Source of the DNA: a virus
DNA length: 55,135 bases
IMG/VR virus record: IMGVR_UViG_3300044911_001343
Coordinates: 1-55,135 of that record
Strand: one strand, 5' to 3'
Of this stretch, positions 1 to 55,135 are shown in pieces (position 1 is the stretch's first letter; each line of letters opens with the position of its first letter). The notes under the pieces were generated by a model. That model ran no database searches. It saw nothing but the letters and a program-made list of their open reading frames with translations, and had not been told where the DNA came from. The position numbers and the translations under genes are program-made.

Positions 1-1087
1 GGACCTCGATCTGCTGCTCCACGATGCTGCTGTCAACGAGACCCTGAAGCCCCGTGCGACCCGCAGCAGCCGTGTTCACCATCTCAGGCTCGTACTCCTC
101 TTCGGAAGCCTCAGACGGCTCAGAGGCAGCACTGGCGGCTTCCTTGCCCTCGCCATTGCCGTCCTGATCCGACTCCTCGCCCTCACCCTCACCCTCGCCA
201 TCGGACTCAGAGCCGTCCTGCGAGTCGCTGTCCTCACCCTCACCCTCGCCCTCACCCTCGCCCTCACCATCGCCCTCTCCCTCACCCTCACCCTCGCCGT
301 CCTGCGAGTCGCTGTCCTCTCCGTCCTCAGCCTTCTCGCCCTTCTCCTTCTTGGACTTGCCCTTCTTGCCCTTCTTGGACTTCTTGGACTTGCCCTTCTT
401 GGACTTCTTGGACTTGCCCTCCTCGCTCTCCTCCGACTCGCCCTCACCCTCGCCCCCGTCCTGACCCTCCTCCATCTCAGCCTTCTCGCGAAGGTAGAGT
501 TCCTCTGCGATCTTCACAATCTTCGCAAAGTCCTTCTCGCCATCGCTGCAAGCATTGATGCGGTCGAGGATGGTGCGCTCCTCATCCGTGAACGGGATCG
601 TCATGCCGCAGTGGATGCCGACCTTGTAGTGGAGGTTGATGCGGTCGATGAGGCGATCCTCGACCGTGATGGTGCGACCCTTGATCTTGAAGAGGTCCAT
701 CTCCTTCAGGACACCGTAGCCGTGCTTGTAGTCGGGACGGAGACCAGGGTAGTCGCGCTTGATGAGGCGGTCGATGCGGGCATCCTCCACCACATTGATG
801 AAGTCATGCACGACTGCCTTCTGGTTCTTGGTCTTCGCGAGGCGATCCACAGCCTCATTCCACTGCGCGAAGTCGGTGTACTTGGCATGGGCGACTTCGT
901 GACCGACGAGCATGTCGTAGGTCTGCTTGTCCACGCGCCAATTGGGCAGGTAGAGGGTGCGGGTCTTGCCGTCGAACGCAGCGGAGGGAAGGTTGGGATC
1001 GTGCGCGATGCGCAGATTCTCCGTTGCGAGGAGACGGGCAAGGGTCGAGGTGCGCACGGAGGAAGCGGTGCTGGTCGTCGTGTTCAT
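1..1087 (-). CDS. cobT-like: CobT-like metallopeptidase / VWA-associated protein (3' end outside window)
   Basis: Reads from an ATG at 1087 off the left edge (362 codons seen). Residues 63-67 are HEVAH, a zinc-metallopeptidase HExxH motif, and residues 97-106 carry the E-D-A-R-I-D-like segment that follows it in CobT/VWA-type phage peptidases. From about residue 203 the chain becomes a long low-complexity linker of Lys/Ser blocks and then Glu-Gly/Asp-Ser repeats, like the acidic linker of CobT before its VWA domain. The VWA domain itself would lie outside the window. Its expected partner, a CobS-like AAA+ ATPase, is at 9869-11188. In bacteria CobS/CobT form a chelatase-like complex; in phages the role is unknown and probably not cobalamin synthesis. 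There is no Shine-Dalgarno; the -10 box ends 6 nt before the ATG. Confidence 0.8.
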   Translation of the reverse strand, partial: MNTTTSTASSVRTSTLARLLATENLRIAHDPNLPSAAFDGKTRTLYLPNWRVDKQTYDMLVGHEVAHAKYTDFAQWNEAVDRLAKTKNQKAVVHDFINVVEDARIDRLIKRDYPGLRPDYKHGYGVLKEMDLFKIKGRTITVEDRLIDRINLHYKVGIHCGMTIPFTDEERTILDRINACSDGEKDFAKIVKIAEELYLREKAEMEEGQDGGEGEGESEESEEGKSKKSKKGKSKKSKKGKKGKSKKEKGEKAEDGEDSDSQDGEGEGEGEGDGEGEGEGEGEGEDSDSQDGSESDGEGEGEGEESDQDGNGEGKEAASAASEPSEASEEEYEPEMVNTAAAGRTGLQGLVDSSIVEQQIEV

Positions 1088-1093
1088 GCTGTA

Positions 1094-1122
1094 AGTATAG
1101 CCTGGATCAGGGTTTAGCGCAA
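1094..1122 (-). promoter_or_regulatory. sigma70-like promoter for the CobT-like gene (leaderless)
   Basis: On the minus strand a -35 TTGCGC (1122-1117) and a -10 TATACT (1099-1094) are separated by 17 bp. The A of the start codon (1087) is 7 nt after the last -10 base, where transcription would be expected to begin, so the mRNA is predicted to be leaderless. Confidence 0.7.
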
Positions 1123-1155
1123 GTGGCTTGGGGATTGTGGGTGATAAACGGAGTT

Positions 1156-1182
1156 GTAAGTGCCTGGTAAATCAGGACTTGC
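1156..1182. repeat. GTAAG-N17-CTTAC dyad element, copy 1
   Basis: Reads gtaag, 17 bp, cttgc (one mismatch in the right arm). The same 27-bp spaced dyad occurs at 11261-11287 and 18175-18201, each time upstream of a sigma70-like promoter. Here it starts 34 bp beyond the -35 box. The arm centres are about two helical turns apart, as in operators bound on one DNA face. Confidence 0.6.
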
Positions 1183-1410
1183 GGGAGGATGGCGGAATCG
1201 GGACAGACGGGGGTGGATCGGGGCTGACGGGAGGGGGTATCTGTGCATGGGAATAGTCGATTTCAACAGTGTTTTCGGAGTGATTGGGGTGATGCGATTT
1301 TGGCGTAGCGACCCAATCCCCATTTCCACCCCAAACCAATTTCACAAAGTTCCCATCTCTCCATCCACCCCATACCCCCTCCCCCCCACTTTTATTTCGG
1401 ACATGCCCCG
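1183..1410. other. gene-free stretch with one half of an imperfect repeat
   Basis: No credible gene is seen between the dyad element and the terminator. About 27 bp at 1326-1352 is repeated with a few changes at 1440-1466, where the second copy forms one arm of the terminator hairpin. The plus strand is C-rich around 1370-1390. Confidence 0.5.
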
Positions 1411-1454
1411 AAAACGAAAATCGGCTTGGGCATATCCAGCACCCAAACCGATTT
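1411..1454 (-). terminator. intrinsic terminator
   Basis: On the minus strand a 13-bp stem (one G-U pair; arms 1454-1442 and 1430-1418) with an 11-nt loop is followed by TCGTTTTC. It lies just after the last gene of the minus-strand operon (stop at 1482). Confidence 0.75.
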
Positions 1455-1481
1455 CGCAAAGTTCGCAATGTGTTCCCGTTC

Positions 1482-1832
1482 CTACTTAGGTCGGGGTCGC
1501 TGCCATCTCGATGTGACCACCCATCCATCCTTGATCAGGTTGTTCCAGATCACCCTTGCCTCGTACTTGTCCGTCCATCGTCTATCGAAGGAAATGTTGT
1601 GCATCGAATCCCTCATGCCTGTCACATTGATGGAATCAGTGGAATCAGGCATGCCCTTCTCAGGGTAGAAGTCCATCCAGACGATGCCCTCTCCATCCTT
1701 GACCCACTCGAAGCGGATCCACCCCATCCGCCCATGGTGTACGGTCGCTGCCGAGTCCATCCTCTCCATGTCATAGGGGACATAATGCCACGGAACCAAC
1801 TCGTCAACGACGGCAACCTGCTCAACCATCAT
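1482..1832 (-). CDS. small protein of the tandem 'VWM...IWN-L-GW' family (copy 1)
   Basis: 116 aa from the ATGATG at 1832, which overlaps the previous stop as GGATGATG. A GGAGG is placed 5-6 nt upstream, so the longer upstream frame is not needed. The protein shares a pattern with its neighbours at 1829, 2167, 2418, 3220 and 5446: a strand like G-W-I-R-F-E-W-V, then V-W-M plus aromatic residues, and a C-terminal helix A-R-x-I-W-N-x-L-x-x-x-G-W. No known domain is recognised and the function is unknown. It is the last gene before an intrinsic terminator. Confidence 0.75.
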   Translation of the reverse strand: MMVEQVAVVDELVPWHYVPYDMERMDSAATVHHGRMGWIRFEWVKDGEGIVWMDFYPEKGMPDSTDSINVTGMRDSMHNISFDRRWTDKYEARVIWNNLIKDGWVVTSRWQRPRPK

Positions 1833-2170
1833 CCAAGCCTCCTCATCCTCGTCCGTTCCCATCCATTCGATTGCAGTTCTTTCCAGATTGCCCTTCCCTC
1901 GTCCCTTGTCACCCACAGTCTGTGCCTACAGATGGAATACTTGTGATGGGAGGCAAGTTCATCTTGCGCTGGAGTCTCCACATGGATCTCCGTGTGGTTG
2001 GATCCCGAATGCGAGATGTAGGACAACCAGACGGTTTCCTCCGTTTCCACCCACTCGAAGCGGATCCATCCCTCCCTGTGGCTCATCGTGACCGTCCTGT
2101 CCACCCTTGTCGCTTCATACGGCTTCCAGGCAATCGCGGAAGGGGCATTCGTGCCATTGGGCATCGTCAT
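1829..2170 (-). CDS. small protein of the tandem 'VWM...IWN-L-GW' family (copy 2)
   Basis: 113 aa from the ATG at 2170, chosen because it overlaps the preceding stop as ATGA, as elsewhere in this array. The core E-G-W-I-R-F-E-W-V is almost identical to copy 1, and the C-terminal helix reads G-R-A-I-W-K-E-L-Q-S-N-G-W. The similarity to copy 1 suggests a fairly recent duplication. No function is known. An ATG six nucleotides further in is also possible. Confidence 0.7.
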   Translation of the reverse strand: MTMPNGTNAPSAIAWKPYEATRVDRTVTMSHREGWIRFEWVETEETVWLSYISHSGSNHTEIHVETPAQDELASHHKYSICRHRLWVTRDEGRAIWKELQSNGWERTRMRRLG

Positions 2171-2421
2171 GTGGTGCATTCCCTTCTCCATCCCATCCCT
2201 ACCAGTAGATGCCATATCTTCCTTGCCGTCCCGATCCACGCCCAGACCGAGCCTTCCGTGCGGATGTGGTGGGCTTTGCCATTGACCATGATGATCACGC
2301 AAGGGGTGTCTGCTTGCGCAGGGAAATGCCGCATCCACACCTTGCCCTTGCCCGTGCTGTGGAAGACGATCTTCCCGCTGCCCTCATGGATCAGGGTTGC
2401 CCGCACTTCGGTCTCGTTCAC
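2167..2421 (-). CDS. small protein of the tandem 'VWM...IWN-L-GW' family (copy 3, GTG start)
   Basis: 84 aa from a GTG at 2421 that overlaps the preceding stop as GTGA, with GGGAGG directly upstream; an in-frame ATG at 2439 is the alternative. The pattern is G-K-I-V-F-H near the N-terminus, V-W-M-R-H-F-P in the middle and A-R-K-I-W-H-L-L-V-G-M-G-W-R-R-E at the C-terminus. Unknown function; probably translationally coupled to its neighbours. Confidence 0.65.
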   Translation of the reverse strand: MNETEVRATLIHEGSGKIVFHSTGKGKVWMRHFPAQADTPCVIIMVNGKAHHIRTEGSVWAWIGTARKIWHLLVGMGWRRECTT

Positions 2422-2684
2422 CTTTCCTCCCTTCTCCATCCCGCCCGCGTCAGGATGTTCCACATCTTCCTTGCCGTCTCGACATCTGGCACCTGAGCCA
2501 AGCCTATGGTGGGAATGTGGTGATCCGTGCCATCGACCATGAGGACCACGGGTTCTGCTGTCCGTGTTGGGGATTCCATCGTGGGGAAGTGCTTCACCCA
2601 CACCCTGCCGGAGGTTGTCCAATGGAAGGCGACGAAGCCTCGCGACTCATGTGCCAAGTATGCAAGTCCCGAAGATTCCTTCAC
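2418..2684 (-). CDS. small protein of the tandem 'VWM...IWN-L-GW' family (copy 4, GTG start)
   Basis: 88 aa from the GTG at 2684 (GTGA overlap with the stop of the 2681 gene, GGGAG 5 nt upstream). An ATG at 2744 would add a Gly/Arg-rich N-terminus with no counterpart in the relatives. Core: G-F-V-A-F-H-W, V-W-V-K-H-F-P, and A-R-K-M-W-N-I-L-T-R-A-G-W-R-R-E. It is closest to copy 3. Function unknown. Confidence 0.65.
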   Translation of the reverse strand: MKESSGLAYLAHESRGFVAFHWTTSGRVWVKHFPTMESPTRTAEPVVLMVDGTDHHIPTIGLAQVPDVETARKMWNILTRAGWRREER

Positions 2685-2902
2685 GATGACTCCCTCTCCA
2701 GATGCTCCACGGTCAGACCGTTCTTCACCGACTCCACCCACCACCTACGAGCCGCCTCCCTGTCCTTTTGGAACAGCACGGGGATGGGACGACTGGTGGT
2801 CGAGTAGAGGTAGACGGTGACGAACACCTGGTCTCCGTTCCATTCATACTTCTCCGTGATCTGCCCCTTCGACAGGATGGCTCTTCCCCGCTTGTTGCTC
2901 AT
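2681..2902 (-). CDS. hypothetical small protein
   Basis: 73 aa from the ATG at 2902, preceded by AAGGAAGGA. It is basic and ends with a helix R-E-A-A-R-R-W-W-V-E-S-V-K-N-G-L that loosely echoes the C-terminal helix of the adjacent family, so it may be a diverged relative. No known domain. The 99 bp upstream (2903-3001) hold only its leader. Confidence 0.6.
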   Translation of the reverse strand: MSNKRGRAILSKGQITEKYEWNGDQVFVTVYLYSTTSRPIPVLFQKDREAARRWWVESVKNGLTVEHLERESS

Positions 2903-3001
2903 GGTTCGATCCTTCCTTATCCTCCACCCAATGCTCGTACCCCGTGCTGTTCCCCCATCCTCTCTTTTCCTTGCGTTCCGTGTCATCCGCTCCTTGGTCG
3001 C

Positions 3002-3223
3002 TCACTTGTATTCCTCCCACCTTTCACCAAAATGACTCCACAACCATGTCTTATGCGTTCCTGTCTCTTGGTCGTAAAGGGTAATCTCCCGCCAATCCAC
3101 ATCATCCAATGAACGGGCTGCTTTATCCGCTTCTTCAAAAGATGAATAACCACCTCTAAAGTCTTCAAATCCACCGCTAGGATAGAAAGTAGATCCCGCA
3201 AACACCAGATAGTTCTTCTTCAT
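3002..3223 (-). CDS. hypothetical small protein
   Basis: 73 aa from the ATG at 3223 with GGAGG 7 nt upstream; it overlaps the stop of the next gene. The N-terminus (M-K-K-N-Y-L-V-F-A-G) and the alternation of aromatic residues suggest a small alpha/beta fold. The S-S-F-E-E-A-D-K-A-A-R segment is typical of small phage proteins that modulate host factors, but no family is recognised. Confidence 0.65.
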   Translation of the reverse strand: MKKNYLVFAGSTFYPSGGFEDFRGGYSSFEEADKAARSLDDVDWREITLYDQETGTHKTWLWSHFGERWEEYK

Positions 3224-3501
3224 TGCTGACCCTCCCTCCTCCACCCTTGCTCTAGCAGGGCATTCCACAGCCTTCTACCCTTCTCCTTGGTCGTCCAGGA
3301 CATGGTGTGTGTGCTAATCCAGTGCGTTGCCTCCCCAGCGTGGAACAGGGTGTGGGCTTCACTATATGCATGGTGCGGGATGTACTGCATCCATACGAAG
3401 TCTTCGTAGGAGTTACACTCGAATAGTATCTTCCCCGAAGGGTTGTACAGTACGGTTGAAACCTCCATTCGATCCGACTGATATGGTCCTGGATACATCA
3501 T
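3220..3501 (-). CDS. small protein of the tandem 'VWM...IWN-L-GW' family (copy 5)
   Basis: 93 aa. It starts at the ATGATG at 3501, which overlaps the preceding stop; GGGGAAGGA lies directly upstream and favours the second ATG at 3498. Core: G-K-I-L-F-E, F-V-W-M-Q-Y-I-P-H, then G-R-R-L-W-N-A-L-L-E-Q-G-W-R-R-E. It is separated from copies 1-4 by two unrelated genes. Function unknown. Confidence 0.7.
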   Translation of the reverse strand: MMYPGPYQSDRMEVSTVLYNPSGKILFECNSYEDFVWMQYIPHHAYSEAHTLFHAGEATHWISTHTMSWTTKEKGRRLWNALLEQGWRREGQQ

Positions 3502-3782
3502 TCCTTCCCCTCAAAGTGGTTCCACCACTCAAATCCATCGCGTTTTCTGCTGGCAATCAAATTTCCGCTGGGATCGTATTCATGCCAGCACTCGAATCCT
3601 TTGGAGTCCCAGACATGAATCACCTTTCCATTTTCGTATTCCCGCCATACCGTGAACCCATCGGCGTATCTGGATTCGATGCAATTCCCATCGGAGTCGT
3701 ATCTGCTCCACTCCTCAAACCCATTGCAATTTCGAGAATAGGTGATGTTTCCGTCGTGGTCATGCCGATGATGGGTGTTCAT
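3498..3782 (-). CDS. short-repeat protein (F-x-x-W-x-x-Y-D-x-x-G-N units)
   Basis: 94 aa, with GGAGG 3-4 nt before the ATG at 3782. It consists of about four tandem repeats of roughly 22 residues, each containing G-F-E/T-x-W-x-x-Y/F and D-x-x-G-N-x-I, a pattern like the short beta-hairpin repeats of MORN/RHS-type proteins. Nothing catalytic is visible. Such repeats usually make an extended beta surface for binding; the partner is unknown. Confidence 0.75.
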   Translation of the reverse strand: MNTHHRHDHDGNITYSRNCNGFEEWSRYDSDGNCIESRYADGFTVWREYENGKVIHVWDSKGFECWHEYDPSGNLIASRKRDGFEWWNHFEGKE

Positions 3783-3850
3783 TCCTCCTCCACCACGAAG
3801 TTCGGTGCTTCCACCATCTGACCAACAGGTGCGGGTGATTCCTTCGCCAT
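3779..3850 (-). CDS. possible 23-aa leader peptide
   Basis: A 23-codon frame begins at an ATG at 3850 and ends in ATGA overlap with the next gene. Its last codons (V-E-E-E) contain the GGAGG that serves the downstream gene. There is no good ribosome site of its own, so it may only be spacer. Confidence 0.3.
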   Translation of the reverse strand: MAKESPAPVGQMVEAPNFVVEEE

Positions 3851-3881
3851 CGTGTCGCTAGTGTTCTCGACTGTCGGTCGG

Positions 3882-4145
3882 TCATGGCTTCTCCTCGTCG
3901 TTCCACACGATGGTGGCACATCCCTTGATCGTGATGCTCCGACCATCCTCCGTCACGATCTCCACATCCACCCGATCTCGCACCACCTGTGCATTGCGAT
4001 AGACCGCATCGGGAGTGATGACCGTTGCGCGGTGCGCGAGGGTCGAAACGCGGATCCATGCTGCGACCCCCAACATCAATCCTCCCGCAAGACATGCGAG
4101 GGAGACAACGAACAAGTCAAAGCGGTCGGGAAACTTAGAATCCAT
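3882..4145 (-). CDS. membrane-anchored hypothetical protein
   Basis: 87 aa from the ATG at 4145, overlapping the end of the upstream gene. Residues 8-32 form one hydrophobic segment, so the protein is probably bound to the inner membrane. The remaining ~50 residues look like a small beta domain (V-D-V-E-I-V-T-E-D-G-R-S-I-T-I-K-G). No family recognised. Confidence 0.65.
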   Translation of the reverse strand: MDSKFPDRFDLFVVSLACLAGGLMLGVAAWIRVSTLAHRATVITPDAVYRNAQVVRDRVDVEIVTEDGRSITIKGCATIVWNDEEKP

Positions 4146-4929
4146 TCGACTCTTCCTCCTTCTTCCATCGTTCCAAGAGTCCCAGTTCCTCGTCCAGTCG
4201 GGTCAGCCTGTCCATCGCATCCCTCTGCTCCTGAGTCATCCGTGCCATCATGTCGGGAAGCCCGCCGCTCTCCTTCCACTTGTCGTATGCGGGACGGAGT
4301 GCCTTCAGGTTCGACTCCGTGAAGTTGCTTCCTGCCATCAGCCACATGAACGGCTCGGATGCCACGATGAACTCAGCGATCCGCATCCTTGCCCCATGCT
4401 CCTTCATCCTCTCGTACCTCTTCTCAGCCCGAATCGCACGGGCTTCGACCATCTGCATCTTCATCTTCAGGTCGAAGTTCTCGTTGGCTAGTTCCTGGTT
4501 CCGCATCATGATGTCCTCTGGGGTCAGGGGTGGAGGAGGGACAGCATCCCCGTGGTCGTTGTCCCCGACGAATGCGGAATCGCCCGCCTCCTCGAGGGGA
4601 GCGGGGCATCCGTCGAAGTCGAACACCATCTGCCCCTCCACATCGACGGGCTTCTCCTCTCGCTCCTCAAGCCGTTCGCGCAGCGAGGTCTCCAGCCACG
4701 GCTTCCCCTGAAGGATGACGAACGCATCCTCGATGAGGGCAGCAAGGTTGTCCGCGTTGCCCTTGAGGTTCTCGTAGTCGTAGTAGCCGTCCCAATCGTA
4801 GAGCGTGAACGATGCGTTCGCGATCCTGTTGCCGTAGTCGCTGATCGTCTTCTCCTGGGCGACCACCTTCTCCTCAAGTTCCTCCACCTTCTTCTCAAGG
4901 TGGGAGATGTAGTTGATGTCGTTCAACAT
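4135..4929 (-). CDS. coiled-coil hypothetical protein
   Basis: 264 aa from the ATG at 4929 (AAGGAG upstream; it overlaps the stop of the 4923 gene). Residues 8-36 are a strong coiled coil (L-E-K-K-V-E-E-L-E-E-K-V). A second charged helical region (about 140-185) precedes a helical C-terminal domain. The middle contains an acidic and Pro-rich linker with P-P-P-P. No enzymatic motif is visible; it could be a scaffold or adaptor. Unknown function. Confidence 0.7.
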   Translation of the reverse strand: MLNDINYISHLEKKVEELEEKVVAQEKTISDYGNRIANASFTLYDWDGYYDYENLKGNADNLAALIEDAFVILQGKPWLETSLRERLEEREEKPVDVEGQMVFDFDGCPAPLEEAGDSAFVGDNDHGDAVPPPPLTPEDIMMRNQELANENFDLKMKMQMVEARAIRAEKRYERMKEHGARMRIAEFIVASEPFMWLMAGSNFTESNLKALRPAYDKWKESGGLPDMMARMTQEQRDAMDRLTRLDEELGLLERWKKEEESNGF

Positions 4930-5444
4930 GCGTTCTCCTTGGTCTCGCTTGCGATCTTGTCGTACTTCTCGTCCCGCTTCCTCTCGCATTCCACGCATTC
5001 ACACCGCAGCCACGCGGCTGGTTCGATCCTACCTTTGGCTCCGCAGTCCGCGCAGATGCGGCTGCTCATGGCTTCTGCCATCGTGATTGCCCCGTGGATT
5101 GCCTCTATCGTGTGCTGCAAGTCCTTGAGGAGGGCAGGATCGAACGCACGATCATGGAAATCGTCGGGAAGATCGAAATGCACATAGAAGCGCAGAGTCC
5201 CGTACTTCTCCTTGACCTGCTCGGCACGGACACCGAACTTGAGGTCGGGGTTCTTGTCGCTCCACCGCCACTTGAGGTTCTTCACCATGTTGTCCATCGT
5301 GGAACACAGGATGTCGATCAGGTCGTGCCATCCGTCCCCGCATTCAAGACCCCATGCCATGCATGTCTTTCTGGGATTGCCGCCGATCTCTGAGAAGATC
5401 ATCGGATGCTTCTCTACGAGTTTCTTCTGAAGTTCGCTGTTCAT
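4923..5444 (-). CDS. conserved phage protein with C-terminal zinc-ribbon-like cysteines
   Basis: 173 aa from the ATG at 5444 with AGGAG upstream. The N-terminal two thirds match a protein type seen in many phages (E-C-G-D-G-W-H-D-L-I-D-I-L-C, then Q-V-K-E-K-Y-G-T-L-R-F-Y). The C-terminal part has C-A-D-C-G and C-E-C-V-E-C, a probable zinc site. The biochemical role of the family is not known to me. It forms part of the coupled run down to 1482. Confidence 0.75.
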   Translation of the reverse strand: MNSELQKKLVEKHPMIFSEIGGNPRKTCMAWGLECGDGWHDLIDILCSTMDNMVKNLKWRWSDKNPDLKFGVRAEQVKEKYGTLRFYVHFDLPDDFHDRAFDPALLKDLQHTIEAIHGAITMAEAMSSRICADCGAKGRIEPAAWLRCECVECERKRDEKYDKIASETKENAC

Positions 5445-5445
5445 C

Positions 5446-5721
5446 TCATGCTCCTTGGACGATCTTCGTCCACTTGTCTTCCTGTTCCCTGTCGCGAACC
5501 CAGTATCCATTTTCAGTCAGTTGGTTCCAGCAGTCGCGCAGCCTTTCGGCGGAATACGCTGTTCCTACCGTGTAGCCGTGGTCTCCCACAGAGAACTCAC
5601 CGATGCAGATGGTTCCATTTATCGAATCCCTCTGCGACACACATCCACATGTTTTCTCCATGACGAAGACCATGATGCGAGGATTGTGGATCTTGGATCT
5701 CAACACATAGACCGATGCCAT
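5446..5721 (-). CDS. small protein related to the 'IWN-L-GW' family (diverged copy)
   Basis: 91 aa, with GGAGG 8 nt before the ATG at 5721. The C-terminal helix reads A-E-R-L-R-D-C-W-N-Q-L-T-E-N-G-Y-W-V, aligning with the A-R-x-I-W-N-x-L-x-x-x-G-W ending of the five copies at 1482-3501. The N-terminal half contains several Cys (C-G-C-V) not shared with them. Function unknown. Confidence 0.65.
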   Translation of the reverse strand: MASVYVLRSKIHNPRIMVFVMEKTCGCVSQRDSINGTICIGEFSVGDHGYTVGTAYSAERLRDCWNQLTENGYWVRDREQEDKWTKIVQGA

Positions 5722-5737
5722 TTCTCATGCCTCCCAT

Positions 5738-5950
5738 TCAGCGACCACGCGCATACTCGCGGTCGAGCCTACGGATGTTCTCAGAGCCACGCGCCACGAA
5801 CAGTTCCCCTGCGGTCTTGTGCGAGTAGATGATCCTGCACCTGACCATCGGCGTGTGCTTGTCGGCGCACTTGACGCAGTACTCCGCATCGGGGACTGCC
5901 TCAAGACGGATGGCGGGAATCTCACACTTGCAGTCGTTGCACTTAGGCAT
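5738..5950 (-). CDS. TraR/DksA-type zinc-finger protein
   Basis: 70 aa from the ATG at 5950 (GAGAGG 7 nt upstream; an ATG at 5956 is also in frame). Residues 4-28 show C-x-x-C ... I-P-x-x-R-L-x-A-V-P ... C-x-x-C, the C4 zinc finger of the TraR/DksA family. These proteins bind RNA polymerase in the secondary channel. The coiled-coil tip with acidic residues seen in full DksA is absent, so this is a short TraR-like form. A role in redirecting host transcription is inferred from the family only. Confidence 0.8.
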   Translation of the reverse strand: MPKCNDCKCEIPAIRLEAVPDAEYCVKCADKHTPMVRCRIIYSHKTAGELFVARGSENIRRLDREYARGR

Positions 5951-6143
5951 GGGCATACCTCTCGTATGAAGACTTGATGGTGCGGCACTCGATCTTGGCT
6001 TCTCCGCTTGAGTGGCTCCTGCGCTGCTTGGAGATCACCTTGCCGTGACCGAACGGCTTGCAGATGGAACGGTTGTGTCGTGCCACGGCACTCCCCTCCC
6101 GCTCGGCTTCGATGTCGAATCGGTCGATGACACGCTTGGGCAT
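5943..6143 (-). CDS. hypothetical basic protein, first gene of its operon
   Basis: 66 aa from the ATG at 6143, preceded by AAAGGAGG. It is rich in Arg/Lys and His and has no recognised domain. It lies 15-20 nt behind the likely transcription start of the 6164-6192 promoter, so it should be strongly and early expressed. Confidence 0.65.
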   Translation of the reverse strand: MPKRVIDRFDIEAEREGSAVARHNRSICKPFGHGKVISKQRRSHSSGEAKIECRTIKSSYERYAHA

Positions 6144-6163
6144 ATGCCCTCCTTTCATGTGAA

Positions 6164-6192
6164 AGTATACCCGAAGGATGGGTATCAGTCAA
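6164..6192 (-). promoter_or_regulatory. sigma70-like promoter
   Basis: Minus-strand -35 TTGACT (6192-6187) and -10 TATACT (6169-6164), spacing 17 bp. It drives the run of genes from 6143 down to the terminator at 1411-1454. Its -35 box overlaps the end of a 32-codon upstream frame. Confidence 0.85.
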
Positions 6193-6283
6193 GCAGGTAA
6201 ACGAAGCCCAAAAGCCCCGTTGTGAGTACCAGTATCGACACTACGACTATGAGAATCGAAAGATGAGTTTTGAATCTGTGCAT
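6185..6283 (-). CDS. 32-aa single-pass membrane micropeptide
   Basis: ATG at 6283 with GAAGG upstream. After a basic start (M-H-R-F-K-T-H) the rest is one transmembrane helix (L-S-I-L-I-V-V-V-S-I-L-V-L) ending in L-L-D. It sits between tRNA-Arg(CCU) and the 6164-6192 promoter. The basic-then-hydrophobic layout makes it more credible than a chance frame. Confidence 0.5.
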   Translation of the reverse strand: MHRFKTHLSILIVVVSILVLTTGLLGFVYLLD

Positions 6284-6299
6284 CTTGAAACCTTCAAAG

Positions 6300-6373
6300 C
6301 GTCCGCAGCAGGACTCGAACCTGCAACCTAATCGTTAGGACCGACTTGCGCTATCCAATTGCGCCATGCGGAC
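6300..6373 (-). tRNA. tRNA-Arg(CCU)
   Basis: Cloverleaf on the minus strand: acceptor GTCCGCA/TGCGGAC, anticodon loop GTCCTAA (anticodon CCU), T-arm GCAGG-TTCGAGT-CCTGC. CCA is not encoded. Confidence 0.9.
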
Positions 6374-6382
6374 ATTGTTTGT

Positions 6383-6742
6383 TCAGTCGCTTGCCGTTCC
6401 GATGCGGTAGGGCAAGTCCCACTTCTCCATCGATCCGCGAGTCATGTAGAACACCGATCCGTTGCCGTCCACCATGAGAGTCCCGTGACATCCACGGAGC
6501 AGGGCATGGGACGGCTTGATGGCGTTCTTCTCCTCGCTGAATCCGTCTTCGATCTCATCGATCACAAGGTTCACAAACGAACGCGGAGGGAGGGAGGAGA
6601 TCGGATCGTCCACGAATGAATCCGTCCCTCCCTCCCTCACGCCGTCAAGCCAACGCTTCATCTGCCAAGCCTCACCGAAGGGAGTTGTCACGACATACAT
6701 GGTGAAGTCGGGGAGGACGAGCAGGAAGCGAAGGTTCTGCAT
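6383..6742 (-). CDS. hypothetical protein
   Basis: 119 aa starting at an ATG that overlaps the upstream stop as TGATG. Hydrophobic N-terminus (L-R-F-L-L-V-L-P) but no clear signal peptide. The segment G-T-L-M-V-D-G-N-G-S-V-F-Y resembles part of a small beta domain. No family recognised. tRNA-Arg(CCU) follows directly. Confidence 0.65.
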   Translation of the reverse strand: MQNLRFLLVLPDFTMYVVTTPFGEAWQMKRWLDGVREGGTDSFVDDPISSLPPRSFVNLVIDEIEDGFSEEKNAIKPSHALLRGCHGTLMVDGNGSVFYMTRGSMEKWDLPYRIGTASD

Positions 6743-7137
6743 CAGGCATTGCCCTCCTCAGGCTGCTTGCCGATCAGGTCGAAGAGCAGGAGATCGTCGC
6801 CCGTGGTGTCGTTGAGGATCGCACCGATGCGGACGGTCATCTCCTCCCCAAGGTTCTCCAACTGATACATCTGCAACGAAGAAGTGATGGTCTTGATCTT
6901 CTCGTCGGGAGCGATCCCGTTCGCAGCCATGTGGTCACGCATGGCATACATGAGATCGATGGTGCGCCGAGACACCTCGTTCAGGGCATGGACTGCGATC
7001 CGATCCTCAGCCACCTTGCGCTTGAGGGTGCGGTTCTCCTGACTCAGCGAAAGCATCTTGCTGACCAGGATCTTGCGACCGACCTCGGTCTCCATCGCTG
7101 CGTTGATCGACTTGACTGCTGCGGTCTGTGCTTCCAT
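6742..7137 (-). CDS. coiled-coil hypothetical protein
   Basis: 131 aa from the ATG at 7137 with AGGAGA upstream. Residues 18-60 are an amphipathic helix/coiled coil (S-Q-E-N-R-T-L-K-R-K-V-A-E-D). The C-terminus is acidic. No known domain. Confidence 0.65.
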   Translation of the reverse strand: MEAQTAAVKSINAAMETEVGRKILVSKMLSLSQENRTLKRKVAEDRIAVHALNEVSRRTIDLMYAMRDHMAANGIAPDEKIKTITSSLQMYQLENLGEEMTVRIGAILNDTTGDDLLLFDLIGKQPEEGNA

Positions 7138-7206
7138 CGTCGTGTCTCCTGCTTGAGTTTCTGTCTGCGAACTTCGACTGCCTCTCATTGCCTTGCGAGG
7201 AACGAC

Positions 7207-7449
7207 TCAGTAGCCTTCCTCTTCCCACTCCTCGTCGTCCTCATCGAAGTCCTCGTCCTCCTCGAAGTCCTCTTCGTCCTCGTCATCATCTTCCGAGTCC
7301 TCATCCTCCTCGAAGTCCTCGTCCTCGTCCTCCTCGAAGTCCTCGTCCTCATCCTCCTCGAAGTCCTCGTCCTCGTCCCACTCCTCCTCTTCATCGAACT
7401 CCTCATCGATGCGGCACTCTTCCTCGTCGCGGTAGTCTTCGCTTGTCAT
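7207..7449 (-). CDS. extremely acidic repeat protein
   Basis: 80 aa, about three quarters Asp/Glu. The unit F-E-E-D-E-D-E-D and close variants repeat several times. Such charge mimics DNA, as in phage anti-restriction or histone-like inhibitors, but the sequence is too simple to assign a role. The DNA is correspondingly repetitive (tcctcctcgaagtcctcgtc). Confidence 0.65.
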   Translation of the reverse strand: MTSEDYRDEEECRIDEEFDEEEEWDEDEDFEEDEDEDFEEDEDEDFEEDEDSEDDDEDEEDFEEDEDFDEDDEEWEEEGY

Positions 7450-7472
7450 CTCTGTGTCTTCCTTTCTGTGTT

Positions 7473-7781
7473 TCAGAGAACCAAGTCCTTCATCATGTTC
7501 GCGATCTCCGACCAGTCGATGTCGGGATCGTCCACGCCGTACCCGTCAGGCGTTTGCTCCTTGCCGAATGCCGCATCGAACTCCACGCGGCAGAACGACC
7601 GCGCCCACGAAGGGGTCACGGCAGAGTCAAGGATACCACGATTCTTCAGCCTGTCAACTGCCTTGTGGGCTGCGTTGCAAACATTCTCGTCGTTGGCGAC
7701 CCACAGGGAAATGTTCCAAGTGGCTCGGTTCTTCCACCCATTGTGGGTTTCGGAATCATTGATGGTTTCGGTCTGCGTCAT
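7473..7781 (-). CDS. conserved phage protein (GWKNRATWN family)
   Basis: 102 aa from the ATG at 7781. Residues 14-27 read G-W-K-N-R-A-T-W-N-I-S-L-W, a signature of a widespread phage family of unknown function (DUF7249-like). The N-terminal M-T-Q-T-E-T is shared with the gene at 13854. The C-terminal helix S-E-I-A-N-M-M-K-D is also typical of the family. Confidence 0.75.
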   Translation of the reverse strand: MTQTETINDSETHNGWKNRATWNISLWVANDENVCNAAHKAVDRLKNRGILDSAVTPSWARSFCRVEFDAAFGKEQTPDGYGVDDPDIDWSEIANMMKDLVL

Positions 7782-7800
7782 TGTGTGTTTCCGTGTGGGT

Positions 7801-8085
7801 TCAGTCGTTCGTCGGGTTCCCGTCAGCATCAGCCGTATCCGTGGTCTGCACTGGAGTCGGGGTAGGCGCGGACGCATCGGGGTCTGCCCAAGAGGTTCCG
7901 CCCACCGCACGACCGCGCTTGAGGACGATGCGAGTCCCGTAGCGGGAGAGCATCAAGCGGCGGATGGTGGACGAAGAGACTCCCGTCAACTTGCCGAGGG
8001 TCTTGAAGTTGGTCTTCCCTGCGTTGAGGGTGGACTCGACGGTGTTCCAATCGATGCGGGTGGGGTCAATGGGCTTGCGGGGCAT
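7801..8085 (-). CDS. helix-turn-helix DNA-binding protein
   Basis: 94 aa. Residues 25-48 (N-F-K-T-L-G-K-L-T-G-V-S-S-S-T-I-R-R-L) form a homeodomain/resolvase-type helix-turn-helix, followed by a basic patch L-K-R-G-R. The C-terminal third is a flexible Pro/Thr/Asp tail. Likely a phage regulator; its targets are unknown, though the repeated dyads in this window are obvious candidates to test. Confidence 0.7.
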   Translation of the reverse strand: MPRKPIDPTRIDWNTVESTLNAGKTNFKTLGKLTGVSSSTIRRLMLSRYGTRIVLKRGRAVGGTSWADPDASAPTPTPVQTTDTADADGNPTND

Positions 8086-8150
8086 TGCGTGTTTCTCCTG
8101 AAAGCGTGAATGGTGAAAGGGGTGAACTGAAACGATTGATCGGTTGGTCA
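8086..8150 (-). repeat. duplicated leader, copy 1
   Basis: About 65 bp directly upstream of the ATG at 8085 is repeated with six or so differences at 8375-8438, upstream of the ATG at 8372. It includes the AGGAGAAACACGCA ribosome site and the tail gaacgattgatcgg-like block on the plus strand. The repeat lies between genes, so a gene plus leader seems to have been duplicated or the leader swapped as a unit. Confidence 0.75.
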
Positions 8151-8372
8151 GGCAGGATTGGTTCCGCTCTCCTTCTTGGCATTCTCCTCAAAGAACTGCT
8201 TACGCGCCTGTTCCGACAGGATGTCGTTGGTGCTGCGGAGAGCGGCTATGTCTGCCTGATCCTGCGCATGCTGGCGCTTGAGACGCTGGCATTCCGAACA
8301 AAGGATGCCGATGGTGTTGATGAGGCTCTCTCGCTCAGACTGGTTGCCTGGGTATCCGACTGGGTTGTTCAT
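8148..8372 (-). CDS. hypothetical coiled-coil protein
   Basis: 74 aa with AGGAG in its leader. Residues 14-60 form one long helix; C-S-E-C near its start could bind metal. Function unknown. Its leader is nearly identical to that of the HTH gene at 7801-8085. Confidence 0.65.
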   Translation of the reverse strand: MNNPVGYPGNQSERESLINTIGILCSECQRLKRQHAQDQADIAALRSTNDILSEQARKQFFEENAKKESGTNPA

Positions 8373-8374
8373 TG

Positions 8375-8438
8375 CGTGTTTCTCCTGAAAGTGTGAGTGG
8401 TGAAAGGGGTGGACTGAAACGATTGATCGGCTTGCTCA
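8375..8438 (-). repeat. duplicated leader, copy 2
   Basis: Second copy of the leader at 8086-8150. Plus-strand blocks gcgtgtttctcctgaaag, gtgaaaggggtg and ctgaaacgattgatcgg are shared. It overlaps the stop of the 8436 gene by a few bases. Confidence 0.75.
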
Positions 8439-8957
8439 GGTGAGGTCGCCGTACTGGATTCCCGTGAGCGGATCGCTGTCGGACTTCTCCTCCTCTTCGT
8501 GGAGCCGTGAGTTGTCGCACCAAGGATGGATGCCGTGCTGTTCCGCGTTCTCCTTCGTGAGCGTGGTCACGGCAGCGTCGAGGACGAGAAGCGCGTCTGC
8601 TGCCTTGCGCAACTTCTCACATTGCTCGGCTTCAAACTCGCCGCCGTCATTGGCATCGGCAAACACACGGAGGAAGTCCGCGAGTTCCCTGATCTCTTCG
8701 GTGACCGTGATGTCGTTGGTGTTGTTGTCGCTCATGGCTCCATCCCTCGTTGGTAGTGAAGATCCCAGTATTTCGTCTTCCAGTTTGTTTACTTCGTAGC
8801 ACAGATCGCCTCTTTGCTTCTTGAGCGTTGCGTTCTCCGACTTGAGCGCGGCGACCTCGGCGCGGAGGCGGTCGATCTCGTTGGCGGCTCGCTCCTCTAG
8901 ACCTCCAGCGCAGTAGAAGCAAGAAACGCTTCGCAGATCAGTCACGATGTCGCTCAT
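8436..8957 (-). CDS. coiled-coil protein, apparently two fused small modules
   Basis: 173 aa. Residues 1-60 (M-S-D-I-V-T-D-L... A-A-N-E-I-D-R-L-R-A-E-V-A-A-L) match the short coiled-coil family seen at 11746, 22403, 22648 and 22941. Residue 75 is an internal Met (M-S-D-N-N-T-N-D) with GAGGGATGGAG before it, looking like the start of a second small gene (E-E-I-R-E-L-A-D-F-L). Either this is one fused protein or the second module is also made separately from the internal start. Confidence 0.7.
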   Translation of the reverse strand: MSDIVTDLRSVSCFYCAGGLEERAANEIDRLRAEVAALKSENATLKKQRGDLCYEVNKLEDEILGSSLPTRDGAMSDNNTNDITVTEEIRELADFLRVFADANDGGEFEAEQCEKLRKAADALLVLDAAVTTLTKENAEQHGIHPWCDNSRLHEEEEKSDSDPLTGIQYGDLT

Positions 8958-9019
8958 CGCTTGCTCCTCTTCGTGGTCTGGGTCTTCTTCGCGGTCTTCG
9001 TCTTCTTCGGTTCGATGCC
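8950..9019. repeat. 70-bp exact direct repeat, copy 1
   Basis: Identical to 9360-9429. It covers the last ~20 codons of the 8954 gene, including the shared C-terminal tail rich in K-T, plus the stop/start overlap. Exact identity over 70 bp points to recent duplication or gene conversion. Confidence 0.9.
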
Positions 9020-9367
9020 GAGGAACTTCCGCACCGAAATATCCCAGTCATCAGTGTCTTGAAAGAGAATGTTCATATTCGCGGAGAGTCGAGTCTCTCC
9101 CTTCGGGCTGACGAGAACCCACGAAATGTATCCGCAATTGGGATTCTGATCCTCGATATAGGTGTACAAGTATGCACCAACGGGGAGGTTGACCTTACGA
9201 CCCTGCTGTAAGGCATCAGTCAAGAGACTACGAAGTTCGTTGTCCTTGCGGACATCGAACAGGTACGGATTGGGATTCGGCTCGGGCTTGGCGAGAGCCT
9301 TGGTTCGGACTGCGGGGGGTATCTTGCTGAAGATGTTGTCGAAGATGTTGTCGTTCAAATCGCTCAT
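8954..9367 (-). CDS. hypothetical protein, tandem paralogue A
   Basis: 137 aa from the ATG at 9367 with GAGGAG upstream. It pairs with the 9364 gene: both have I-P-x-A-x-R-T-K-A-L-A-x-K-P, N-P-Y-L-F-D-V-R, G-R-K-V-x-L-P-x-G-A-Y-L and W-V-L-V-S-P-K-G, and the same basic K-K-T-K-T tail. The core looks like a small beta-rich domain. Function unknown. Confidence 0.75.
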   Translation of the reverse strand: MSDLNDNIFDNIFSKIPPAVRTKALAKPEPNPNPYLFDVRKDNELRSLLTDALQQGRKVNLPVGAYLYTYIEDQNPNCGYISWVLVSPKGETRLSANMNILFQDTDDWDISVRKFLGIEPKKTKTAKKTQTTKRSKR

Positions 9368-9429
9368 CGCTTGCTCCTCTTCGTGGTCTGGGTCTTCTTC
9401 GCGGTCTTCGTCTTCTTCGGTTCGATGCC
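9360..9429. repeat. 70-bp exact direct repeat, copy 2
   Basis: Second copy of the 8950-9019 repeat, at the 3' end of the upstream paralogue (9364 gene). Confidence 0.9.
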
Positions 9430-9780
9430 AAGGAACTCCCGCACCCACCATGCCCACTCACGGATCTTCTCCGACAGTCCAAAGTTGTAGTATTGCGTAT
9501 GCCCCTTCGGGCTGACGAGAACCCATATCACCCCGATGGGGGCGGAAACATCCAGTTCGTCGTGGCAGTTGTCCACCGCTTTGGTGCAGTCGATCAGGTA
9601 TGCGCCCGCTGGCAGCAAAACTTTACGACCGAAGTCTGTTGCATCAATCAGCAGGTCGATCAGTTCCTTGTCCTCTCGGACATCGAACAGGTACGGATTG
9701 TGCTTCGGCTTCGGCTTGGGCTTGGTGGCAAGAGCCTTGGTGCGGATGGCGGCGGGGATCGGGTTGAAGATCGTGTTCAT
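9364..9780 (-). CDS. hypothetical protein, tandem paralogue B
   Basis: 138 aa, ATG at 9780 with GGAGAAACGCACA upstream. It is a paralogue of the 8954 gene; the two are well conserved at both ends but differ in the centre. It ends in ATGA overlap with the next gene. Function unknown. Confidence 0.75.
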   Translation of the reverse strand: MNTIFNPIPAAIRTKALATKPKPKPKHNPYLFDVREDKELIDLLIDATDFGRKVLLPAGAYLIDCTKAVDNCHDELDVSAPIGVIWVLVSPKGHTQYYNFGLSEKIREWAWWVREFLGIEPKKTKTAKKTQTTKRSKR

Positions 9781-9829
9781 TGTGCGTTTCTCCGTTGTGT
9801 GAGTTTGCGAGGATGCAGAATGCGGGAAT

Positions 9830-9852
9830 GGGGGAGATACTTCTCCTCCCCC
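9830..9852 (-). other. GC-rich hairpin after the AAA+ gene
   Basis: An inverted repeat GGGGGA...TCCCCC lies 17 nt downstream of the stop of the CobS-like gene. There is no U-run, so it is more likely a 3'-end stabiliser, attenuator or weak terminator than a classical terminator. Confidence 0.45.
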
Positions 9853-9868
9853 GTGTCAGACCGTCCGA

Positions 9869-11188
9869 TCAGAACGGGCAGTCGGAAGTATCCGCAGCGG
9901 CAGGAGCGGGAGCCTCGTCCTTCTTCTCCGTCTCAGGAGCCAACTTGCTGTAGAAGTCGAGCAGGGCATCGCGGGTCTCGCCGTCGAAGCGGGACAGACC
10001 GAGGGTCAGGGCTTGCTTGATGTCACCGAAGATGACGAAGCCCTCAGCGATTGCGACGAGACGGCGGGTGGTCACGATCTCCTCAATCGCACCCTCGTCA
10101 CGCGCACGGCGCACCGACTCCGACCAACGCGCAAGGGTGCTGGACAGAGGCTTGGCGACCTCCGAATCGACATTGAGCGCGTCGAAGACCTTGTCGATGA
10201 TCTTCTGCTCCGTGGCAACGGGCGGGTAGGGCTGATCGACGGTGATCTTGAACCGCTCAAGCAGAGCCTCGTTCTGGACGCGGGTTCCCGCGAAGCGACC
10301 ATCGTCGCTGCCCTTGCCCTTGGTGTTCGCGGTGGCGAAGACCGTGAAGCCCCCGCCCGAGCGAGGCTTGATGAACTTGCCGACCTTCTTCAGGAACACG
10401 CCCTTGCCCTCAAGCACGGGCTGAAGGCACATGGTCTTGAACGAGCCGAGGTCGAGTTCGTCAAGCAGCAGAACCGCGTCGCGCTTGATCGCCTCCACCA
10501 CGGGACCGTCCTGCCACACGGTGTCGCCGTTGACGAGACGGAAGCCGCCGAGGAGATCGTCCTCGTCCGTCTCCTCCGTGATGTTGACGCGGAAGAACTC
10601 GCGACCCTCAGCCGCGCAGATCTGCTCGATCATCAGCGTCTTGCCGTTGCCCGACTCGCCGTTGACCCAAGCGGGGTAGAACACCTTGGACTTGACGATG
10701 CTGCGGAGCGTATCGAAGTGACCCCACGGCACATAGATCGGGTTCTTGTTCGGGACGAACTGCTGCACTTCGGTGACGAGCGCGGCGACCGTGGCAGGAA
10801 GCGGCTCTTCGGTCGTGGCAGCGGCAACTGCCTTGGCGCGGCTCTTCGCGGCGGGCTTGGTAGTCTTGGCAGTCTTGGTGCTGCCCGAGCCATCGTGAGC
10901 CGCAGCACACTCAGCCACATTGTACAGACCGCGACCCGCACGGCGGCTCTGCACATTCACGACCCACACGGGCGGGTTGCTCATGCCGCACTTGTCGGAG
11001 GCGGCGATGACCTGGGTGCGGGTGTAGTTGTAGTTGCCGTCACCCTCGCCGTAGAGCGAGGCGAGGGTATCGACGAAACGCTGCTGACGGGTCTGGAGGT
11101 TGTTGTACGCGGTCGTGCTGTTGCTCATGCTGTCCTTGCTGTTGGAGTTGCGGACGGTGCGGGACGGGTTCTTGGTGGACTTCGACAT
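9869..11188 (-). CDS. cobS-like: CobS/MoxR-like AAA+ ATPase
   Basis: 439 aa. Walker A G-E-S-G-N-G-K-T at 177-184, Walker B A-V-L-L-L-D-E-L-D at 238-246, then an A-T-A-N-T sensor-1-like motif and an R-F-K-I arginine region. This is the CobS/CbbQ/MoxR branch of AAA+ proteins, which work with VWA or CobT-type partners; such a partner gene is at 1-1087. Residues 1-100 form a separate N-terminal domain and 100-130 an Ala/Lys linker. The ATG at 11188 lies 6 nt after the -10 box without a Shine-Dalgarno; a second ATG at 11128 has AAGGA before it and is the alternative start. Probably a remodelling motor; its substrate in phage infection is unknown. Confidence 0.9.
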   Translation of the reverse strand: MSKSTKNPSRTVRNSNSKDSMSNSTTAYNNLQTRQQRFVDTLASLYGEGDGNYNYTRTQVIAASDKCGMSNPPVWVVNVQSRRAGRGLYNVAECAAAHDGSGSTKTAKTTKPAAKSRAKAVAAATTEEPLPATVAALVTEVQQFVPNKNPIYVPWGHFDTLRSIVKSKVFYPAWVNGESGNGKTLMIEQICAAEGREFFRVNITEETDEDDLLGGFRLVNGDTVWQDGPVVEAIKRDAVLLLDELDLGSFKTMCLQPVLEGKGVFLKKVGKFIKPRSGGGFTVFATANTKGKGSDDGRFAGTRVQNEALLERFKITVDQPYPPVATEQKIIDKVFDALNVDSEVAKPLSSTLARWSESVRRARDEGAIEEIVTTRRLVAIAEGFVIFGDIKQALTLGLSRFDGETRDALLDFYSKLAPETEKKDEAPAPAAADTSDCPF

Positions 11189-11194
11189 GCCCTA

Positions 11195-11223
11195 AGTATC
11201 CCACAAACGGATGTTTGTGTCAA
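11195..11223 (-). promoter_or_regulatory. sigma70-like promoter for the CobS-like gene
   Basis: Minus-strand -35 TTGACA (11223-11218) and -10 GATACT (11200-11195), spacing 17 bp. As at 1094 and 18106, the first ATG starts 7 nt after the last -10 base, predicting a leaderless transcript. Confidence 0.85.
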
Positions 11224-11260
11224 TCCCCATGGAACGCGGGAAAACGAAATACTTCAGATC

Positions 11261-11287
11261 GTAAGTCCTGTAGCCATATGGACTTAC
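11261..11287. repeat. GTAAG-N17-CTTAC dyad element, copy 2
   Basis: Perfect arms, part of a 9-bp inverted repeat cgtaagtcc...ggacttacg (11260-11288). It begins 38 bp upstream of the -35 box of the CobS-like promoter. In RNA it would make a hairpin but without a U-run, so operator or terminator roles are both conceivable; conservation of arm sequence and spacing in three places favours a protein site. Confidence 0.65.
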
Positions 11288-11308
11288 GGCAAATCTGCGT
11301 GAAATCCA

Positions 11309-11749
11309 TCAGTTATCGGTCATCGTTTGGTAGTTCTTGAAAACCTTGTTGGCATAGTTGACGGTTTTGGGGTTCTTGTGACCGCGAGGACCGCCATTGT
11401 GGATTCTCGCAATGGTTCTCACATTCCAGTCGGGAGCGTATCGGGTCATGTACGCGACCACGATGCGACGAGCATAGTCCTCGTCTCGGCAGTCCTCGTA
11501 GGTTCCGCCGATGGAGGGATCGAACTGCACGGCATCCTTCCAGTAGGCACGGTGGATCTGCATCGGACCAATCGCCTTGCCGTTGTCGCCCACCGCGTTC
11601 GCGGGGTCAGCCTCGCCTCCCGTCTCGACCTTCTGAATCGCGTCGAGGATGCGGTCGATGTCTGTTCCCGCAGGAGGAGGGACTGCCACGCACACGGCTG
11701 CGACTGCGAACGGGAGGAATGCGGCGAGGATGTTCTTCATGGTCTTCAT
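11309..11749 (-). CDS. secreted lysozyme-like / transglycosylase endolysin
   Basis: 146 aa. Residues 1-29 are a signal peptide or signal-anchor (M-K-T-M-K-N, then a hydrophobic run, then P-P-P-A-G-T). The catalytic domain begins I-x-K-V-E-T-G-G, with E42 the likely catalytic Glu of the SLT/lysozyme fold, followed by A-V-G-D-N-G-K-A-I-G-P-M-Q-I and the C-terminal I-A-R-I-H-N-G-G-P. It should cleave peptidoglycan after export by the host Sec system and is the best endolysin candidate here. Its ATG overlaps the previous stop (ATGA). Confidence 0.85.
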   Translation of the reverse strand: MKTMKNILAAFLPFAVAAVCVAVPPPAGTDIDRILDAIQKVETGGEADPANAVGDNGKAIGPMQIHRAYWKDAVQFDPSIGGTYEDCRDEDYARRIVVAYMTRYAPDWNVRTIARIHNGGPRGHKNPKTVNYANKVFKNYQTMTDN

Positions 11750-11916
11750 AGTGTCTTTCGGGTTCCCTTCTTGGTCTTCTGCTGAAGTTGCTTCAGCCTT
11801 GCAATCTCGGCAAGGAGGCGTTCGATCTCGTCGGCTGCTTCTGAACAGATTGGAACTCCTCTGTTCTTGTCAGTCCTACGCAGACGAAAAACCAAATGAG
11901 TATATGTGTCGCTCAT
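11746..11916 (-). CDS. 56-aa coiled-coil protein
   Basis: ATG at 11916 with AAGGAGAGCAAGCG upstream; it ends in ATGA overlap with the endolysin. The helix E-A-A-D-E-I-E-R-L-L-A-E-I-A-R-L-K matches the family at 8436, 22403, 22648 and 22941, and C24 corresponds to a Cys before the helix in those relatives. Function unknown. Confidence 0.7.
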   Translation of the reverse strand: MSDTYTHLVFRLRRTDKNRGVPICSEAADEIERLLAEIARLKQLQQKTKKGTRKTL

Positions 11917-12152
11917 CGCTTGCTCTCCTTGTTTCGATCCTTGAGGTCAAAGTAGACATCAAGAGCATACATCAGTTCCTCTCCATTGTCCCCGTCACCT
12001 CCCGCCTTCCAGTCGAAGAAGTCGTACTTCTCGTCTGCCTTTCGGAGGAAGGCGAAAATCTTCTCGGACTCTGGGTGATGAGGGATGCCCTGCTCCCACC
12101 TCTTTTCCGTGTCCGTCTCCACATGGTCGCTATTGCTGTGGTTGTCCTTCAC
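11913..12152 (-). CDS. hypothetical protein (GTG start)
   Basis: 79 aa from a GTG at 12152 that overlaps the rtcB stop as GTGA, with AAGGAGAG just upstream; longer ATG starts lie inside rtcB and are not needed. Acidic, with P-E-S-E-K-I-F-A-F-L-R-K-A-D-E-K and E-E-L-M-Y-A-L-D-V-Y-F-D-L helices. No family recognised. Confidence 0.65.
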   Translation of the reverse strand: MKDNHSNSDHVETDTEKRWEQGIPHHPESEKIFAFLRKADEKYDFFDWKAGGDGDNGEELMYALDVYFDLKDRNKESKR

Positions 12153-13396
12153 TTGCTCTCCTTCTTCTTCTGCCAAGGCTTCTCCATCTCTCCCGCCATG
12201 ATGCACCCGTAGGGCATGATCTCGTCCACGATGGTCGCGAGGTTGAAGTGTCGGATCTGATCCTTCACCTTCTCCGCGTCCTTGTAGGCACTAGGAAGTT
12301 CGCTCACATCGATCTTGCCCGAGTAGAAGCGGACATCAAGCCCCGCCGTCTCCTCAGCGAACACCTCCTCGACCGTCTTGCCGACCAACTTCGTCCGCTT
12401 GTGTTCCGTGCGGCTGAAGTTCCGACCCGCGCCGTGGGGAGCGAAGCCGATGCCGTTCGTGAGTCGGGCATCGGGAACCGCCTTGGCGATCAGGATCGGC
12501 TGTCCCATGTTGAGGGGGATCAGGCGCAGACCATCAATCGAGTCGGGGACGAACTTGTTGCACATCGGGGTTGCGCCCTTTGCATGATAGAAGCGGTCAC
12601 CGTCCCTGAACACGAAGTTGTGTTCGTTCCAAAACCGCGAGACGCGGTCTGCCCACGACACCTGCTCGACCACATCGTGGATGACGATGTGGTTGTACTT
12701 CGTCCAACAGCGGACGATCTGGAGGGCTTCCCAGTAGTCGTGTCCTTCCTGCGTGTCCGCAGGGATCCATGCGTTCTTGGGATTGACCTTCGGATCGATC
12801 TTCTTCAGGAAGGATTCCGCCACCCTAACGCCTTCCTTGTAGAGATTCGCTCCGAACCCACGGCTTCCGTGGTGGGTGACGAGCATCGTGCGACCCGTGT
12901 TCTTGCTGCGACCGACGAACAGGAAGTGGTTGCCGTCCCCCTGCGTCCCGAGGTGCGACTGAGCGCAGAAGAGGCTCTTCTGGTTGTTGAGGAACGGATT
13001 GGCTTCGATACGAGCCTTCAGGTTTTCGGGAAGACCGATCTCGAAGTCGGGCGACCGTCCGCCGATCCCGAAGTGCGTGACCGCCTGTGCGAGATCAAGA
13101 ACCATCTTGGGATCGGCATAGCCGAGATCCGTAGCCATCACGGAACAACAGACATCCGCGCTGTGCATTCGGGGGTGGATCGCATTCCAGGTGACGACCA
13201 CGCCTCCCACGGGGATCTCGTCCTTGCCCACGGGACAGGCATCGGGCATGATCGCCGCCTCAAGCACGGTCGGCGTGTCGAGGACGCTGTTCATCGCAGC
13301 CATGACGCTGTCGAGGTTGCGGATCTCATGCTCGTCTTCCGCGAGGATGTTCTTGTGGAAGGTATGGAACGGGAGGTTGGGGTTCAGTTCATTCAT
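12149..13396 (-). CDS. rtcB: RNA-splicing ligase RtcB
   Basis: 415 aa from the ATG at 13396. RtcB joins RNA 2',3'-cyclic phosphate (or 3'-phosphate) ends to 5'-OH ends using GTP and Mn2+. Diagnostic motifs are present: M-P-D-A-C-P-V-G-K (50-58), D-V-C-C (81-84, metal Cys), G-T-Q-G-D-G-N-H-F (150-158), H-H-G-S-R-G (175-180) and H-G-A-G-R (321-325), where H321 is the expected guanylylated His. Length is normal for the family. In a phage with many tRNAs it fits repair of tRNAs cut by host anticodon nucleases, an inference from context. It could also act on ends from tRNA or tmRNA processing. Confidence 0.95.
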   Translation of the reverse strand: MNELNPNLPFHTFHKNILAEDEHEIRNLDSVMAAMNSVLDTPTVLEAAIMPDACPVGKDEIPVGGVVVTWNAIHPRMHSADVCCSVMATDLGYADPKMVLDLAQAVTHFGIGGRSPDFEIGLPENLKARIEANPFLNNQKSLFCAQSHLGTQGDGNHFLFVGRSKNTGRTMLVTHHGSRGFGANLYKEGVRVAESFLKKIDPKVNPKNAWIPADTQEGHDYWEALQIVRCWTKYNHIVIHDVVEQVSWADRVSRFWNEHNFVFRDGDRFYHAKGATPMCNKFVPDSIDGLRLIPLNMGQPILIAKAVPDARLTNGIGFAPHGAGRNFSRTEHKRTKLVGKTVEEVFAEETAGLDVRFYSGKIDVSELPSAYKDAEKVKDQIRHFNLATIVDEIMPYGCIMAGEMEKPWQKKKESK

Positions 13397-13857
13397 CGCT
13401 TGGTCTTCCTCTTGGTCTTCTTGGGGCAGTCGCACAGTCGTTCCAGTCGGTTGAACTCCTTGGTTCCCTTCCACTCGCGGATGCGGTAGTCTCCCGTGCG
13501 GTCGATCTCCTCAAGGATCGGAAGATGCCACGCCCTCATCATGTCCCTGAGGTTTTGTCGGCTCTCCTGCTCTGCCTTGTGCAAGGGACGCTGAAACTCG
13601 TCCTTGCCTTCGTAGTCGGAATAGTTCACCCGTACCGTTGTGTCGGGATATTCCACGATGCCATTGGGCTTTCCCTTCGAGTCATAGCAGACCTTGCAGA
13701 TCACGAAACGGACACCACCTGGAATCCATCGTTGATTCTCATCGAAAATCTCCTGGGTAGGCTTCTCGTACTTTCGTGCGACCACCCGCCATTCGGAAAG
13801 CGGCTGGTTCACAAGACGGACGCTGCTCTTGTTGCTCTTCTTCGTGGTCTTCTTCAT
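13393..13857 (-). CDS. hypothetical protein
   Basis: 154 aa with AAGGAG upstream of the ATG at 13857. Basic N- and C-terminal tails (K-K-T-T-K-K; P-K-K-T-K-R) flank a core with W-I-P-G-G-V-R-F-V-I-C-K-V-C and a long helix. The C-V-C-like and C-D-C cysteines might bind metal. It sits directly upstream of rtcB (ATGA overlap) and should be co-translated with it. Not recognised. Confidence 0.7.
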   Translation of the reverse strand: MKKTTKKSNKSSVRLVNQPLSEWRVVARKYEKPTQEIFDENQRWIPGGVRFVICKVCYDSKGKPNGIVEYPDTTVRVNYSDYEGKDEFQRPLHKAEQESRQNLRDMMRAWHLPILEEIDRTGDYRIREWKGTKEFNRLERLCDCPKKTKRKTKR

Positions 13858-14123
13858 CGCTCGTTCTCCTTGGTGTTCCTCATCGCTGACTGATTCTCAT
13901 ACACCTCGACCCACTTGAATGCCATGCTTGTGCCGTCGATGCTCTCGTTGTCGTAGAAGATCTCCTGAGCCTTGTAGGCGGCATCGTGCGGATCCCTTGC
14001 CCACACGATCTCATAGTAGGTCTCGTCCATCTCCTCCCCGTCGATCAGGACGATGTACTCGACGGTGTACATCTTCGTCATGGGAAGCCCGTACTGGTCT
14101 GTCTGGGTTTCGGTCTGTGTCAT
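13854..14123 (-). CDS. hypothetical protein
   Basis: 89 aa, GGAGGGACG directly before the ATG at 14123. N-terminus M-T-Q-T-E-T resembles that of the 7473 gene. The core Y-T-V-E-Y-I-V-L-I-D-G-E and A-R-D-P-H-D-A-A-Y-K-A-Q-E looks like a small alpha/beta protein. Unknown function; coupled at both ends by ATGA overlaps. Confidence 0.7.
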   Translation of the reverse strand: MTQTETQTDQYGLPMTKMYTVEYIVLIDGEEMDETYYEIVWARDPHDAAYKAQEIFYDNESIDGTSMAFKWVEVYENQSAMRNTKENER

Positions 14124-14392
14124 CGTCCCTCCTTTGCCTTGCGGATATTCACGATGGCTTTGTATGCTTCACAATCCGCCGCCGTCATCGCCGCCAAAGT
14201 CGCCCGCCAAGCCCATTCCCGCCGCGTACGCCGACGCGGGCGCGCCGCATCTGCCGCTATAAATGCCGCTTCCTTCGTCCTCTTCTCGCACATGGTTCTC
14301 CATGTGTCGCCATGCCCGTCCGCGTCAGCGAACGGCTGGTAGGACTGGAGTTCCGTCCACATCTGTTCCACGATGTCGTTGTTGCCGCTCAT
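14120..14392 (-). CDS. hypothetical protein
   Basis: 90 aa with GGGAGAAACACACA upstream, the ribosome-site style shared by several genes here. Helical, with an Arg-rich middle (A-R-P-R-R-R-T-R-R-E-W-A-W-R). The R-E-W-A-W-R-A-T-L-A-A-M-T segment recalls the Ala/Trp-rich gene at 15691. No known domain. Confidence 0.65.
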   Translation of the reverse strand: MSGNNDIVEQMWTELQSYQPFADADGHGDTWRTMCEKRTKEAAFIAADAARPRRRTRREWAWRATLAAMTAADCEAYKAIVNIRKAKEGR

Positions 14393-14418
14393 TGTGTGTT
14401 TCTCCCGTTTGAAAGGAT

Positions 14419-14440
14419 GGAGGGGGCTTTCGCCCCCTCC
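14419..14440 (-). other. perfect 9-bp GC-rich hairpin with GAAA loop
   Basis: GGAGGGGGC and GCCCCCTCC flank a tetraloop (GAAA on the minus strand), 28 nt downstream of the stop of the 14468 gene. Very stable but not followed by a U-run; possible terminator, RNA-processing or stability element. Confidence 0.55.
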
Positions 14441-14467
14441 GACCCGAATGTTGGTTGTGCAGTCCGA

Positions 14468-14827
14468 TCAGCCGATGCCGTTCTTGCGGAGGTCAGCGAG
14501 GATCTCCTGCGCTGCCGCATCGGTTTGCTCCGCATCAGAAGGCTTGGAACCGATCCCGCGCTTGAGCAGCACCCGCGCAGATGCGATGACGGCAAGGCTG
14601 TTGGCATCCGTGAGTTCCTTCTGATCGCGGAAGGTGCAGTAGATGCGAACCTGCGCGATTGCCTCCATGATGAGAGGGAGCCGATCCACGGTGATGGGGG
14701 TGTTCGACTTGATGCTCCCCATGATCAATCCACCAACGAGGTCGAGCGTCTTGATGTTGTGCTCGGCGGTGATGTTGTGGAGGGGCGGGACGATGTCGTT
14801 GTTGTTGTCGTTGCTGTTGTTCGGCAT
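14468..14827 (-). CDS. hypothetical protein
   Basis: 119 aa with AGGAGAAACCCATC upstream. An Asn-rich N-terminus precedes a helical body (L-D-L-V-G-G-L-I-M-G-S-I-K; V-R-I-Y-C-T-F-R-D-Q-K-E-L). No motif assigned. It is followed by the stable hairpin at 14419-14440. Confidence 0.65.
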   Translation of the reverse strand: MPNNSNDNNNDIVPPLHNITAEHNIKTLDLVGGLIMGSIKSNTPITVDRLPLIMEAIAQVRIYCTFRDQKELTDANSLAVIASARVLLKRGIGSKPSDAEQTDAAAQEILADLRKNGIG

Positions 14828-14879
14828 GATGGGTTTCTCCTGTCGGTCTGATTCGGGGTTTTCTGTCGCTCGGGCTGTG

Positions 14880-15335
14880 TCAGTTGATCTTGTCCTTGCA
14901 CTTGTTGCAGATGTCGATGCTGCGGTCGTAGCACCCGCTGGACTTGTAGTAGGTCGCGTTGTCGATGTCGGTCAGCGGAACCATGAGAGCCGCCGAGTTC
15001 TTGAACTTGCCGTCCCCGTACATCTTGGCGACGATGGCACGGAGGTCGCGGATCGCCTCCTCCGCTTCGGCACGGGTGTGCTTCTGCACCGCAGGAGCCT
15101 CGAAGACGAGCGAAGGTTCCTTGCCCGACTTGGGCTTGGACGCGGTCGTGGGCTTCACCTGTGCCGTGCTGCGAGATCCTGCCTCGGTCAGCGCGGCAAG
15201 CCCGCTGCTCATGGCAGACGCGGTGGCGGATCGGGTCGAGCGACCCGCAGGACGGACGGCGGCAGTCACGACCACCTTGGTCTTGCTCTTGGTAGTCTTC
15301 GCGGTGCGCTTGGTCTTCTTGGTCTTGGTCGGCAT
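14880..15335 (-). CDS. basic hypothetical protein, first gene after a strong promoter
   Basis: 151 aa from the ATG at 15335 with CAGGAG upstream. Residues 1-45 are Lys/Thr/Arg-rich (T-K-K-T-K-R-T-A-K-T-T-K) like a histone-type nucleic-acid-binding tail, then an Ala/Ser linker, then a compact C-terminal domain ending C-N-K-C-K-D-K. The charge suggests DNA or RNA binding; no family is recognised. Confidence 0.65.
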   Translation of the reverse strand: MPTKTKKTKRTAKTTKSKTKVVVTAAVRPAGRSTRSATASAMSSGLAALTEAGSRSTAQVKPTTASKPKSGKEPSLVFEAPAVQKHTRAEAEEAIRDLRAIVAKMYGDGKFKNSAALMVPLTDIDNATYYKSSGCYDRSIDICNKCKDKIN

Positions 15336-15381
15336 AAGGTTCTCCTGAAAGGTTTGGGAAACGGATCGGTCGAGTGGTATG

Positions 15382-15410
15382 ATTCTATCCGAAGGCGGGG
15401 ATGGTGTCAA
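15382..15410 (-). promoter_or_regulatory. sigma70-like promoter (near-consensus)
   Basis: Minus-strand -35 TTGACA (15410-15405) and -10 TAGAAT (15387-15382), spacing 17 bp. It gives a leader of roughly 40 nt before the ATG at 15335, and overlaps the stop of the upstream gene. Confidence 0.85.
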
Positions 15411-15694
15411 TCCCCCTCTTCCTCCGACAAACGGTCGGTTTCTGCCTCAATGAGGCGGTCGAGGTCGCCAAACTGCCAACGAACCTCATACTCCGTGACA
15501 TCATGGAGCCGCTTGGTCGCTTCGTCAAGGAGAGGACGGTTCCAACGGGCATGGGCAAGGTTGGTCAAGATCATCGCCTTGATCTCGTCGGGAAAGCCGT
15601 AGGTGCGACCTGCACGGCAGTTGGCAGTCTCGACGCGGACGAGTTCGAGGCGGTCGGTGATGCGGGACGAGATGTCGTTCTTGTTGTCAGTCAT
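15407..15694 (-). CDS. hypothetical protein
   Basis: 95 aa from the ATG at 15694, overlapping the previous stop in the recurrent AAGCGATGA junction. Charged and helical, with R-L-E-L-V-R-V-E-T-A-N-C and F-G-D-L-D-R-L-I-E-A-E-T-D-R-L. No known domain. A longer frame upstream in this reading frame is only the Ala/Trp repeat of the next gene read out of frame. Confidence 0.65.
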   Translation of the reverse strand: MTDNKNDISSRITDRLELVRVETANCRAGRTYGFPDEIKAMILTNLAHARWNRPLLDEATKRLHDVTEYEVRWQFGDLDRLIEAETDRLSEEEGD

Positions 15695-16185
15695 CGCTTG
15701 GTTTCCTCCAGAAGACGGTTCAGTTCTGCAAACTGCGCGGCGCGTTCTGCATCCCATGCCGCAGACCACGCCGCAGCCCGCGCCGCAGCCGAAGCCGCAT
15801 CTGCCGCAGACCACGCCGCAGCCCGCGCCGCAGCCGCAGCCGCCGCAGCCCGCGCCGCATCCCGCGCCGCAGCCCACGCCGCATCCCACGCCGCAGACCA
15901 CGCCGCATCTGCCGCAGACCACGCCGCATCCCGCGCCCACGCCGCCGCAGACCACGCCGCCGCCGCAGCCCGCGCCGCAGCCGCAGCCCACGCCGCAGCC
16001 GTTGCCGCAGCCAGTTCCGCGTCGGTCGCCTCGCCGCGCAGATGCCGCGCCACGACATCGAGAGCGGCGGTGCTACGCGGGTCGGTCATCAGGTGGCGGA
16101 TGCGCTCGGCGCACCATAGCCCGAACTCTCGGCGTTGGCGGTCGGACAGGCGGTCGATCAGACGATTGATGTCGGTGTCAGTCAT
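15691..16185 (-). CDS. Ala/Trp-rich repeat protein
   Basis: 164 aa. Residues 1-58 (R-Q-R-R-E-F-G-L-W-C-A-E-R-I-R ... V-A-R-H-L-R-G-E-A-T-D-A-E-L) and the tail (E-L-N-R-L-L-E-E-T-K-R) match the neighbour at 16182. Between them about 85 residues are almost only Ala with Trp, Arg, Ser and Asp in A-A-W-S-A-A-type units. In the relative this stretch is an ordinary sequence, so the repeat looks like a later expansion. It probably makes one long amphipathic helix. Function unknown. Confidence 0.75.
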   Translation of the reverse strand: MTDTDINRLIDRLSDRQRREFGLWCAERIRHLMTDPRSTAALDVVARHLRGEATDAELAAATAAAWAAAAARAAAAAWSAAAWARDAAWSAADAAWSAAWDAAWAAARDAARAAAAAAAARAAAWSAADAASAAARAAAWSAAWDAERAAQFAELNRLLEETKR

Positions 16186-16709
16186 CGCTTGGTCTCCTCT
16201 AGAAGTCGAATGAGTTCCTTCGTCTGCGTGGCATGCTCCTTCTTACGGGCTTCCTTCCGCATCGCATCAAATCCCGCCCTCTCCTCTTGCTGCCGTCCGC
16301 AACTCAGAGGCGGATACTGAAACTCATGCTTCAGTATCCACTTCTCCCACTTCTTCTCAGCGACTCCCAACGACACGCCATACGCAGAGACGGAGATAGC
16401 CCCGAAGCACGACTGATCCAATGAAGGTTCACCCTGCGAGTTCTCCTCGCAGATGTCGCAGCAAAGGCTATACACCGCACGGACGGATGAACAGACGGGA
16501 GAACGATAGAGAACATCCCTCGCGGAAGCAACCTCTTCCTTGGTTGCCTTGCCGTCGAGATAACGATGCACGACGGCGAGTTGCGGATTGACATCCGAAT
16601 AAGCGAACTTGTTGGCGCGTCCGATGCACCAGAGCGCGAACTTGATCCGCACATCACGGGGAAGATCGTACAGCGCAGCGCGGAAATTGGTGTAGGTGAG
16701 CGTATTCAT
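16182..16709 (-). CDS. paralogue of the Ala/Trp-rich protein, without the repeat
   Basis: 175 aa with AAAGGA upstream of the ATG at 16709. F-A-L-W-C-I-G-R-A-N-K ... V-V-H-R-Y-L-D-G-K-A-T-K-E-E-V aligns with the N-terminal domain of the 15691 protein, and both end in L-I/N-R-L-L-E-E-T-K-R. The central part has several Cys (C-C-D-I-C-E-E-N). The family is not known to me. Confidence 0.7.
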   Translation of the reverse strand: MNTLTYTNFRAALYDLPRDVRIKFALWCIGRANKFAYSDVNPQLAVVHRYLDGKATKEEVASARDVLYRSPVCSSVRAVYSLCCDICEENSQGEPSLDQSCFGAISVSAYGVSLGVAEKKWEKWILKHEFQYPPLSCGRQQEERAGFDAMRKEARKKEHATQTKELIRLLEETKR

Positions 16710-16727
16710 GGTGTCTGTTCCTTTCGT

Positions 16728-17678
16728 TCAGGACTTGCGGGGGAACGAGTTGCCGAAGGTGACGGTGAGGGTGACGAAGTCCGTGCCGCCGATGAGACGC
16801 GCATACCTGTCGGCGGGATGTTCAGCACCCCATCCATTGAAGATCTCATCCACATCGATGTACTTGGTGATGTTGCGGCGGTTGCCCCACTTGCCGCTGG
16901 ACTCGTCGCTCTTCCATTGGGCAACGGCATCTTCCTTGCGGACGCACGAACGCCCCTCACGGAAGATCCACAATCCCGCATCGTTCCTGCGGTACTCGCG
17001 GATTTCGTATGAGCCGTTCCACACATTCGGCAGGAAGACCTTCAGGTGGCTCTCGTCGGTGGTGTTGGTCAGGCACCAGATCGCGGGGATGGCAAGGCTG
17101 TCGCGGAGAGCCTCGTTCTGCTTCAGCCATTGGGAGCGGGAGGATCGGCGGCGAGGGGCAGGAGCCGAAGCAGCAGCCACACTCGACTGAACTGCCGCCG
17201 TGAAGGACACCCCCGTAGCCAAAGGCTTGTTCGTCAGCGGCACGGTCGCGGGAGCCGCAGCAGCCGCACCGCGCACGATCTTGCCGTGCAGGGTGCGGGA
17301 GAAGTCGGCGGGACGCTCGTCCATGCCGTCCACGCGCTGCCACGAAGAGAGGACGAGAGGATCAAGGATGATCTTGTCGCCCTTGACCACCTTCGGCAGT
17401 TCAGCCTCGGTCGCGGCATTGCCGATGTAGCCCATGAGAACCCACCCTTCGGTGGTCGTGATGCGAACCCACACGCGCCACGCGCTCATCCCGCTGCTGC
17501 GAGTGAGGGGACCATACACATTCTTGAGATTGCGAACCACGCCCTCATGGGCATGGGCGGTCTTGAAGTAGTCGGGGTTGATGGAGTTGGCGGGGACGGT
17601 CACGGCGTTGCTCTTGGTTCGGTGGCTCTTGTACGGCGGCGCGACTGGATGCTTCGTGTTCGTGCGGTACTTGCTCAT
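16728..17678 (-). CDS. hypothetical protein with Ala/Arg-rich linker
   Basis: 316 aa from the ATG at 17678 (AGGAGG about 12 nt upstream). An N-terminal domain (about 1-140) contains W-R-V-W-V-R-I-T-T-T-E-G-W-V-L-M-G-Y-I-G, SH3-like in appearance. A low-complexity linker (about 145-185) follows, then a C-terminal domain with a conserved-looking W-I-F-R-E-G-R-S-C-V. Upstream starts would lie inside the preceding gene. No function assigned. Confidence 0.7.
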   Translation of the reverse strand: MSKYRTNTKHPVAPPYKSHRTKSNAVTVPANSINPDYFKTAHAHEGVVRNLKNVYGPLTRSSGMSAWRVWVRITTTEGWVLMGYIGNAATEAELPKVVKGDKIILDPLVLSSWQRVDGMDERPADFSRTLHGKIVRGAAAAAPATVPLTNKPLATGVSFTAAVQSSVAAASAPAPRRRSSRSQWLKQNEALRDSLAIPAIWCLTNTTDESHLKVFLPNVWNGSYEIREYRRNDAGLWIFREGRSCVRKEDAVAQWKSDESSGKWGNRRNITKYIDVDEIFNGWGAEHPADRYARLIGGTDFVTLTVTFGNSFPRKS

Positions 17679-17682
17679 GTTC

Positions 17683-18099
17683 TCAGTTGCCTCCTTCGGG
17701 TTCGACTTCGGCGCGTTCAGCCATCTTGCGGACATACGAGTCGGAAGGCTGGATGATGTAAGACCCCATCTCGACAGCCGCCGTCTCGTCGGGAGAGAGG
17801 TCGGCATAGAAGCAGCAGTCGCAGTCGATCTCCTCGCCGTGCGACTCGACCACGAATCCCTTGCCGCCGCACGACTCGCACCCATCGGCAGCACGGAGAA
17901 CTACCGTCTCGGGGTAGTTGACGGCGACTTCGTCCGTGCCGTGCAGGGCGCGATGCTCTGCGGTGCGCTCCTCAGCGTCGAGACGCTCGTTGTAGGCATC
18001 CCACTCCTCCTGCGAGGAGAAGTTGTCGGGATAGCCGCGCTGCATGGCATCGTCGGAGAGGCGGGAGAGGGAAAGGGCGTGGTCGGAACCTGAATCCAT
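17683..18099 (-). CDS. zinc-ribbon protein, predicted leaderless
   Basis: 138 aa from the ATG at 18099. Residues 74-96 show C-E-S-C-G-G-K-G-F ... C-D-C-C, a DnaJ-like zinc-ribbon pattern. The N-terminal part is acidic and helical (E-E-W-D-A-Y-N-E-R-L-D-A-E-E-R). There is no Shine-Dalgarno; the -10 box ends 6 nt before the ATG. First gene of the run down to 15407. It may be a regulator or assembly factor; this is not established. Confidence 0.7.
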   Translation of the reverse strand: MDSGSDHALSLSRLSDDAMQRGYPDNFSSQEEWDAYNERLDAEERTAEHRALHGTDEVAVNYPETVVLRAADGCESCGGKGFVVESHGEEIDCDCCFYADLSPDETAAVEMGSYIIQPSDSYVRKMAERAEVEPEGGN

Positions 18100-18105
18100 A
18101 CCACT

Positions 18106-18134
18106 AGTATCGTCTATTCCGAAGGTTTTGTCCA
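18106..18134 (-). promoter_or_regulatory. sigma70-like promoter (leaderless)
   Basis: Minus-strand -35 TGGACA (18134-18129) and -10 GATACT (18111-18106), spacing 17 bp; the ATG at 18099 starts 7 nt after the -10, exactly as at 1094 and 11195. Confidence 0.75.
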
Positions 18135-18174
18135 CAGGGACAGCCGAAACAGCCCCAAAACGACGAAAATCGTT

Positions 18175-18201
18175 GTAAGTTTCGGTCTGGTAAGCACTTA
18201 C
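18175..18201. repeat. GTAAG-N17-CTTAC dyad element, copy 3
   Basis: Perfect arms with the same 17-bp spacing as copies 1 and 2, 41 bp upstream of the -35 box. A second overlapping inverted repeat (ttcggtc...gaccgaa) is nested with it. Confidence 0.6.
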
Positions 18202-18267
18202 GACCGAAAAACCACCAAAACCGACCCTAGAACAGCCTTTGGACAAGGAAAATCAGTCAAATTTGAC

Positions 18268-18293
18268 ACAAAAACCACAACGAATTGTGGTTT
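18268..18293 (-). terminator. intrinsic terminator with UUCG loop
   Basis: Minus strand: AAACCACAA, TTCG, TTGTGGTTT, continuing into TTTG, so the stem is followed by a short U-run. It lies about 40 nt after the stop of the lipoprotein gene and insulates the next promoter. Confidence 0.8.
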
Positions 18294-18332
18294 CGGTGCT
18301 TTTGTGATGGTTGAAGCCTCTCCGTGAGCCGT

Positions 18333-18605
18333 CTACTTGCGTCTCTTGGTCTTCTTGGGAGTCGAATCGTCCTCTGGAGTCGGCTTTCGGAAGAACTCTC
18401 GGTATCCCCAAGCCATCGCGACCACGACAACGGGTATGTACCAGAGGATCCACCCGTATCCAGTCTGTAACGGCTTGCCCATCTCCGTGTCCTTGTCGAT
18501 CTTGCGGGTCATCGCGCTTCCCTTGGTCTCGTCGGGGATGACCTTCGGGGTCACGGAGCAGCCGTAGAGCATGAGAGAGAGGACGATTGCTGTGATTGTG
18601 CGCAT
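18333..18605 (-). CDS. lipoprotein with C-terminal membrane helix (possible unimolecular spanin)
   Basis: 90 aa. Residues 1-16 are a lipoprotein signal with lipobox L-Y-G-C (acylated Cys16). After a ~35-residue polar segment a transmembrane helix (about 50-70, G-W-I-L-W-Y-I-P-V-V-V-V-A-M-A-W) is followed by a short basic tail. An N-terminal outer-membrane lipid anchor plus C-terminal inner-membrane helix is the layout of unimolecular spanins, which fuse the two membranes in lysis. The periplasmic part is short for that, so the call is tentative. Its start overlaps the stop of the upstream membrane protein. Confidence 0.6.
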   Translation of the reverse strand: MRTITAIVLSLMLYGCSVTPKVIPDETKGSAMTRKIDKDTEMGKPLQTGYGWILWYIPVVVVAMAWGYREFFRKPTPEDDSTPKKTKRRK

Positions 18606-19063
18606 TAGGTCTTTCCTTTTCCTGCGGCATTGCCGAAGTAGAAGCCTACGAGGCTCAGTAGGATCTGCCTGTTCTCGGATGGATAGATGAACCCGTTGAT
18701 CTCGACTATGAACTTCTGCGTGTAGGCGGGAATCAGCCCGAAGAGCCTGTCGGGATTGGACTGATCCACCTCGAGGAAGGTCGGGATGCCGAAGAACGGA
18801 AGGATGAACGGGGCAAGCATCGTGGCAAACAGCACCGCGAGGACGATGATCCGCCGAATGGTCTTGCCCATGTCGATGGGAACCCTTTCGACAGCCTTGT
18901 CGTGGTTCTCGTTCGACTGCTTGTTGAGGTTGATGATGTTCTCGACCATCTGCCGTTCGTTCTCCCGCTTCTCTGCCATGTGGCGGAAGAGGAAGCCGAC
19001 GAGGCTTCCTCCGATGAGGGAGATGAACTCAGGTGTGAGGAATGCCATAGGGGGCTGCTCCAT
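18605..19063 (-). CDS. membrane protein, possible holin-type
   Basis: 152 aa from the ATG at 19063 (GGAG upstream; Met6 also has GGAG). Three hydrophobic segments: about 8-26, 72-92 and 134-150, with a charged helix between the first two (R-E-N-E-R-Q-M-V-E-N). Size, topology and pairing with the spanin-like lipoprotein would fit a holin, but no holin family is recognised and other membrane roles are possible. Confidence 0.6.
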   Translation of the reverse strand: MEQPPMAFLTPEFISLIGGSLVGFLFRHMAEKRENERQMVENIINLNKQSNENHDKAVERVPIDMGKTIRRIIVLAVLFATMLAPFILPFFGIPTFLEVDQSNPDRLFGLIPAYTQKFIVEINGFIYPSENRQILLSLVGFYFGNAAGKGKT

Positions 19064-19115
19064 GATGGTGACTCCATTCTGAAACTATCACGGGTACATG
19101 GCTATCTATGGCTTC

Positions 19116-19151
19116 CCGAAAAGCACAAAGCCTCCTTTCGGAGACCCTGTG
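19116..19151 (-). terminator. intrinsic terminator of the tmRNA gene
   Basis: Minus strand: a 13-bp stem (GCACAGGGTCTCC / GGAGGCTTTGTGC, with G-U pairs), GAAA loop, then TTTTC. A strong Rho-independent terminator placed between the tmRNA and the downstream protein genes. Confidence 0.9.
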
Positions 19152-19396
19152 CCGATGATCCGTTCAGTCGCGGGTGGATCGGACCCCACTGCTTCAAGCA
19201 GCCATCCGCATGTTCGCGGCGTTTATGGTTGCCGACATTGGGATTTTACGAGGGTTGTCAGCGACCTCTCGGACATCTCCCTGTTGCGAACATCTAGCCG
19301 TCGATTCCAGTTCGACCCCGTAGGTTTGAATGGAGTCGGGGGGTATCGAACCCCCGTGTGACCAGGTAGTATGCAAAGATCAACGATGTCGTTTGC
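19116..19396 (-). ncRNA. ssrA: tmRNA, circularly permuted (two-piece type)
   Basis: tmRNA rescues stalled ribosomes and adds a degradation tag. On the minus strand the 3' half of the tRNA-like domain comes first: T-arm GGGGG-TTCGATA-CCCCC (19354-19338), acceptor strand CGACTCC (19337-19331) and discriminator A (19330). An 11-nt spacer follows. Then comes the 5' half: GGGGTCG (19318-19312) and ACTGGAATCGACGG, close to the tmRNA 5' consensus. The two acceptor strands pair over 7 bp with a G3-U70 wobble, the alanine identity element. Downstream a 12-codon tag frame A-T-I-N-A-A-N-M-R-M-A-A-stop lies at 19231-19193. A strong terminator closes the gene. Having the acceptor half upstream of the 5' half is the permuted order known from Alphaproteobacteria and some cyanobacteria. 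The exact 5' end and processing sites are not visible. Confidence 0.85.
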
Positions 19397-19756
19397 TCAC
19401 TTGTTGAGGGTGAGCAGGTAGATTGTGTGGTTCACCACGCCCTTCATCTCGTCCCTGATGTTCTTGAGTTCCGTGTCTCCTTCCAACAACTCGTCGTCCA
19501 GCGATGTGAGGTAGGTATCGTACTGCTTGAGGAATGCCACGGGATCAGTCTCGCGGTAGTTGGTGAGGTGGATGCTGAATCCACCGCTGGAGAGGATCCT
19601 CCCCTTCTTTCCCATCATCGTCTCGATGAATGTGTCGATCAGGTCTCCTAGATCTCCGTATGCCTTTCCGAATGCCTCATGCTCCGCATACGATGTGGTC
19701 TGCCAATGGAATATGCGAAGTTGGTTCTGAAGAGTGAGAAGGCTGGTTATGTACAT
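19397..19756 (-). CDS. Dps/ferritin-like protein (DUF5856 type)
   Basis: 119 aa with AGGAG upstream. L-R-I-F-H-W-Q-T-x-S-Y-A-E-H-x-A-F-G and the following D-L-I-D-T-F-I-E form the helix pair characteristic of a phage family with a ferritin-like/Dps-like helical bundle, often annotated DUF5856. In Dps such His, Asp and Glu residues bind iron; whether metal is bound here is unknown. TATACATA just upstream (19776-19769) resembles a -10 box or a T4 late-type box without a clear -35. The tmRNA follows immediately, so both may share one transcript. Confidence 0.8.
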   Translation of the reverse strand: MYITSLLTLQNQLRIFHWQTTSYAEHEAFGKAYGDLGDLIDTFIETMMGKKGRILSSGGFSIHLTNYRETDPVAFLKQYDTYLTSLDDELLEGDTELKNIRDEMKGVVNHTIYLLTLNK

Positions 19757-19791
19757 TTGGTGGTTCTCCTACTTTATGTATAGCCACCTCC

Positions 19792-20085
19792 CTAAGCGGG
19801 TTCCTCCGTCTCCACCGTGATCTTGAAGTGACCCTCGGCAGCGGATTCGATGATGATGTCCGTGACCACGCGACCACCGAACTCATCAAGCGGAACGCCC
19901 ATCTCTCCCTTCCCGATGAACGGACCACCCGAAGGATCGAAGAATGCGATCCCCTTCCCCGATGGGTCGTTTCCAGCGCGGTAGTAGCCGCACTTTCCGC
20001 TCATGGTGTACACGCCGTGACCGTGGTCAACGATCAGGCGTTCTTCCCCGTAGCGACAATAGACTTTCTTGGTTTTGCTTGGCAT
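19792..20085 (-). CDS. hypothetical protein
   Basis: 97 aa from the ATG at 20085, chosen because it follows AAACACACA as in other genes here; an ATG at 20097 is in frame. Several Gly-rich turns (V-Y-T-M-S-G-K-C-G-Y-Y-R-A-G-N-D) suggest a small beta protein. No recognised domain. tRNA-Arg(UCU) lies just upstream. Confidence 0.6.
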   Translation of the reverse strand: MPSKTKKVYCRYGEERLIVDHGHGVYTMSGKCGYYRAGNDPSGKGIAFFDPSGGPFIGKGEMGVPLDEFGGRVVTDIIIESAAEGHFKITVETEEPA

Positions 20086-20101
20086 TGTGTGTTTCATAAA
20101 G

Positions 20102-20175
20102 CACACCCGACAGGACTCGAACCTGTGACTGACGGTTTAGAAAACCGTTACTCTATCCTACTGAGTTACAGGTGT
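20102..20175 (-). tRNA. tRNA-Arg(UCU)
   Basis: Acceptor ACACCTG/CGGGTGT, anticodon stem ACGGT/ACCGT with loop TTTCTAA (anticodon UCU), T-arm ACAGG-TTCGAGT-CCTGT. CCA not encoded. Confidence 0.9.
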
Positions 20176-20189
20176 ATGTGGAAGTTTGA

Positions 20190-20333
20190 CTATCGTGACT
20201 TCTTGGTCTTCTTCTGCACGGACTGCTTCTTCGGCTTCTTCCCGAAGATCCTGTCCCAGTTCTCCGACCACTTCTTGCGGTCAACGGGACGGGGAGAGTC
20301 TCCCTTCCCCGCGCTGTGTCTGCGGTTGTCCAT
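20190..20333 (-). CDS. short conserved phage protein
   Basis: 47 aa from the ATG at 20333 with GGAGG upstream. The stretch A-G-K-G-D-S-P-R-P-V-D-R-K-K-W followed by N-W-D-R-I-F-G-K-K is found in many unrelated phages as a tiny protein of unknown role. The C-terminus is strongly basic. Confidence 0.75.
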   Translation of the reverse strand: MDNRRHSAGKGDSPRPVDRKKWSENWDRIFGKKPKKQSVQKKTKKSR

Positions 20334-20346
20334 GACATGCCTCCGT

Positions 20347-20391
20347 AAAACAGGAACGGCAGGGAGGGGAGCGTCCTCCCCTTGCCCTGCC
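20347..20391 (-). terminator. intrinsic terminator
   Basis: Minus strand: outer stem GGCAGGG/CCCTGCC and inner stem GGGGAG/CTCCCC around a GACG loop, then GTTCCTGTTTT. It separates the HTH gene from the downstream small gene and tRNA, and could act as an attenuator. Confidence 0.75.
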
Positions 20392-20481
20392 GCCGTCTGG
20401 CTCATGCTAGACGATGATCATCGGATAGATCGCGGTATCCGACTGCCGTTCCCACGCGACCGTTTCAACTATTCCCGTCAT

Positions 20482-20763
20482 TCAAAGACGGTAACGATTG
20501 CCCTGAGCGTCGAAGCCCCAGACGCGCTGACCAGGGTGGATGTCGGTGAGGCGGTAGACCGTCTCGCCACGCTTGTTGGTGTCCGTCTGGAGCATCCAGT
20601 TGCCGTAACGCTCGAACTGCTCACGGATGGACGAGACCATGGCGCGGAGGTTCCTCACGCCGAACTTGCTAAACGCCTGATCCTGCGTCAGGGTCTTGCC
20701 CGAACGGAGGTGGTTGATGACCTGACGGGTCTTGCTGAGGGTGGGCTTGGTTGCGGTAGCCAT
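20482..20763 (-). CDS. helix-turn-helix regulator-like protein
   Basis: 93 aa from the ATG at 20763 with CAGGAG upstream. Residues 10-50 (Q-V-I-N-H-L-R-S-G-K-T-L-T-Q-D-Q-A-F-S-K-F-G-V-R-N-L-R-A-like region) form a winged-helix/HTH of the type found in small phage proteins, followed by a beta wing (V-Y-R-L-T). Probable DNA binding. It is first behind its promoter and has a structured leader; autoregulation is plausible but not shown. Confidence 0.7.
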   Translation of the reverse strand: MATATKPTLSKTRQVINHLRSGKTLTQDQAFSKFGVRNLRAMVSSIREQFERYGNWMLQTDTNKRGETVYRLTDIHPGQRVWGFDAQGNRYRL

Positions 20764-20780
20764 TGTCTGAATCTCCTGAA

Positions 20781-20823
20781 GGGCAGCATCACTTTGATGG
20801 TGAGGTTGGCGCATCGGCTGCCC
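20781..20823 (-). promoter_or_regulatory. stem-loop in the leader of the HTH gene
   Basis: GGGCAGC and GCTGCCC pair across 29 nt, with a nested TCAC/GTGA stem. It lies between the transcription start and the ribosome site; a possible site of translational control. Confidence 0.4.
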
Positions 20824-20851
20824 CCGTGCGCTCCTCAACTGTTGCTTCACA

Positions 20852-20879
20852 AGTCTAACCGATCCTGGGGTGGAGTCAA
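20852..20879 (-). promoter_or_regulatory. sigma70-like promoter
   Basis: Minus-strand -35 TTGACT (20879-20874) and -10 TAGACT (20857-20852), spacing 16 bp, driving the HTH gene. Confidence 0.8.
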
Positions 20880-20933
20880 TACCACACGACCAAGAATCGA
20901 AAAGACTCTTTGGATCTTCTTATTGATTTGGAA

Positions 20934-21158
20934 TCAAACGCTGCGGATGGGGTTCGACGCAGAAACATTCAGGTACTCGGAGAAGTCCGACCCGTAGATG
21001 GTCTTCCTCTCCTCGGGAGACATCTGTCGCAGTTCAGCGACCATGTCCGTCCCGTATCGGGCAATGCGCTCTGCGGGTGTCATCCTGAAAAGTCGCACAT
21101 CGAATGTGCGCTTTCCCCGAAAGTGATGGTTTAGCCATGTCGAATAGAATCCACTCAT
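20934..21158 (-). CDS. hypothetical protein
   Basis: 74 aa from the ATG at 21158, with GGAGG in the end of the preceding gene. T-P-A-E-R-I-A-R-Y-G-T-D and S-P-E-E-R-K-T-I-Y-G-S-D form two similar helix motifs, like an internal duplication. Function unknown. Confidence 0.65.
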   Translation of the reverse strand: MSGFYSTWLNHHFRGKRTFDVRLFRMTPAERIARYGTDMVAELRQMSPEERKTIYGSDFSEYLNVSASNPIRSV

Positions 21159-21159
21159 C

Positions 21160-21693
21160 TCAGTCTCCTCCACCTACTATGAACTTCTTGCCCTTCAACC
21201 GAGTGTTGAAGTCGCCAACATTCGTGCTGATTCCAGCACCGCCGATACGCGCCCTCTTGCCCTTCGGAACCCAGTCCGACTTGCCCGTGCCGTGGAACAC
21301 GCTGCCGTGCTTCTTGGAGACGGTGAGGACGGTGTCTTGATCATGCTGCGCTCCTAGCGTCTTCAAGGTGCGAAGCGTCTCGCGATGCGCATTCGTGGGA
21401 TTCTCTGCATGACCGTAAAGTTGACCCGAATGGATCATGAAGGTCTTCTCCTTTACCTTCTTCTTCTCTCCATTGTGGTCTTCGATGTACTCGCCCTTGA
21501 CGGGGACGGGGGTAAAGCCATGCCCCTTGAGGCTCTTGTGCAGTTCCTTCGTCCTCTTGTTGTTCTCGGCAGGAGAAAGATTCCCACGGCTTGCGGAGAT
21601 GAACCCCACCATATGCCCTGCCTGTAGGTGACCGTGTAGGCGGGAAAGGGAACGGGATGCTGCCTCTGCTACGAACTCTCTGTATGTCTTCAT
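21160..21693 (-). CDS. DUF3293-like protein
   Basis: 177 aa from the ATG at 21693. The order V-G-F-I-S-A-S-R-G, S-P-A-E-N-N-K-R-T-K-E-L, G-x-Y-I-E, K-T-F-M-I-H and a C-terminal Q-D-T-V-L-T-V fits the DUF3293 family, whose activity is unknown. M-K-T-Y-R-E-F-V-A-E-A is a common N-terminus among T4-like phage proteins. Its ribosome site is buried in a hairpin (21698-21714). Confidence 0.7.
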   Translation of the reverse strand: MKTYREFVAEAASRSLSRLHGHLQAGHMVGFISASRGNLSPAENNKRTKELHKSLKGHGFTPVPVKGEYIEDHNGEKKKVKEKTFMIHSGQLYGHAENPTNAHRETLRTLKTLGAQHDQDTVLTVSKKHGSVFHGTGKSDWVPKGKRARIGGAGISTNVGDFNTRLKGKKFIVGGGD

Positions 21694-21697
21694 GGAA

Positions 21698-21714
21698 ATC
21701 TCCTCTGTGGAGAT
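21698..21714 (-). promoter_or_regulatory. hairpin sequestering a Shine-Dalgarno
   Basis: Minus strand: ATCTCC, 5-nt loop, GGAGAT, where the GGAG is the ribosome site of the ATG at 21693. CTAAATA (21720-21714), resembling a T4-like late box, lies directly upstream. Transcripts starting there could lack the 5' arm and translate better. Confidence 0.5.
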
Positions 21715-21733
21715 ATTTAGCAAAGTTCAACCC

Positions 21734-22015
21734 CTACGAGAACAAGCGAGAGAACCAGGACTTTTCTTCCTCCTTGAACCAGGACTTTTCTTCCTCCTTG
21801 GGGGGAGAACCGATGATCACCTCCTTGGGGCGAGTCCACTCGTACTTCGCATCTCCATGCTTGTCGATGATCACCACTCTGCACACAGTATTCGGAAAGA
21901 CCATGATCCCACTCTCCCATTGCTGTTTGATGTGGTTGCCGATCTGTTCCGACATTTCCTTGCTGAAGTCATGGTCAAAGTGGATGATGAACTTGAGGTC
22001 TTCGTTCTGCTTCAC
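21734..22015 (-). CDS. hypothetical protein with duplicated C-terminal octapeptide (GTG start)
   Basis: 93 aa from a GTG at 22015 (GTGA overlap with the upstream stop). The first ~70 residues look like a small alpha/beta domain (D-L-K-F-I-I-H-F-D-H-D-F-S). The end repeats K-E-E-E-K-S-W-F twice, encoded by an exact 24-bp tandem duplication. Confidence 0.7.
   Translation of the reverse strand: MKQNEDLKFIIHFDHDFSKEMSEQIGNHIKQQWESGIMVFPNTVCRVVIIDKHGDAKYEWTRPKEVIIGSPPKEEEKSWFKEEEKSWFSRLFS
21753..21800. repeat. exact 24-bp tandem duplication
   Basis: The unit at 21753-21776 is repeated without change at 21777-21800, in frame, duplicating eight codons of the 21734 gene. Probably recent. Confidence 0.95.
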
Positions 22016-22413
22016 TTGAATAGTCCTTCCAATTCCTTCTTCAGTTCCGCGAGTCTTGCCTCATCCTCTTCCTTCTGTTTCTTTGCTTTTGCAATCTTAG
22101 ACTCATCCTGTTCGGCAAGTTTGGTTTTTGCTTGCATCCTGTTCTTGTGCTCGAAGTAGTCGGTCAGTGGCTTCAGGGTTGCAATGCTGTTGCCGTGGAG
22201 GCTCAATTGGTATGTGAGATATTCGGATTGCCGCTCAAGGTTGTAAATCCTTCTGGAGAGGTCGTCAAGTCCCTTGCCGTGAGTGAGCAGATTCCGTTCA
22301 AGGTCGTTCACCCTCGATGTCATCTGATGAACCCAGTAGTACGAAAGGATCATGTAGGTGTTCAAGACCAGTGAGATGCCGATGCCGATGAAGATCCATG
22401 TTTCAGTAGTCAC
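22012..22413 (-). CDS. membrane-anchored coiled-coil protein (GTG start)
   Basis: 133 aa from a GTG at 22413 with GGGGAAAG upstream. Residues 7-28 are a transmembrane helix. The rest is almost continuous coiled coil (V-N-D-L-E-R-N-L; E-D-E-A-R-L-A-E-L-K-K-E-L). The layout suits a spanin-like or scaffold protein, but no family is recognised. Confidence 0.65.
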   Translation of the reverse strand: MTTETWIFIGIGISLVLNTYMILSYYWVHQMTSRVNDLERNLLTHGKGLDDLSRRIYNLERQSEYLTYQLSLHGNSIATLKPLTDYFEHKNRMQAKTKLAEQDESKIAKAKKQKEEDEARLAELKKELEGLFK

Positions 22414-22651
22414 TTGTCTTTCCCCAGAAGTCCTGTGTTGATTCCCACAACGCTTGGTCGCGCTCTGTGCGAACTTTCTCGAGGTCGGCGCGGAGGCGTT
22501 TGATCTCCGATGCAGCCTCCATGCGCTCCTCTTGATTCATTTTGCAAGTCTCGCTCGTCATCACGCAGCAAACAGGATTGCCGAATGTTTCGTGGGTGAC
22601 GAATAGCGGTTGTCGCTCTAGTCTATGCACGATGTCTGGTTTGTTGCTCAC
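22403..22651 (-). CDS. coiled-coil small protein (GTG start)
   Basis: 82 aa from a GTG at 22651 overlapping the previous stop as GTGA. The second half A-A-S-E-I-K-R-L-R-A-D-L-E-K-V-R-T-E-R-D-Q-A matches the coiled-coil segment of the 22648, 22941, 8436 and 11746 genes. The N-terminal half has C-C-V-M and C-K-M. Unknown function. Confidence 0.65.
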   Translation of the reverse strand: MSNKPDIVHRLERQPLFVTHETFGNPVCCVMTSETCKMNQEERMEAASEIKRLRADLEKVRTERDQALWESTQDFWGKTSDY

Positions 22652-22941
22652 TTGCCTTCCTCCTCGAAGCAGTCCCAGCCGCGCACTTTGGCGTAACCCT
22701 CGGGATTCAATGATGGAACGTAGTAGTCCGCTCCCAATCGTGACTTCAACTGGCAGAGTTCCCGCCGCGCCTCGTCGCGCTCGGCGGTGAGGCGGGCGAT
22801 CTCGTCGCCCTTGCTCTCCAGTTCGTCAGCAGCGTCCTCTATGTAGTGAATGTCGGTCTTGCAGAGCGAATCTGGCTCTGCGACGATCATGCGGAGACGA
22901 GCCACGATCTGCTCGGTGGTGATCTCGGGGAAGTCGCTCAT
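22648..22941 (-). CDS. coiled-coil small protein ending R-G-W-D-C-F
   Basis: 97 aa from the ATG at 22941 with GGAGG upstream. E-D-A-A-D-E-L-E-S-K-G-D-E-I-A-R-L-T-A-E-R-D-E-A-R-R is a coiled coil, and the C-terminal V-R-G-W-D-C-F-E-E-E-G is shared with the 22941 gene. Paralogous pair; function unknown. Confidence 0.7.
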   Translation of the reverse strand: MSDFPEITTEQIVARLRMIVAEPDSLCKTDIHYIEDAADELESKGDEIARLTAERDEARRELCQLKSRLGADYYVPSLNPEGYAKVRGWDCFEEEGK

Positions 22942-23312
22942 CACCCCTCCTTTGCGAAGCAGTCCCAGCCGCGCATCTGTGCTTCGAGGAGAACCTTTGC
23001 TTCGGTGGAATCAACCAAATCGTGGGGTTTCCTTTCTGCGTAGACCGTCTTTCTGCACACCCACCGCCGCGCCTCGTCGCGCTCGGCGGTCACGCGGGCG
23101 AGGTCGGCGGTGCGCTGAGATAACGCAACGGTGATACCGTTTAGCACCTGCTGCGTGATGTCTCGATGTTCTATCGTCGCATTGCGGTGAACCGTCATTT
23201 GATCAAGAGCGGCGGTGCGCTGCGCGAGTTCGGCGATCAACTTCTCGCACTTTTCCGCGAGGATTTCGATGTTTTCGATGAGTTCTGTCTTGGTCATGTT
23301 CTGTGTCTGCAT
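22941..23312 (-). CDS. coiled-coil protein ending R-G-W-D-C-F
   Basis: 123 aa from the ATG at 23312 with GGAGG 5-6 nt upstream. It has two related helical segments (A-E-L-A-Q-R-T-A-A-L and V-A-L-S-Q-R-T-A-D-L), then R-V-T-A-E-R-D-E-A-R-R-W-V-C and a C-terminal M-R-G-W-D-C-F-A-K-E-G. The internal repeat suggests growth by duplication of the same coiled-coil module. Confidence 0.7.
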   Translation of the reverse strand: MQTQNMTKTELIENIEILAEKCEKLIAELAQRTAALDQMTVHRNATIEHRDITQQVLNGITVALSQRTADLARVTAERDEARRWVCRKTVYAERKPHDLVDSTEAKVLLEAQMRGWDCFAKEG

Positions 23313-23324
23313 GTGTTCCTCCAA

Positions 23325-23406
23325 TACCAGCGACAGGAGTCGAACCTGCACGATCTAGGATCCGGATGTTTTGAGCATCCTGCGTATGCCATTCCGCCAC
23401 GCTGGC
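23325..23406 (-). tRNA. tRNA-Leu(CAA)
   Basis: Class II tRNA with a long variable arm. Acceptor GCCAGCG/CGCTGGT, anticodon stem GGATG/CATCC with loop CTCAAAA (anticodon CAA), T-arm GCAGG-TTCGACT-CCTGT, discriminator A. Confidence 0.9.
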
Positions 23407-23410
23407 GCAA

Positions 23411-23674
23411 TACCCCCCGTGGGACTCGAACCCACAACTGACGGATTACCTACCACTTCGGCTTTCGCCGCCTTCCGTTCGTGGTCTGGACTTTGCCTTC
23501 ACCCGTTCTGGGTGCTTGCCGTCAAGTCTCTACACCTTCGCATCGCTGCGCTTGGCTCGGCGTTGTCTCGTCTTTCGACAGGGAGTTCACCGACTTTGAC
23601 AAGATTCGATCCGTGCATTCCTGCACGGCAGTTCCATTTGAAAGTCCGTTACTCTACCATTGAGTTAGAGGGGC
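23411..23674 (-). tRNA. tRNA-Lys(UUU), interrupted by a group I intron
   Basis: 5' exon 23674-23641 and 3' exon 23448-23411 join to a 72-nt tRNA: acceptor GCCCCTC/GGGGGGT, D-arm ACTC/GAGT, anticodon stem ACGGA/TCCGT, T-arm GTGGG-TTCGAGT-CCCAC, discriminator A. If splicing follows the third U of CTTT the loop is CTTTTAA (anticodon UUU, Lys). A splice one base earlier would give CTTGTAA (UGU, Thr). Lys is preferred because P1 then has the required U-G pair at the splice site and a separate tRNA-Thr(UGU) exists at 24991. Confidence 0.8.
23449..23640 (-). ncRNA. group I (IC3) self-splicing intron, 192 nt
   Basis: The sequence closely follows the Azoarcus pre-tRNA-Ile intron type. Visible elements: P1 UUU(C)/GGAA, P2 CCGTGCA-GGAA-TGCACGG with a GNRA loop, a core block CGCCGAGCCAAGC and GAAGGTGTAGAGACT. 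P7 is GACTT/AAGTC, which covaries with GACUA/UAGUC of Azoarcus. P8 is CACCC/GGGTG and the P9-like hairpin is CGGC-GAAA-GCCG. The intron ends in G. There is no room for a homing endonuclease. The Azoarcus comparison is from memory and needs alignment. Confidence 0.85.
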
Positions 23675-23681
23675 GACTCGC

Positions 23682-23951
23682 TCATCCGTTCAGCAACGAA
23701 CCAACGGAGCGGAAGGACTTCACCGACTTCGCGTTGAACGACCTCCATTGCCCTGCCTCGACATCCCACACGGGAATGACATCGGGTCCGACCGACCCGT
23801 CCTCAGTCAGGAGGTTGGATGCGGGAACGGAAATGGGAGCATGGCTCTGCGACCGTGTGCATTTCATGGTGCGCTCCGTGCCGTCTGCCTTGGTGAACAC
23901 CACCTCGCAGATTCCACGGTGAAGGGACTCGACCATCTGTGTCTTTTCCAT
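23682..23951 (-). CDS. SH3-like barrel protein (DUF2693 type)
   Basis: 89 aa with GGAGG 5 nt upstream. V-V-F-T-K-A-D-G-T-E-R-T-M-K-C-T followed by V-W-D-V-E-A-G-Q-W-R-S-F-N is the signature of a small phage/bacterial family annotated DUF2693, predicted to be an SH3-like beta barrel. Role unknown; often near DNA- or RNA-related phage genes. Confidence 0.75.
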   Translation of the reverse strand: MEKTQMVESLHRGICEVVFTKADGTERTMKCTRSQSHAPISVPASNLLTEDGSVGPDVIPVWDVEAGQWRSFNAKSVKSFRSVGSLLNG

Positions 23952-23952
23952 C

Positions 23953-24219
23953 TCAGCCTCCAGTTGCCTTGAGTTCGTCGAAAGTCATCATCGAAGCGGT
24001 GCGGCGTTCCCCTGTCGGGTTAGATACGGCAGACGGGGTTGCCCCCGACAGGGGAACATTCTGCTGTGCCGCCCTTGCCCTGTCGAACACCGAGACCTTC
24101 TTCTTGGGCTTCGATGCCTTGTCCTTGGCTAGAGCCAGGCTTGCCTTGTTCTTGTTCTTCCACCGAATCCTGGACTTGCGGTGCTTCCTCGCGACATTCC
24201 TAGCCTTGCTGTTGGGCAT
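23953..24219 (-). CDS. very basic hypothetical protein
   Basis: 88 aa with GAGGAGG upstream. The first 40 residues are mostly Lys/Arg/Ala (A-R-K-H-R-K-S-R-I-R-W-K-N-K-N-K), like a nucleic-acid-binding tail. The C-terminal half is polar. It overlaps the end of the 24200 gene by 20 bp. No family recognised. Confidence 0.65.
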   Translation of the reverse strand: MPNSKARNVARKHRKSRIRWKNKNKASLALAKDKASKPKKKVSVFDRARAAQQNVPLSGATPSAVSNPTGERRTASMMTFDELKATGG

Positions 24220-24547
24220 CGTTGCCTCCTCTGGTGTTCCTGATCGCGGTCACGATGTCGTTGCCGACATCGCTCAACTTTCGCTCCGCTATGGTAATCT
24301 CCCCACGGATGGAGTCAAGCCTCTTCATGCACTCTCCGAAAAGGATGTTTGGATCCTGATCCCTGAGGGCATGGAACTTTTCCATCTCGCTGATGTCGAA
24401 CTCAGAAGGGAAGTGCCTGAGTCTGTCCCTTGCCCTCTTTCGGACTTCTCTTGGAACCTTTGGAGTCTGCTTTGGATCCATCAGTGCCAGCATGAAGTGC
24501 CGTGCGTTTCGTATAGCGTTGAACATCTCCTCTGGAACCGTCATCAT
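24200..24547 (-). CDS. conserved hypothetical protein (BPSL0761-like)
   Basis: 115 aa from the ATGATG at 24547 with AAGGAG upstream. N-A-I-R-N-A-R-H-F-M-L-A-L-M-D-P, T-P-K-V-P-R-E-V-R-K-R-A-R-D-R-L-R-H-F-P-S resembles a small helical family named after BPSL0761, of unknown function. It starts inside the 24402 gene, overlapping by 146 bp. Confidence 0.65.
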   Translation of the reverse strand: MMTVPEEMFNAIRNARHFMLALMDPKQTPKVPREVRKRARDRLRHFPSEFDISEMEKFHALRDQDPNILFGECMKRLDSIRGEITIAERKLSDVGNDIVTAIRNTRGGNDAQQQG

Positions 24548-24764
24548 CGAACTCCTTGTCGTATGTGAAGGGGTATCCCTTCCAATCCTTCTCGTCCACC
24601 TTGCAGACCGAATAGACCTGCTCCAGTTTCATTCCCTTCCGCAGGGCATTCATCTCATCGCAGACCTCGACGGCAAGGGACTTCTTCCTGTAGAAGAGGT
24701 ATCCCCCGCCGTCCTTGAGGAGGTGCTGCGTGTCTTCACGGATGGAGATTGCATAGCATGGCAT
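24402..24764 (-). CDS. hypothetical protein with long 3' overlap
   Basis: 120 aa from the ATG at 24764. Residues 1-72 look like a real domain (Y-A-I-S-I-R-E-D, G-G-G-Y-L-F-Y, V-Y-S-V-C-K-V-D-E-K-D-W). The last ~48 residues are Lys/Ser/Gly-rich and run out of frame over the 24200 gene. A frameshift, natural or by sequencing error, near 24550 may have extended it. No Shine-Dalgarno is seen; tRNA-Glu precedes it. Confidence 0.6.
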   Translation of the reverse strand: MPCYAISIREDTQHLLKDGGGYLFYRKKSLAVEVCDEMNALRKGMKLEQVYSVCKVDEKDWKGYPFTYDKEFDDDGSRGDVQRYTKRTALHAGTDGSKADSKGSKRSPKEGKGQTQALPF

Positions 24765-24771
24765 GGAAGAA

Positions 24772-24845
24772 TGATCTAGGTGGGAGTCGAACCCACGGTC
24801 TTTGGAGTGAAAGTCCAACGATTTAGCCAACTAATCTACTAGACC
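24772..24845 (-). tRNA. tRNA-Glu(UUC)
   Basis: Acceptor GGTCTAG/CTAGATC, anticodon stem TTGGA/TCCAA, loop CTTTCAC (anticodon UUC), T-arm GTGGG-TTCGACT-CCCAC. Confidence 0.9.
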
Positions 24846-24990
24846 GAACTGGTGGGACAACCTTGGAACATTCGGTAGGGCTTTGCAAGTACCCAATCCG
24901 TTTTCCGCGAAACCCACAATGGAGTGGTGTTCTCCATTTTCTCCTCTACTTGAGCCTTTGCGCATTACAGGCAAGAGGAAGGTTTTTGAA
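24846..24990. other. 145-bp spacer in the tRNA cluster
   Basis: No tRNA or gene seen. It holds a 7-bp hairpin with a 7-nt loop (AATGGAG/CTCCATT), followed by TTTTCTCC on the plus strand. It might be the remnant of a lost tRNA or a processing signal. Confidence 0.4.
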
Positions 24991-25062
24991 AGCCCCCACT
25001 CAGAATCGAACTGAGGTCTGATGATTACAAATCAACGGTAATAGCCGCTATACTATGAGGGC
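24991..25062 (-). tRNA. tRNA-Thr(UGU)
   Basis: Acceptor GCCCTCA/TGGGGGC, loop TTTGTAA (anticodon UGU), T-arm CTCAG-TTCGATT-CTGAG. One T-T mismatch in the anticodon stem. Confidence 0.85.
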
Positions 25063-25072
25063 AGACACACAA

Positions 25073-25146
25073 TCGGGACAGCAGGATTTGAACCTGCGAC
25101 ATCTCGCTCCCAAAGCGAACGCTCTACCAAACTGAGCCATGTCCCG
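25073..25146 (-). tRNA. tRNA-Pro(UGG)
   Basis: Acceptor CGGGACA/TGTCCCG, anticodon stem TTCGC/GCGAG, loop TTTGGGA (anticodon UGG), T-arm GCAGG-TTCAAAT-CCTGC. Confidence 0.9.
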
Positions 25147-25155
25147 TCTCTGAAG

Positions 25156-25238
25156 TTGATCGTGTAGGACTTGCACCTACGAAGGTCGAAGACCAAGAGT
25201 TTTACAGACTCTCCCCTTTGCTGCTCGGGAAACGATCA
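25156..25238 (-). tRNA. tRNA-Tyr(GUA)
   Basis: Long variable arm. Acceptor TGATCGT/ACGATCA, loop CTGTAAA (anticodon GUA), T-arm GTAGG-TGCAAGT-CCTAC, where the loop begins TGC rather than TTC. Confidence 0.85.
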
Positions 25239-25244
25239 GTCGAA

Positions 25245-25317
25245 TAGGACTGGTTGGAATCGAACCAACGACCTCTCCCTTATCAAGGGAATGCTCTGCC
25301 TACTGAGCCACAGTCCA
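25245..25317 (-). tRNA. tRNA-Ile(GAU)
   Basis: Anticodon stem TTCCC/GGGAG, loop TTGATAA (anticodon GAU), T-arm GTTGG-TTCGATT-CCAAC. Acceptor TGGACTG/CAGTCCT has a mismatch at the first pair. Confidence 0.85.
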
Positions 25318-25318
25318 A

Positions 25319-25389
25319 CTGGTCCGACAGGATTTGAACCTGTAACCCCGTCCTAACAGGACGGCGCACTACCGTTGTGCTACAGACCA
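25319..25389 (-). tRNA. tRNA-Asn(GUU)
   Basis: Acceptor TGGTCTG/CGGACCA, anticodon stem CCGTC/GACGG, loop CTGTTAG (anticodon GUU), T-arm ACAGG-TTCAAAT-CCTGT, discriminator G. Confidence 0.9.
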
Positions 25390-25390
25390 A

Positions 25391-25462
25391 TGTGAGGAGA
25401 AGGAATCGAACCTTCGCTGACGGATTTTCAGTCCGCTACTCTACCTACTGAGTTATCCCCAC
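25391..25462 (-). tRNA. tRNA-Phe(GAA)
   Basis: Acceptor GTGGGGA/TCCTCAC, anticodon stem GCGGA/TCCGT, loop CTGAAAA (anticodon GAA), T-arm GAAGG-TTCGATT-CCTTC. Confidence 0.9.
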
Positions 25463-25469
25463 GGAAAAG

Positions 25470-25540
25470 TTGCCCAACCTGGACTCGAACCAGGACAACG
25501 AGAATCAGAGTCTCGGGTGCTACCATTACACAATCGGGCA
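25470..25540 (-). tRNA. tRNA-Gln(CUG)
   Basis: Acceptor TGCCCGA/TTGGGCA, anticodon stem CGAGA/TCTCG, loop CTCTGAT (anticodon CUG), T-arm CCTGG-TTCGAGT-CCAGG. Confidence 0.9.
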
Positions 25541-25552
25541 GTTATCACAGAG

Positions 25553-25626
25553 GGTGACTGGCGGGACTTGAACCCGCAACGGGGAGAATCACAATCTCCT
25601 GAACTATCCATTTGTTCTACAGTCAC
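25553..25626 (-). tRNA. tRNA-His(GUG)
   Basis: Acceptor GTGACTG/CAGTCAC with discriminator C, anticodon stem GGAGA/TCTCC, loop TTGTGAT (anticodon GUG). The base at -1 is not G, so G-1 would have to be added after transcription. Confidence 0.9.
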
Positions 25627-25629
25627 AAT

Positions 25630-25698
25630 AGCGAGTATGGGAGTCGAACCCATTTCCCTAGATTATGAGCCTAGTGTGTTGCCGTCTCACTCACTCGC
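25630..25698 (-). tRNA. tRNA-Met(CAU) (elongator, or Ile2)
   Basis: Acceptor GCGAGTG/TACTCGC, anticodon stem CTAGG/TCTAG, loop CTCATAA (anticodon CAU), T-arm ATGGG-TTCGACT-CCCAT. Short D region. A CAU anticodon could also be a lysidine-modified Ile tRNA, but an Ile(UAU) gene exists at 26316. Confidence 0.8.
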
Positions 25699-25700
25699 AA

Positions 25701-25772
25701 AGCGGACGATGGGATTTGAACCCACGACCATCGGTTTGGAAAACCGAGACTCTACCTCTGAGTTACATCCGC
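25701..25772 (-). tRNA. tRNA-Gly(UCC)
   Basis: Acceptor GCGGATG/CGTCCGC with discriminator U (usual for Gly), anticodon stem TCGGT/ACCGA, loop TTTCCAA (anticodon UCC). Confidence 0.9.
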
Positions 25773-25864
25773 ACGAAAGAGCGTTATCGCAGAATGCGCT
25801 CCCCTCTGCCGTCCTTGTCGTTTCCCCAGGTAGGTGGACGGAACCTATTTAGTCAGGACTTGAC

Positions 25865-26233
25865 TCACAATCCGAATGTGTCTTCGTTGTCTGCCATGCA
25901 CCCGCCGCCGTTCTTGCACTTGGAACGCTCCTCAAGGCGGTCGATGCGGTCGTGCAGACCACGGATGGACTCGTTGCTGTAGTTTTCCTTGCGGTCATCG
26001 TTGCGACCCTTCTCCTCGCTTTCGAGCCATGCCTTCGTCTCCTGAAGGCGGAACCACAGGTATCCCGCGAACGACAAAGCAGCCGCGACGAGGCAGTAGT
26101 TTGCCTTCGTGGCAGAGTTCACCGTCTCAGGTGAGAGGAAGGTGAACCAGAAGAAGCCGATGCCGAAAAGGAGGGCAAGCAGACCAGTCACGCTCTTGCC
26201 GCTTCTTTCGCTGTCAGTAACAAACCTAATCAT
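25865..26233 (-). CDS. two-helix membrane protein with coiled-coil tail
   Basis: 122 aa from the ATG at 26233 with GGAG 8 nt upstream. Transmembrane helices at about 17-34 and 46-64, then a coiled coil (about 85-105, I-R-G-L-H-D-R-I-D-R-L-E-E-R) and a Cys-containing tail (C-K-N-G-G-G-C). It sits inside the tRNA cluster. Topology would fit a small holin-like or membrane-tether protein; no family recognised. Confidence 0.65.
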   Translation of the reverse strand: MIRFVTDSERSGKSVTGLLALLFGIGFFWFTFLSPETVNSATKANYCLVAAALSFAGYLWFRLQETKAWLESEEKGRNDDRKENYSNESIRGLHDRIDRLEERSKCKNGGGCMADNEDTFGL

Positions 26234-26273
26234 GTCGATGTCTCCATAGTCAGTGGATCCTTGTAGTCTCCGA

Positions 26274-26302
26274 ACCGTGCGTGGATCCACATGGCGCACG
26301 GT
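26274..26302 (-). other. hairpin between tRNA-Ile(UAU) and a membrane-protein gene
   Basis: Perfect 8-bp stem ACCGTGCG/CGCACGGT with an inner GTGGATCCAC palindrome. It lies 14 nt downstream of tRNA-Ile(UAU). There is no U-run; a possible processing or attenuation structure. Confidence 0.5.
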
Positions 26303-26315
26303 CGGTTGTTGATGT

Positions 26316-26388
26316 ATGCCGTACAGGAATCGAACCTGTTCTTACCTGTTTATAAATCAGGCTGAGGATGCCAAGACCTCCCACGGCA
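26316..26388 (-). tRNA. tRNA-Ile(UAU)
   Basis: Acceptor TGCCGTG/TACGGCA, loop TTTATAA (anticodon UAU, reads AUA), T-arm ACAGG-TTCGATT-CCTGT. The anticodon stem CCTGA/ACAGG has an A-A mismatch next to the loop. First tRNA after the cluster promoter. Confidence 0.85.
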
Positions 26389-26405
26389 CATTGACTGTCT
26401 GCATC

Positions 26406-26433
26406 AGTCTAGCCAGTTCCACGGCTGTGTCAA
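26406..26433 (-). promoter_or_regulatory. sigma70-like promoter of the tRNA cluster
   Basis: Minus-strand -35 TTGACA (26433-26428) and -10 TAGACT (26411-26406), spacing 16 bp. The predicted start is about 10 nt before tRNA-Ile(UAU). Confidence 0.85.
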
Positions 26434-26714
26434 GGGTTGTCCGAAACGATTCTTTTCGACTGCCTGTTATCGTCGCTGAAGACGATGGTGAACTTTTTGT
26501 TGCTCACATGCCCGTTCTCGTTCTTGTCGAGGTAGTTGGACTTCTGCCTGTCCTCGTCGTGACCTAGCCTGTAGTTGACCTTCTCTATCCCCAGGTTCTC
26601 GATCATCGTCATCGTCTCTAGGAAGGACACGACCTTCTCCGACTTTCGGACGCACTCCTCCTCCGAATCCGATGGATCGAACGGAATGTCGATGTGGAAC
26701 CTGTAGTGCGGCAT
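26430..26714 (-). CDS. hypothetical protein
   Basis: 94 aa from the ATG at 26714, overlapping the upstream stop as TGATG. H-Y-R-F-H-I-D-I-P-F and V-V-S-F-L-E-T-M-T-M-I-E-N-L-G-I-E-K-V-N-Y-R suggest a small ferredoxin-like alpha/beta fold, and the C-terminus is basic. Its stop overlaps the -35 box of the tRNA promoter. No family recognised. Confidence 0.65.
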   Translation of the reverse strand: MPHYRFHIDIPFDPSDSEEECVRKSEKVVSFLETMTMIENLGIEKVNYRLGHDEDRQKSNYLDKNENGHVSNKKFTIVFSDDNRQSKRIVSDNP

Positions 26715-27136
26715 CAGAGGGGGAACTCCATCGTAGGCTGTGCGGTCTCTCCTTCTCCCGCTTCCTCCTGCCGCCCCGCGCTCTCTTCCTTCCTGCGCTC
26801 GTTGATCTCCCAGATGTAGGACGGTCCCGACCAATGGGCGGTGGCAAGCCCGTTCGACTCGTCATGGATGTTTCCACGCGAGTAGTTGAGGCTTGGAGCC
26901 TTCATGCTTGCGGGGCGGTAGATGTCACCCGTGCGCTTGTCGATGAAGCCCCAGATCTGCTTCTTCCTGCTGCCGTCCGCTTCCTTGCTGACAAGGACGA
27001 TGCGGACGTACTTGTATCCCTCTTCGTGGATGACCTCTGATCCGCCATCGGTGGCTTCCGCGACGATCTTTCCAAGCCCTTCCTCAAAGACCTTCAGGCT
27101 CGCGCAGAACTTCCTGTCGATATTCATCCTGAGCAT
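26714..27136 (-). CDS. conserved phage protein (G-D-I-Y-R-P-A-S type)
   Basis: 140 aa from the ATG at 27136 (an ATG at 27127 is also possible). K-K-Q-I-W-G-F-I-D-K-R-T-G-D-I-Y-R-P-A-S-M-K-A-P followed by R-G-N-I matches a small protein conserved in many T4-like and other phages, without assigned function. The Glu/Gln/Arg-rich C-terminus is probably disordered. Confidence 0.75.
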   Translation of the reverse strand: MLRMNIDRKFCASLKVFEEGLGKIVAEATDGGSEVIHEEGYKYVRIVLVSKEADGSRKKQIWGFIDKRTGDIYRPASMKAPSLNYSRGNIHDESNGLATAHWSGPSYIWEINERRKEESAGRQEEAGEGETAQPTMEFPL

Positions 27137-27225
27137 GATGATGCCTTTCTATCACGATTTCGATGATCTGCCTCGCGGCAACGACGGCTCCGTATCTAGG
27201 TCGGTGTCGTTCCGCAACTGAAGTA

Positions 27226-27253
27226 AAGATACGGTGTTCCCAAAGGTTGTCAA
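27226..27253 (-). promoter_or_regulatory. sigma70-like promoter
   Basis: Minus-strand -35 TTGACA (27253-27248) and -10 TATCTT (27231-27226), spacing 16 bp; leader of about 80 nt to the ATG at 27136. Confidence 0.75.
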
Positions 27254-27421
27254 GCCGTTCGGTCAAATGAACCTTACTTTGACGAGAATCATTTTGGTGG
27301 ATGGGGATCCAATCTTTCTTTTCGATTCGATCAGAATCATTTCCCGATGCGTCTTCTGCCCGACATATCTAACTGTGTCCTGATTGAGAAGACCCCTTCT
27401 CGAGATACCAGTACTTAGATC
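27254..27421. promoter_or_regulatory. divergent intergenic region
   Basis: Separates minus- and plus-strand genes. It holds an inverted repeat gtcaaa/tttgac (27262-27283), two copies of agaatcattt, and a hairpin GAGAAG-ACCC-CTTCTC (27386-27401) just before the plus-strand ATG at 27422. TTGAGA overlaps the hairpin, but no convincing plus-strand -10 box at proper spacing was found. Confidence 0.4.
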
Positions 27422-27835
27422 ATGGAACCATTGAGTATCTCAGTATCACAGGGAAGTCACAAACTTCCCAAAAGACATCAGCGTCTTCTCAGGTTTGCCT
27501 TCGAGAAGTGCATGGATGTTCCCCGCAAGAAGAAGCATTGCAGCCTGATCCTGCACAAGAACAGGATCGTGGCATGGGGGACGAACAGGTTCAAGACACA
27601 TCCCATGGCAGTCGAGCACGGCTACCTCTTCGACGAAGTCCATTCGGAACTCGATGCCTTCCTGAGGTGCGATCTCCGCGAGGACATCGAACTGTGGAAC
27701 TTCAGGTTCAACCGCAAGGGGGAGATGCGCATGTCCAGACCATGCCCCAAGTGCCTCCCGTGGTGCATGAAGGTCTTCGACCAGATCCACTACACTACGG
27801 AGGAAGGCATCATGCGAGTGCCATCAGTCCGTTGA
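27422..27835 (+). CDS. cytidine/deoxycytidylate deaminase-like zinc protein
   Basis: 137 aa. H-C-S-L-I-L and a G-T-N strand are followed by V-H-S-E (H74, E76) and P-C-P-K-C (C108, C111), the H-x-E ... P-C-x-x-C zinc site of the cytidine deaminase superfamily. H-S-E in place of the usual H-A-E or C-A-E is compatible with activity. The substrate could be dCMP, a nucleoside or an RNA base; length is short for dCMP deaminase and no allosteric domain is present. It ends 26 bp inside the converging tape-measure-like gene. Confidence 0.75.
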   Translation: MEPLSISVSQGSHKLPKRHQRLLRFAFEKCMDVPRKKKHCSLILHKNRIVAWGTNRFKTHPMAVEHGYLFDEVHSELDAFLRCDLREDIELWNFRFNRKGEMRMSRPCPKCLPWCMKVFDQIHYTTEEGIMRVPSVR

Positions 27836-29801
27836 AGGTGGCAGTCTGGTTTGCTCCTCCGATGCGGGCTGACGGAGCCGAAAGCATCGTAGCGTTGTTG
27901 GACACCCTGTTGTCTGCAATGTTCGTCGTGGCTGGCTTGGGCTGAGGCTGAGGGGTCGTCCTCAGCATGGAGTTCTCCTGCATCATGGAAGATGCATTGG
28001 ATCCCATCGTCGGTCTTGCATCCACCACTTGAGCGTCCACTCGGCTTGGAATCGACTGCGATGAGTCTTGTCCAACGGATGAAGCAGCCGATCCTGTGAC
28101 TGGATTGGATGCCTCCGTCATAGGAGCAGTCTCTTTCTCATCATCGACCCGCAGCAGACTTCCGATTCCAGGAATGGACTCCAGTATGTCGTAGATCTCC
28201 CTTGGTCCAAGCGCATCGGCTAGGGCTTCGCCAAGAGTTCCTCCAAGCCAACTTCCACCCATGGCTCCCGCTATGGACCCGATTGCGGTTCCTGGTCCTG
28301 GACCCAGCAACGATCCCACTGCGCCTCCAAGCACCGATCCTCCGACCGTGCCCAGTGCGCTTCCTATCGTCTTTCCGACGATTTGCCCTATCCTAGTCTT
28401 CTTCTCGTCGGGAGACATGGTCTCGTCCCCCTTGACGCTCGCTATGTCGAGCGCACCTATTATCGCTTCGATTGCAGCACCGATTGCAGGAACCGATGTC
28501 AATCCTTTCAGCAACTTCGGTCCTTGAGTCGATGCCAGGTTCTTGATGTACTTGAGCGGGTTCAACCTTGCCACCGCATCCACGGCACGGGATCCAAAGC
28601 CTTTTGTGGCATTCCATGCGCTGGACAGCCATCCTGCCGCTGGCTTTGCTGCGCTCTTTGCGGCTCCCGCTATGTCGTTTCCCAGGTAGCGCATCTCTTT
28701 TCCTGCGAACTTGCCAGCCTGGACCAGACCAGAACCAGCCTGTATGGCTGTCTGACCTATTCCCGTCTTGGCAAGCATCGAACCGATTCCCTTGACACCC
28801 CGTCCTATTCCCGATGCCATGCGCGACATGATGCCTGGCTTCTTTGCCGCTTCAGCCGCGCCCGCAGCACCCGCAGCCGTGCCTTTAGCAGCACTAGTCG
28901 CGGTTCCTTTAGCAGCACCAGACAGAGCGCCAGAGATTCCCTTCAATCCGAAGAATCCCGCGATCTTGCCGAGTATGGTCAGTATCGGTGCTATCTTGCC
29001 CAGCAGCAATCCGAACTTTCCTGCCACCATCGATGCAAACCCGCCGATAGCCGTTGCTATCAGTCCAAACAGCCCTCCTCCTTCTTCCTTGCTGTCCTTG
29101 ACTGCCTTTATCAACTTGCCGAACAGACCTTCCTGCTTCTCTGCGGCTTCTGCTGCGTCCTTGTCGTCCTCGCGCTCCTTCTCAACCGCCGCTTCCTTCG
29201 TTGCCGCGTCCTTGTCGTCCTCGCGGTCCTTCTCAACCGCCGCTTCCTTCGCTGCCGTGTCTGCGACCGGAGGTGGTGTCGGGGCTGTGATGGAAGACGG
29301 ATCGGAAGAAGACTCTCCTCCGTATACGCCCAGAGCAGTCCGGATCGTGCCGATCCCCGCAAGTGCCGCATCTGCCTTTTCATCGACTCCCCCCAGAACC
29401 TGGGAGAGTTCGCTGAATGCTTCCTTCAGTTGGTCGATACCGGCATCGGAAAACCTGACGGGAACTGCCCCTTTTTCCGCGCCCTTGCCCTTGAATCCCC
29501 ACGAATCCTCGAACACCTCTCGGAGGTATCCCAACGCGCCCATGTCAGATCTCTGCGCTTCCCTGTCCTGTAGTTCCCTCTTGGTGAGTTTCCTGCCCTG
29601 CTCGTCTCGTCCGGACTGAAAGTAGCGTTCTCGCTTCCGAATCTCCAGGCTTTCCCTGATCGTCCTTGCGCCAGGAAGGCGACCTAACGCACCGGCAGCA
29701 CCGATGCCTCCCGTGAGGATCGCGCTTCCAAGGTTGAACCTGAGCATCTTGCCCAGCGACTCAGCCTGATACTTTATGGCTTCTCTTTCGCCTGGTTTCA
29801 T
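27810..29801 (-). CDS. tape-measure-like tail protein (gp29 position)
   Basis: 663 aa. The N-terminal 60 residues are helical. About 180-215 contains two 17-residue charged repeats (K-E-A-A-V-E-K-D/E-R-E-D-D-K-D-A-A). Residues 230-560 are Gly/Ala-rich with many hydrophobic stretches, as in tail tape-measure and hub proteins that line the tube. It is the third gene after gp26 and the gp51-like gene, where T4 has hub/tape-measure genes. The C-terminal ~90 residues are Ser/Asn-rich. Assigned by composition and position, not by a signature motif. Confidence 0.65.
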   Translation of the reverse strand: MKPGEREAIKYQAESLGKMLRFNLGSAILTGGIGAAGALGRLPGARTIRESLEIRKRERYFQSGRDEQGRKLTKRELQDREAQRSDMGALGYLREVFEDSWGFKGKGAEKGAVPVRFSDAGIDQLKEAFSELSQVLGGVDEKADAALAGIGTIRTALGVYGGESSSDPSSITAPTPPPVADTAAKEAAVEKDREDDKDAATKEAAVEKEREDDKDAAEAAEKQEGLFGKLIKAVKDSKEEGGGLFGLIATAIGGFASMVAGKFGLLLGKIAPILTILGKIAGFFGLKGISGALSGAAKGTATSAAKGTAAGAAGAAEAAKKPGIMSRMASGIGRGVKGIGSMLAKTGIGQTAIQAGSGLVQAGKFAGKEMRYLGNDIAGAAKSAAKPAAGWLSSAWNATKGFGSRAVDAVARLNPLKYIKNLASTQGPKLLKGLTSVPAIGAAIEAIIGALDIASVKGDETMSPDEKKTRIGQIVGKTIGSALGTVGGSVLGGAVGSLLGPGPGTAIGSIAGAMGGSWLGGTLGEALADALGPREIYDILESIPGIGSLLRVDDEKETAPMTEASNPVTGSAASSVGQDSSQSIPSRVDAQVVDARPTMGSNASSMMQENSMLRTTPQPQPKPATTNIADNRVSNNATMLSAPSARIGGANQTATFNGLMALA
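29156..29257. repeat. tandem 51-bp repeat inside the tape-measure-like gene
   Basis: Two near-identical 51-bp units (29156-29206 and 29207-29257) encode two copies of a 17-residue charged helix. Length change here could alter the linker of a tail protein. Confidence 0.85.
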
Positions 29802-29802
29802 C

Positions 29803-29985
29803 CTAGCCTGTCCTTTGCTGCTTCAGCCTTTCGTTCTCCTCCTGTATGTGCTTGACAAGCAGGGAGAGGTACACTTCTCGTTCCCAAGGAATCATCTCCT
29901 CCAACTCCGTGAGCGAATACTTGTGCTCATGCATGAGGAGGAAGTTGGTCTTGAAGAGGTTTGCCAGGTTCTCGTGGCACATCAT
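29803..29985 (-). CDS. small baseplate-hub assembly protein (gp51-like)
   Basis: 60 aa from ATGATG at 29985, overlapping the gp26 stop as TGATG. E-H-K-Y-S-L-T-E-L-E-E-M-I-P-W-E-R-E-V-Y is typical of the short protein that follows gp26 in T4-like genomes and is annotated as hub assembly catalyst or tail chaperone. Earlier starts would lie inside gene 26. Confidence 0.7.
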   Translation of the reverse strand: MMCHENLANLFKTNFLLMHEHKYSLTELEEMIPWEREVYLSLLVKHIQEENERLKQQRTG

Positions 29986-30686
29986 CAGGTAAAAAAATCG
30001 CGTAGCCCTCTGAAGTCTATCTTGTATTCGTTTCCGCACGACGGGCATCGGCAGTCCACTTCCTTGCGGACCTGCGGGAGGTTCTGGTAGAACTCCGTGA
30101 CCTTCTCGAACTGCTCAGTGGTCATCGACTCCACGAACTCCACCATCTCCTTCTGCGTGGAGTCCTTCCTGCCGTAGACCATCTCCTCGTCGAACACGCT
30201 CTCTATCGATGCGGCTACGAACTCAATCACATCCTCAGCGTTCATCCCGTTCATGCTGACGGCGGAATCGCCCAGGCACGGATACCTCATCACTATCCCC
30301 ATCTTGTCCGTGAGCATGATCTTGTTGGATTTGTTGTCCTTGAAGTCAACCTGAATCTCGTCCAGTTTGACCTCGACCCCATGGGTCTTGCTGCACTTGG
30401 GGCATGGAGCGTTCAGGCTGACCACTTCGCCAGCCGACTTGGCTCGGATGTTTAGGAAGAGATACTCCAGGTCGAACATGGGCATGGAATGCACATTGGT
30501 CAGCCCGTCAACGCATCTGTCCACTATGTCCCCGATAGCCTTGGCAATCTGCTTCTCGTCTCCGCTCTCCGAAGCCATCATGAGTATCTTCTGCTCCTTG
30601 ACGAGGAAAGGTCTGAAGTAGGTCTCCTTCTTCGTGGAGGGGATCGTTATGGGATACTTGGCTATCGCTATTCTAGGCAATGTCAT
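29985..30686 (-). CDS. gp26: baseplate hub assembly protein gp26-like
   Basis: 233 aa. P-I-T-I-P-S-T-K-K-E-T-Y-F-R-P-F at the start and the helical middle match T4-type baseplate protein gp26. Two cysteine pairs (C95-P-K-C98 and C214-P-S-C217, with C212) suggest a zinc ribbon. In T4, gp26 helps assemble the central hub. It is followed by the gp51-like and tape-measure-like genes. Confidence 0.85.
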   Translation of the reverse strand: MTLPRIAIAKYPITIPSTKKETYFRPFLVKEQKILMMASESGDEKQIAKAIGDIVDRCVDGLTNVHSMPMFDLEYLFLNIRAKSAGEVVSLNAPCPKCSKTHGVEVKLDEIQVDFKDNKSNKIMLTDKMGIVMRYPCLGDSAVSMNGMNAEDVIEFVAASIESVFDEEMVYGRKDSTQKEMVEFVESMTTEQFEKVTEFYQNLPQVRKEVDCRCPSCGNEYKIDFRGLRDFFT

Positions 30687-30709
30687 GTCGATTCATCCTG
30701 TTCTGGGTA

Positions 30710-31618
30710 TCACCCGCTGGTTCGTCCAAACACTATGTTGTTCAAGTTGTTCATCGCTTGCTGCTCCTCGCTGGTCAGGTCGGACACTATCCTGCTTGCG
30801 CTGTCTGAATAGATCGCCCGCCTTCCGCTCACAGGACCATCCGCTGCGGCAGTCTGCCTCTGCTCCCGTGGATTCACTCGACCAATCACCGCATAGTCGG
30901 TGTATCCCAAGGAGACATTCACCGTGTGCAACTGATCGGATGCATCCGATGAGAACTCCATGTCGGACATCGACTTGCAGAACACATTCCTGAGGCGAAC
31001 CGCATACACATATCCGTCCATGCGGTTCAACTGGTATATCCTCATGGTGGTCATGTAGTCGTCCGGATAGGAGACATCCGATGTCCTGTAGGATATGGAC
31101 ATGTTCATCCATCTCTCGAACAGGTCTCTCTCCATCATGTCCTGACCGACGCGGAAGGTCATCCCGATCTCGTTGCCGTACATTGCCTCGTATACCTGCT
31201 CCACGGGTGGACCATATATCTTGAACCCCTGCGACATGAGAGACCGCCCAGGCATGGATGTCGCCATGCAGTTCCTCACAAGACGCTCGTTCACATTGGA
31301 GGGAAACCCGTCTATGAAGAAGGAGAACCTGGTGGGTCTGGCATAGAAGCCCATCTCCACGATGTGCTCAAGTTGCCGCTTGACGCTGCTGGTCGATGGG
31401 TCGTGTGCCGCCGACTTGGACTCAAGCAACCCGTCTATCGCCAGGTTCATGGCTAGGTTGGAGGCATGGATTCCCGAGAGTCTGCTCTCAAACTGCCTCA
31501 CGGCATCGTCGAACGACTGTTGCTCCGTGTTGTTTCGGCTACCGTTGACGCGGTTCAGCGCATCGGGAGAGTTCAGCGCATTCAGGGCTGATGATGAGAA
31601 GAGGGGGTTGAATGCCAT
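30710..31618 (-). CDS. gp54: baseplate-tube junction protein gp54
   Basis: 302 aa. From about residue 95 on it shows the gp19/gp54 tail-tube fold: F-S-F-F-I-D-G-F-P, M-P-G-R-S-L, K-I-Y-G-P-P-V-E-Q-V, and W-x-x-x-I-S-Y / Y-D-Y-M-T-T-type strands ending in V-N-V-S-L-G-Y-T-D-Y. The N-terminal extension is typical of gp54 rather than gp19. gp54 starts tail-tube polymerisation on the baseplate; its partner gp48 is at 32764. Confidence 0.85.
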   Translation of the reverse strand: MAFNPLFSSSALNALNSPDALNRVNGSRNNTEQQSFDDAVRQFESRLSGIHASNLAMNLAIDGLLESKSAAHDPSTSSVKRQLEHIVEMGFYARPTRFSFFIDGFPSNVNERLVRNCMATSMPGRSLMSQGFKIYGPPVEQVYEAMYGNEIGMTFRVGQDMMERDLFERWMNMSISYRTSDVSYPDDYMTTMRIYQLNRMDGYVYAVRLRNVFCKSMSDMEFSSDASDQLHTVNVSLGYTDYAVIGRVNPREQRQTAAADGPVSGRRAIYSDSASRIVSDLTSEEQQAMNNLNNIVFGRTSG

Positions 31619-31621
31619 TCG

Positions 31622-32302
31622 TCAGGTCTTTCTGTATCGCTTCCAGGTGTCTCTCCACACTCTTCCCTCTCCTGCCCCCAGGAACCGACCGGTGAACTGG
31701 TGGGTGGGCAGGAATATCATCTTCATCCAGTGCTCGGGTGGTATGAGCAAAGCCCGTCCACGGATGTTCTCGAACTTGTATCTCCGTATGCAGGGTCTCA
31801 GGTATCTAGCGGGTGGAGCGCGGAGTTTTGCGTTCTCAAGAAAGGAAATCCTGGTGCTTCTCTGAGATAGGTCTCCCGATGCATACTCCTCGACGAGAGT
31901 GAGGAAGGCGAGTTTCCTCCGCTCGGGATCCAGGTAGTGCAGGTTGATGCCCATGAATGTGCCTGGGGCGGGCTTGTCCTCTATCATCGTCAGGACGAGA
32001 GGGAACATGTCCCAGTAGGTCTTCTTCTTGTGGGACTTCTCTGGTTCGTAGGCGAAGGTATAGAGCCTTCCGCCGCCACGGGGGATCGCTCCGTAGTCGA
32101 TGGACGAGTGGGGCAGCAGTGTGCTTTGCTTGAAGCCAGCGTTTTTTGGACTGACCCCGTAGGTGTCCTTGTAGACAGCGGTCGCATTGTCCTGATACCA
32201 ATCCACCGCCTCCTGCACCAGGTCGTCCGTGGGAGTCTTCAGGTCTTCGTCCTTGAGGGCTTCCATTTCCTCGAACACCTTGCGCAGCGATTTCAGGTCC
32301 AT
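31622..32302 (-). CDS. gp2: probable gp2-like DNA end protector
   Basis: 226 aa. Y-G-A-I-P-R-G-G-G-R-L-Y-T-F-A-Y, I-N-L-H-Y-L-D-P-E-R-R-K and I-P-P-E-H-W-M-K-M-I-F-L-P-T are similar to proteins annotated as gp2, DNA end protector, in T4-like marine phages. It lies directly after gp4, as genes 2 and 4 neighbour each other in T4. gp2 binds packaged DNA ends and protects them from RecBCD. The family call is from memory and moderate. Confidence 0.55.
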   Translation of the reverse strand: MDLKSLRKVFEEMEALKDEDLKTPTDDLVQEAVDWYQDNATAVYKDTYGVSPKNAGFKQSTLLPHSSIDYGAIPRGGGRLYTFAYEPEKSHKKKTYWDMFPLVLTMIEDKPAPGTFMGINLHYLDPERRKLAFLTLVEEYASGDLSQRSTRISFLENAKLRAPPARYLRPCIRRYKFENIRGRALLIPPEHWMKMIFLPTHQFTGRFLGAGEGRVWRDTWKRYRKT

Positions 32303-32305
32303 GGG

Positions 32306-32761
32306 TCACTTTCCTATCTTGAGTTCGTTCTCTGTGAGTATGAGGAACTTCCATCCCCTCTGCTCCGCGTACTTTCTGGCAGCATCCCACTTGTTCTGGT
32401 TCTTGACGAACTCCAGCGTCTCGTATATGTAACTCTTGGTCTGCCGCTTGGGCTTCTTCGGGGGCATCGTCTTCTTGTGGGGCTTTATCTCGACTAGGTA
32501 GGTCTGCCTCTTGCCTTCCTTGTCCTCCACGACTATGCGGAAGTCAACGAAGTATCGGTGAGTCCTGCCGTCAGCCTCGTAGAGATACGGGACTATCGTG
32601 CGTTCGCTCGACCACTCCACGATGGATGTCTTGTTGTCGCAGTAGTTCATGAATCTTCTTTCCCAAGAACTGCGATAGATAATCTCCGTGGGATCCCCCT
32701 TGTACTTCTTGGGGTTCTTCGGGATGAAAGATCCTTGCAGAAACTTCTTTTGGGTGGACAT
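32306..32761 (-). CDS. gp4: head completion protein gp4
   Basis: 151 aa. Y-R-S-S-W-E-R-R-F-M-N-Y-C-D, then E-Y/W-S-S-E-R, Y-F-V-D-F-R-I, and V-E-I-K-P-H-K form a TnsA/restriction-nuclease-like fold with the E ... D ... E-x-K catalytic arrangement conserved in gp4. Needed in T4 to finish heads for tail joining. Its ATG is only 2 bp from the ATG of the divergent gene 48, so its promoter and ribosome site must overlap that gene. Confidence 0.9.
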   Translation of the reverse strand: MSTQKKFLQGSFIPKNPKKYKGDPTEIIYRSSWERRFMNYCDNKTSIVEWSSERTIVPYLYEADGRTHRYFVDFRIVVEDKEGKRQTYLVEIKPHKKTMPPKKPKRQTKSYIYETLEFVKNQNKWDAARKYAEQRGWKFLILTENELKIGK

Positions 32762-32763
32762 AG

Positions 32764-34242
32764 ATGAACTCTGAGAACGGAAAGTACTACGAGAGGGAGA
32801 CGGACTTGTCCATGGACGAGTTCCCTTATGCAGCGTCGTTCGGCGGAAGCCGCAACAGGGGTGCTGACGTGCAGAATGTCAACCTTGGAAGCCAACTGGG
32901 CGGGGCTGACGACAACATCGGGCAGATCCTTTCCCAGTTCAACATACCCGATGCCAACCGAAATCAGATACTGGGCATTCCCAGTTTCCTTCAGTATCCG
33001 CAGGATCTGGGCAAGAACCGAAGATACCATCACTTCATGTGCTTCAATATCTATCAGGGAGAGTCGGACTCGACAAGGGTGCAGAACAGGATAGTCAATC
33101 AGTCAACAAGCGCATTGGCGGCTAAGGGAGAGATAGCGGGTGGAAATGGTTCCAGGTCTTCGTGGGAAGGAGACTACCCAGGATACTTGACTCAGGCGGG
33201 TTTCTCTCAGGAACAGATAGACTTTGTCAGGGAGCAGAGCGAGTACGGTTCGGAGAGTCGAAGCGGCGTTACAGCCAACGAGCAGATACTTCAGTTGGAG
33301 AAGTCTGCTCTCGGTGGTCTTGGGAACATCTTGAGCGGGACTGGAGGAATAGCGTCCATAGCCGGTGAGTTAGGATTGGAGGTCGGAGAGACATTCCTTC
33401 CCGTGACGGACCTCATCAACTATGCCAAGTCTATTGGTGGGGATGTGCTTGTGGACAAAAGCGGAGAACTCAACAAGATAGACTACGAGCGCAGGGGAAT
33501 CAGCGGTCGGAAGGTGAACCGCCCGAAGTGGGAGCAGAACATCCTTCTTGCCAACCGGAGGTTCGGCTATGCCAATGTCAAGTCCAAGGACACGATATGC
33601 CTCTATATGCCGCTCAAGATCACAGCCAACGACCAGTTGATATACTCCGATGAGGACATGGGGATGATGAGGAGCCTCATCAGCGCGGTGACGCTACAGC
33701 GAGGAGGTGTCTCGTCGGTGGTCGAGAAGGCAGGAACACAGGCAATCGCCAATCTCATAAATCAGGCAACGGGAATGCTTGGAATAGAGGCTGCCAACAT
33801 TCAGGCTGCTAGGAATGCCTCGACGAGAAGCGTCACCAATCCAAGAAGGGAAATGATGTTCAAGGATGTCGGCATCAGAAACCACTCCTTCACATTCGAG
33901 TTTGCCCCGAAGAACCCACGCGAGGCGCAGACCGTTCTCGACATCATACGGATGTTCCGATACCATGCATACCCTGCCCTCCGTGGCGGCGGCGGTCACT
34001 TCTTCAAGTTCCCCGCAGAGTTCGAGGCTACCTTCTTCACCATAACCGATGCAGGAGCGGCTGTGGTGAACGACCATCTTCCGAAACTTCCACGGCTTGC
34101 GCTGGCTGGTGTCAATGTTGACTACTCCGCTGCGGGAGACTTCAAGACATTCCACGACTCCAAGCCAGCGTTCATCACCATGACCCTTGAGTTCCAGGAG
34201 ATGGAGCAGTTGAACAACGAGCATATAGTCCACGGATACTGA
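32764..34242 (+). CDS. gp48: baseplate tail-tube cap gp48
   Basis: 492 aa, larger than T4 gp48 (364 aa) because of a Gly/Ser-rich insertion at roughly 100-230. The C-terminal part has the tube-fold signature: F-K-D-V-G-I-R-N-H-S-F-T-F-E-F-A-P-K-N, A-x-T-V-L-D-I-I-R-M-F-R-Y-H, and a final T-L-E-F-Q-E-M-E. gp48 and gp54 connect the hub to the tail tube. First gene of the plus-strand structural block; no clear Shine-Dalgarno or promoter is visible. Confidence 0.9.
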   Translation: MNSENGKYYERETDLSMDEFPYAASFGGSRNRGADVQNVNLGSQLGGADDNIGQILSQFNIPDANRNQILGIPSFLQYPQDLGKNRRYHHFMCFNIYQGESDSTRVQNRIVNQSTSALAAKGEIAGGNGSRSSWEGDYPGYLTQAGFSQEQIDFVREQSEYGSESRSGVTANEQILQLEKSALGGLGNILSGTGGIASIAGELGLEVGETFLPVTDLINYAKSIGGDVLVDKSGELNKIDYERRGISGRKVNRPKWEQNILLANRRFGYANVKSKDTICLYMPLKITANDQLIYSDEDMGMMRSLISAVTLQRGGVSSVVEKAGTQAIANLINQATGMLGIEAANIQAARNASTRSVTNPRREMMFKDVGIRNHSFTFEFAPKNPREAQTVLDIIRMFRYHAYPALRGGGGHFFKFPAEFEATFFTITDAGAAVVNDHLPKLPRLALAGVNVDYSAAGDFKTFHDSKPAFITMTLEFQEMEQLNNEHIVHGY

Positions 34243-34245
34243 CAC

Positions 34246-35115
34246 ATGTACGACAGAATACCGATCACCAGATACATCTCTCCGCTTGGCTTTGGCTACA
34301 TGACGGACATCACCGTCAATCTCAGGGTGGCTGATGCCCTCATGAAGGAAGGTCAGTTTCCTGTGGACATCCTAGCGGGAGACAAGGACAGACCCGACAT
34401 CTTCTCGGACAAGTTGTACGGGGACTCCAGATACCACTGGCTGCTCCTACAGATGAACGAGGCGGTCAATCCCTACTACGATTGGGTTCTGGCTCCGTCC
34501 TCGTTCGACAACTATGTCGATGAGAAGCATCCTGGCTACACTCTGTTCCTGACCAATGTGGCGGGCGACAAGCCTTTCGAGGGTTCCTTCAGGAAGAACG
34601 ACATCGTCTATGCGACCACGCAGACGAATCCAGGCTTGCAGCCATCCTATCAGAATGCCAACTTCGGAGCCAGGGTGCATTCCTTCGATCCCGTCACGGG
34701 GAGGCTGGTGCTTGAGTTCGCGGAGAAGACCCTGTGGATACCAGCAGAGAACTCGTACATCGCTGGAAAGAACACCGATGTGCTAGGCAACGAGACCTAC
34801 TATGTCGCGAGGGTCGGAAAGTCCATTCAGAGTCCTTTCGCGATGCACCACTTCGAGCGGGATGGGTCGATGCTAAATCCCCTTCTCCCCTTGTCGTTGC
34901 AGGAGTCTTTCGTGGAACCGACCGACCTATCGGGATTCACATTCGGACAGACCCTGCTTGGAAGATACATCAACGAGGACTTCACAGACTTCGTGGTGAC
35001 GAACCTAGAGAACGAGGTAGCCGAGAACGACGACAGGCGGGGCGTGGTGGCTCTTCCCCGCCAGTATGTCGAGAAGGTCGCCAAGCAGGTCGAGGAGTCG
35101 TTGAGCAATGGCTGA
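34246..35115 (+). CDS. gp53: baseplate wedge protein gp53
   Basis: 289 aa. D-K-L-Y-G-D-S-R-Y-H-W-L-L-L-Q-M-N-E and Y-Y-D-W-V-L-A-P-S-S-F-D are the LysM-like gp53 core that clamps wedges together. It starts 3 bp after the gp48 stop and overlaps gene 27 by 8 bp. Confidence 0.85.
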   Translation: MYDRIPITRYISPLGFGYMTDITVNLRVADALMKEGQFPVDILAGDKDRPDIFSDKLYGDSRYHWLLLQMNEAVNPYYDWVLAPSSFDNYVDEKHPGYTLFLTNVAGDKPFEGSFRKNDIVYATTQTNPGLQPSYQNANFGARVHSFDPVTGRLVLEFAEKTLWIPAENSYIAGKNTDVLGNETYYVARVGKSIQSPFAMHHFERDGSMLNPLLPLSLQESFVEPTDLSGFTFGQTLLGRYINEDFTDFVVTNLENEVAENDDRRGVVALPRQYVEKVAKQVEESLSNG

Positions 35116-36421
35116 GGCATCGTCTCCCTCGACATACAGCGAGAGCGGGTTTCAGATCGACCGTCTGCTGATATTCAGCAACTCAGGAGGCGACGGAATA
35201 GAGATAGCATCGATGGATGTGTTCATCGAACTGGTCATATCCGAATCCATCTTTGACGACAAACTCTACGGGGAGATACTTCTCCGCGACACCTTGAACC
35301 TGTCCGAGACGCTTCCGATAGTCGGAAACGAGAGGGTGGAGGTAACATACAGGACTCCGGGCACTCAGTTCGAGCCTGTGACCATAAAGGGATTCATCAC
35401 CGCTCCCATGGGAAAGGCAAGAGCCGATGGAGAGAAGACCGAAGTCTATGTCGTTCAGTTCGTGACCGAGACTAACTTCCTCAACAGGTTCCTTGTCACG
35501 GAGTCATCCATCTCCGGAAGCATTACGGACATGGCTACCGCTATACTGCGGGATACATTCGACAAGACCCTAGATGTCAATGTTCGGACAAGCAAGAAGC
35601 GCAGTTTCGTGATACCCCGATGGACACCCCTGTTCACCATATCATGGCTTGCGGAGAGAGCCTTCAACGACGAGCACACATCCTTCTACAGGTTCTACGA
35701 GGATGTGGACGGATTCCACTTCAAGGACATCCTGCATGAGACTCAGAAGAAGGAGAAGTATGTCTTTCGCGTGGAGCCTAGAAATCCAGGAAACCTTGCC
35801 GATGTCGAACTATACCTCACCAGGGTTCTAGACTACTCCATAACCTCGTACTTCGACAAACTGGACGAGTTTCAGGGGGGAATGTACTCGGGAGTGCTGA
35901 ACACCCACGACATAACGACCAAGCAGTACACGCAGCAGGACTTCGACTACATTGACTACACCAACAATCCCGGATGGAAGTCGCTGAACAGATATCCAAT
36001 GATACCAACCAACAAGTTCTTCGATCTCTACCTTGAGAAGGGAAAGTCTGCCAACAGGATATACCTCCCATCGCAGACTAAGAAGATGGACGGGATACAG
36101 GACAACGACAACTATGGCGAATACGCGCTGACCAACAGAAGCCTACAGAAGCAGTTCACCACGATGCGCGTGACTATGCTTGTTCCTGGAAACTCATCGC
36201 TGAGGTTGCTGGACACGGTCGGTCTACAGGTTCCCAAGATCGGATACATGGGGGACATGGAGACGGACTATCTGGATCATTTCATCACGGGCAAGTACAT
36301 CGTCGTGACCCTGAAGCATGTCCTAAATAGGAAGAGCGGGTACAAGACCACCGTGGAGATGTCCAAGGAGTCCTTGATCAAGCGTATGCCCGACAGGATA
36401 GAGAAGACACAGATAAGGTGA
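35108..36421 (+). CDS. gp27: baseplate hub protein gp27-like
   Basis: 437 aa. Two tube-type beta domains can be traced (I-F-D-D-K-L-Y-G-E-I-L-L-R-D near 45-60, and a second around 370-420 with T-G-K-Y-I-V-V-T-L-K-H). The order tube domain, mixed domain, P-R-W-T-P-L-F-T-I-S-W-L-A-E-R and the position before the gp5-like spike are typical of gp27. Three copies would form the hub torus. Confidence 0.8.
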   Translation: MAEASSPSTYSESGFQIDRLLIFSNSGGDGIEIASMDVFIELVISESIFDDKLYGEILLRDTLNLSETLPIVGNERVEVTYRTPGTQFEPVTIKGFITAPMGKARADGEKTEVYVVQFVTETNFLNRFLVTESSISGSITDMATAILRDTFDKTLDVNVRTSKKRSFVIPRWTPLFTISWLAERAFNDEHTSFYRFYEDVDGFHFKDILHETQKKEKYVFRVEPRNPGNLADVELYLTRVLDYSITSYFDKLDEFQGGMYSGVLNTHDITTKQYTQQDFDYIDYTNNPGWKSLNRYPMIPTNKFFDLYLEKGKSANRIYLPSQTKKMDGIQDNDNYGEYALTNRSLQKQFTTMRVTMLVPGNSSLRLLDTVGLQVPKIGYMGDMETDYLDHFITGKYIVVTLKHVLNRKSGYKTTVEMSKESLIKRMPDRIEKTQIR

Positions 36422-36432
36422 ACGGAGAACCC

Positions 36433-36594
36433 ATGCAGAATGAACGAACCGATGTCCATGTGATCACGCCCGACGAGACCGAAAGCAAGGTCCGCAAACT
36501 CTCCATGAGCAACGAGGAGTTGCGGGAATGGGAGTCTTGGGCAAGAGAGAACTTCCCCGACCAGAACTACCGAGTCCGAGACAGAAAGCGATGA
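36433..36594 (+). CDS. 53-aa charged protein
   Basis: ATG at 36433 with GGAGA upstream. Charged and helical (S-N-E-E-L-R-E-W-E-S-W-A-R-E-N-F-P), between hub and spike genes, with the same orientation and spacing as its neighbours. Function unknown; possibly a small virion or assembly protein. Confidence 0.65.
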   Translation: MQNERTDVHVITPDETESKVRKLSMSNEELREWESWARENFPDQNYRVRDRKR

Positions 36595-36599
36595 GATGA

Positions 36600-37742
36600 A
36601 TGCCTGACTTCATGGGTAGGGACAGATTCGTCTGGTGGTTCGGTGTCGTGGAAGACATAGACGATCCACTCAAGATAGGACGGGTCAGAGTCCGCGCCTT
36701 CGGCTATCACACGGACGACAAGTCGAAGATACCCACCAAGAGCCTTCCGTGGGCGCATGTCCTACAGGAATGCGGAAGCGCGTCGATCAGCGGAATCGGA
36801 AGATCTCCGACAGGCATGCTGCCAGGATCCCATGTCTTCGGATTCTTCAGGGACGGGCTGAACGCGCAGCATCCTGTGGTCATGTTCACGGTCGGAGGCA
36901 TTCCATCGGAACTGCCTGATCCCAGGAGCGGGTTCAACGATCCCACTGGAACCTATCCCACCGAGAAGGATGTTCCCGACACGAACCGACTTGCCACGGG
37001 AGACGAGAAGGACAAGACCATCCTGAAGGACAAGGAGGATAGCCTTGTCGAGGATGTCATGGTGGCATGGGATGTCGAGGAGAAGGCTAAGTGGTCGGAA
37101 CCGACTTCGCCATATGCAGCCAAGTATCCCAACAACAAGGTCTTTGCGACCAAGTCGGGAATGGTCGAGGAATGGGACGACACCCAAGAGAAGGAACGCC
37201 ATCACACATACCACCCATCGGGAAGTTTCGAGGAGGTTGCCAACGGGTGGAAGAACGACCCCAACGGAACCCGCGTCCACAAGGTCGTGGGGAACAACTA
37301 TGAACTCATAGCGGGAAGCGACTTCATCCACATCAAGGGATCGGCAACCATCACCATAGACGGGGACGGAAGGCTTCTGGTGGGGAACGGAAAGGACGGC
37401 GGCGACCTGAACCTACAGGTTGAGGGCAATGTCAACCTCCTTGCCAGGAAGGATCTACGGGGAGTCGTGTGTGGGAATGTCGAGATGGATGTTCAGGGAG
37501 ACTACAGGGAGACGATACGCGGAAACAAGTACACGAAGGTCGTGGGGAACTGCGTCATCGAAACGGAAGAGGGAAAGATAGTGACCAACTCGGCTGACAG
37601 CACGGCTATCAAGACGCATGGCGGAAGCGATGTGTTCCTGGAGGGAGAGGGCAGGATGGTCAAACTAAACTCCCTTTCCCGCCAAGGATCGTCTCAGAGC
37701 GACCCCAAGTTCGTTCCAGGCAAATACCCATCCCCGTTCTGA
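36600..37742 (+). CDS. gp5: central spike protein gp5-like, without lysozyme domain
   Basis: 380 aa. Residues 8-100 are an OB-fold (V-E-D-I-D-D-P-L-K-I-G-R-V-R-V-R). About 235-355 is a run of short strands (I-T-I-D-G-D-G, N-L-L-A-R-K-D, V-E-M-D-V-Q-G-D, G-N-K-Y-T-K-V-V-G-N) forming the triple beta-helix needle. The middle is charged linker, and the lysozyme domain present in T4 gp5 is absent. Together with the PAAR protein downstream it makes the membrane-piercing spike. Confidence 0.85.
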   Translation: MPDFMGRDRFVWWFGVVEDIDDPLKIGRVRVRAFGYHTDDKSKIPTKSLPWAHVLQECGSASISGIGRSPTGMLPGSHVFGFFRDGLNAQHPVVMFTVGGIPSELPDPRSGFNDPTGTYPTEKDVPDTNRLATGDEKDKTILKDKEDSLVEDVMVAWDVEEKAKWSEPTSPYAAKYPNNKVFATKSGMVEEWDDTQEKERHHTYHPSGSFEEVANGWKNDPNGTRVHKVVGNNYELIAGSDFIHIKGSATITIDGDGRLLVGNGKDGGDLNLQVEGNVNLLARKDLRGVVCGNVEMDVQGDYRETIRGNKYTKVVGNCVIETEEGKIVTNSADSTAIKTHGGSDVFLEGEGRMVKLNSLSRQGSSQSDPKFVPGKYPSPF

Positions 37743-37751
37743 GAATCACCC

Positions 37752-37949
37752 ATGGCTTCAATACACTGGAAAGGAACCTTCGACCTGAACACGGCATATC
37801 AGCCTGGAGATGCGGTCTACTTCCCCGACAACGGGTTCACATACCTCTGCGTGGACGAGACGAAGGGCATTCCGCCTTTCGTGGAAGGATCGGGGTTTGA
37901 ACTGATGGCAGGATTCGACATAGACATAGTGGACGGAGGAAGATTCTGA
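37752..37949 (+). CDS. carbohydrate-binding-like small protein
   Basis: 65 aa. W-K-G-T-F-D-L-N-T-A-Y-Q-P-G-D-A-V-Y ... Y-L-C-V-D-E resembles the three-stranded carbohydrate-binding module type 5/12 fold often found on phage baseplate and fibre proteins. It overlaps the PAAR gene start by 1 bp (TGATG). Might cap or decorate the spike. Confidence 0.65.
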   Translation: MASIHWKGTFDLNTAYQPGDAVYFPDNGFTYLCVDETKGIPPFVEGSGFELMAGFDIDIVDGGRF

Positions 37950-38212
37950 TGCCGTCCCTAGGAGGAGTGGGAAACGCAATCGCGGGAGGAAGGGTTGTGA
38001 CTGGATCGCAGTCTGTGACCGTCAACGACCTTCCCGTGGTGATAATCGGAAGCAATGTGGCAGGACACGGCAGGGACGAGCATTCTGGTCCCGTAATGGT
38101 CACGGGATCGCAGTCGGTTACGGCTGGCGACATAGGGGTGTGCGTCTACGGGAACCACGCTTCTTGCGGACACGCGATGACATGCAACAGCAATGTGGAG
38201 GTAGGACTATGA
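37949..38212 (+). CDS. PAAR spike-tip protein
   Basis: 87 aa. Internal two-fold repeat (V-V-T-G-S-Q-S-V-T-V-N-D and V-M-V-T-G-S-Q-S-V-T-A-G-D), with H39, H45, C62, H66 and C74 positioned to bind the metal at the tip, as in PAAR proteins. It would sharpen the gp5-like needle. Confidence 0.85.
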   Translation: MPSLGGVGNAIAGGRVVTGSQSVTVNDLPVVIIGSNVAGHGRDEHSGPVMVTGSQSVTAGDIGVCVYGNHASCGHAMTCNSNVEVGL

Positions 38213-39102
38213 CATGGGCGCAGAACCAGCCAGGATATCCCAGCATCTTCGACGCATCGAATTGCAGCCTGATATCCCAACTCATCCCGCCAGGACCGAA
38301 GAAGTTCCTACAGGAGTTCATGGACGGGAACCTTCTCCGCAATCCCGTGCAGCAGGTGGCGGAACTCCTTCAGGGGGACATCGGGAAGTCCTTGGGTCAA
38401 CTTGAAAGCATACAGGCTCTGTCCAGCGGTTTCGGCGGTCTTGCCGACGCTGCGGGAGACCTGTCCGATGTGCTGGGACGAACGAACACCGAACTACAGG
38501 CATTCATCGCGCACACCAACAGACTCAGCGGAGTCGATCTTGGCGACCCCAACAGCGTCCTCCCGAGGCTGGATCAAATCATAGGTGTCATGTCCACCTA
38601 CAACTCCATCAAGGACTTGCTGAAGGATCCTGGACAGAAACTCGAGGACAACTTCTCCAATGCCTTCTCCTCGCTAAACCCGCAGATCACGGGACCATTC
38701 TTCGAGAACTTCGGGCAGAACATGAGCCAGATCTCCAGCGTTCTCTCCAACATCGAGGCTCAACTTGCGGCTGGCGGTCTCACTGACCTCGCTGAGGATG
38801 TCGGCAAGATCCGCCAACTTACGGACAACCTAGTTCAGTTGGAAAGCACCATGCAGAGCCTCATAAACGGCGACATCAATGCCTACAATGCCGCTCTCGC
38901 ATTCGTGGAGAGGTATGCCCTTGGCAACACCATCATCTCCTCCGTTCTTTCCGACCCGTGCTTCGGTGCGCAGTTGGTCACGAACCTCATAACCACCGAG
39001 GATGCCAGCAAGGCACTCAAGGACATAGCAAACGAAAGCGGCGTGAAGGTGGAAAATGCTCCCGTGAACCTCTTGGACTACATTCCCAGTCTGAACGACT
39101 GA
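38209..39102 (+). CDS. helical virion/baseplate protein
   Basis: 297 aa from the ATG at 38209 (ATGA overlap with the PAAR stop). Mostly helical, with leucine-rich coiled-coil segments (F-G-G-L-A-D-A-A-G-D-L-S-D-V-L and I-S-S-V-L-S-N-I-E-A-Q-L). Position between spike tip and gp25 suggests a virion or baseplate component. No family recognised. Confidence 0.65.
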   Translation: MTWAQNQPGYPSIFDASNCSLISQLIPPGPKKFLQEFMDGNLLRNPVQQVAELLQGDIGKSLGQLESIQALSSGFGGLADAAGDLSDVLGRTNTELQAFIAHTNRLSGVDLGDPNSVLPRLDQIIGVMSTYNSIKDLLKDPGQKLEDNFSNAFSSLNPQITGPFFENFGQNMSQISSVLSNIEAQLAAGGLTDLAEDVGKIRQLTDNLVQLESTMQSLINGDINAYNAALAFVERYALGNTIISSVLSDPCFGAQLVTNLITTEDASKALKDIANESGVKVENAPVNLLDYIPSLND

Positions 39103-39174
39103 CCTTTGTCATTATCAAGATCTTGCTGAAAACCTAAGTATTATGCTTTCAGACGAGAAAGGAAAGGCAAAGAC

Positions 39175-39798
39175 ATGGAAGACATCGATCTATGGTTCAA
39201 GATAGGAGCAGGAGTCGCCGCGATGATCGCTGGCGGCTACTTCGGTCTCAAGGAAGTTCTTAGATTCATCAAAGGTAAGAAAGCCAAGAAATCGGAGAAG
39301 GCTTTCACCCAAGTGAACATGCGGATCTGGGAAGTCCTCACCGAGTTGCGCATCCGCTCCAACGCTTGCAGGGCAACCCTTGCTCAGTTCCACAACGGAG
39401 GAAAGTATGTCGATGGATCCTCCATGCGCAGGATGTCCATCACACATCAGTCCTGCGACCAGAAGGCATCGTCCACCATGCAGTTCAGGCAGGACTCTCT
39501 TGTAAGCAGGTTCGTGGAACTCATAGAATTGCTACAGGAGAACGATTCTGACATCAGGATGGTGTCTGAGGACGATGAGTCGAACAGCAAGCGGTTCCTC
39601 GAGGTTCACGACACGCTGGCGTATTCTATCCTGCCCGTGCAATGCAAGCACAGCCTCGCGATTCACGGATACATAATGATCGAATGGTGCGATTTGGGTA
39701 GATTGGACAATCTGGACGAGTCCAAGTTTCAGGATGAAATCGACGATGCGCGGGATCAGATAGCGTTCTTGTTGAGCACGGCAGAAGACTACAGATGA
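39175..39798 (+). CDS. membrane-anchored GAF-like protein
   Basis: 207 aa with AAAGG upstream. Residues 8-31 are a transmembrane helix, followed by a basic patch. The soluble part contains A-x-L-A-Q-F-H-N-G-G-K-Y-V-D-G-S-S-M-R-R and a final Y-I-M-I-E-W, similar to GAF-like domain proteins in other T4-like phages. Role unknown; a sensor or signalling domain inserted in the baseplate cluster is unexpected. The 72 bp upstream hold TATTAT and a weak hairpin CTGAAA/TTTCAG. Confidence 0.65.
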   Translation: MEDIDLWFKIGAGVAAMIAGGYFGLKEVLRFIKGKKAKKSEKAFTQVNMRIWEVLTELRIRSNACRATLAQFHNGGKYVDGSSMRRMSITHQSCDQKASSTMQFRQDSLVSRFVELIELLQENDSDIRMVSEDDESNSKRFLEVHDTLAYSILPVQCKHSLAIHGYIMIEWCDLGRLDNLDESKFQDEIDDARDQIAFLLSTAEDYR

Positions 39799-40193
39799 AA
39801 AGCATTGTTAGGAAGAACCTCTTCGTTGACCTGGATCTGGACTTCGCGGCTAATCCCGTGACGAAGGATGTCTCGTTGAAGAAGGATGCGGAGGCAGTCA
39901 AGCGATCCGTCAGGAACCTTGTACTGATGAACAGATACGACAAGCCGTTCAACCCGCAGATCGACTCCAGGGTTAGTCGAATGCTTTTCGAGCCAGCGAC
40001 ACCGCTGACTGCCATGGCTATCCGATCCAACATCATGGACATACTGAACAGGTACGAGCCAAGGGCAAAGGTAAACGATGTGCGGGTCATCTTCAACGAG
40101 GAATACAACCTGTTTGATGTGACCATCTCGTTCATGCTCATGAACAGCCGCGAGGTATCCACCCTCACCATCGCCATAGAGAGGAACATCTGA
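39795..40193 (+). CDS. gp25: baseplate wedge protein gp25
   Basis: 132 aa. D-L-D-L-D-F, then V-R-N-L-V-L-M-N-R-Y-D-K-P-F-N-P and the E-P-R-A-K-V-N-D-V motif near 90 are diagnostic of the gp25/GPW family. It bridges gp6 and the sheath. ATGA overlap with the previous gene. Confidence 0.9.
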   Translation: MKSIVRKNLFVDLDLDFAANPVTKDVSLKKDAEAVKRSVRNLVLMNRYDKPFNPQIDSRVSRMLFEPATPLTAMAIRSNIMDILNRYEPRAKVNDVRVIFNEEYNLFDVTISFMLMNSREVSTLTIAIERNI

Positions 40194-42007
40194 TGCCTAA
40201 CCGGGCACTTTCACCCATCACCGACATAGACTTCGAGGGAATCAAGACCAACCTCAGGAACTATCTGAGCGGAACCCCAGAGTTCACCGACTACGACTTC
40301 GAGGGATCGGGAATGAACATCCTTCTGGATGTTCTGGCATACAACACCCACTACATGGCAATGTATGCGAACATGCTTGCCGCAGAGTCGTTCATCGATT
40401 CGGCTGTTCTGCGAAGATCGGTAGTCTCTCTTGCCAAGAACCTGGGGTATGTCCCTACATCCGACACCGCAGCCCGTGCCGTGGTCAACTTGTCGTTCAG
40501 CGAGAATGTGGTGGGCTACAACACCATTCCGGTGGGAACTAGGTTCACTTCCACCAAGGACGGGATCCAGTATTCCTTCGTGACCCTGAAGTCATACGAC
40601 ATAGACAAGACGAGCACTCCCCACAAGTGCGAGAATGTCGAGATACACCAGGGGGCATTCGACTCCGTCTCCATCGTCTACGATCCCGACAGCAACTCGA
40701 GGAAGATGGAACTTCCCTTCGACAACATCGACCGATCAACGATCCGGCTGTATGTCATGCGTTCTCCGACCGATCTGTCTAACGCAGACCTTTCGTGGAA
40801 GCGAGACGGGGACTTCGTCTCCCTAGACCCAACATCAAAGGTGTTCTTCGTCAACGAGAACTACAAGGGCAACACGGAAATCTCGTTCGGAGACGGAATA
40901 CTTGGGGCTGAACCAGAGAAGGGTTCGTACATCGTAGCCATCTTCATGAAGACGCAGGGTCCGCAGGGCAACAACATCTCGGAGTTCCTTTTCGGCGGGC
41001 TTGGCGGAAACCAGTTCGGAGCGACCGTCACCACGGTGTCTGCGTCCACCCTCGGAGGCGTGAAGGACGACACCGAGCGAATCAGGTATACAGCCCCGAG
41101 ATACTATCAGTCGCAGGATCGTGCGGTCACGGCAATGGACTACGAGTCCATAGTGCTGAAGGAATACAACAACGCCCTTCAGGTGAAGGTATGGGGCGGG
41201 GAGGAGAGCGACCCACCTCAATATGGAAAGGTCTTCATCTCGGTCATACCCAAGAACTCGCAGTTCATCGGAGAACTGGACAAGAAGACGATACTGAACA
41301 CCATACTCGACCAACGGAAGATTGTGGCAGTGACGGCTGAGGTGGTCGATGTTGACTACACATACATCCTCTTCGACTGCTCCGCGACATACGATTCTTC
41401 CCGAACACTCACCAGCGAATCCGAAGTCAAGCGTTCCATAGAACTCGCTGCGGTCCTCTACTCCGCGCAAAACCTCTACTCCTTCGGCGGATCTTTCCGA
41501 TACTCGACCATATCGAGGCTGATCGACCTATCCAACAACGCCATGGTCAGCAACCGAATCAGCACTCGCCTAGCCAAGAGATTCATTCCCACATTCGGTC
41601 TGTCCAACTATGACCTTGACTTCGGAGCGGAGTTGCAGAGAAGCCAGGGAACATGCGTCTCTGTCATCTCGTCCTCGCTGTTCAAGCACAGGAACTCGCA
41701 GAATGTCGTGGTGGACTGCTATCTCAGCGACAATGGTTCTGGAAACATAGTCCTGAACTCCGTGAAGGGTTCCACCGTCAAGGTGATCAACGACAGGATC
41801 GGCAAGATCGACTACGCCACGGGAAAGATGTCCCTGACTGGATTTGCCCCCACTGGAACAGGAACGAAGCCGTTCATCCAAATCAATGCCGTTCCCGACC
41901 AGACCAAGGACATAGTCCCCAAGCGAAACCAGGTTCTCTTCATCGACCCAAGCCTTGACGGCGGTCTGGTTGTCAGACTCACCGACTCGTCCTCCAGGAG
42001 AGCCTGA
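40193..42007 (+). CDS. gp6: baseplate wedge protein gp6
   Basis: 604 aa. D-Y-D-F-E-G-S-G-M-N-I-L-L-D-V-L-A-Y-N-T-H-Y near the N-terminus and A-V-T-A-M-D-Y-E-S-I-V-L at about 315-330 are characteristic of gp6/baseplate-J-like proteins, which form the inner ring of the baseplate. TGATG overlaps at both ends. Confidence 0.9.
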   Translation: MPNRALSPITDIDFEGIKTNLRNYLSGTPEFTDYDFEGSGMNILLDVLAYNTHYMAMYANMLAAESFIDSAVLRRSVVSLAKNLGYVPTSDTAARAVVNLSFSENVVGYNTIPVGTRFTSTKDGIQYSFVTLKSYDIDKTSTPHKCENVEIHQGAFDSVSIVYDPDSNSRKMELPFDNIDRSTIRLYVMRSPTDLSNADLSWKRDGDFVSLDPTSKVFFVNENYKGNTEISFGDGILGAEPEKGSYIVAIFMKTQGPQGNNISEFLFGGLGGNQFGATVTTVSASTLGGVKDDTERIRYTAPRYYQSQDRAVTAMDYESIVLKEYNNALQVKVWGGEESDPPQYGKVFISVIPKNSQFIGELDKKTILNTILDQRKIVAVTAEVVDVDYTYILFDCSATYDSSRTLTSESEVKRSIELAAVLYSAQNLYSFGGSFRYSTISRLIDLSNNAMVSNRISTRLAKRFIPTFGLSNYDLDFGAELQRSQGTCVSVISSSLFKHRNSQNVVVDCYLSDNGSGNIVLNSVKGSTVKVINDRIGKIDYATGKMSLTGFAPTGTGTKPFIQINAVPDQTKDIVPKRNQVLFIDPSLDGGLVVRLTDSSSRRA

Positions 42008-44013
42008 TGCTTCCGATCCTGTTCGGCTCCACTGGTCCCGCTCCAGCACCTCAGGTTCTGCTGAGGGAGCCGCCAGCACTTACCATCAAGAGGTTTGGTC
42101 CCAGCAACCTGGTCGTGGATCAGGTTCCCGACTTCGTCAACAGAGACCATGTCACATTCAGGCTGTTCCTCGAGGCTTACTACGAGTGGCTTGAGCAGTA
42201 TCAGAATGCGTTCGGAATCATCGACTCGTTTACGGAGAGCACGGACATCGACCGTACCATCGGTCTGTTTTTTGCCGACTTCCGCGAAATGTATCTGCGC
42301 GGATTCCCATATCAACTGGCAACCGACGAGAACGGACGGGTGGTCAGCGAAGCCAACTTCCTCAAGAACGCAAGGAACTTCTATGGATCCAAGGGAACGG
42401 AGAAGTCGTTCAGGTTCCTGTTCAGGCTCATCTACAATGTCTCGTCCCAGGTAGCCTATCCTGGAAAGGACATACTCAGGGGATCGGACGGGAAGTGGAT
42501 AGAGCGTCTGTCTCTCAAGACCACCAGTTCGGGTGGAACCGCGAACTACCTGATGGAGGGCAATCGGGTATATCAGTACGATCCTGCCACGGGACAGGTG
42601 GTGGCATCCGCTCAGGTCACCCGCGTGTTTCAGTACGACATGCGGCACTGGAAGGTCACGGAGATATTCATCGGACAGCCTTTCGGTGATTTCGTAGCCA
42701 ATCTTCCCATCAGGTGCGATCTTCCCTCTGGTTCGCTGGAAGAGCGAGTCGTTCCTGTCATCAGCCGCGTGGATGTGCTGAACGGAGGATCGGGATACGA
42801 ACAAGCCGACAGGTTGGGTCTCACTGGAGCGATTGAGGGATTCGGTGCTTCCGTTGCCATAGAACTAACCGACAAGGACGGACGGATACTATCGGTTTCC
42901 GTGATAGACTCCGGAATAGGATACTCCGACGATGTGGACGCATTCGTGGTTTCCAACACCGGCGACGGAAACGCGAGGTTTGCAGTCGTGGTCTCAGCCT
43001 TGAGCCAGTACAGGGGATACTACTCAAACAACGATGGGAAACTCAGTTCCACCAAGCGTCTTTTCGACGGAGACTTCTATCAGGACTTCTCGTATGTGCT
43101 GAAGAGCGAGATATCGTTCGACATGTACAAGGAGATGTACAAGCGGCTTGTCCATCCCGCCGGGTTCAAGATGTTCGGAGACATACTGGTTGATCGCGGC
43201 GTGATCGACAGCCTTCCGTTCCATTCCGAGATGCAGAGGTACGAACTCCCGTACATCGGTCACTACACACCTTACAGGATGGGAACCACCGCCGACCTAT
43301 ACGGAGTCTATCCAAACGGCTTCAATCCACGAGCCACGGTATACAACAATGTGCAGAACTACGGAAGCACGGGTGGAAAACTCTTTGTGCAGCCAATCGG
43401 GTTTACCTTTGGGGGACTGACTTTCACAAGCGTATTTGCTACCGGTGCTTCCGGAAACGGCATAACCGCAGGTGTCTTTGAGTTCAGAAGTCTAAACGAT
43501 GGAGGAACCTATGGAATCCTCCTTCTCAGGGGGATCAGCCTGAATGGAGCGGGATTGACCGCATTGTTTGGAGCCACATCCTCCTTCGTTGAGGGAAAGA
43601 CGATCAGGATGTTCACAGCAACTTCAGGCTTTACAGCAACGGTGAGCCTTGTCAGAGCAGGAGTAGGAATCGTCCCCGAGACAGGTGGGTTCACCCACGA
43701 CACGCAGGGCAGACCACTTGGAAGCAGCCTCGGTGTCGAGGGCTACATAGAAGCACAGGGGTTCAGTTACGACTACTGGCGGATACACCATCACCCCAAC
43801 ATCTGGGGAATCCGTGGTCTGACGGGAGTCTGGAACGGATCAACTGGTGCTGGAGCATCCTTCGGGGCTATGGCACTCAACCCATTCTTCAGAATGCCTC
43901 TTGGCTATCACTTCCATTCAAGCCCGCAGAACACATCGTATGTCGGAACCACGGGGGACGGCAACGAATACGGACTGATAGAAAGCCCTCGACTGACATC
44001 ACCGAACTTCTAA
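42007..44013 (+). CDS. gp7: baseplate wedge protein, gp7-like
   Basis: 668 aa. F-L-E-A-Y-Y-E-W-L-E-Q, D-I-D-R-T-I-G-L-F-F-A-D-F-R-E-M-Y and F-Y-G-S-K-G-T-E-K-S-F-R-F-L-F-R form an N-terminal domain common to T4-like wedge proteins placed between gp6 and gp8. The C-terminal half has Gly-rich repeats (F-T-F-G-G-L-T-F, S-T-G-G-K-L-F-V). Assigned gp7-like mainly from position. Confidence 0.7.
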   Translation: MLPILFGSTGPAPAPQVLLREPPALTIKRFGPSNLVVDQVPDFVNRDHVTFRLFLEAYYEWLEQYQNAFGIIDSFTESTDIDRTIGLFFADFREMYLRGFPYQLATDENGRVVSEANFLKNARNFYGSKGTEKSFRFLFRLIYNVSSQVAYPGKDILRGSDGKWIERLSLKTTSSGGTANYLMEGNRVYQYDPATGQVVASAQVTRVFQYDMRHWKVTEIFIGQPFGDFVANLPIRCDLPSGSLEERVVPVISRVDVLNGGSGYEQADRLGLTGAIEGFGASVAIELTDKDGRILSVSVIDSGIGYSDDVDAFVVSNTGDGNARFAVVVSALSQYRGYYSNNDGKLSSTKRLFDGDFYQDFSYVLKSEISFDMYKEMYKRLVHPAGFKMFGDILVDRGVIDSLPFHSEMQRYELPYIGHYTPYRMGTTADLYGVYPNGFNPRATVYNNVQNYGSTGGKLFVQPIGFTFGGLTFTSVFATGASGNGITAGVFEFRSLNDGGTYGILLLRGISLNGAGLTALFGATSSFVEGKTIRMFTATSGFTATVSLVRAGVGIVPETGGFTHDTQGRPLGSSLGVEGYIEAQGFSYDYWRIHHHPNIWGIRGLTGVWNGSTGAGASFGAMALNPFFRMPLGYHFHSSPQNTSYVGTTGDGNEYGLIESPRLTSPNF

Positions 44014-44014
44014 C

Positions 44015-46315
44015 ATGGCAAACACCGCCCTCAAGTCACTCTTCAAAACCGACATCGTGGAGATCATCCGCGATTTTCTCTCGGGAAGCAGCAACTACTA
44101 CCTGTTCGTGGGTCGTTCTCTCCCCTACGAGGACAACCCATCGACCACGGCTGTCGAAAGCGACACGAGACCACCGTCGTTCGGAGAGGTCGGCAGGAAC
44201 ACATACGACTCCATTCGCAACGGCATCTTCATCAAGAGGATTTTCCCCGAGAACACGAAACTGATCGTTCCGCGCATAGACTGGACGCCAGGAACCACCT
44301 ACGCGGCTTATTCGGAGACCACAGACCTTGCGGACAAGGAATGGTATGTCTTCACTTCCGAAAACGATGTCTACAAGTGCATGAAGTCCACCGGAAACGC
44401 ATCGACCATCATGCCTACAGGCAGATCCACTCAGGTATTCAGCCTGTCCGATGGCTACTCTTGGAAATACATCTACACCGTTCCTGAGGACTATCTTGGA
44501 CACATCACGCTCGATTACATTCCGGTCTTCCTTGCGGGAGACGAGAACCTTGAGCAGAGGGCGGTGCAGGACAGCGCGGTTCCTGGAAGCATAGACACCG
44601 TTTCCTTCACCAAGACGGCGGGACCGACATTCGACAAGTCTTTCCGCTACAGCCGATTCTTCACCTCCTTCAACACGGTTCCCGACCTTGGTGTGACCGC
44701 CAATCAGGCTGGTTCGACGATAGTCACCATAAACATAGGCGACGAGGCGATCAATCCCGCAAACGGATACTGGAACGACTATGCCATCCGCGTCACCGAT
44801 GGTCCTGGCATCGGTCAGTATCTCAGGATAGTGAACTTTGCCAAGACGGGAAGCGGAGTCTCCTACCACTATGCGGAGATCCACCCACCGCTCGACAGAC
44901 CAGTCTCCACCCTGAGCCAATACAGGATAGTCCCATACATGGTCGTCGATGGAGATGGAACTGGTGCAGTCGTAGCACCCGTCACCGACTCCGACAGGAA
45001 GATCGACAACCTGACCATCCTGAACCCAGGCAGGAACTACACATATGCCAGACCAAGGGTGGTCACGGGAGCCTCTGGACCGAGCATTGGAACGGCAGTT
45101 GCAACCCTGAACAACACCATTTCGGCAAGCCTGTCCACGCCGAAGGGTCATGGATACAACGCAATCCGCGAACTCAAGCCCGCCAGCCTGATGATGGTAG
45201 TTGAGGTCGATGGAACAGAAGACGGCAAGATAAGCCACAGGAACGACTACAGGCAGTTCGGAATCCTCAAGAGTCCCCTTCTTCGGGGAGGCGAGACCCT
45301 TGCGGGTCAGGAAGAGCAGAGGATACTGGAGGTTCTGGTCAAGAAGCAGCCGACCAAGACCGACAAGTATTCGCTGAACACATTCGTTCCCGGAATGTTC
45401 ATATTCGGCAAGGAAAGCCGTGCCACGGCACGGATAGTGGACAGCGACAGGTTCGTTCCAAGCAGAAGCAGCATGCTTCGTCTATATCTCAAGGACATCG
45501 AGGGAGACTTCAGGTTCTCCGATGACTCGTCCAGCAAGGTGAGGGTCTACTACGGAGCCACTTATTCCGCTCCATTTGCCACTGGCGACATCGCAAGGCA
45601 GTATTCATCCGTGGTAGGACAGACCCTTTCCGCGTATGGAACGATATTCTCATACGACCTCTACGACCGAAGCGTGGTCATAGACACCCTACAGGGAGCA
45701 TTCACCAAGGACAGGCTAATCTCTTTCGGGACCGCTGGCTACACCATGGAGTCAGCAGCCATACTGGATGTCGATCAAGAGTATGGAGAGTCCATCGGTC
45801 AACTCACAATCGGAAGCACTGGAGGAAGTTCCTTCATGACTTTCGGCGGGGACGAGGTGTTCGGTCGCATCGCTTCCACTTCGTTCAGACCTTCAATAGC
45901 CGAGGACATCGGTCGATACGACCTGACCACCAAGATAACAGTAGTTTCTGGAACGCCGTTCACGGATGGTGTCCTCTTCGGAGTTCCCGCCGTGGATGGA
46001 ACCCTCTCGCAGACCGATCCCAAGACGCTCGTCCGCACGGACGCTGACATACTTGACTTCACCGTCCAAGGGGGAAGCGGTCTCACCGGAATACTCCGTG
46101 TGAACAATGTCAGGGGCAAGTTCAACACCACAGATTCGCTGTCCTTCACCGAATACGGACTGACTGCCGCACAGCAGATGACCGTCACCATCGCGGGAAT
46201 AACGCTTCCGGACATCTCAGTGGGTTCGGGTGAGTTGCTATACATAGAGAATATCCGACCAATACAGAGAAATCAGGAACAATCGGAAGAGTTCAAGATT
46301 GTCATAGGTTTCTAG
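44015..46315 (+). CDS. gp8: baseplate wedge protein gp8-like
   Basis: 766 aa, longer than T4 gp8 (334 aa). The first ~220 residues carry the gp8 signature (F-L-S-G-S-S-N-Y-Y-L-F-V-G-R; W-Y-V-F-T-S-E-N-D-V-Y-K-C; D-G-Y-S-W-K-Y-I-Y-T-V-P). The remaining beta-rich domains with Gly/Ser turns are likely surface additions, as in marine T4-like phages. Confidence 0.85.
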   Translation: MANTALKSLFKTDIVEIIRDFLSGSSNYYLFVGRSLPYEDNPSTTAVESDTRPPSFGEVGRNTYDSIRNGIFIKRIFPENTKLIVPRIDWTPGTTYAAYSETTDLADKEWYVFTSENDVYKCMKSTGNASTIMPTGRSTQVFSLSDGYSWKYIYTVPEDYLGHITLDYIPVFLAGDENLEQRAVQDSAVPGSIDTVSFTKTAGPTFDKSFRYSRFFTSFNTVPDLGVTANQAGSTIVTINIGDEAINPANGYWNDYAIRVTDGPGIGQYLRIVNFAKTGSGVSYHYAEIHPPLDRPVSTLSQYRIVPYMVVDGDGTGAVVAPVTDSDRKIDNLTILNPGRNYTYARPRVVTGASGPSIGTAVATLNNTISASLSTPKGHGYNAIRELKPASLMMVVEVDGTEDGKISHRNDYRQFGILKSPLLRGGETLAGQEEQRILEVLVKKQPTKTDKYSLNTFVPGMFIFGKESRATARIVDSDRFVPSRSSMLRLYLKDIEGDFRFSDDSSSKVRVYYGATYSAPFATGDIARQYSSVVGQTLSAYGTIFSYDLYDRSVVIDTLQGAFTKDRLISFGTAGYTMESAAILDVDQEYGESIGQLTIGSTGGSSFMTFGGDEVFGRIASTSFRPSIAEDIGRYDLTTKITVVSGTPFTDGVLFGVPAVDGTLSQTDPKTLVRTDADILDFTVQGGSGLTGILRVNNVRGKFNTTDSLSFTEYGLTAAQQMTVTIAGITLPDISVGSGELLYIENIRPIQRNQEQSEEFKIVIGF

Positions 46316-46326
46316 GAGCAATGTAG

Positions 46327-49300
46327 ATGCCCTCTTACGATCCGAGCCTGTTCAATGTTCGCCCCTACTACGATGACTACGAGGAGGACAAGAAGTTCCT
46401 CAGGATGCTGTTCCGTCCAGGCTACGCGGTTCAGACCCGCGAACTGACGCAGTTGCAGACCATCCTTCAGAACCAGATCGAGCGGTTCGGCAACAACATC
46501 TTCAGGGACGGAAGCCGCATCATCGGCGGAAACATCTCAACGCAGACCCTCAACTTCGTCAGGCTTCTTCCTCAGTCTTCGTCTGTCCCTCTGTTCAACC
46601 TAGCGGAGCAGGACATCGTCGGCTTCAACCTCATACAGCGCGATGGTTCGGGCAATGTCGTGTCGAAAGCCAAGGTTCTCGACTTCCTGCCTCCGGCGGG
46701 AGACGACGACAACTTCGTAGTTGCAGTCATCAGTTACATGTCGGGAACCGAGTTCTCCGCATCGACCTCGCTTGAGTCGGACAATCCAGACAAGTTCTTC
46801 AATGTCACCACAGCCCCAGACTCGCAGACGCTTCCATACAAGGGCAGATGCCGTGTCGTGGCTACGGGCGAAGGCATCTACTATGCTAACGGGTTCTTCG
46901 TAAGGACAAGCGATCAGATCGAACCAGCCTACACGGTGGTCGATGGGGTGAGGACATTCACCGCTCCATCGGGATCGATGGGATTCAGGGTCGTATCCAT
47001 GATAGTCACCGAGAAGGACGACTACACCCTCAAGGATCCCGCCAGCGGATCATACAACTACAACGCACCCGGCGCTCACCGATATAAGGTGGACATGGTC
47101 TTGTCTTTCGTCGAGACCGACTCCGAGAAGGACTTCGTCGAACTGGTCAGGTATCAGAACGGAACCGTCGTGCGGAAGTTCGACCAGACGCAGTATTCCG
47201 ACTTGATGAACCTGTTCGCTCAGAGGACATACGACGAGAAGGGAAACTATGTCGTAAAGCCGTTCGACATAACCTTCAAGGACTCCACGGATGCCTCTTC
47301 AGTGGTTGCTGAGATCGGTTCGGGCAAGGCATATGTCTTCGGACACGAATACGAGTCCCGCTTCAAGGAGCAGATAGAGGTTCCAAAGGCAAGGACGATC
47401 ACCGAGTATCAGTACATGGGCGTGTCGAACTACTTCGGCAACTACATCCTTGGCAAGTACAACCCCGTTGCATCGGGAACGAACATCGCTCCGCTCTTCT
47501 CCCTTCCAAGCCAGTTGAGGGGCGAGAGAAGCCTGTCGGTCGAGGTCTACGGGGCAACCCAACCTCTCACCGCACAGGAGTTCCTTGCGAACGGGTATGC
47601 CAACACCCTGTTCAGCGGAATACTCCACAGGCTCGACACCGACGATCCCACCGTGAACAGCACCCAAGGCGCGACGATGCAGTTCCGCGCATACCTGTCT
47701 TCGGTGGAGAACATCAAGTTCGGAACCACGGTGGGTCTGCCGATCAACCTCTACATGATCGATCCAGTCACGCGGATATCGACCAAGTTGCTCTCGGACA
47801 TCACTAGGGATGCCGCCAACTCGGCAGTTCCCAAGTTCCATGACTTCGCCAGCCAGAGCCTTGTCTATCCGCTCAACGGAAACACCCCGACCACCATGAT
47901 TGCGAATGTGGACAGCGTTTCGTATGTCCACGATGTGTCCAGGACATTCGTGGTGTCCGCTGCAAACCCGTTTCCAGAGGTGGAACTGGGGCTTGGCAAC
48001 GAATACAACTGGTGCTTCGAGGCAGCGAACATAGGACAGGGCTTCGTGCCAGATGGAAACGATGTCGTTCTGGACTCCGAGGACGGATACTATGTCGTTT
48101 CCGAATCACCGTCTCTTCCTCCGACGAACGCGAACTACCTCGCTCCAGGCACGATCCTCAAGATCGTAGGTCAAAGCGCACAGATTCCATCGGGACAGAG
48201 CGTTGCGCGGGCGAAGATATCAGGTAGCGGAGACTTCGTGGTCTTCACAAGCCAACTGCCTCCTGGCGGCTATCGGCTTGTCGGAAAGGTCAAGGCAGTC
48301 TCTACCAACTTGCAGGGGGTGTCCGTTGACACATCGAAGATCCGCACAAAGACACTTGTGCAGACCTCCGAGACCATCACGAACACCACCAGTCAGTCCA
48401 ATGTGAGCAAGCGCATCATCAGAAGGAACAGCGCGAACGGCATCTACGAGATGTACTTCACCCTGAACAAGGCTGATGTCCACCGCATAGTTTCCATCCA
48501 GGACGGCAGCGGAAACGACATCTCGCATAGGTTTCAGTTCGACAATGGTCAGCGCGATTCGGCATATCTTCTCGCCAGGCTGTTTGTGAAGCCGAACTTC
48601 TTCTCCACCTACGAGGAGACGAAGACCTTCCAGTTCACGGTCACATACACCAACTTCGATCACAGCGGATATGGTCCTTTCGTCCGAGACTCCTACCTCG
48701 GACTCTCATACGACCAGATCCCCGTCTACACGGATCCGCATACGGGGAACTCGGTGCATCTTGCGAATGCGGTTGACTACCGTCCAATCGCCAAGATAAT
48801 CGGCTTCTACTCTGGAAACACGCTTGGTTCATCCGGATCGTCGGTTCCAAACCAGTACAACCGACCGCTCATCAACTACTCAAACGGGTTCGCTCCCATT
48901 CAGTCCAGCATTGCAAGCGACCACGATGCGTATCTTCCACGGATCGACAAGATCGTCGTTTCCCGCAACATAGCGGCTGACGGAGAAGTCACAACATTGC
49001 AGAGGGTGGGCGGAATCGCCAGCGATTCGCCAGTTGTTCCCGAGGACACATCGGACTCGATGACCCTCTTCGTGTTGAGCGTACCGGCATATACATTCAA
49101 TCCCACCGACATCAAGGCTGAAAGCATCGGAAACGACAGGTTCACGATGAAGGACATCGGGACGATGTCTCGCCGCATCGACGAACTTGAGCAGCATGCC
49201 GTGCTGACCGATGTGGAACTCAGCGTGGTCTCCAAGGACATCGTCAAGACGAACGGTCAGGATGCCATCAAGAGGGCAGTGCTGGTCGATACATTCGTCG

Positions 49301-51660
49301 GTCACTCAGTAGCCGATGTGGTGAGCGATGACCACCGATGCTCAATCGATGTGGAGCGCGGGGAACTCAGACCATCGTTCGATTCCCATGCCTACGACTT
49401 CATCGCTCCGTCCGCTCAGGGCATAACCCTGACGAAGGACAACATTCTCTGCGAGGTCTTCACGCGGAACACCGATCCCGTGGTCACTCAGTCCAAGGCT
49501 AGCAAGGCTGTTCGGGTGAATCCCTTCGGTCTTCCCAACTGGGTGGGCAGCATGAAGGTCTATCCCCACGCAGACTTCTGGTACGACAAGTCGAGGCGAC
49601 CGGTGGTGAGGGTCAACGACGGAGGCGTGAACGATGCCTGGCTCGTCGGAACGATGAACTCGTACAGCGGTCACGGTTCGCAGTGGAACGATTGGGAGAG
49701 CCTGTGGACGGGGCTGTCGGTCGAACTTACGGACGCGGAGAGCGAGAGAAACGCATACTTCTTCTCAAGAAGCCGCATGGCAAAGCAGTCCAACTCTGCC
49801 GAGAACAAGTGGTTCGACAACGATGCCGTGTCCAGGAAGGTTGACGACACGGCATCCTCGCGTGGAATCTACCGCACCGACTTCCGCAGGAAGGGTTACT
49901 ACAACGAAGTGGCAACCGACACGCTTGTCAACAAGAGCGTGGTTCCATTCGTCCGAGACAACACGGTAAAGTTCGATGTCGTGAACCTAAAGCCCGGCAC
50001 ACAGGTTCATGTCTTCATGGACAATGTGAACATGAATGCCTACTGCACCATGAATGGGGCAAGTGGTCCGTTCATGACCAATGCGGTCGATGGGTCGCTG
50101 ATGTCCGTCAACATGAACATTCCAGCGGGTCTGTTCACGGTTGGCGAGAAGATAATCCGAGTCGTCGATGATGCCTCGAACGACATCGAGAATGCCACAA
50201 CTATTGCCGAGGCTTCCTTCCAATGCTCAGGCATCAGGGAAAGCAAGAACCTCAGCGTCGTCGCCATCCGCGATCCCGAGATAAGGAAGCAGACACCGAA
50301 CAGCAACAAGGTAGTGTCAACTCCCCTCTACAGAAAGAAGAACCTCAACACGGTCAGATACAACCAGTGGATCGATCCGCTGGCTCAGACATTCGAGGTC
50401 AACGAAGACCTGTACCCCAACGGGTTCTTTGCCGAGAGCGTTGACATCCACATTGCCACGGCAGATGCGGAACTTCCCATCACGGTCGAACTATGCCCAG
50501 TCATCAACGGGCTTCCGCACACATCGGTCATACTGCCGTTCAGCACCGTCACCAAGAAGCCATCCGAACTGACCGTGGACGAGGCATCGCCAGCGGCTAC
50601 GAACTTCAAGTTCAGCACTCCAGTGTTCCTTGCACCAGGCGAGTATGCGATACTGATCTCGACCAACAGCCAGAACTACACCGTGTTCGTGGCTAACATC
50701 GGAGAGACCGACATAGAGACGGACGAGAGGATATCCTCGACCTTCCAGAAGGGCGCGTTGTTCCGTTCACAGAACGACTCCGAGGTCTCTGGCGACTCCA
50801 ACACAGACCTCATGTTCAGCCTCTATCGCTGCAACTTCCAGAGGGCTGATCCTTTCAACCTACAGGTCGGAATCACGGGAGACGGCATCAACGAGGTCAG
50901 CATAGTTCAGCCGAACATCTTCATGTTCGCTCCATCGGACATATCGATCAGCAATGAAATCACGCTTGGGTCATCGACATACAGGATGGTCAACGGTCGC
51001 AGCATTCCCCTGAAGAATTCCTTCGACTTCGACACCACAGCCACGGCGTTCGTGGAGTTCACCATCGGAAAGACCGACGAATCCATCGGCACATTCATGA
51101 TCGACATGGACAGGTCGAACCTGATCGCGGTGGAATACATCGTGAACAGCGTCGGCAGCGAGACCACGGTCGAACAGGCTGCGGTGTCGGGACAGCCCAG
51201 CAGGAACCCCAAGAACCGCCCAAGGCGGGGCGTGTCCCACAGCACGGCTGTGGCACAGCAGGATGTCTCTTCCGTGGAGGGAGACGACACCGCGAGATAC
51301 ATCACCAAGTACAGCACGATTCCCGGTGACCTCAAGGGAACGGAACTCAAGGTGTTCCTCAGCGCGAACATCCCTCCGAACTCATTCATTCGCGTGTTTG
51401 CCAAGACCATCGATTCCAGCAAGGTGAACAGGGAACTGGGAGACACGGGATATCAACTCATGACTCTCGACTCTACGGGAGAGTTCTTTGCTGGCGGTCA
51501 GTTCAAGAACTCGACCAATCCATACGACTTCAGGGAGGCATCGTATACGCTTGTTCCCTCGAATCCGTTCAATGTTTTCCTAGTCAAGGTGTGCATGTAC
51601 AGCAACGACAAGACACGGGTTCCCGTCGTCAAGAATCTCAGGGTGGTGGCAGTCCAATGA
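46327..51660 (+). CDS. gp10: giant baseplate/fibre-attachment protein (gp10-like, DUF4815)
   Basis: 1777 aa. The N-terminus F-R-P-G-Y-A-V-Q-T-R-E-L-T-Q-L-Q-T-I-L-Q-N-Q-I-E-R-F-type segment is the DUF4815/gp10-like start found in T4-like marine phages. Many beta domains follow; around 1360-1470 Q-W-I-D-P-L-A-Q-T-F marks a repeated wedge-binding domain. Such proteins link baseplate wedges to short and long fibres. It is the largest gene in the window and overlaps the next one by ATGA. Confidence 0.85.
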   Translation: MPSYDPSLFNVRPYYDDYEEDKKFLRMLFRPGYAVQTRELTQLQTILQNQIERFGNNIFRDGSRIIGGNISTQTLNFVRLLPQSSSVPLFNLAEQDIVGFNLIQRDGSGNVVSKAKVLDFLPPAGDDDNFVVAVISYMSGTEFSASTSLESDNPDKFFNVTTAPDSQTLPYKGRCRVVATGEGIYYANGFFVRTSDQIEPAYTVVDGVRTFTAPSGSMGFRVVSMIVTEKDDYTLKDPASGSYNYNAPGAHRYKVDMVLSFVETDSEKDFVELVRYQNGTVVRKFDQTQYSDLMNLFAQRTYDEKGNYVVKPFDITFKDSTDASSVVAEIGSGKAYVFGHEYESRFKEQIEVPKARTITEYQYMGVSNYFGNYILGKYNPVASGTNIAPLFSLPSQLRGERSLSVEVYGATQPLTAQEFLANGYANTLFSGILHRLDTDDPTVNSTQGATMQFRAYLSSVENIKFGTTVGLPINLYMIDPVTRISTKLLSDITRDAANSAVPKFHDFASQSLVYPLNGNTPTTMIANVDSVSYVHDVSRTFVVSAANPFPEVELGLGNEYNWCFEAANIGQGFVPDGNDVVLDSEDGYYVVSESPSLPPTNANYLAPGTILKIVGQSAQIPSGQSVARAKISGSGDFVVFTSQLPPGGYRLVGKVKAVSTNLQGVSVDTSKIRTKTLVQTSETITNTTSQSNVSKRIIRRNSANGIYEMYFTLNKADVHRIVSIQDGSGNDISHRFQFDNGQRDSAYLLARLFVKPNFFSTYEETKTFQFTVTYTNFDHSGYGPFVRDSYLGLSYDQIPVYTDPHTGNSVHLANAVDYRPIAKIIGFYSGNTLGSSGSSVPNQYNRPLINYSNGFAPIQSSIASDHDAYLPRIDKIVVSRNIAADGEVTTLQRVGGIASDSPVVPEDTSDSMTLFVLSVPAYTFNPTDIKAESIGNDRFTMKDIGTMSRRIDELEQHAVLTDVELSVVSKDIVKTNGQDAIKRAVLVDTFVGHSVADVVSDDHRCSIDVERGELRPSFDSHAYDFIAPSAQGITLTKDNILCEVFTRNTDPVVTQSKASKAVRVNPFGLPNWVGSMKVYPHADFWYDKSRRPVVRVNDGGVNDAWLVGTMNSYSGHGSQWNDWESLWTGLSVELTDAESERNAYFFSRSRMAKQSNSAENKWFDNDAVSRKVDDTASSRGIYRTDFRRKGYYNEVATDTLVNKSVVPFVRDNTVKFDVVNLKPGTQVHVFMDNVNMNAYCTMNGASGPFMTNAVDGSLMSVNMNIPAGLFTVGEKIIRVVDDASNDIENATTIAEASFQCSGIRESKNLSVVAIRDPEIRKQTPNSNKVVSTPLYRKKNLNTVRYNQWIDPLAQTFEVNEDLYPNGFFAESVDIHIATADAELPITVELCPVINGLPHTSVILPFSTVTKKPSELTVDEASPAATNFKFSTPVFLAPGEYAILISTNSQNYTVFVANIGETDIETDERISSTFQKGALFRSQNDSEVSGDSNTDLMFSLYRCNFQRADPFNLQVGITGDGINEVSIVQPNIFMFAPSDISISNEITLGSSTYRMVNGRSIPLKNSFDFDTTATAFVEFTIGKTDESIGTFMIDMDRSNLIAVEYIVNSVGSETTVEQAAVSGQPSRNPKNRPRRGVSHSTAVAQQDVSSVEGDDTARYITKYSTIPGDLKGTELKVFLSANIPPNSFIRVFAKTIDSSKVNRELGDTGYQLMTLDSTGEFFAGGQFKNSTNPYDFREASYTLVPSNPFNVFLVKVCMYSNDKTRVPVVKNLRVVAVQ

Positions 51661-51836
51661 AAAACTCACAGCATCAGTTCTCCCGCGACAGGGTATCAGG
51701 CGCACTCATCATCAGCAATCCCGAAAAGGAGAGGGAACTGATGTTCCGCAGGACGGTTCAGGACGAGTTGCGGGCTATGAGGGACGAGATAGATAGTCTG
51801 AAGAGCAGAATCCGCGATCTGGAAGAGGGAAACTGA
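51657..51836 (+). CDS. small coiled-coil protein of the tail-fibre module
   Basis: 59 aa from the ATG at 51657 (ATGA overlap). F-S-R-D-R-V-S-G-A-L-I-I-S-N, then a coiled coil (D-E-I-D-S-L-K-S-R-I-R-D-L). Proteins with this layout sit between gp10-like and fibre genes in T4-like marine phages; function unknown, perhaps fibre assembly. Confidence 0.7.
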   Translation: MKNSQHQFSRDRVSGALIISNPEKERELMFRRTVQDELRAMRDEIDSLKSRIRDLEEGN

Positions 51837-51837
51837 G

Positions 51838-54396
51838 ATGCCGACAGGTCCAGCAGACAGCACATACATCATACCTCAACTGACATTGTCGGACACGATG
51901 TACGAGTGGTATACGCTGACCAACACCGAGATCATCGACAAGTTGAACCGCATCAAGGTGTACCAGTTGCAGGGAGCGACTGGAGTCGGAATCATTCAGC
52001 AGACGGACGGAGTGGCAGTGGCATTCCTGGAGGAGATCGTTCCAGGAAACCATACATTCACCGGAAACATCACATTCAACGGAACCGTGACCACGGTCAA
52101 CAGCAATCTGGTCACAATCGACGACTACAACCTGGTTCTGGGTGCTGTCGGTTCCAGCGGAGCCACCGGTGGAACATCGGACACCGTAATCAGCAACGCA
52201 GGTGGCGGTGGTATCATAATCGCTGGCGCTTGCGGAGACAAATACTTCCTGTGGAAGGCATTCGATGACGGCAAGACATTCCCAGCATGGAGAATCAGCG
52301 ATCCCATAGCGTTCACGGGAGCAGCAAAGTTCTACTCCAAGGACAACAAGTTCTTCTTCGGTGGAGACGGAAGCGCGTCTGCGAGTAGCCTGACATCGAC
52401 GCATTCCGGCTCTACCATCTCGGTCGAAAGCAACTTTGCAGGAACCACATACGAAAACATCTCCATCGGAAGCGATGGTTCCACCAGACTCATCAACGGA
52501 TCACTGGTCAGGCGTTTCTCGGTTCCCGCAGGTGGTATCACAGGCATCGGTCTTACATTCGGAATGGTCATCAGGCACGATGCGACCACCGGAGGAATCA
52601 CCAAGGCTCAGGCTAACACGGTCTTCAATGCCGAATCCATGGGCATTGCCGTCAACCTGAACACCACGCAGAACTTCGTGGATGTCAACATGCTTGGCTA
52701 TGTCAGCGGAAACTTTGCAAACGCCATCGCTTCTTCGGACGGAGCATCGTCCCTAGGGACGGGAGAGTTCTACTTCCTCTCCGAGTCAGAGGCGGGCAAG
52801 ATCACCAAGAACGCACCGACCACCACCGGATTCGTCAGGAAGCCCATCCTCTATGCGCTCGGCGCAACACAGGCGATGGTGATGAACTATGTCGGCAACA
52901 AGATAGTGGACATAGACTCCCTGTTCTCAAGACTGAACGCATCCACGGTAGTGGTCAAGCACCCACCCAACTTCTTTTCGGTGGGTGATGCAGTCAGATT
53001 CGAGGAAGGTCTCACGGCATCGGACAGACCTTTTGGTTCCTACGTCAAGGCATCAGCCAGCACAAGCGAGTTGGCAGAGGCTCTTGGAATCATCTCCAAG
53101 ACCAACTACGGAGGAAACTCCGCTGCCTCGTTGATGACCATCTCAGGATACATCGAACTGGGGGCAGCACCGTATGCCCCGATGACTCCAGGATCGGTCT
53201 ACTTCCTCGGCACGGAGGAAGGAACGCTCGTAACCACGCCGCCCTCCACGGTCAACACCGTCAGGAAGCCGATGCTCGTCGCGGTCACTCCTACGAGCGG
53301 AATCGTGCAGAACTATGTCGGTCTCGTCATGACGAGCAATGTCGGAAGCGGCTCCAGCATAGAGATTCCGGAGTTCGACTCAGGCTTCAAGAACAAGTTG
53401 ATAAACGGAAACTTCGACTTCTGGCAGAGGGGAACCACATTCCCGTTCAGAAACCCCGTGAGCGAGCCAGACCGTTACACCGCCGACAGGTGGAAGATGG
53501 TGAACACGGGTGGAACAACCGCCGACAGGCTGAATGTCTCCGTGAACAGGTATCCCCTCATGCTTGGGGAGTTTTCGGATTCCAATGTCTATTCCCGTCA
53601 TGCCCTAGAGTTTGCAATCGGAACGGGTGGACACACATCTGGATCGGAGACATATCTCTATCAGCGGGTAGAGGGAATAGAGAACCTTCCAAGCGGATAT
53701 GCCACGATCTCCTTCTATGCAAAGGCTACCGTGGCAAATGCCAAACTAGGCGTGTCCTTCCGAAGGGACTTCGGTGGAGGAACCGCACCAGACTACGCGG
53801 TGACGGGAATAGAGCCAAACTCACAGAAGGAAAAGGGTTTCGTGGTCAGCCTACCAACCCAATGGGCTAAGTTCACGCACACCTTTGCCCTTCCCGACAG
53901 CAAGTTCGGTCTTGTCGGTGCTTCGGGGACGGATGGTCCCGAAATCAGGTTCTTCCTCCGTGGTGGATCCACTAGGGTAGGAACGGATGTGGCTGAGGAA
54001 ATCAACCCGAACATAGCGAACGCCCCGTCCTACAGCATATACATCTCTCAGGTGCAACTTGAGCAGGGACAGGCTGCTTCTCCGTTTGAACTCAACGACC
54101 CTCAGACGGACTACGAGCGTTGCCTTCGCTACTATCAGACGACTAACGCAGCATCTCCGTTCAGGAACATCGTCAACGGAGGCGCGAATGCAAGCAATGC
54201 CGACTCCATTCCTGTCGATGGAGGAACCATTGTAGTCAGATATCCGGTTGAGATACGGGATGCATCCACATCTCAGGTTACGATCAAGGGTCTTCCTTCA
54301 TGGAGCGGAGCCATAACTCAATCCAGCAAGGGATTCAAGGCAACCAAGAGCGCAGGAAGCATGGAAGTCAACTACGAAGTGGAATCGGAACTCTGA
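51838..54396 (+). CDS. tail fibre protein
   Basis: 852 aa. N-terminus with a helical attachment segment, then T-F-T-G-N-I-T-F-N-G-T-V-T-T-V-N, a fibre-shaft motif common in phage fibres. From about residue 520, N-G-N-F-D-F-W-Q-R-G-T ... R-Y-T-A-D-R-W starts a carbohydrate-binding-like beta-sandwich, ending Q-V-Q-L-E-Q-G-Q-A-A-S-P-F-E and C-L-R-Y-Y-Q, frequent in receptor-binding tips. Likely host recognition. Confidence 0.85.
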   Translation: MPTGPADSTYIIPQLTLSDTMYEWYTLTNTEIIDKLNRIKVYQLQGATGVGIIQQTDGVAVAFLEEIVPGNHTFTGNITFNGTVTTVNSNLVTIDDYNLVLGAVGSSGATGGTSDTVISNAGGGGIIIAGACGDKYFLWKAFDDGKTFPAWRISDPIAFTGAAKFYSKDNKFFFGGDGSASASSLTSTHSGSTISVESNFAGTTYENISIGSDGSTRLINGSLVRRFSVPAGGITGIGLTFGMVIRHDATTGGITKAQANTVFNAESMGIAVNLNTTQNFVDVNMLGYVSGNFANAIASSDGASSLGTGEFYFLSESEAGKITKNAPTTTGFVRKPILYALGATQAMVMNYVGNKIVDIDSLFSRLNASTVVVKHPPNFFSVGDAVRFEEGLTASDRPFGSYVKASASTSELAEALGIISKTNYGGNSAASLMTISGYIELGAAPYAPMTPGSVYFLGTEEGTLVTTPPSTVNTVRKPMLVAVTPTSGIVQNYVGLVMTSNVGSGSSIEIPEFDSGFKNKLINGNFDFWQRGTTFPFRNPVSEPDRYTADRWKMVNTGGTTADRLNVSVNRYPLMLGEFSDSNVYSRHALEFAIGTGGHTSGSETYLYQRVEGIENLPSGYATISFYAKATVANAKLGVSFRRDFGGGTAPDYAVTGIEPNSQKEKGFVVSLPTQWAKFTHTFALPDSKFGLVGASGTDGPEIRFFLRGGSTRVGTDVAEEINPNIANAPSYSIYISQVQLEQGQAASPFELNDPQTDYERCLRYYQTTNAASPFRNIVNGGANASNADSIPVDGGTIVVRYPVEIRDASTSQVTIKGLPSWSGAITQSSKGFKATKSAGSMEVNYEVESEL

Positions 54397-54405
54397 GGAG
54401 CATAA

Positions 54406-55135
54406 ATGGGAACTAGCGCATTCGATCCAGTAGCACTAGCGGATGTCCGCTCCGTGCGCAATAAGATAGACATGGCAGGAGTCACGGCTGATGTCTTTGC
54501 CGTTGGCGATGTCATCCGCTATGATCCACAGGACGACAAGTATCTGCTTGCACAGGCTAACAGCGAGGCAAACGCTGCATTCGTTGGTGTCATCGAGTCC
54601 ATAACATCCAACGATGTGACCGTGGTCTATTCGGGTGAGATCTCTCTTCCCGATAGCCTGATGTCAACTATCGCGGGATCCACGGGAGCGCAGATATTCT
54701 ACCTGTCCGACACACAGAAGGGCAAGTTGACCACTACTGCGCCAAGCAATCCCGCTAGCGTCATCAAGCCCGTCATCATCACGACAGGAACCACGGACGA
54801 CACATCTCCCACACTTGGAACTGTAGATGGTATCGTCGTGAACGGTCAATCGACCAGGATCAGCGGAGACTCCACGGTTGATCTCAGCGACATACAGCCC
54901 GTTGGTTCGGTGATAGCCTTTGCTGGAAACACAGGAGATGTTCCTGCTGGATGGGACATCTGCGATGGTGGTTTGCTGCCGATCTCAAGTTATTCCGATC
55001 TTCATGCATCGCTGAACAGTGGATCGATCTACGGGTTTACCCAGCAGATCACCATGACCAAAACAAATGGAACGATCATACCGGACAACCAACTCATTGG
55101 ATCGTATTTCTTCGTATCAAAGGCAGGACTGAACA
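54406..55135 (+). CDS. tail fibre / collar-domain protein (3' end outside window)
   Basis: 243 codons seen from the ATG at 54406 with GAGGAG upstream. About residues 15-110 repeat a domain also seen in the preceding fibre (V-G-V-I-E-S, G-A-Q-I-F-Y-L-S-D, G-K-L-T-T-T-A-P), so the two fibres share a module. P-V-G-S-V-I-A-F-A-G ... P-A-G-W-D-I-C-D-G is the start of a phage tail-collar domain, as in T4 gp12. Confidence 0.85.
   Translation, partial: MGTSAFDPVALADVRSVRNKIDMAGVTADVFAVGDVIRYDPQDDKYLLAQANSEANAAFVGVIESITSNDVTVVYSGEISLPDSLMSTIAGSTGAQIFYLSDTQKGKLTTTAPSNPASVIKPVIITTGTTDDTSPTLGTVDGIVVNGQSTRISGDSTVDLSDIQPVGSVIAFAGNTGDVPAGWDICDGGLLPISSYSDLHASLNSGSIYGFTQQITMTKTNGTIIPDNQLIGSYFFVSKAGLN

Follow-up and report, generated by a model that had tools for sequence, protein, structure and literature searches.

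Evidence for a circularly permuted, probably functional tmRNA gene encoded by a T4-like phage

The stretch of DNA analysed here (the window) is the 55,135-nucleotide IMG/VR record IMGVR_UViG_3300044911_001343, a 55-kb viral sequence with 15 tRNA genes and T4-type baseplate genes. For its baseplate wedge protein the best matches show 32-34% identity, among them T4-like phages of SAR11, OM43 and cyanobacteria. On the minus strand, at about 19415-19119, the window carries a circularly permuted gene for tmRNA, the RNA that releases stuck ribosomes and tags incomplete proteins. The gene is flanked upstream by a DUF5856 protein gene (PF19174; 19397-19756) and downstream by a gene for an unknown 152-aa phage protein (18605-19063), and all three lie on the minus strand.

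The 3′ half of the RNA is encoded upstream of the 5′ half, as seen in the sequence itself and in the ARAGORN prediction, giving the order acceptor/T-arm piece, 11-nt spacer and coding piece. The acceptor piece (19390-19331, with an approximate 5′ end) is delimited by the Rfam tmRNA_permuted model (RF04321), ARAGORN and an alignment of 40 relatives. It comprises the strand GACATC of an outer inter-piece helix (19390-19385), a T arm (19355-19339) with a GGGGG/CCCCC stem and a TTCGATA loop, and the acceptor strand CGACTCC (19338-19332), followed by the discriminator A19331; CCA is not encoded. The intervening segment TTCAAACCTAC (19330-19320), which RNase P together with 3′ processing would presumably excise, measures 6-173 nt at the homologous position in relatives. 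The coding piece (19319-19194), supported by RF04321, ARAGORN and covariation, begins at G19319 with the 5′ half GGGGTCGAACTGGAATCGACGG and consists of the acceptor strand GGGGTCG (19319-19313), a D-like loop ACTGGAATCGACGG and an mRNA-like domain running to the stop codon. The two acceptor strands form 7 bp including G3-U70. A T arm with a TTCGA loop and a 7-bp acceptor stem bearing this alanine identity pair, general hallmarks of tmRNA, are present in the window and in 40/40 relatives. Within the coding piece GATGTC (19277-19272) supplies the other strand of the outer helix, and the minimum-energy fold indeed pairs it with GACATC of the acceptor piece.

The mRNA-like domain contains a tag frame, GCC GCG AAC ATG CGG ATG GCT GCT TGA (19220-19194), which ARAGORN translates as AANMRMAA* and which has equivalents in relatives. 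Its resume codon GCC follows CCATAAAC, and its stop codon sits within a hairpin, CTGC-TTGAA-GCAG (19201-19189), as is general for tmRNA; this hairpin shows compensatory change and is paired in 40/40 relatives. Two further hairpins frame the gene. Upstream, GCTCAC-CCTCAACAA-GTGAGC (19415-19395) spans the stop codon of the DUF5856 gene and, judged from sequence and minimum-energy fold, is a probable 5′ leader of the precursor. Downstream, the fold gives a GC-rich hairpin followed by TTTT (19151-19119), a probable terminator or precursor 3′ end. No promoter-like site was found at the gene.

An initial annotation of this DNA had described a minus-strand permuted tmRNA with 11 nt between its halves, and this description is confirmed by the sequence, RF04321, ARAGORN and the relatives. 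Its 7-bp pairing with G3-U70, its 5′ half and its tag frame are likewise present as claimed. The extent that it gave, 19116-19396, holds the core of an element that is slightly longer and, with the upstream hairpin included, extends to about 19415. The strong terminator that it postulated is borne out as to the strength of the 19151-19123 hairpin, but only four T follow and the terminator scan made no call.

The window scored 57.1 bits against RF04321 (cut-off 47), with an E value of 1.6e-8 when the whole window was compared with all Rfam families and 3.7e-12 for the record alone. ARAGORN independently placed a permuted tmRNA with the tag AANMRMAA* at 19421-19103 (minus strand). In single-strand folding the RNA surpassed 100/100 shuffled sequences (z −3.7). 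The identical gene and arrangement recur in two more IMG/VR contigs (L260 and L261; ..44645_001430 and ..44621_001247), which makes an assembly chimera unlikely. Chance similarity or an assembly artefact thus has next to no probability: we found nothing in its favour, the E value against all Rfam families and the shared layout of three contigs argue against it, and the many relatives with the same layout refute it.

The first homologues were RF04321 matches in records that encode relatives of the neighbouring proteins. A search with the acceptor-piece pattern GTTGATN{18,40}GGGGTTCGANNCCCCNCGRCTCCA then retrieved 85 viral stretches, and both halves were recognisable in 62 distinct viral loci found by pattern. 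Across 84,980 species genomes of bacteria and archaea the same pattern had only two matches, both incidental: the sequence displayed after each contained no coding piece. A stricter version had none in these genomes. All 12 relatives scored exceeded the RF04321 cut-off (54.5-87.5 bits), and at least 40 distinct IMG/VR relatives share the permuted layout. Searches of other kinds yielded little: close relatives sought via the 663-aa and 388-aa proteins were the same virus only, and BLAST against 50,697 phage records returned only short matches, mostly to the T arm.

Alignment of 40 non-redundant members, with the spacer removed, showed pairing in 40/40 for both stems (acceptor and T), for the outer helix between the pieces and for the hairpin at the stop codon; several helix positions accommodate two or three kinds of base pair. 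In each helix the observed pairing exceeded 1000/1000 shuffles, counts that lend support without amounting to a formal test because shuffling ignores the relatedness of the sequences. Relative to the commonest type, the window itself carries compensatory changes (A-U for G-C and C-G for U-A), while two proximal inter-piece pairs are lost in its sequence. G3-U70 is kept in 40/40 members. Together with the compensatory changes, this retention in 40 relatives indicates an RNA that is maintained by evolution and not a product of chance.

These data also bear on the idea of a host gene that was passively captured, or is decaying, without function. The modest covariance score of the window and the accumulation of tRNA genes in T4-like phages could be read that way. 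Compensatory changes across many divergent phages, an invariant G3-U70 and a conserved tag speak against it, as does the lack of any similar bacterial gene in the 84,980 genomes with the patterns tested. Given the covariation in particular, we regard capture without function as very unlikely.

Eight-codon tags were read in 59 loci and mostly follow A-x-x-[ML]-[AR]-M-A-A, for example ANQLAMAA, AAPMRMAA and ANELAMAA in relatives beside AANMRMAA in the window. The tag length derives from a script that counted back eight codons from the stop; it is supported by the resume codon (GCN or GGC), which is conserved behind an A-rich stretch upstream. A conserved helix inside the tag was considered and dropped, as it can be formed in each sequence but in differing registers, with 26% pairing in the register tested. 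In a group of loci (L298, L300-L307, L309-L311 and L313-L315) the T loop reads TGCGAAT or TGCAAAT, which lacks U55, instead of TTCGAAT.

The maintained tag is informative with regard to a second alternative, in which the phage RNA, as a decoy, would bind SmpB or ribosomes of the host and inhibit trans-translation there rather than complete it, as proposed for the RNA of mycobacteriophage DS6A. Inhibition of host tmRNA by tmRNA-like molecules of phages has been described, and DS6A, which like the window phage makes use of a tmRNA-related RNA, encodes a tRNA-like-domain-only form that has no tag frame and is inhibitory when expressed in E. coli. Moreover, two of the relatives (L309 and L313) keep the acceptor piece with a coding piece that is seemingly cut down and devoid of a tag. 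The window and nearly all relatives, however, retain an open 8-codon tag, a resume codon and the stop-codon hairpin under apparent constraint, and we therefore consider the decoy role unlikely, though the least improbable of the alternatives.

Gene order, tRNA-like domain, conserved G3-U70, inter-piece pairing and short tags are all directly visible. On this basis the window gene very probably encodes a functional, circularly permuted tmRNA of a T4-like phage, and its RNA would be processed into two pieces. A single precursor would be transcribed from the gene, RNase P would cleave between C19320 and G19319, and 3′ processing would leave the acceptor piece ending at A19331, to which the host would add CCA. 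The host alanyl-tRNA synthetase would then charge the RNA by way of G3-U70, and host SmpB would bring it to ribosomes that have stalled on a broken mRNA, where the tag AANMRMAA would be appended and the product marked for proteolysis. Use of the host protein is presumed because a search for SmpB genes was negative in 14 tmRNA-bearing viral records (the window and 13 related ones) and gave the expected matches in control genomes. With its own copy, encoded beside 15 tRNA genes, the phage could probably sustain ribosome rescue during the destruction of the host's RNA and DNA.

The window also encodes an RtcB-family RNA ligase (12149-13474, minus strand; PF01139, 111.7 bits, with only the C-terminal part matched), possibly serving tRNA repair. 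Its presence would fit a scheme in which the pieces are ligated back together, for instance by this RtcB-like enzyme, so that the mature RNA is a single molecule rather than two-piece. Permuted bacterial tmRNAs are described as acting in two pieces, however, tRNA repair is the more plausible use of RtcB, and joining the mature ends would be expected to abolish the free 3′ end that charging requires. Rejoining is accordingly extremely improbable compared with a two-piece mature tmRNA.

The suggestion in the initial annotation that a permuted tmRNA was undescribed in T4-like phages is incorrect: Melnitz and SAR11 myophages have such genes (PMC9004378). For Melnitz, a T4-like phage, the two-piece tmRNA was described in 2022 by authors who counted 53 two-piece structures in the genomes of phages, most of them from marine or aquatic settings (PMC9004378); a 2025 tmRNA database holds 79 bacteriophage sequences (PMC11915505). 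We re-found permuted tmRNAs in the T4-like phages Melnitz, HTVC008M and Mosig (Kyanoviridae), with which the window gene shares a T4-like phage genome, permuted order and an RF04321 score above cut-off. One-piece phage tmRNAs, as in Mycobacterium cluster C and Streptomyces BE phages and also in the records L050, L070 and L080, are phage-encoded too but have the standard gene order.

On the covariance models proposed as a check, the outcome was divided, the general permuted model being passed and the alpha, beta and cyano lineage models remaining below their cut-offs. Melnitz and HTVC008M reached 106.7 and 83.8 bits with alpha_tmRNA (RF01849, cut-off 50), whereas the window gave no match at the gathering score, which places its RNA outside the described alpha-type phage group. 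It further differs from these two in its 8-residue tag ending in MAA, and from Melnitz, which has a glutamine riboswitch close by, in that no riboswitch match was obtained near the gene with Rfam at a loose threshold. Cyano_tmRNA (RF01851, cut-off 70) likewise gave no window match at the gathering score, and the best relative attained 51 bits.

Of the lineage models, the one that fits the window and the majority of relatives best is that of the betaproteobacterial two-piece tmRNA (beta_tmRNA, RF01850), the top member of the clan at a loose threshold. The match of the window is partial (36.3 bits), and everything tested lies below the cut-off of 84, including the best relative at 64.8 bits over the full model; relative L280 aligns across the full length of the model. 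The beta consensus tag reads ANDEHFAMAA and many phage tags similarly end in AMAA, so that the phage tags, which are shorter, look like an abbreviated beta tag. Descent from a beta-type host gene, as judged from Rfam models and tags, is plausible, and the beta-like tags prompt the guess that the host is among the freshwater Burkholderiales. The window RNA apparently belongs to a separate, phage-only branch, to which the literature and records that we searched do not draw attention. Permuted tmRNAs of T4-like phages are thus not confined to the alpha type found in marine phages of SAR11 and OM43; a second, beta-like lineage is widespread in uncultured phages and has its own short tag. Phage-run ribosome rescue and tagging that differ from those of the host thereby become testable, and the 40-member alignment can be used for this purpose.

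Among 34 tmRNA-bearing records, a gene for the T4-type major capsid protein gp23 was present in 8, mostly the longer ones. Synteny of the tmRNA and DUF5856 genes was examined and rejected as a conserved trait: contigs that encode relatives of the neighbouring proteins mostly lack a tmRNA, and in two of them the tmRNA is of the one-piece kind.

Spacer length is bimodal in the relatives, at either 6-31 or 71-173 nt. L268 and L280 have near-identical tmRNA pieces (67/68 and 146/150 positions) and spacers of 122 versus 6 nt. An intervening segment of just 6 nt (CTTGAC or CTCGAC) is found in the permuted genes of L222, L242, L280, L283 and L284. Some relatives contain a tRNA-like RNA of about 112 nt, either inside the spacer or directly ahead of the gene, located at 2114-2224 (minus strand) in L268, 506-621 in L241, 1442-1554 in L216, 151-264 (minus strand) in L248, 91-204 in L206 and 1644-1786 (minus strand) in L161. 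In L216, L248 and L206 it precedes the tmRNA gene, and in L299 it precedes an apparent one-piece 5′ half. The insert folds as a cloverleaf with acceptor stem, D arm, long extra arm and T arm; a 5-nt GACAA or GAGAA loop replaces the normal anticodon loop, and the extra arm has the conserved elements TAAAACGGT...ACCGACAAAGC. It matched no Rfam family in the loci scanned and has no copy in the window. An identity with T4 stable RNAs C and D was discarded, as the T4 region holding them does not match the insert. The remaining long spacers (71-109 nt) consist of another sequence, also without a match.

Taken with its 11-nt spacer, the window RNA may be a short-spacer member of a phage-restricted permuted tmRNA lineage, with a long evolution in T4-like phages and set apart from the tmRNAs of known bacterial groups, in which the tRNA-like RNA was gained and lost within the intervening segment. 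We advance this history tentatively, at somewhat short of an even chance. If it is true, a single precursor would yield three phage RNAs in some members.

Rearranged relatives add to this variety. L315 has a tRNA-Pro gene inside the intervening segment, flanked by the tRNA-like insert and the coding piece. L309 and L313 retain the insert alongside the acceptor piece, with what is apparently a short, tagless coding stub, and are a possible tRNA-like-domain-only form. Finally, L050 (about 5426-5790) and likewise L052 encode a one-piece tmRNA with the tag ANTQYRLAA, whose 3′ end is followed only a few bases on by a second, decayed 5′ half (GAGAGTGGTGGAATCGACAGGTC), an arrangement that looks like the tandem-duplication intermediate expected midway through circular permutation.
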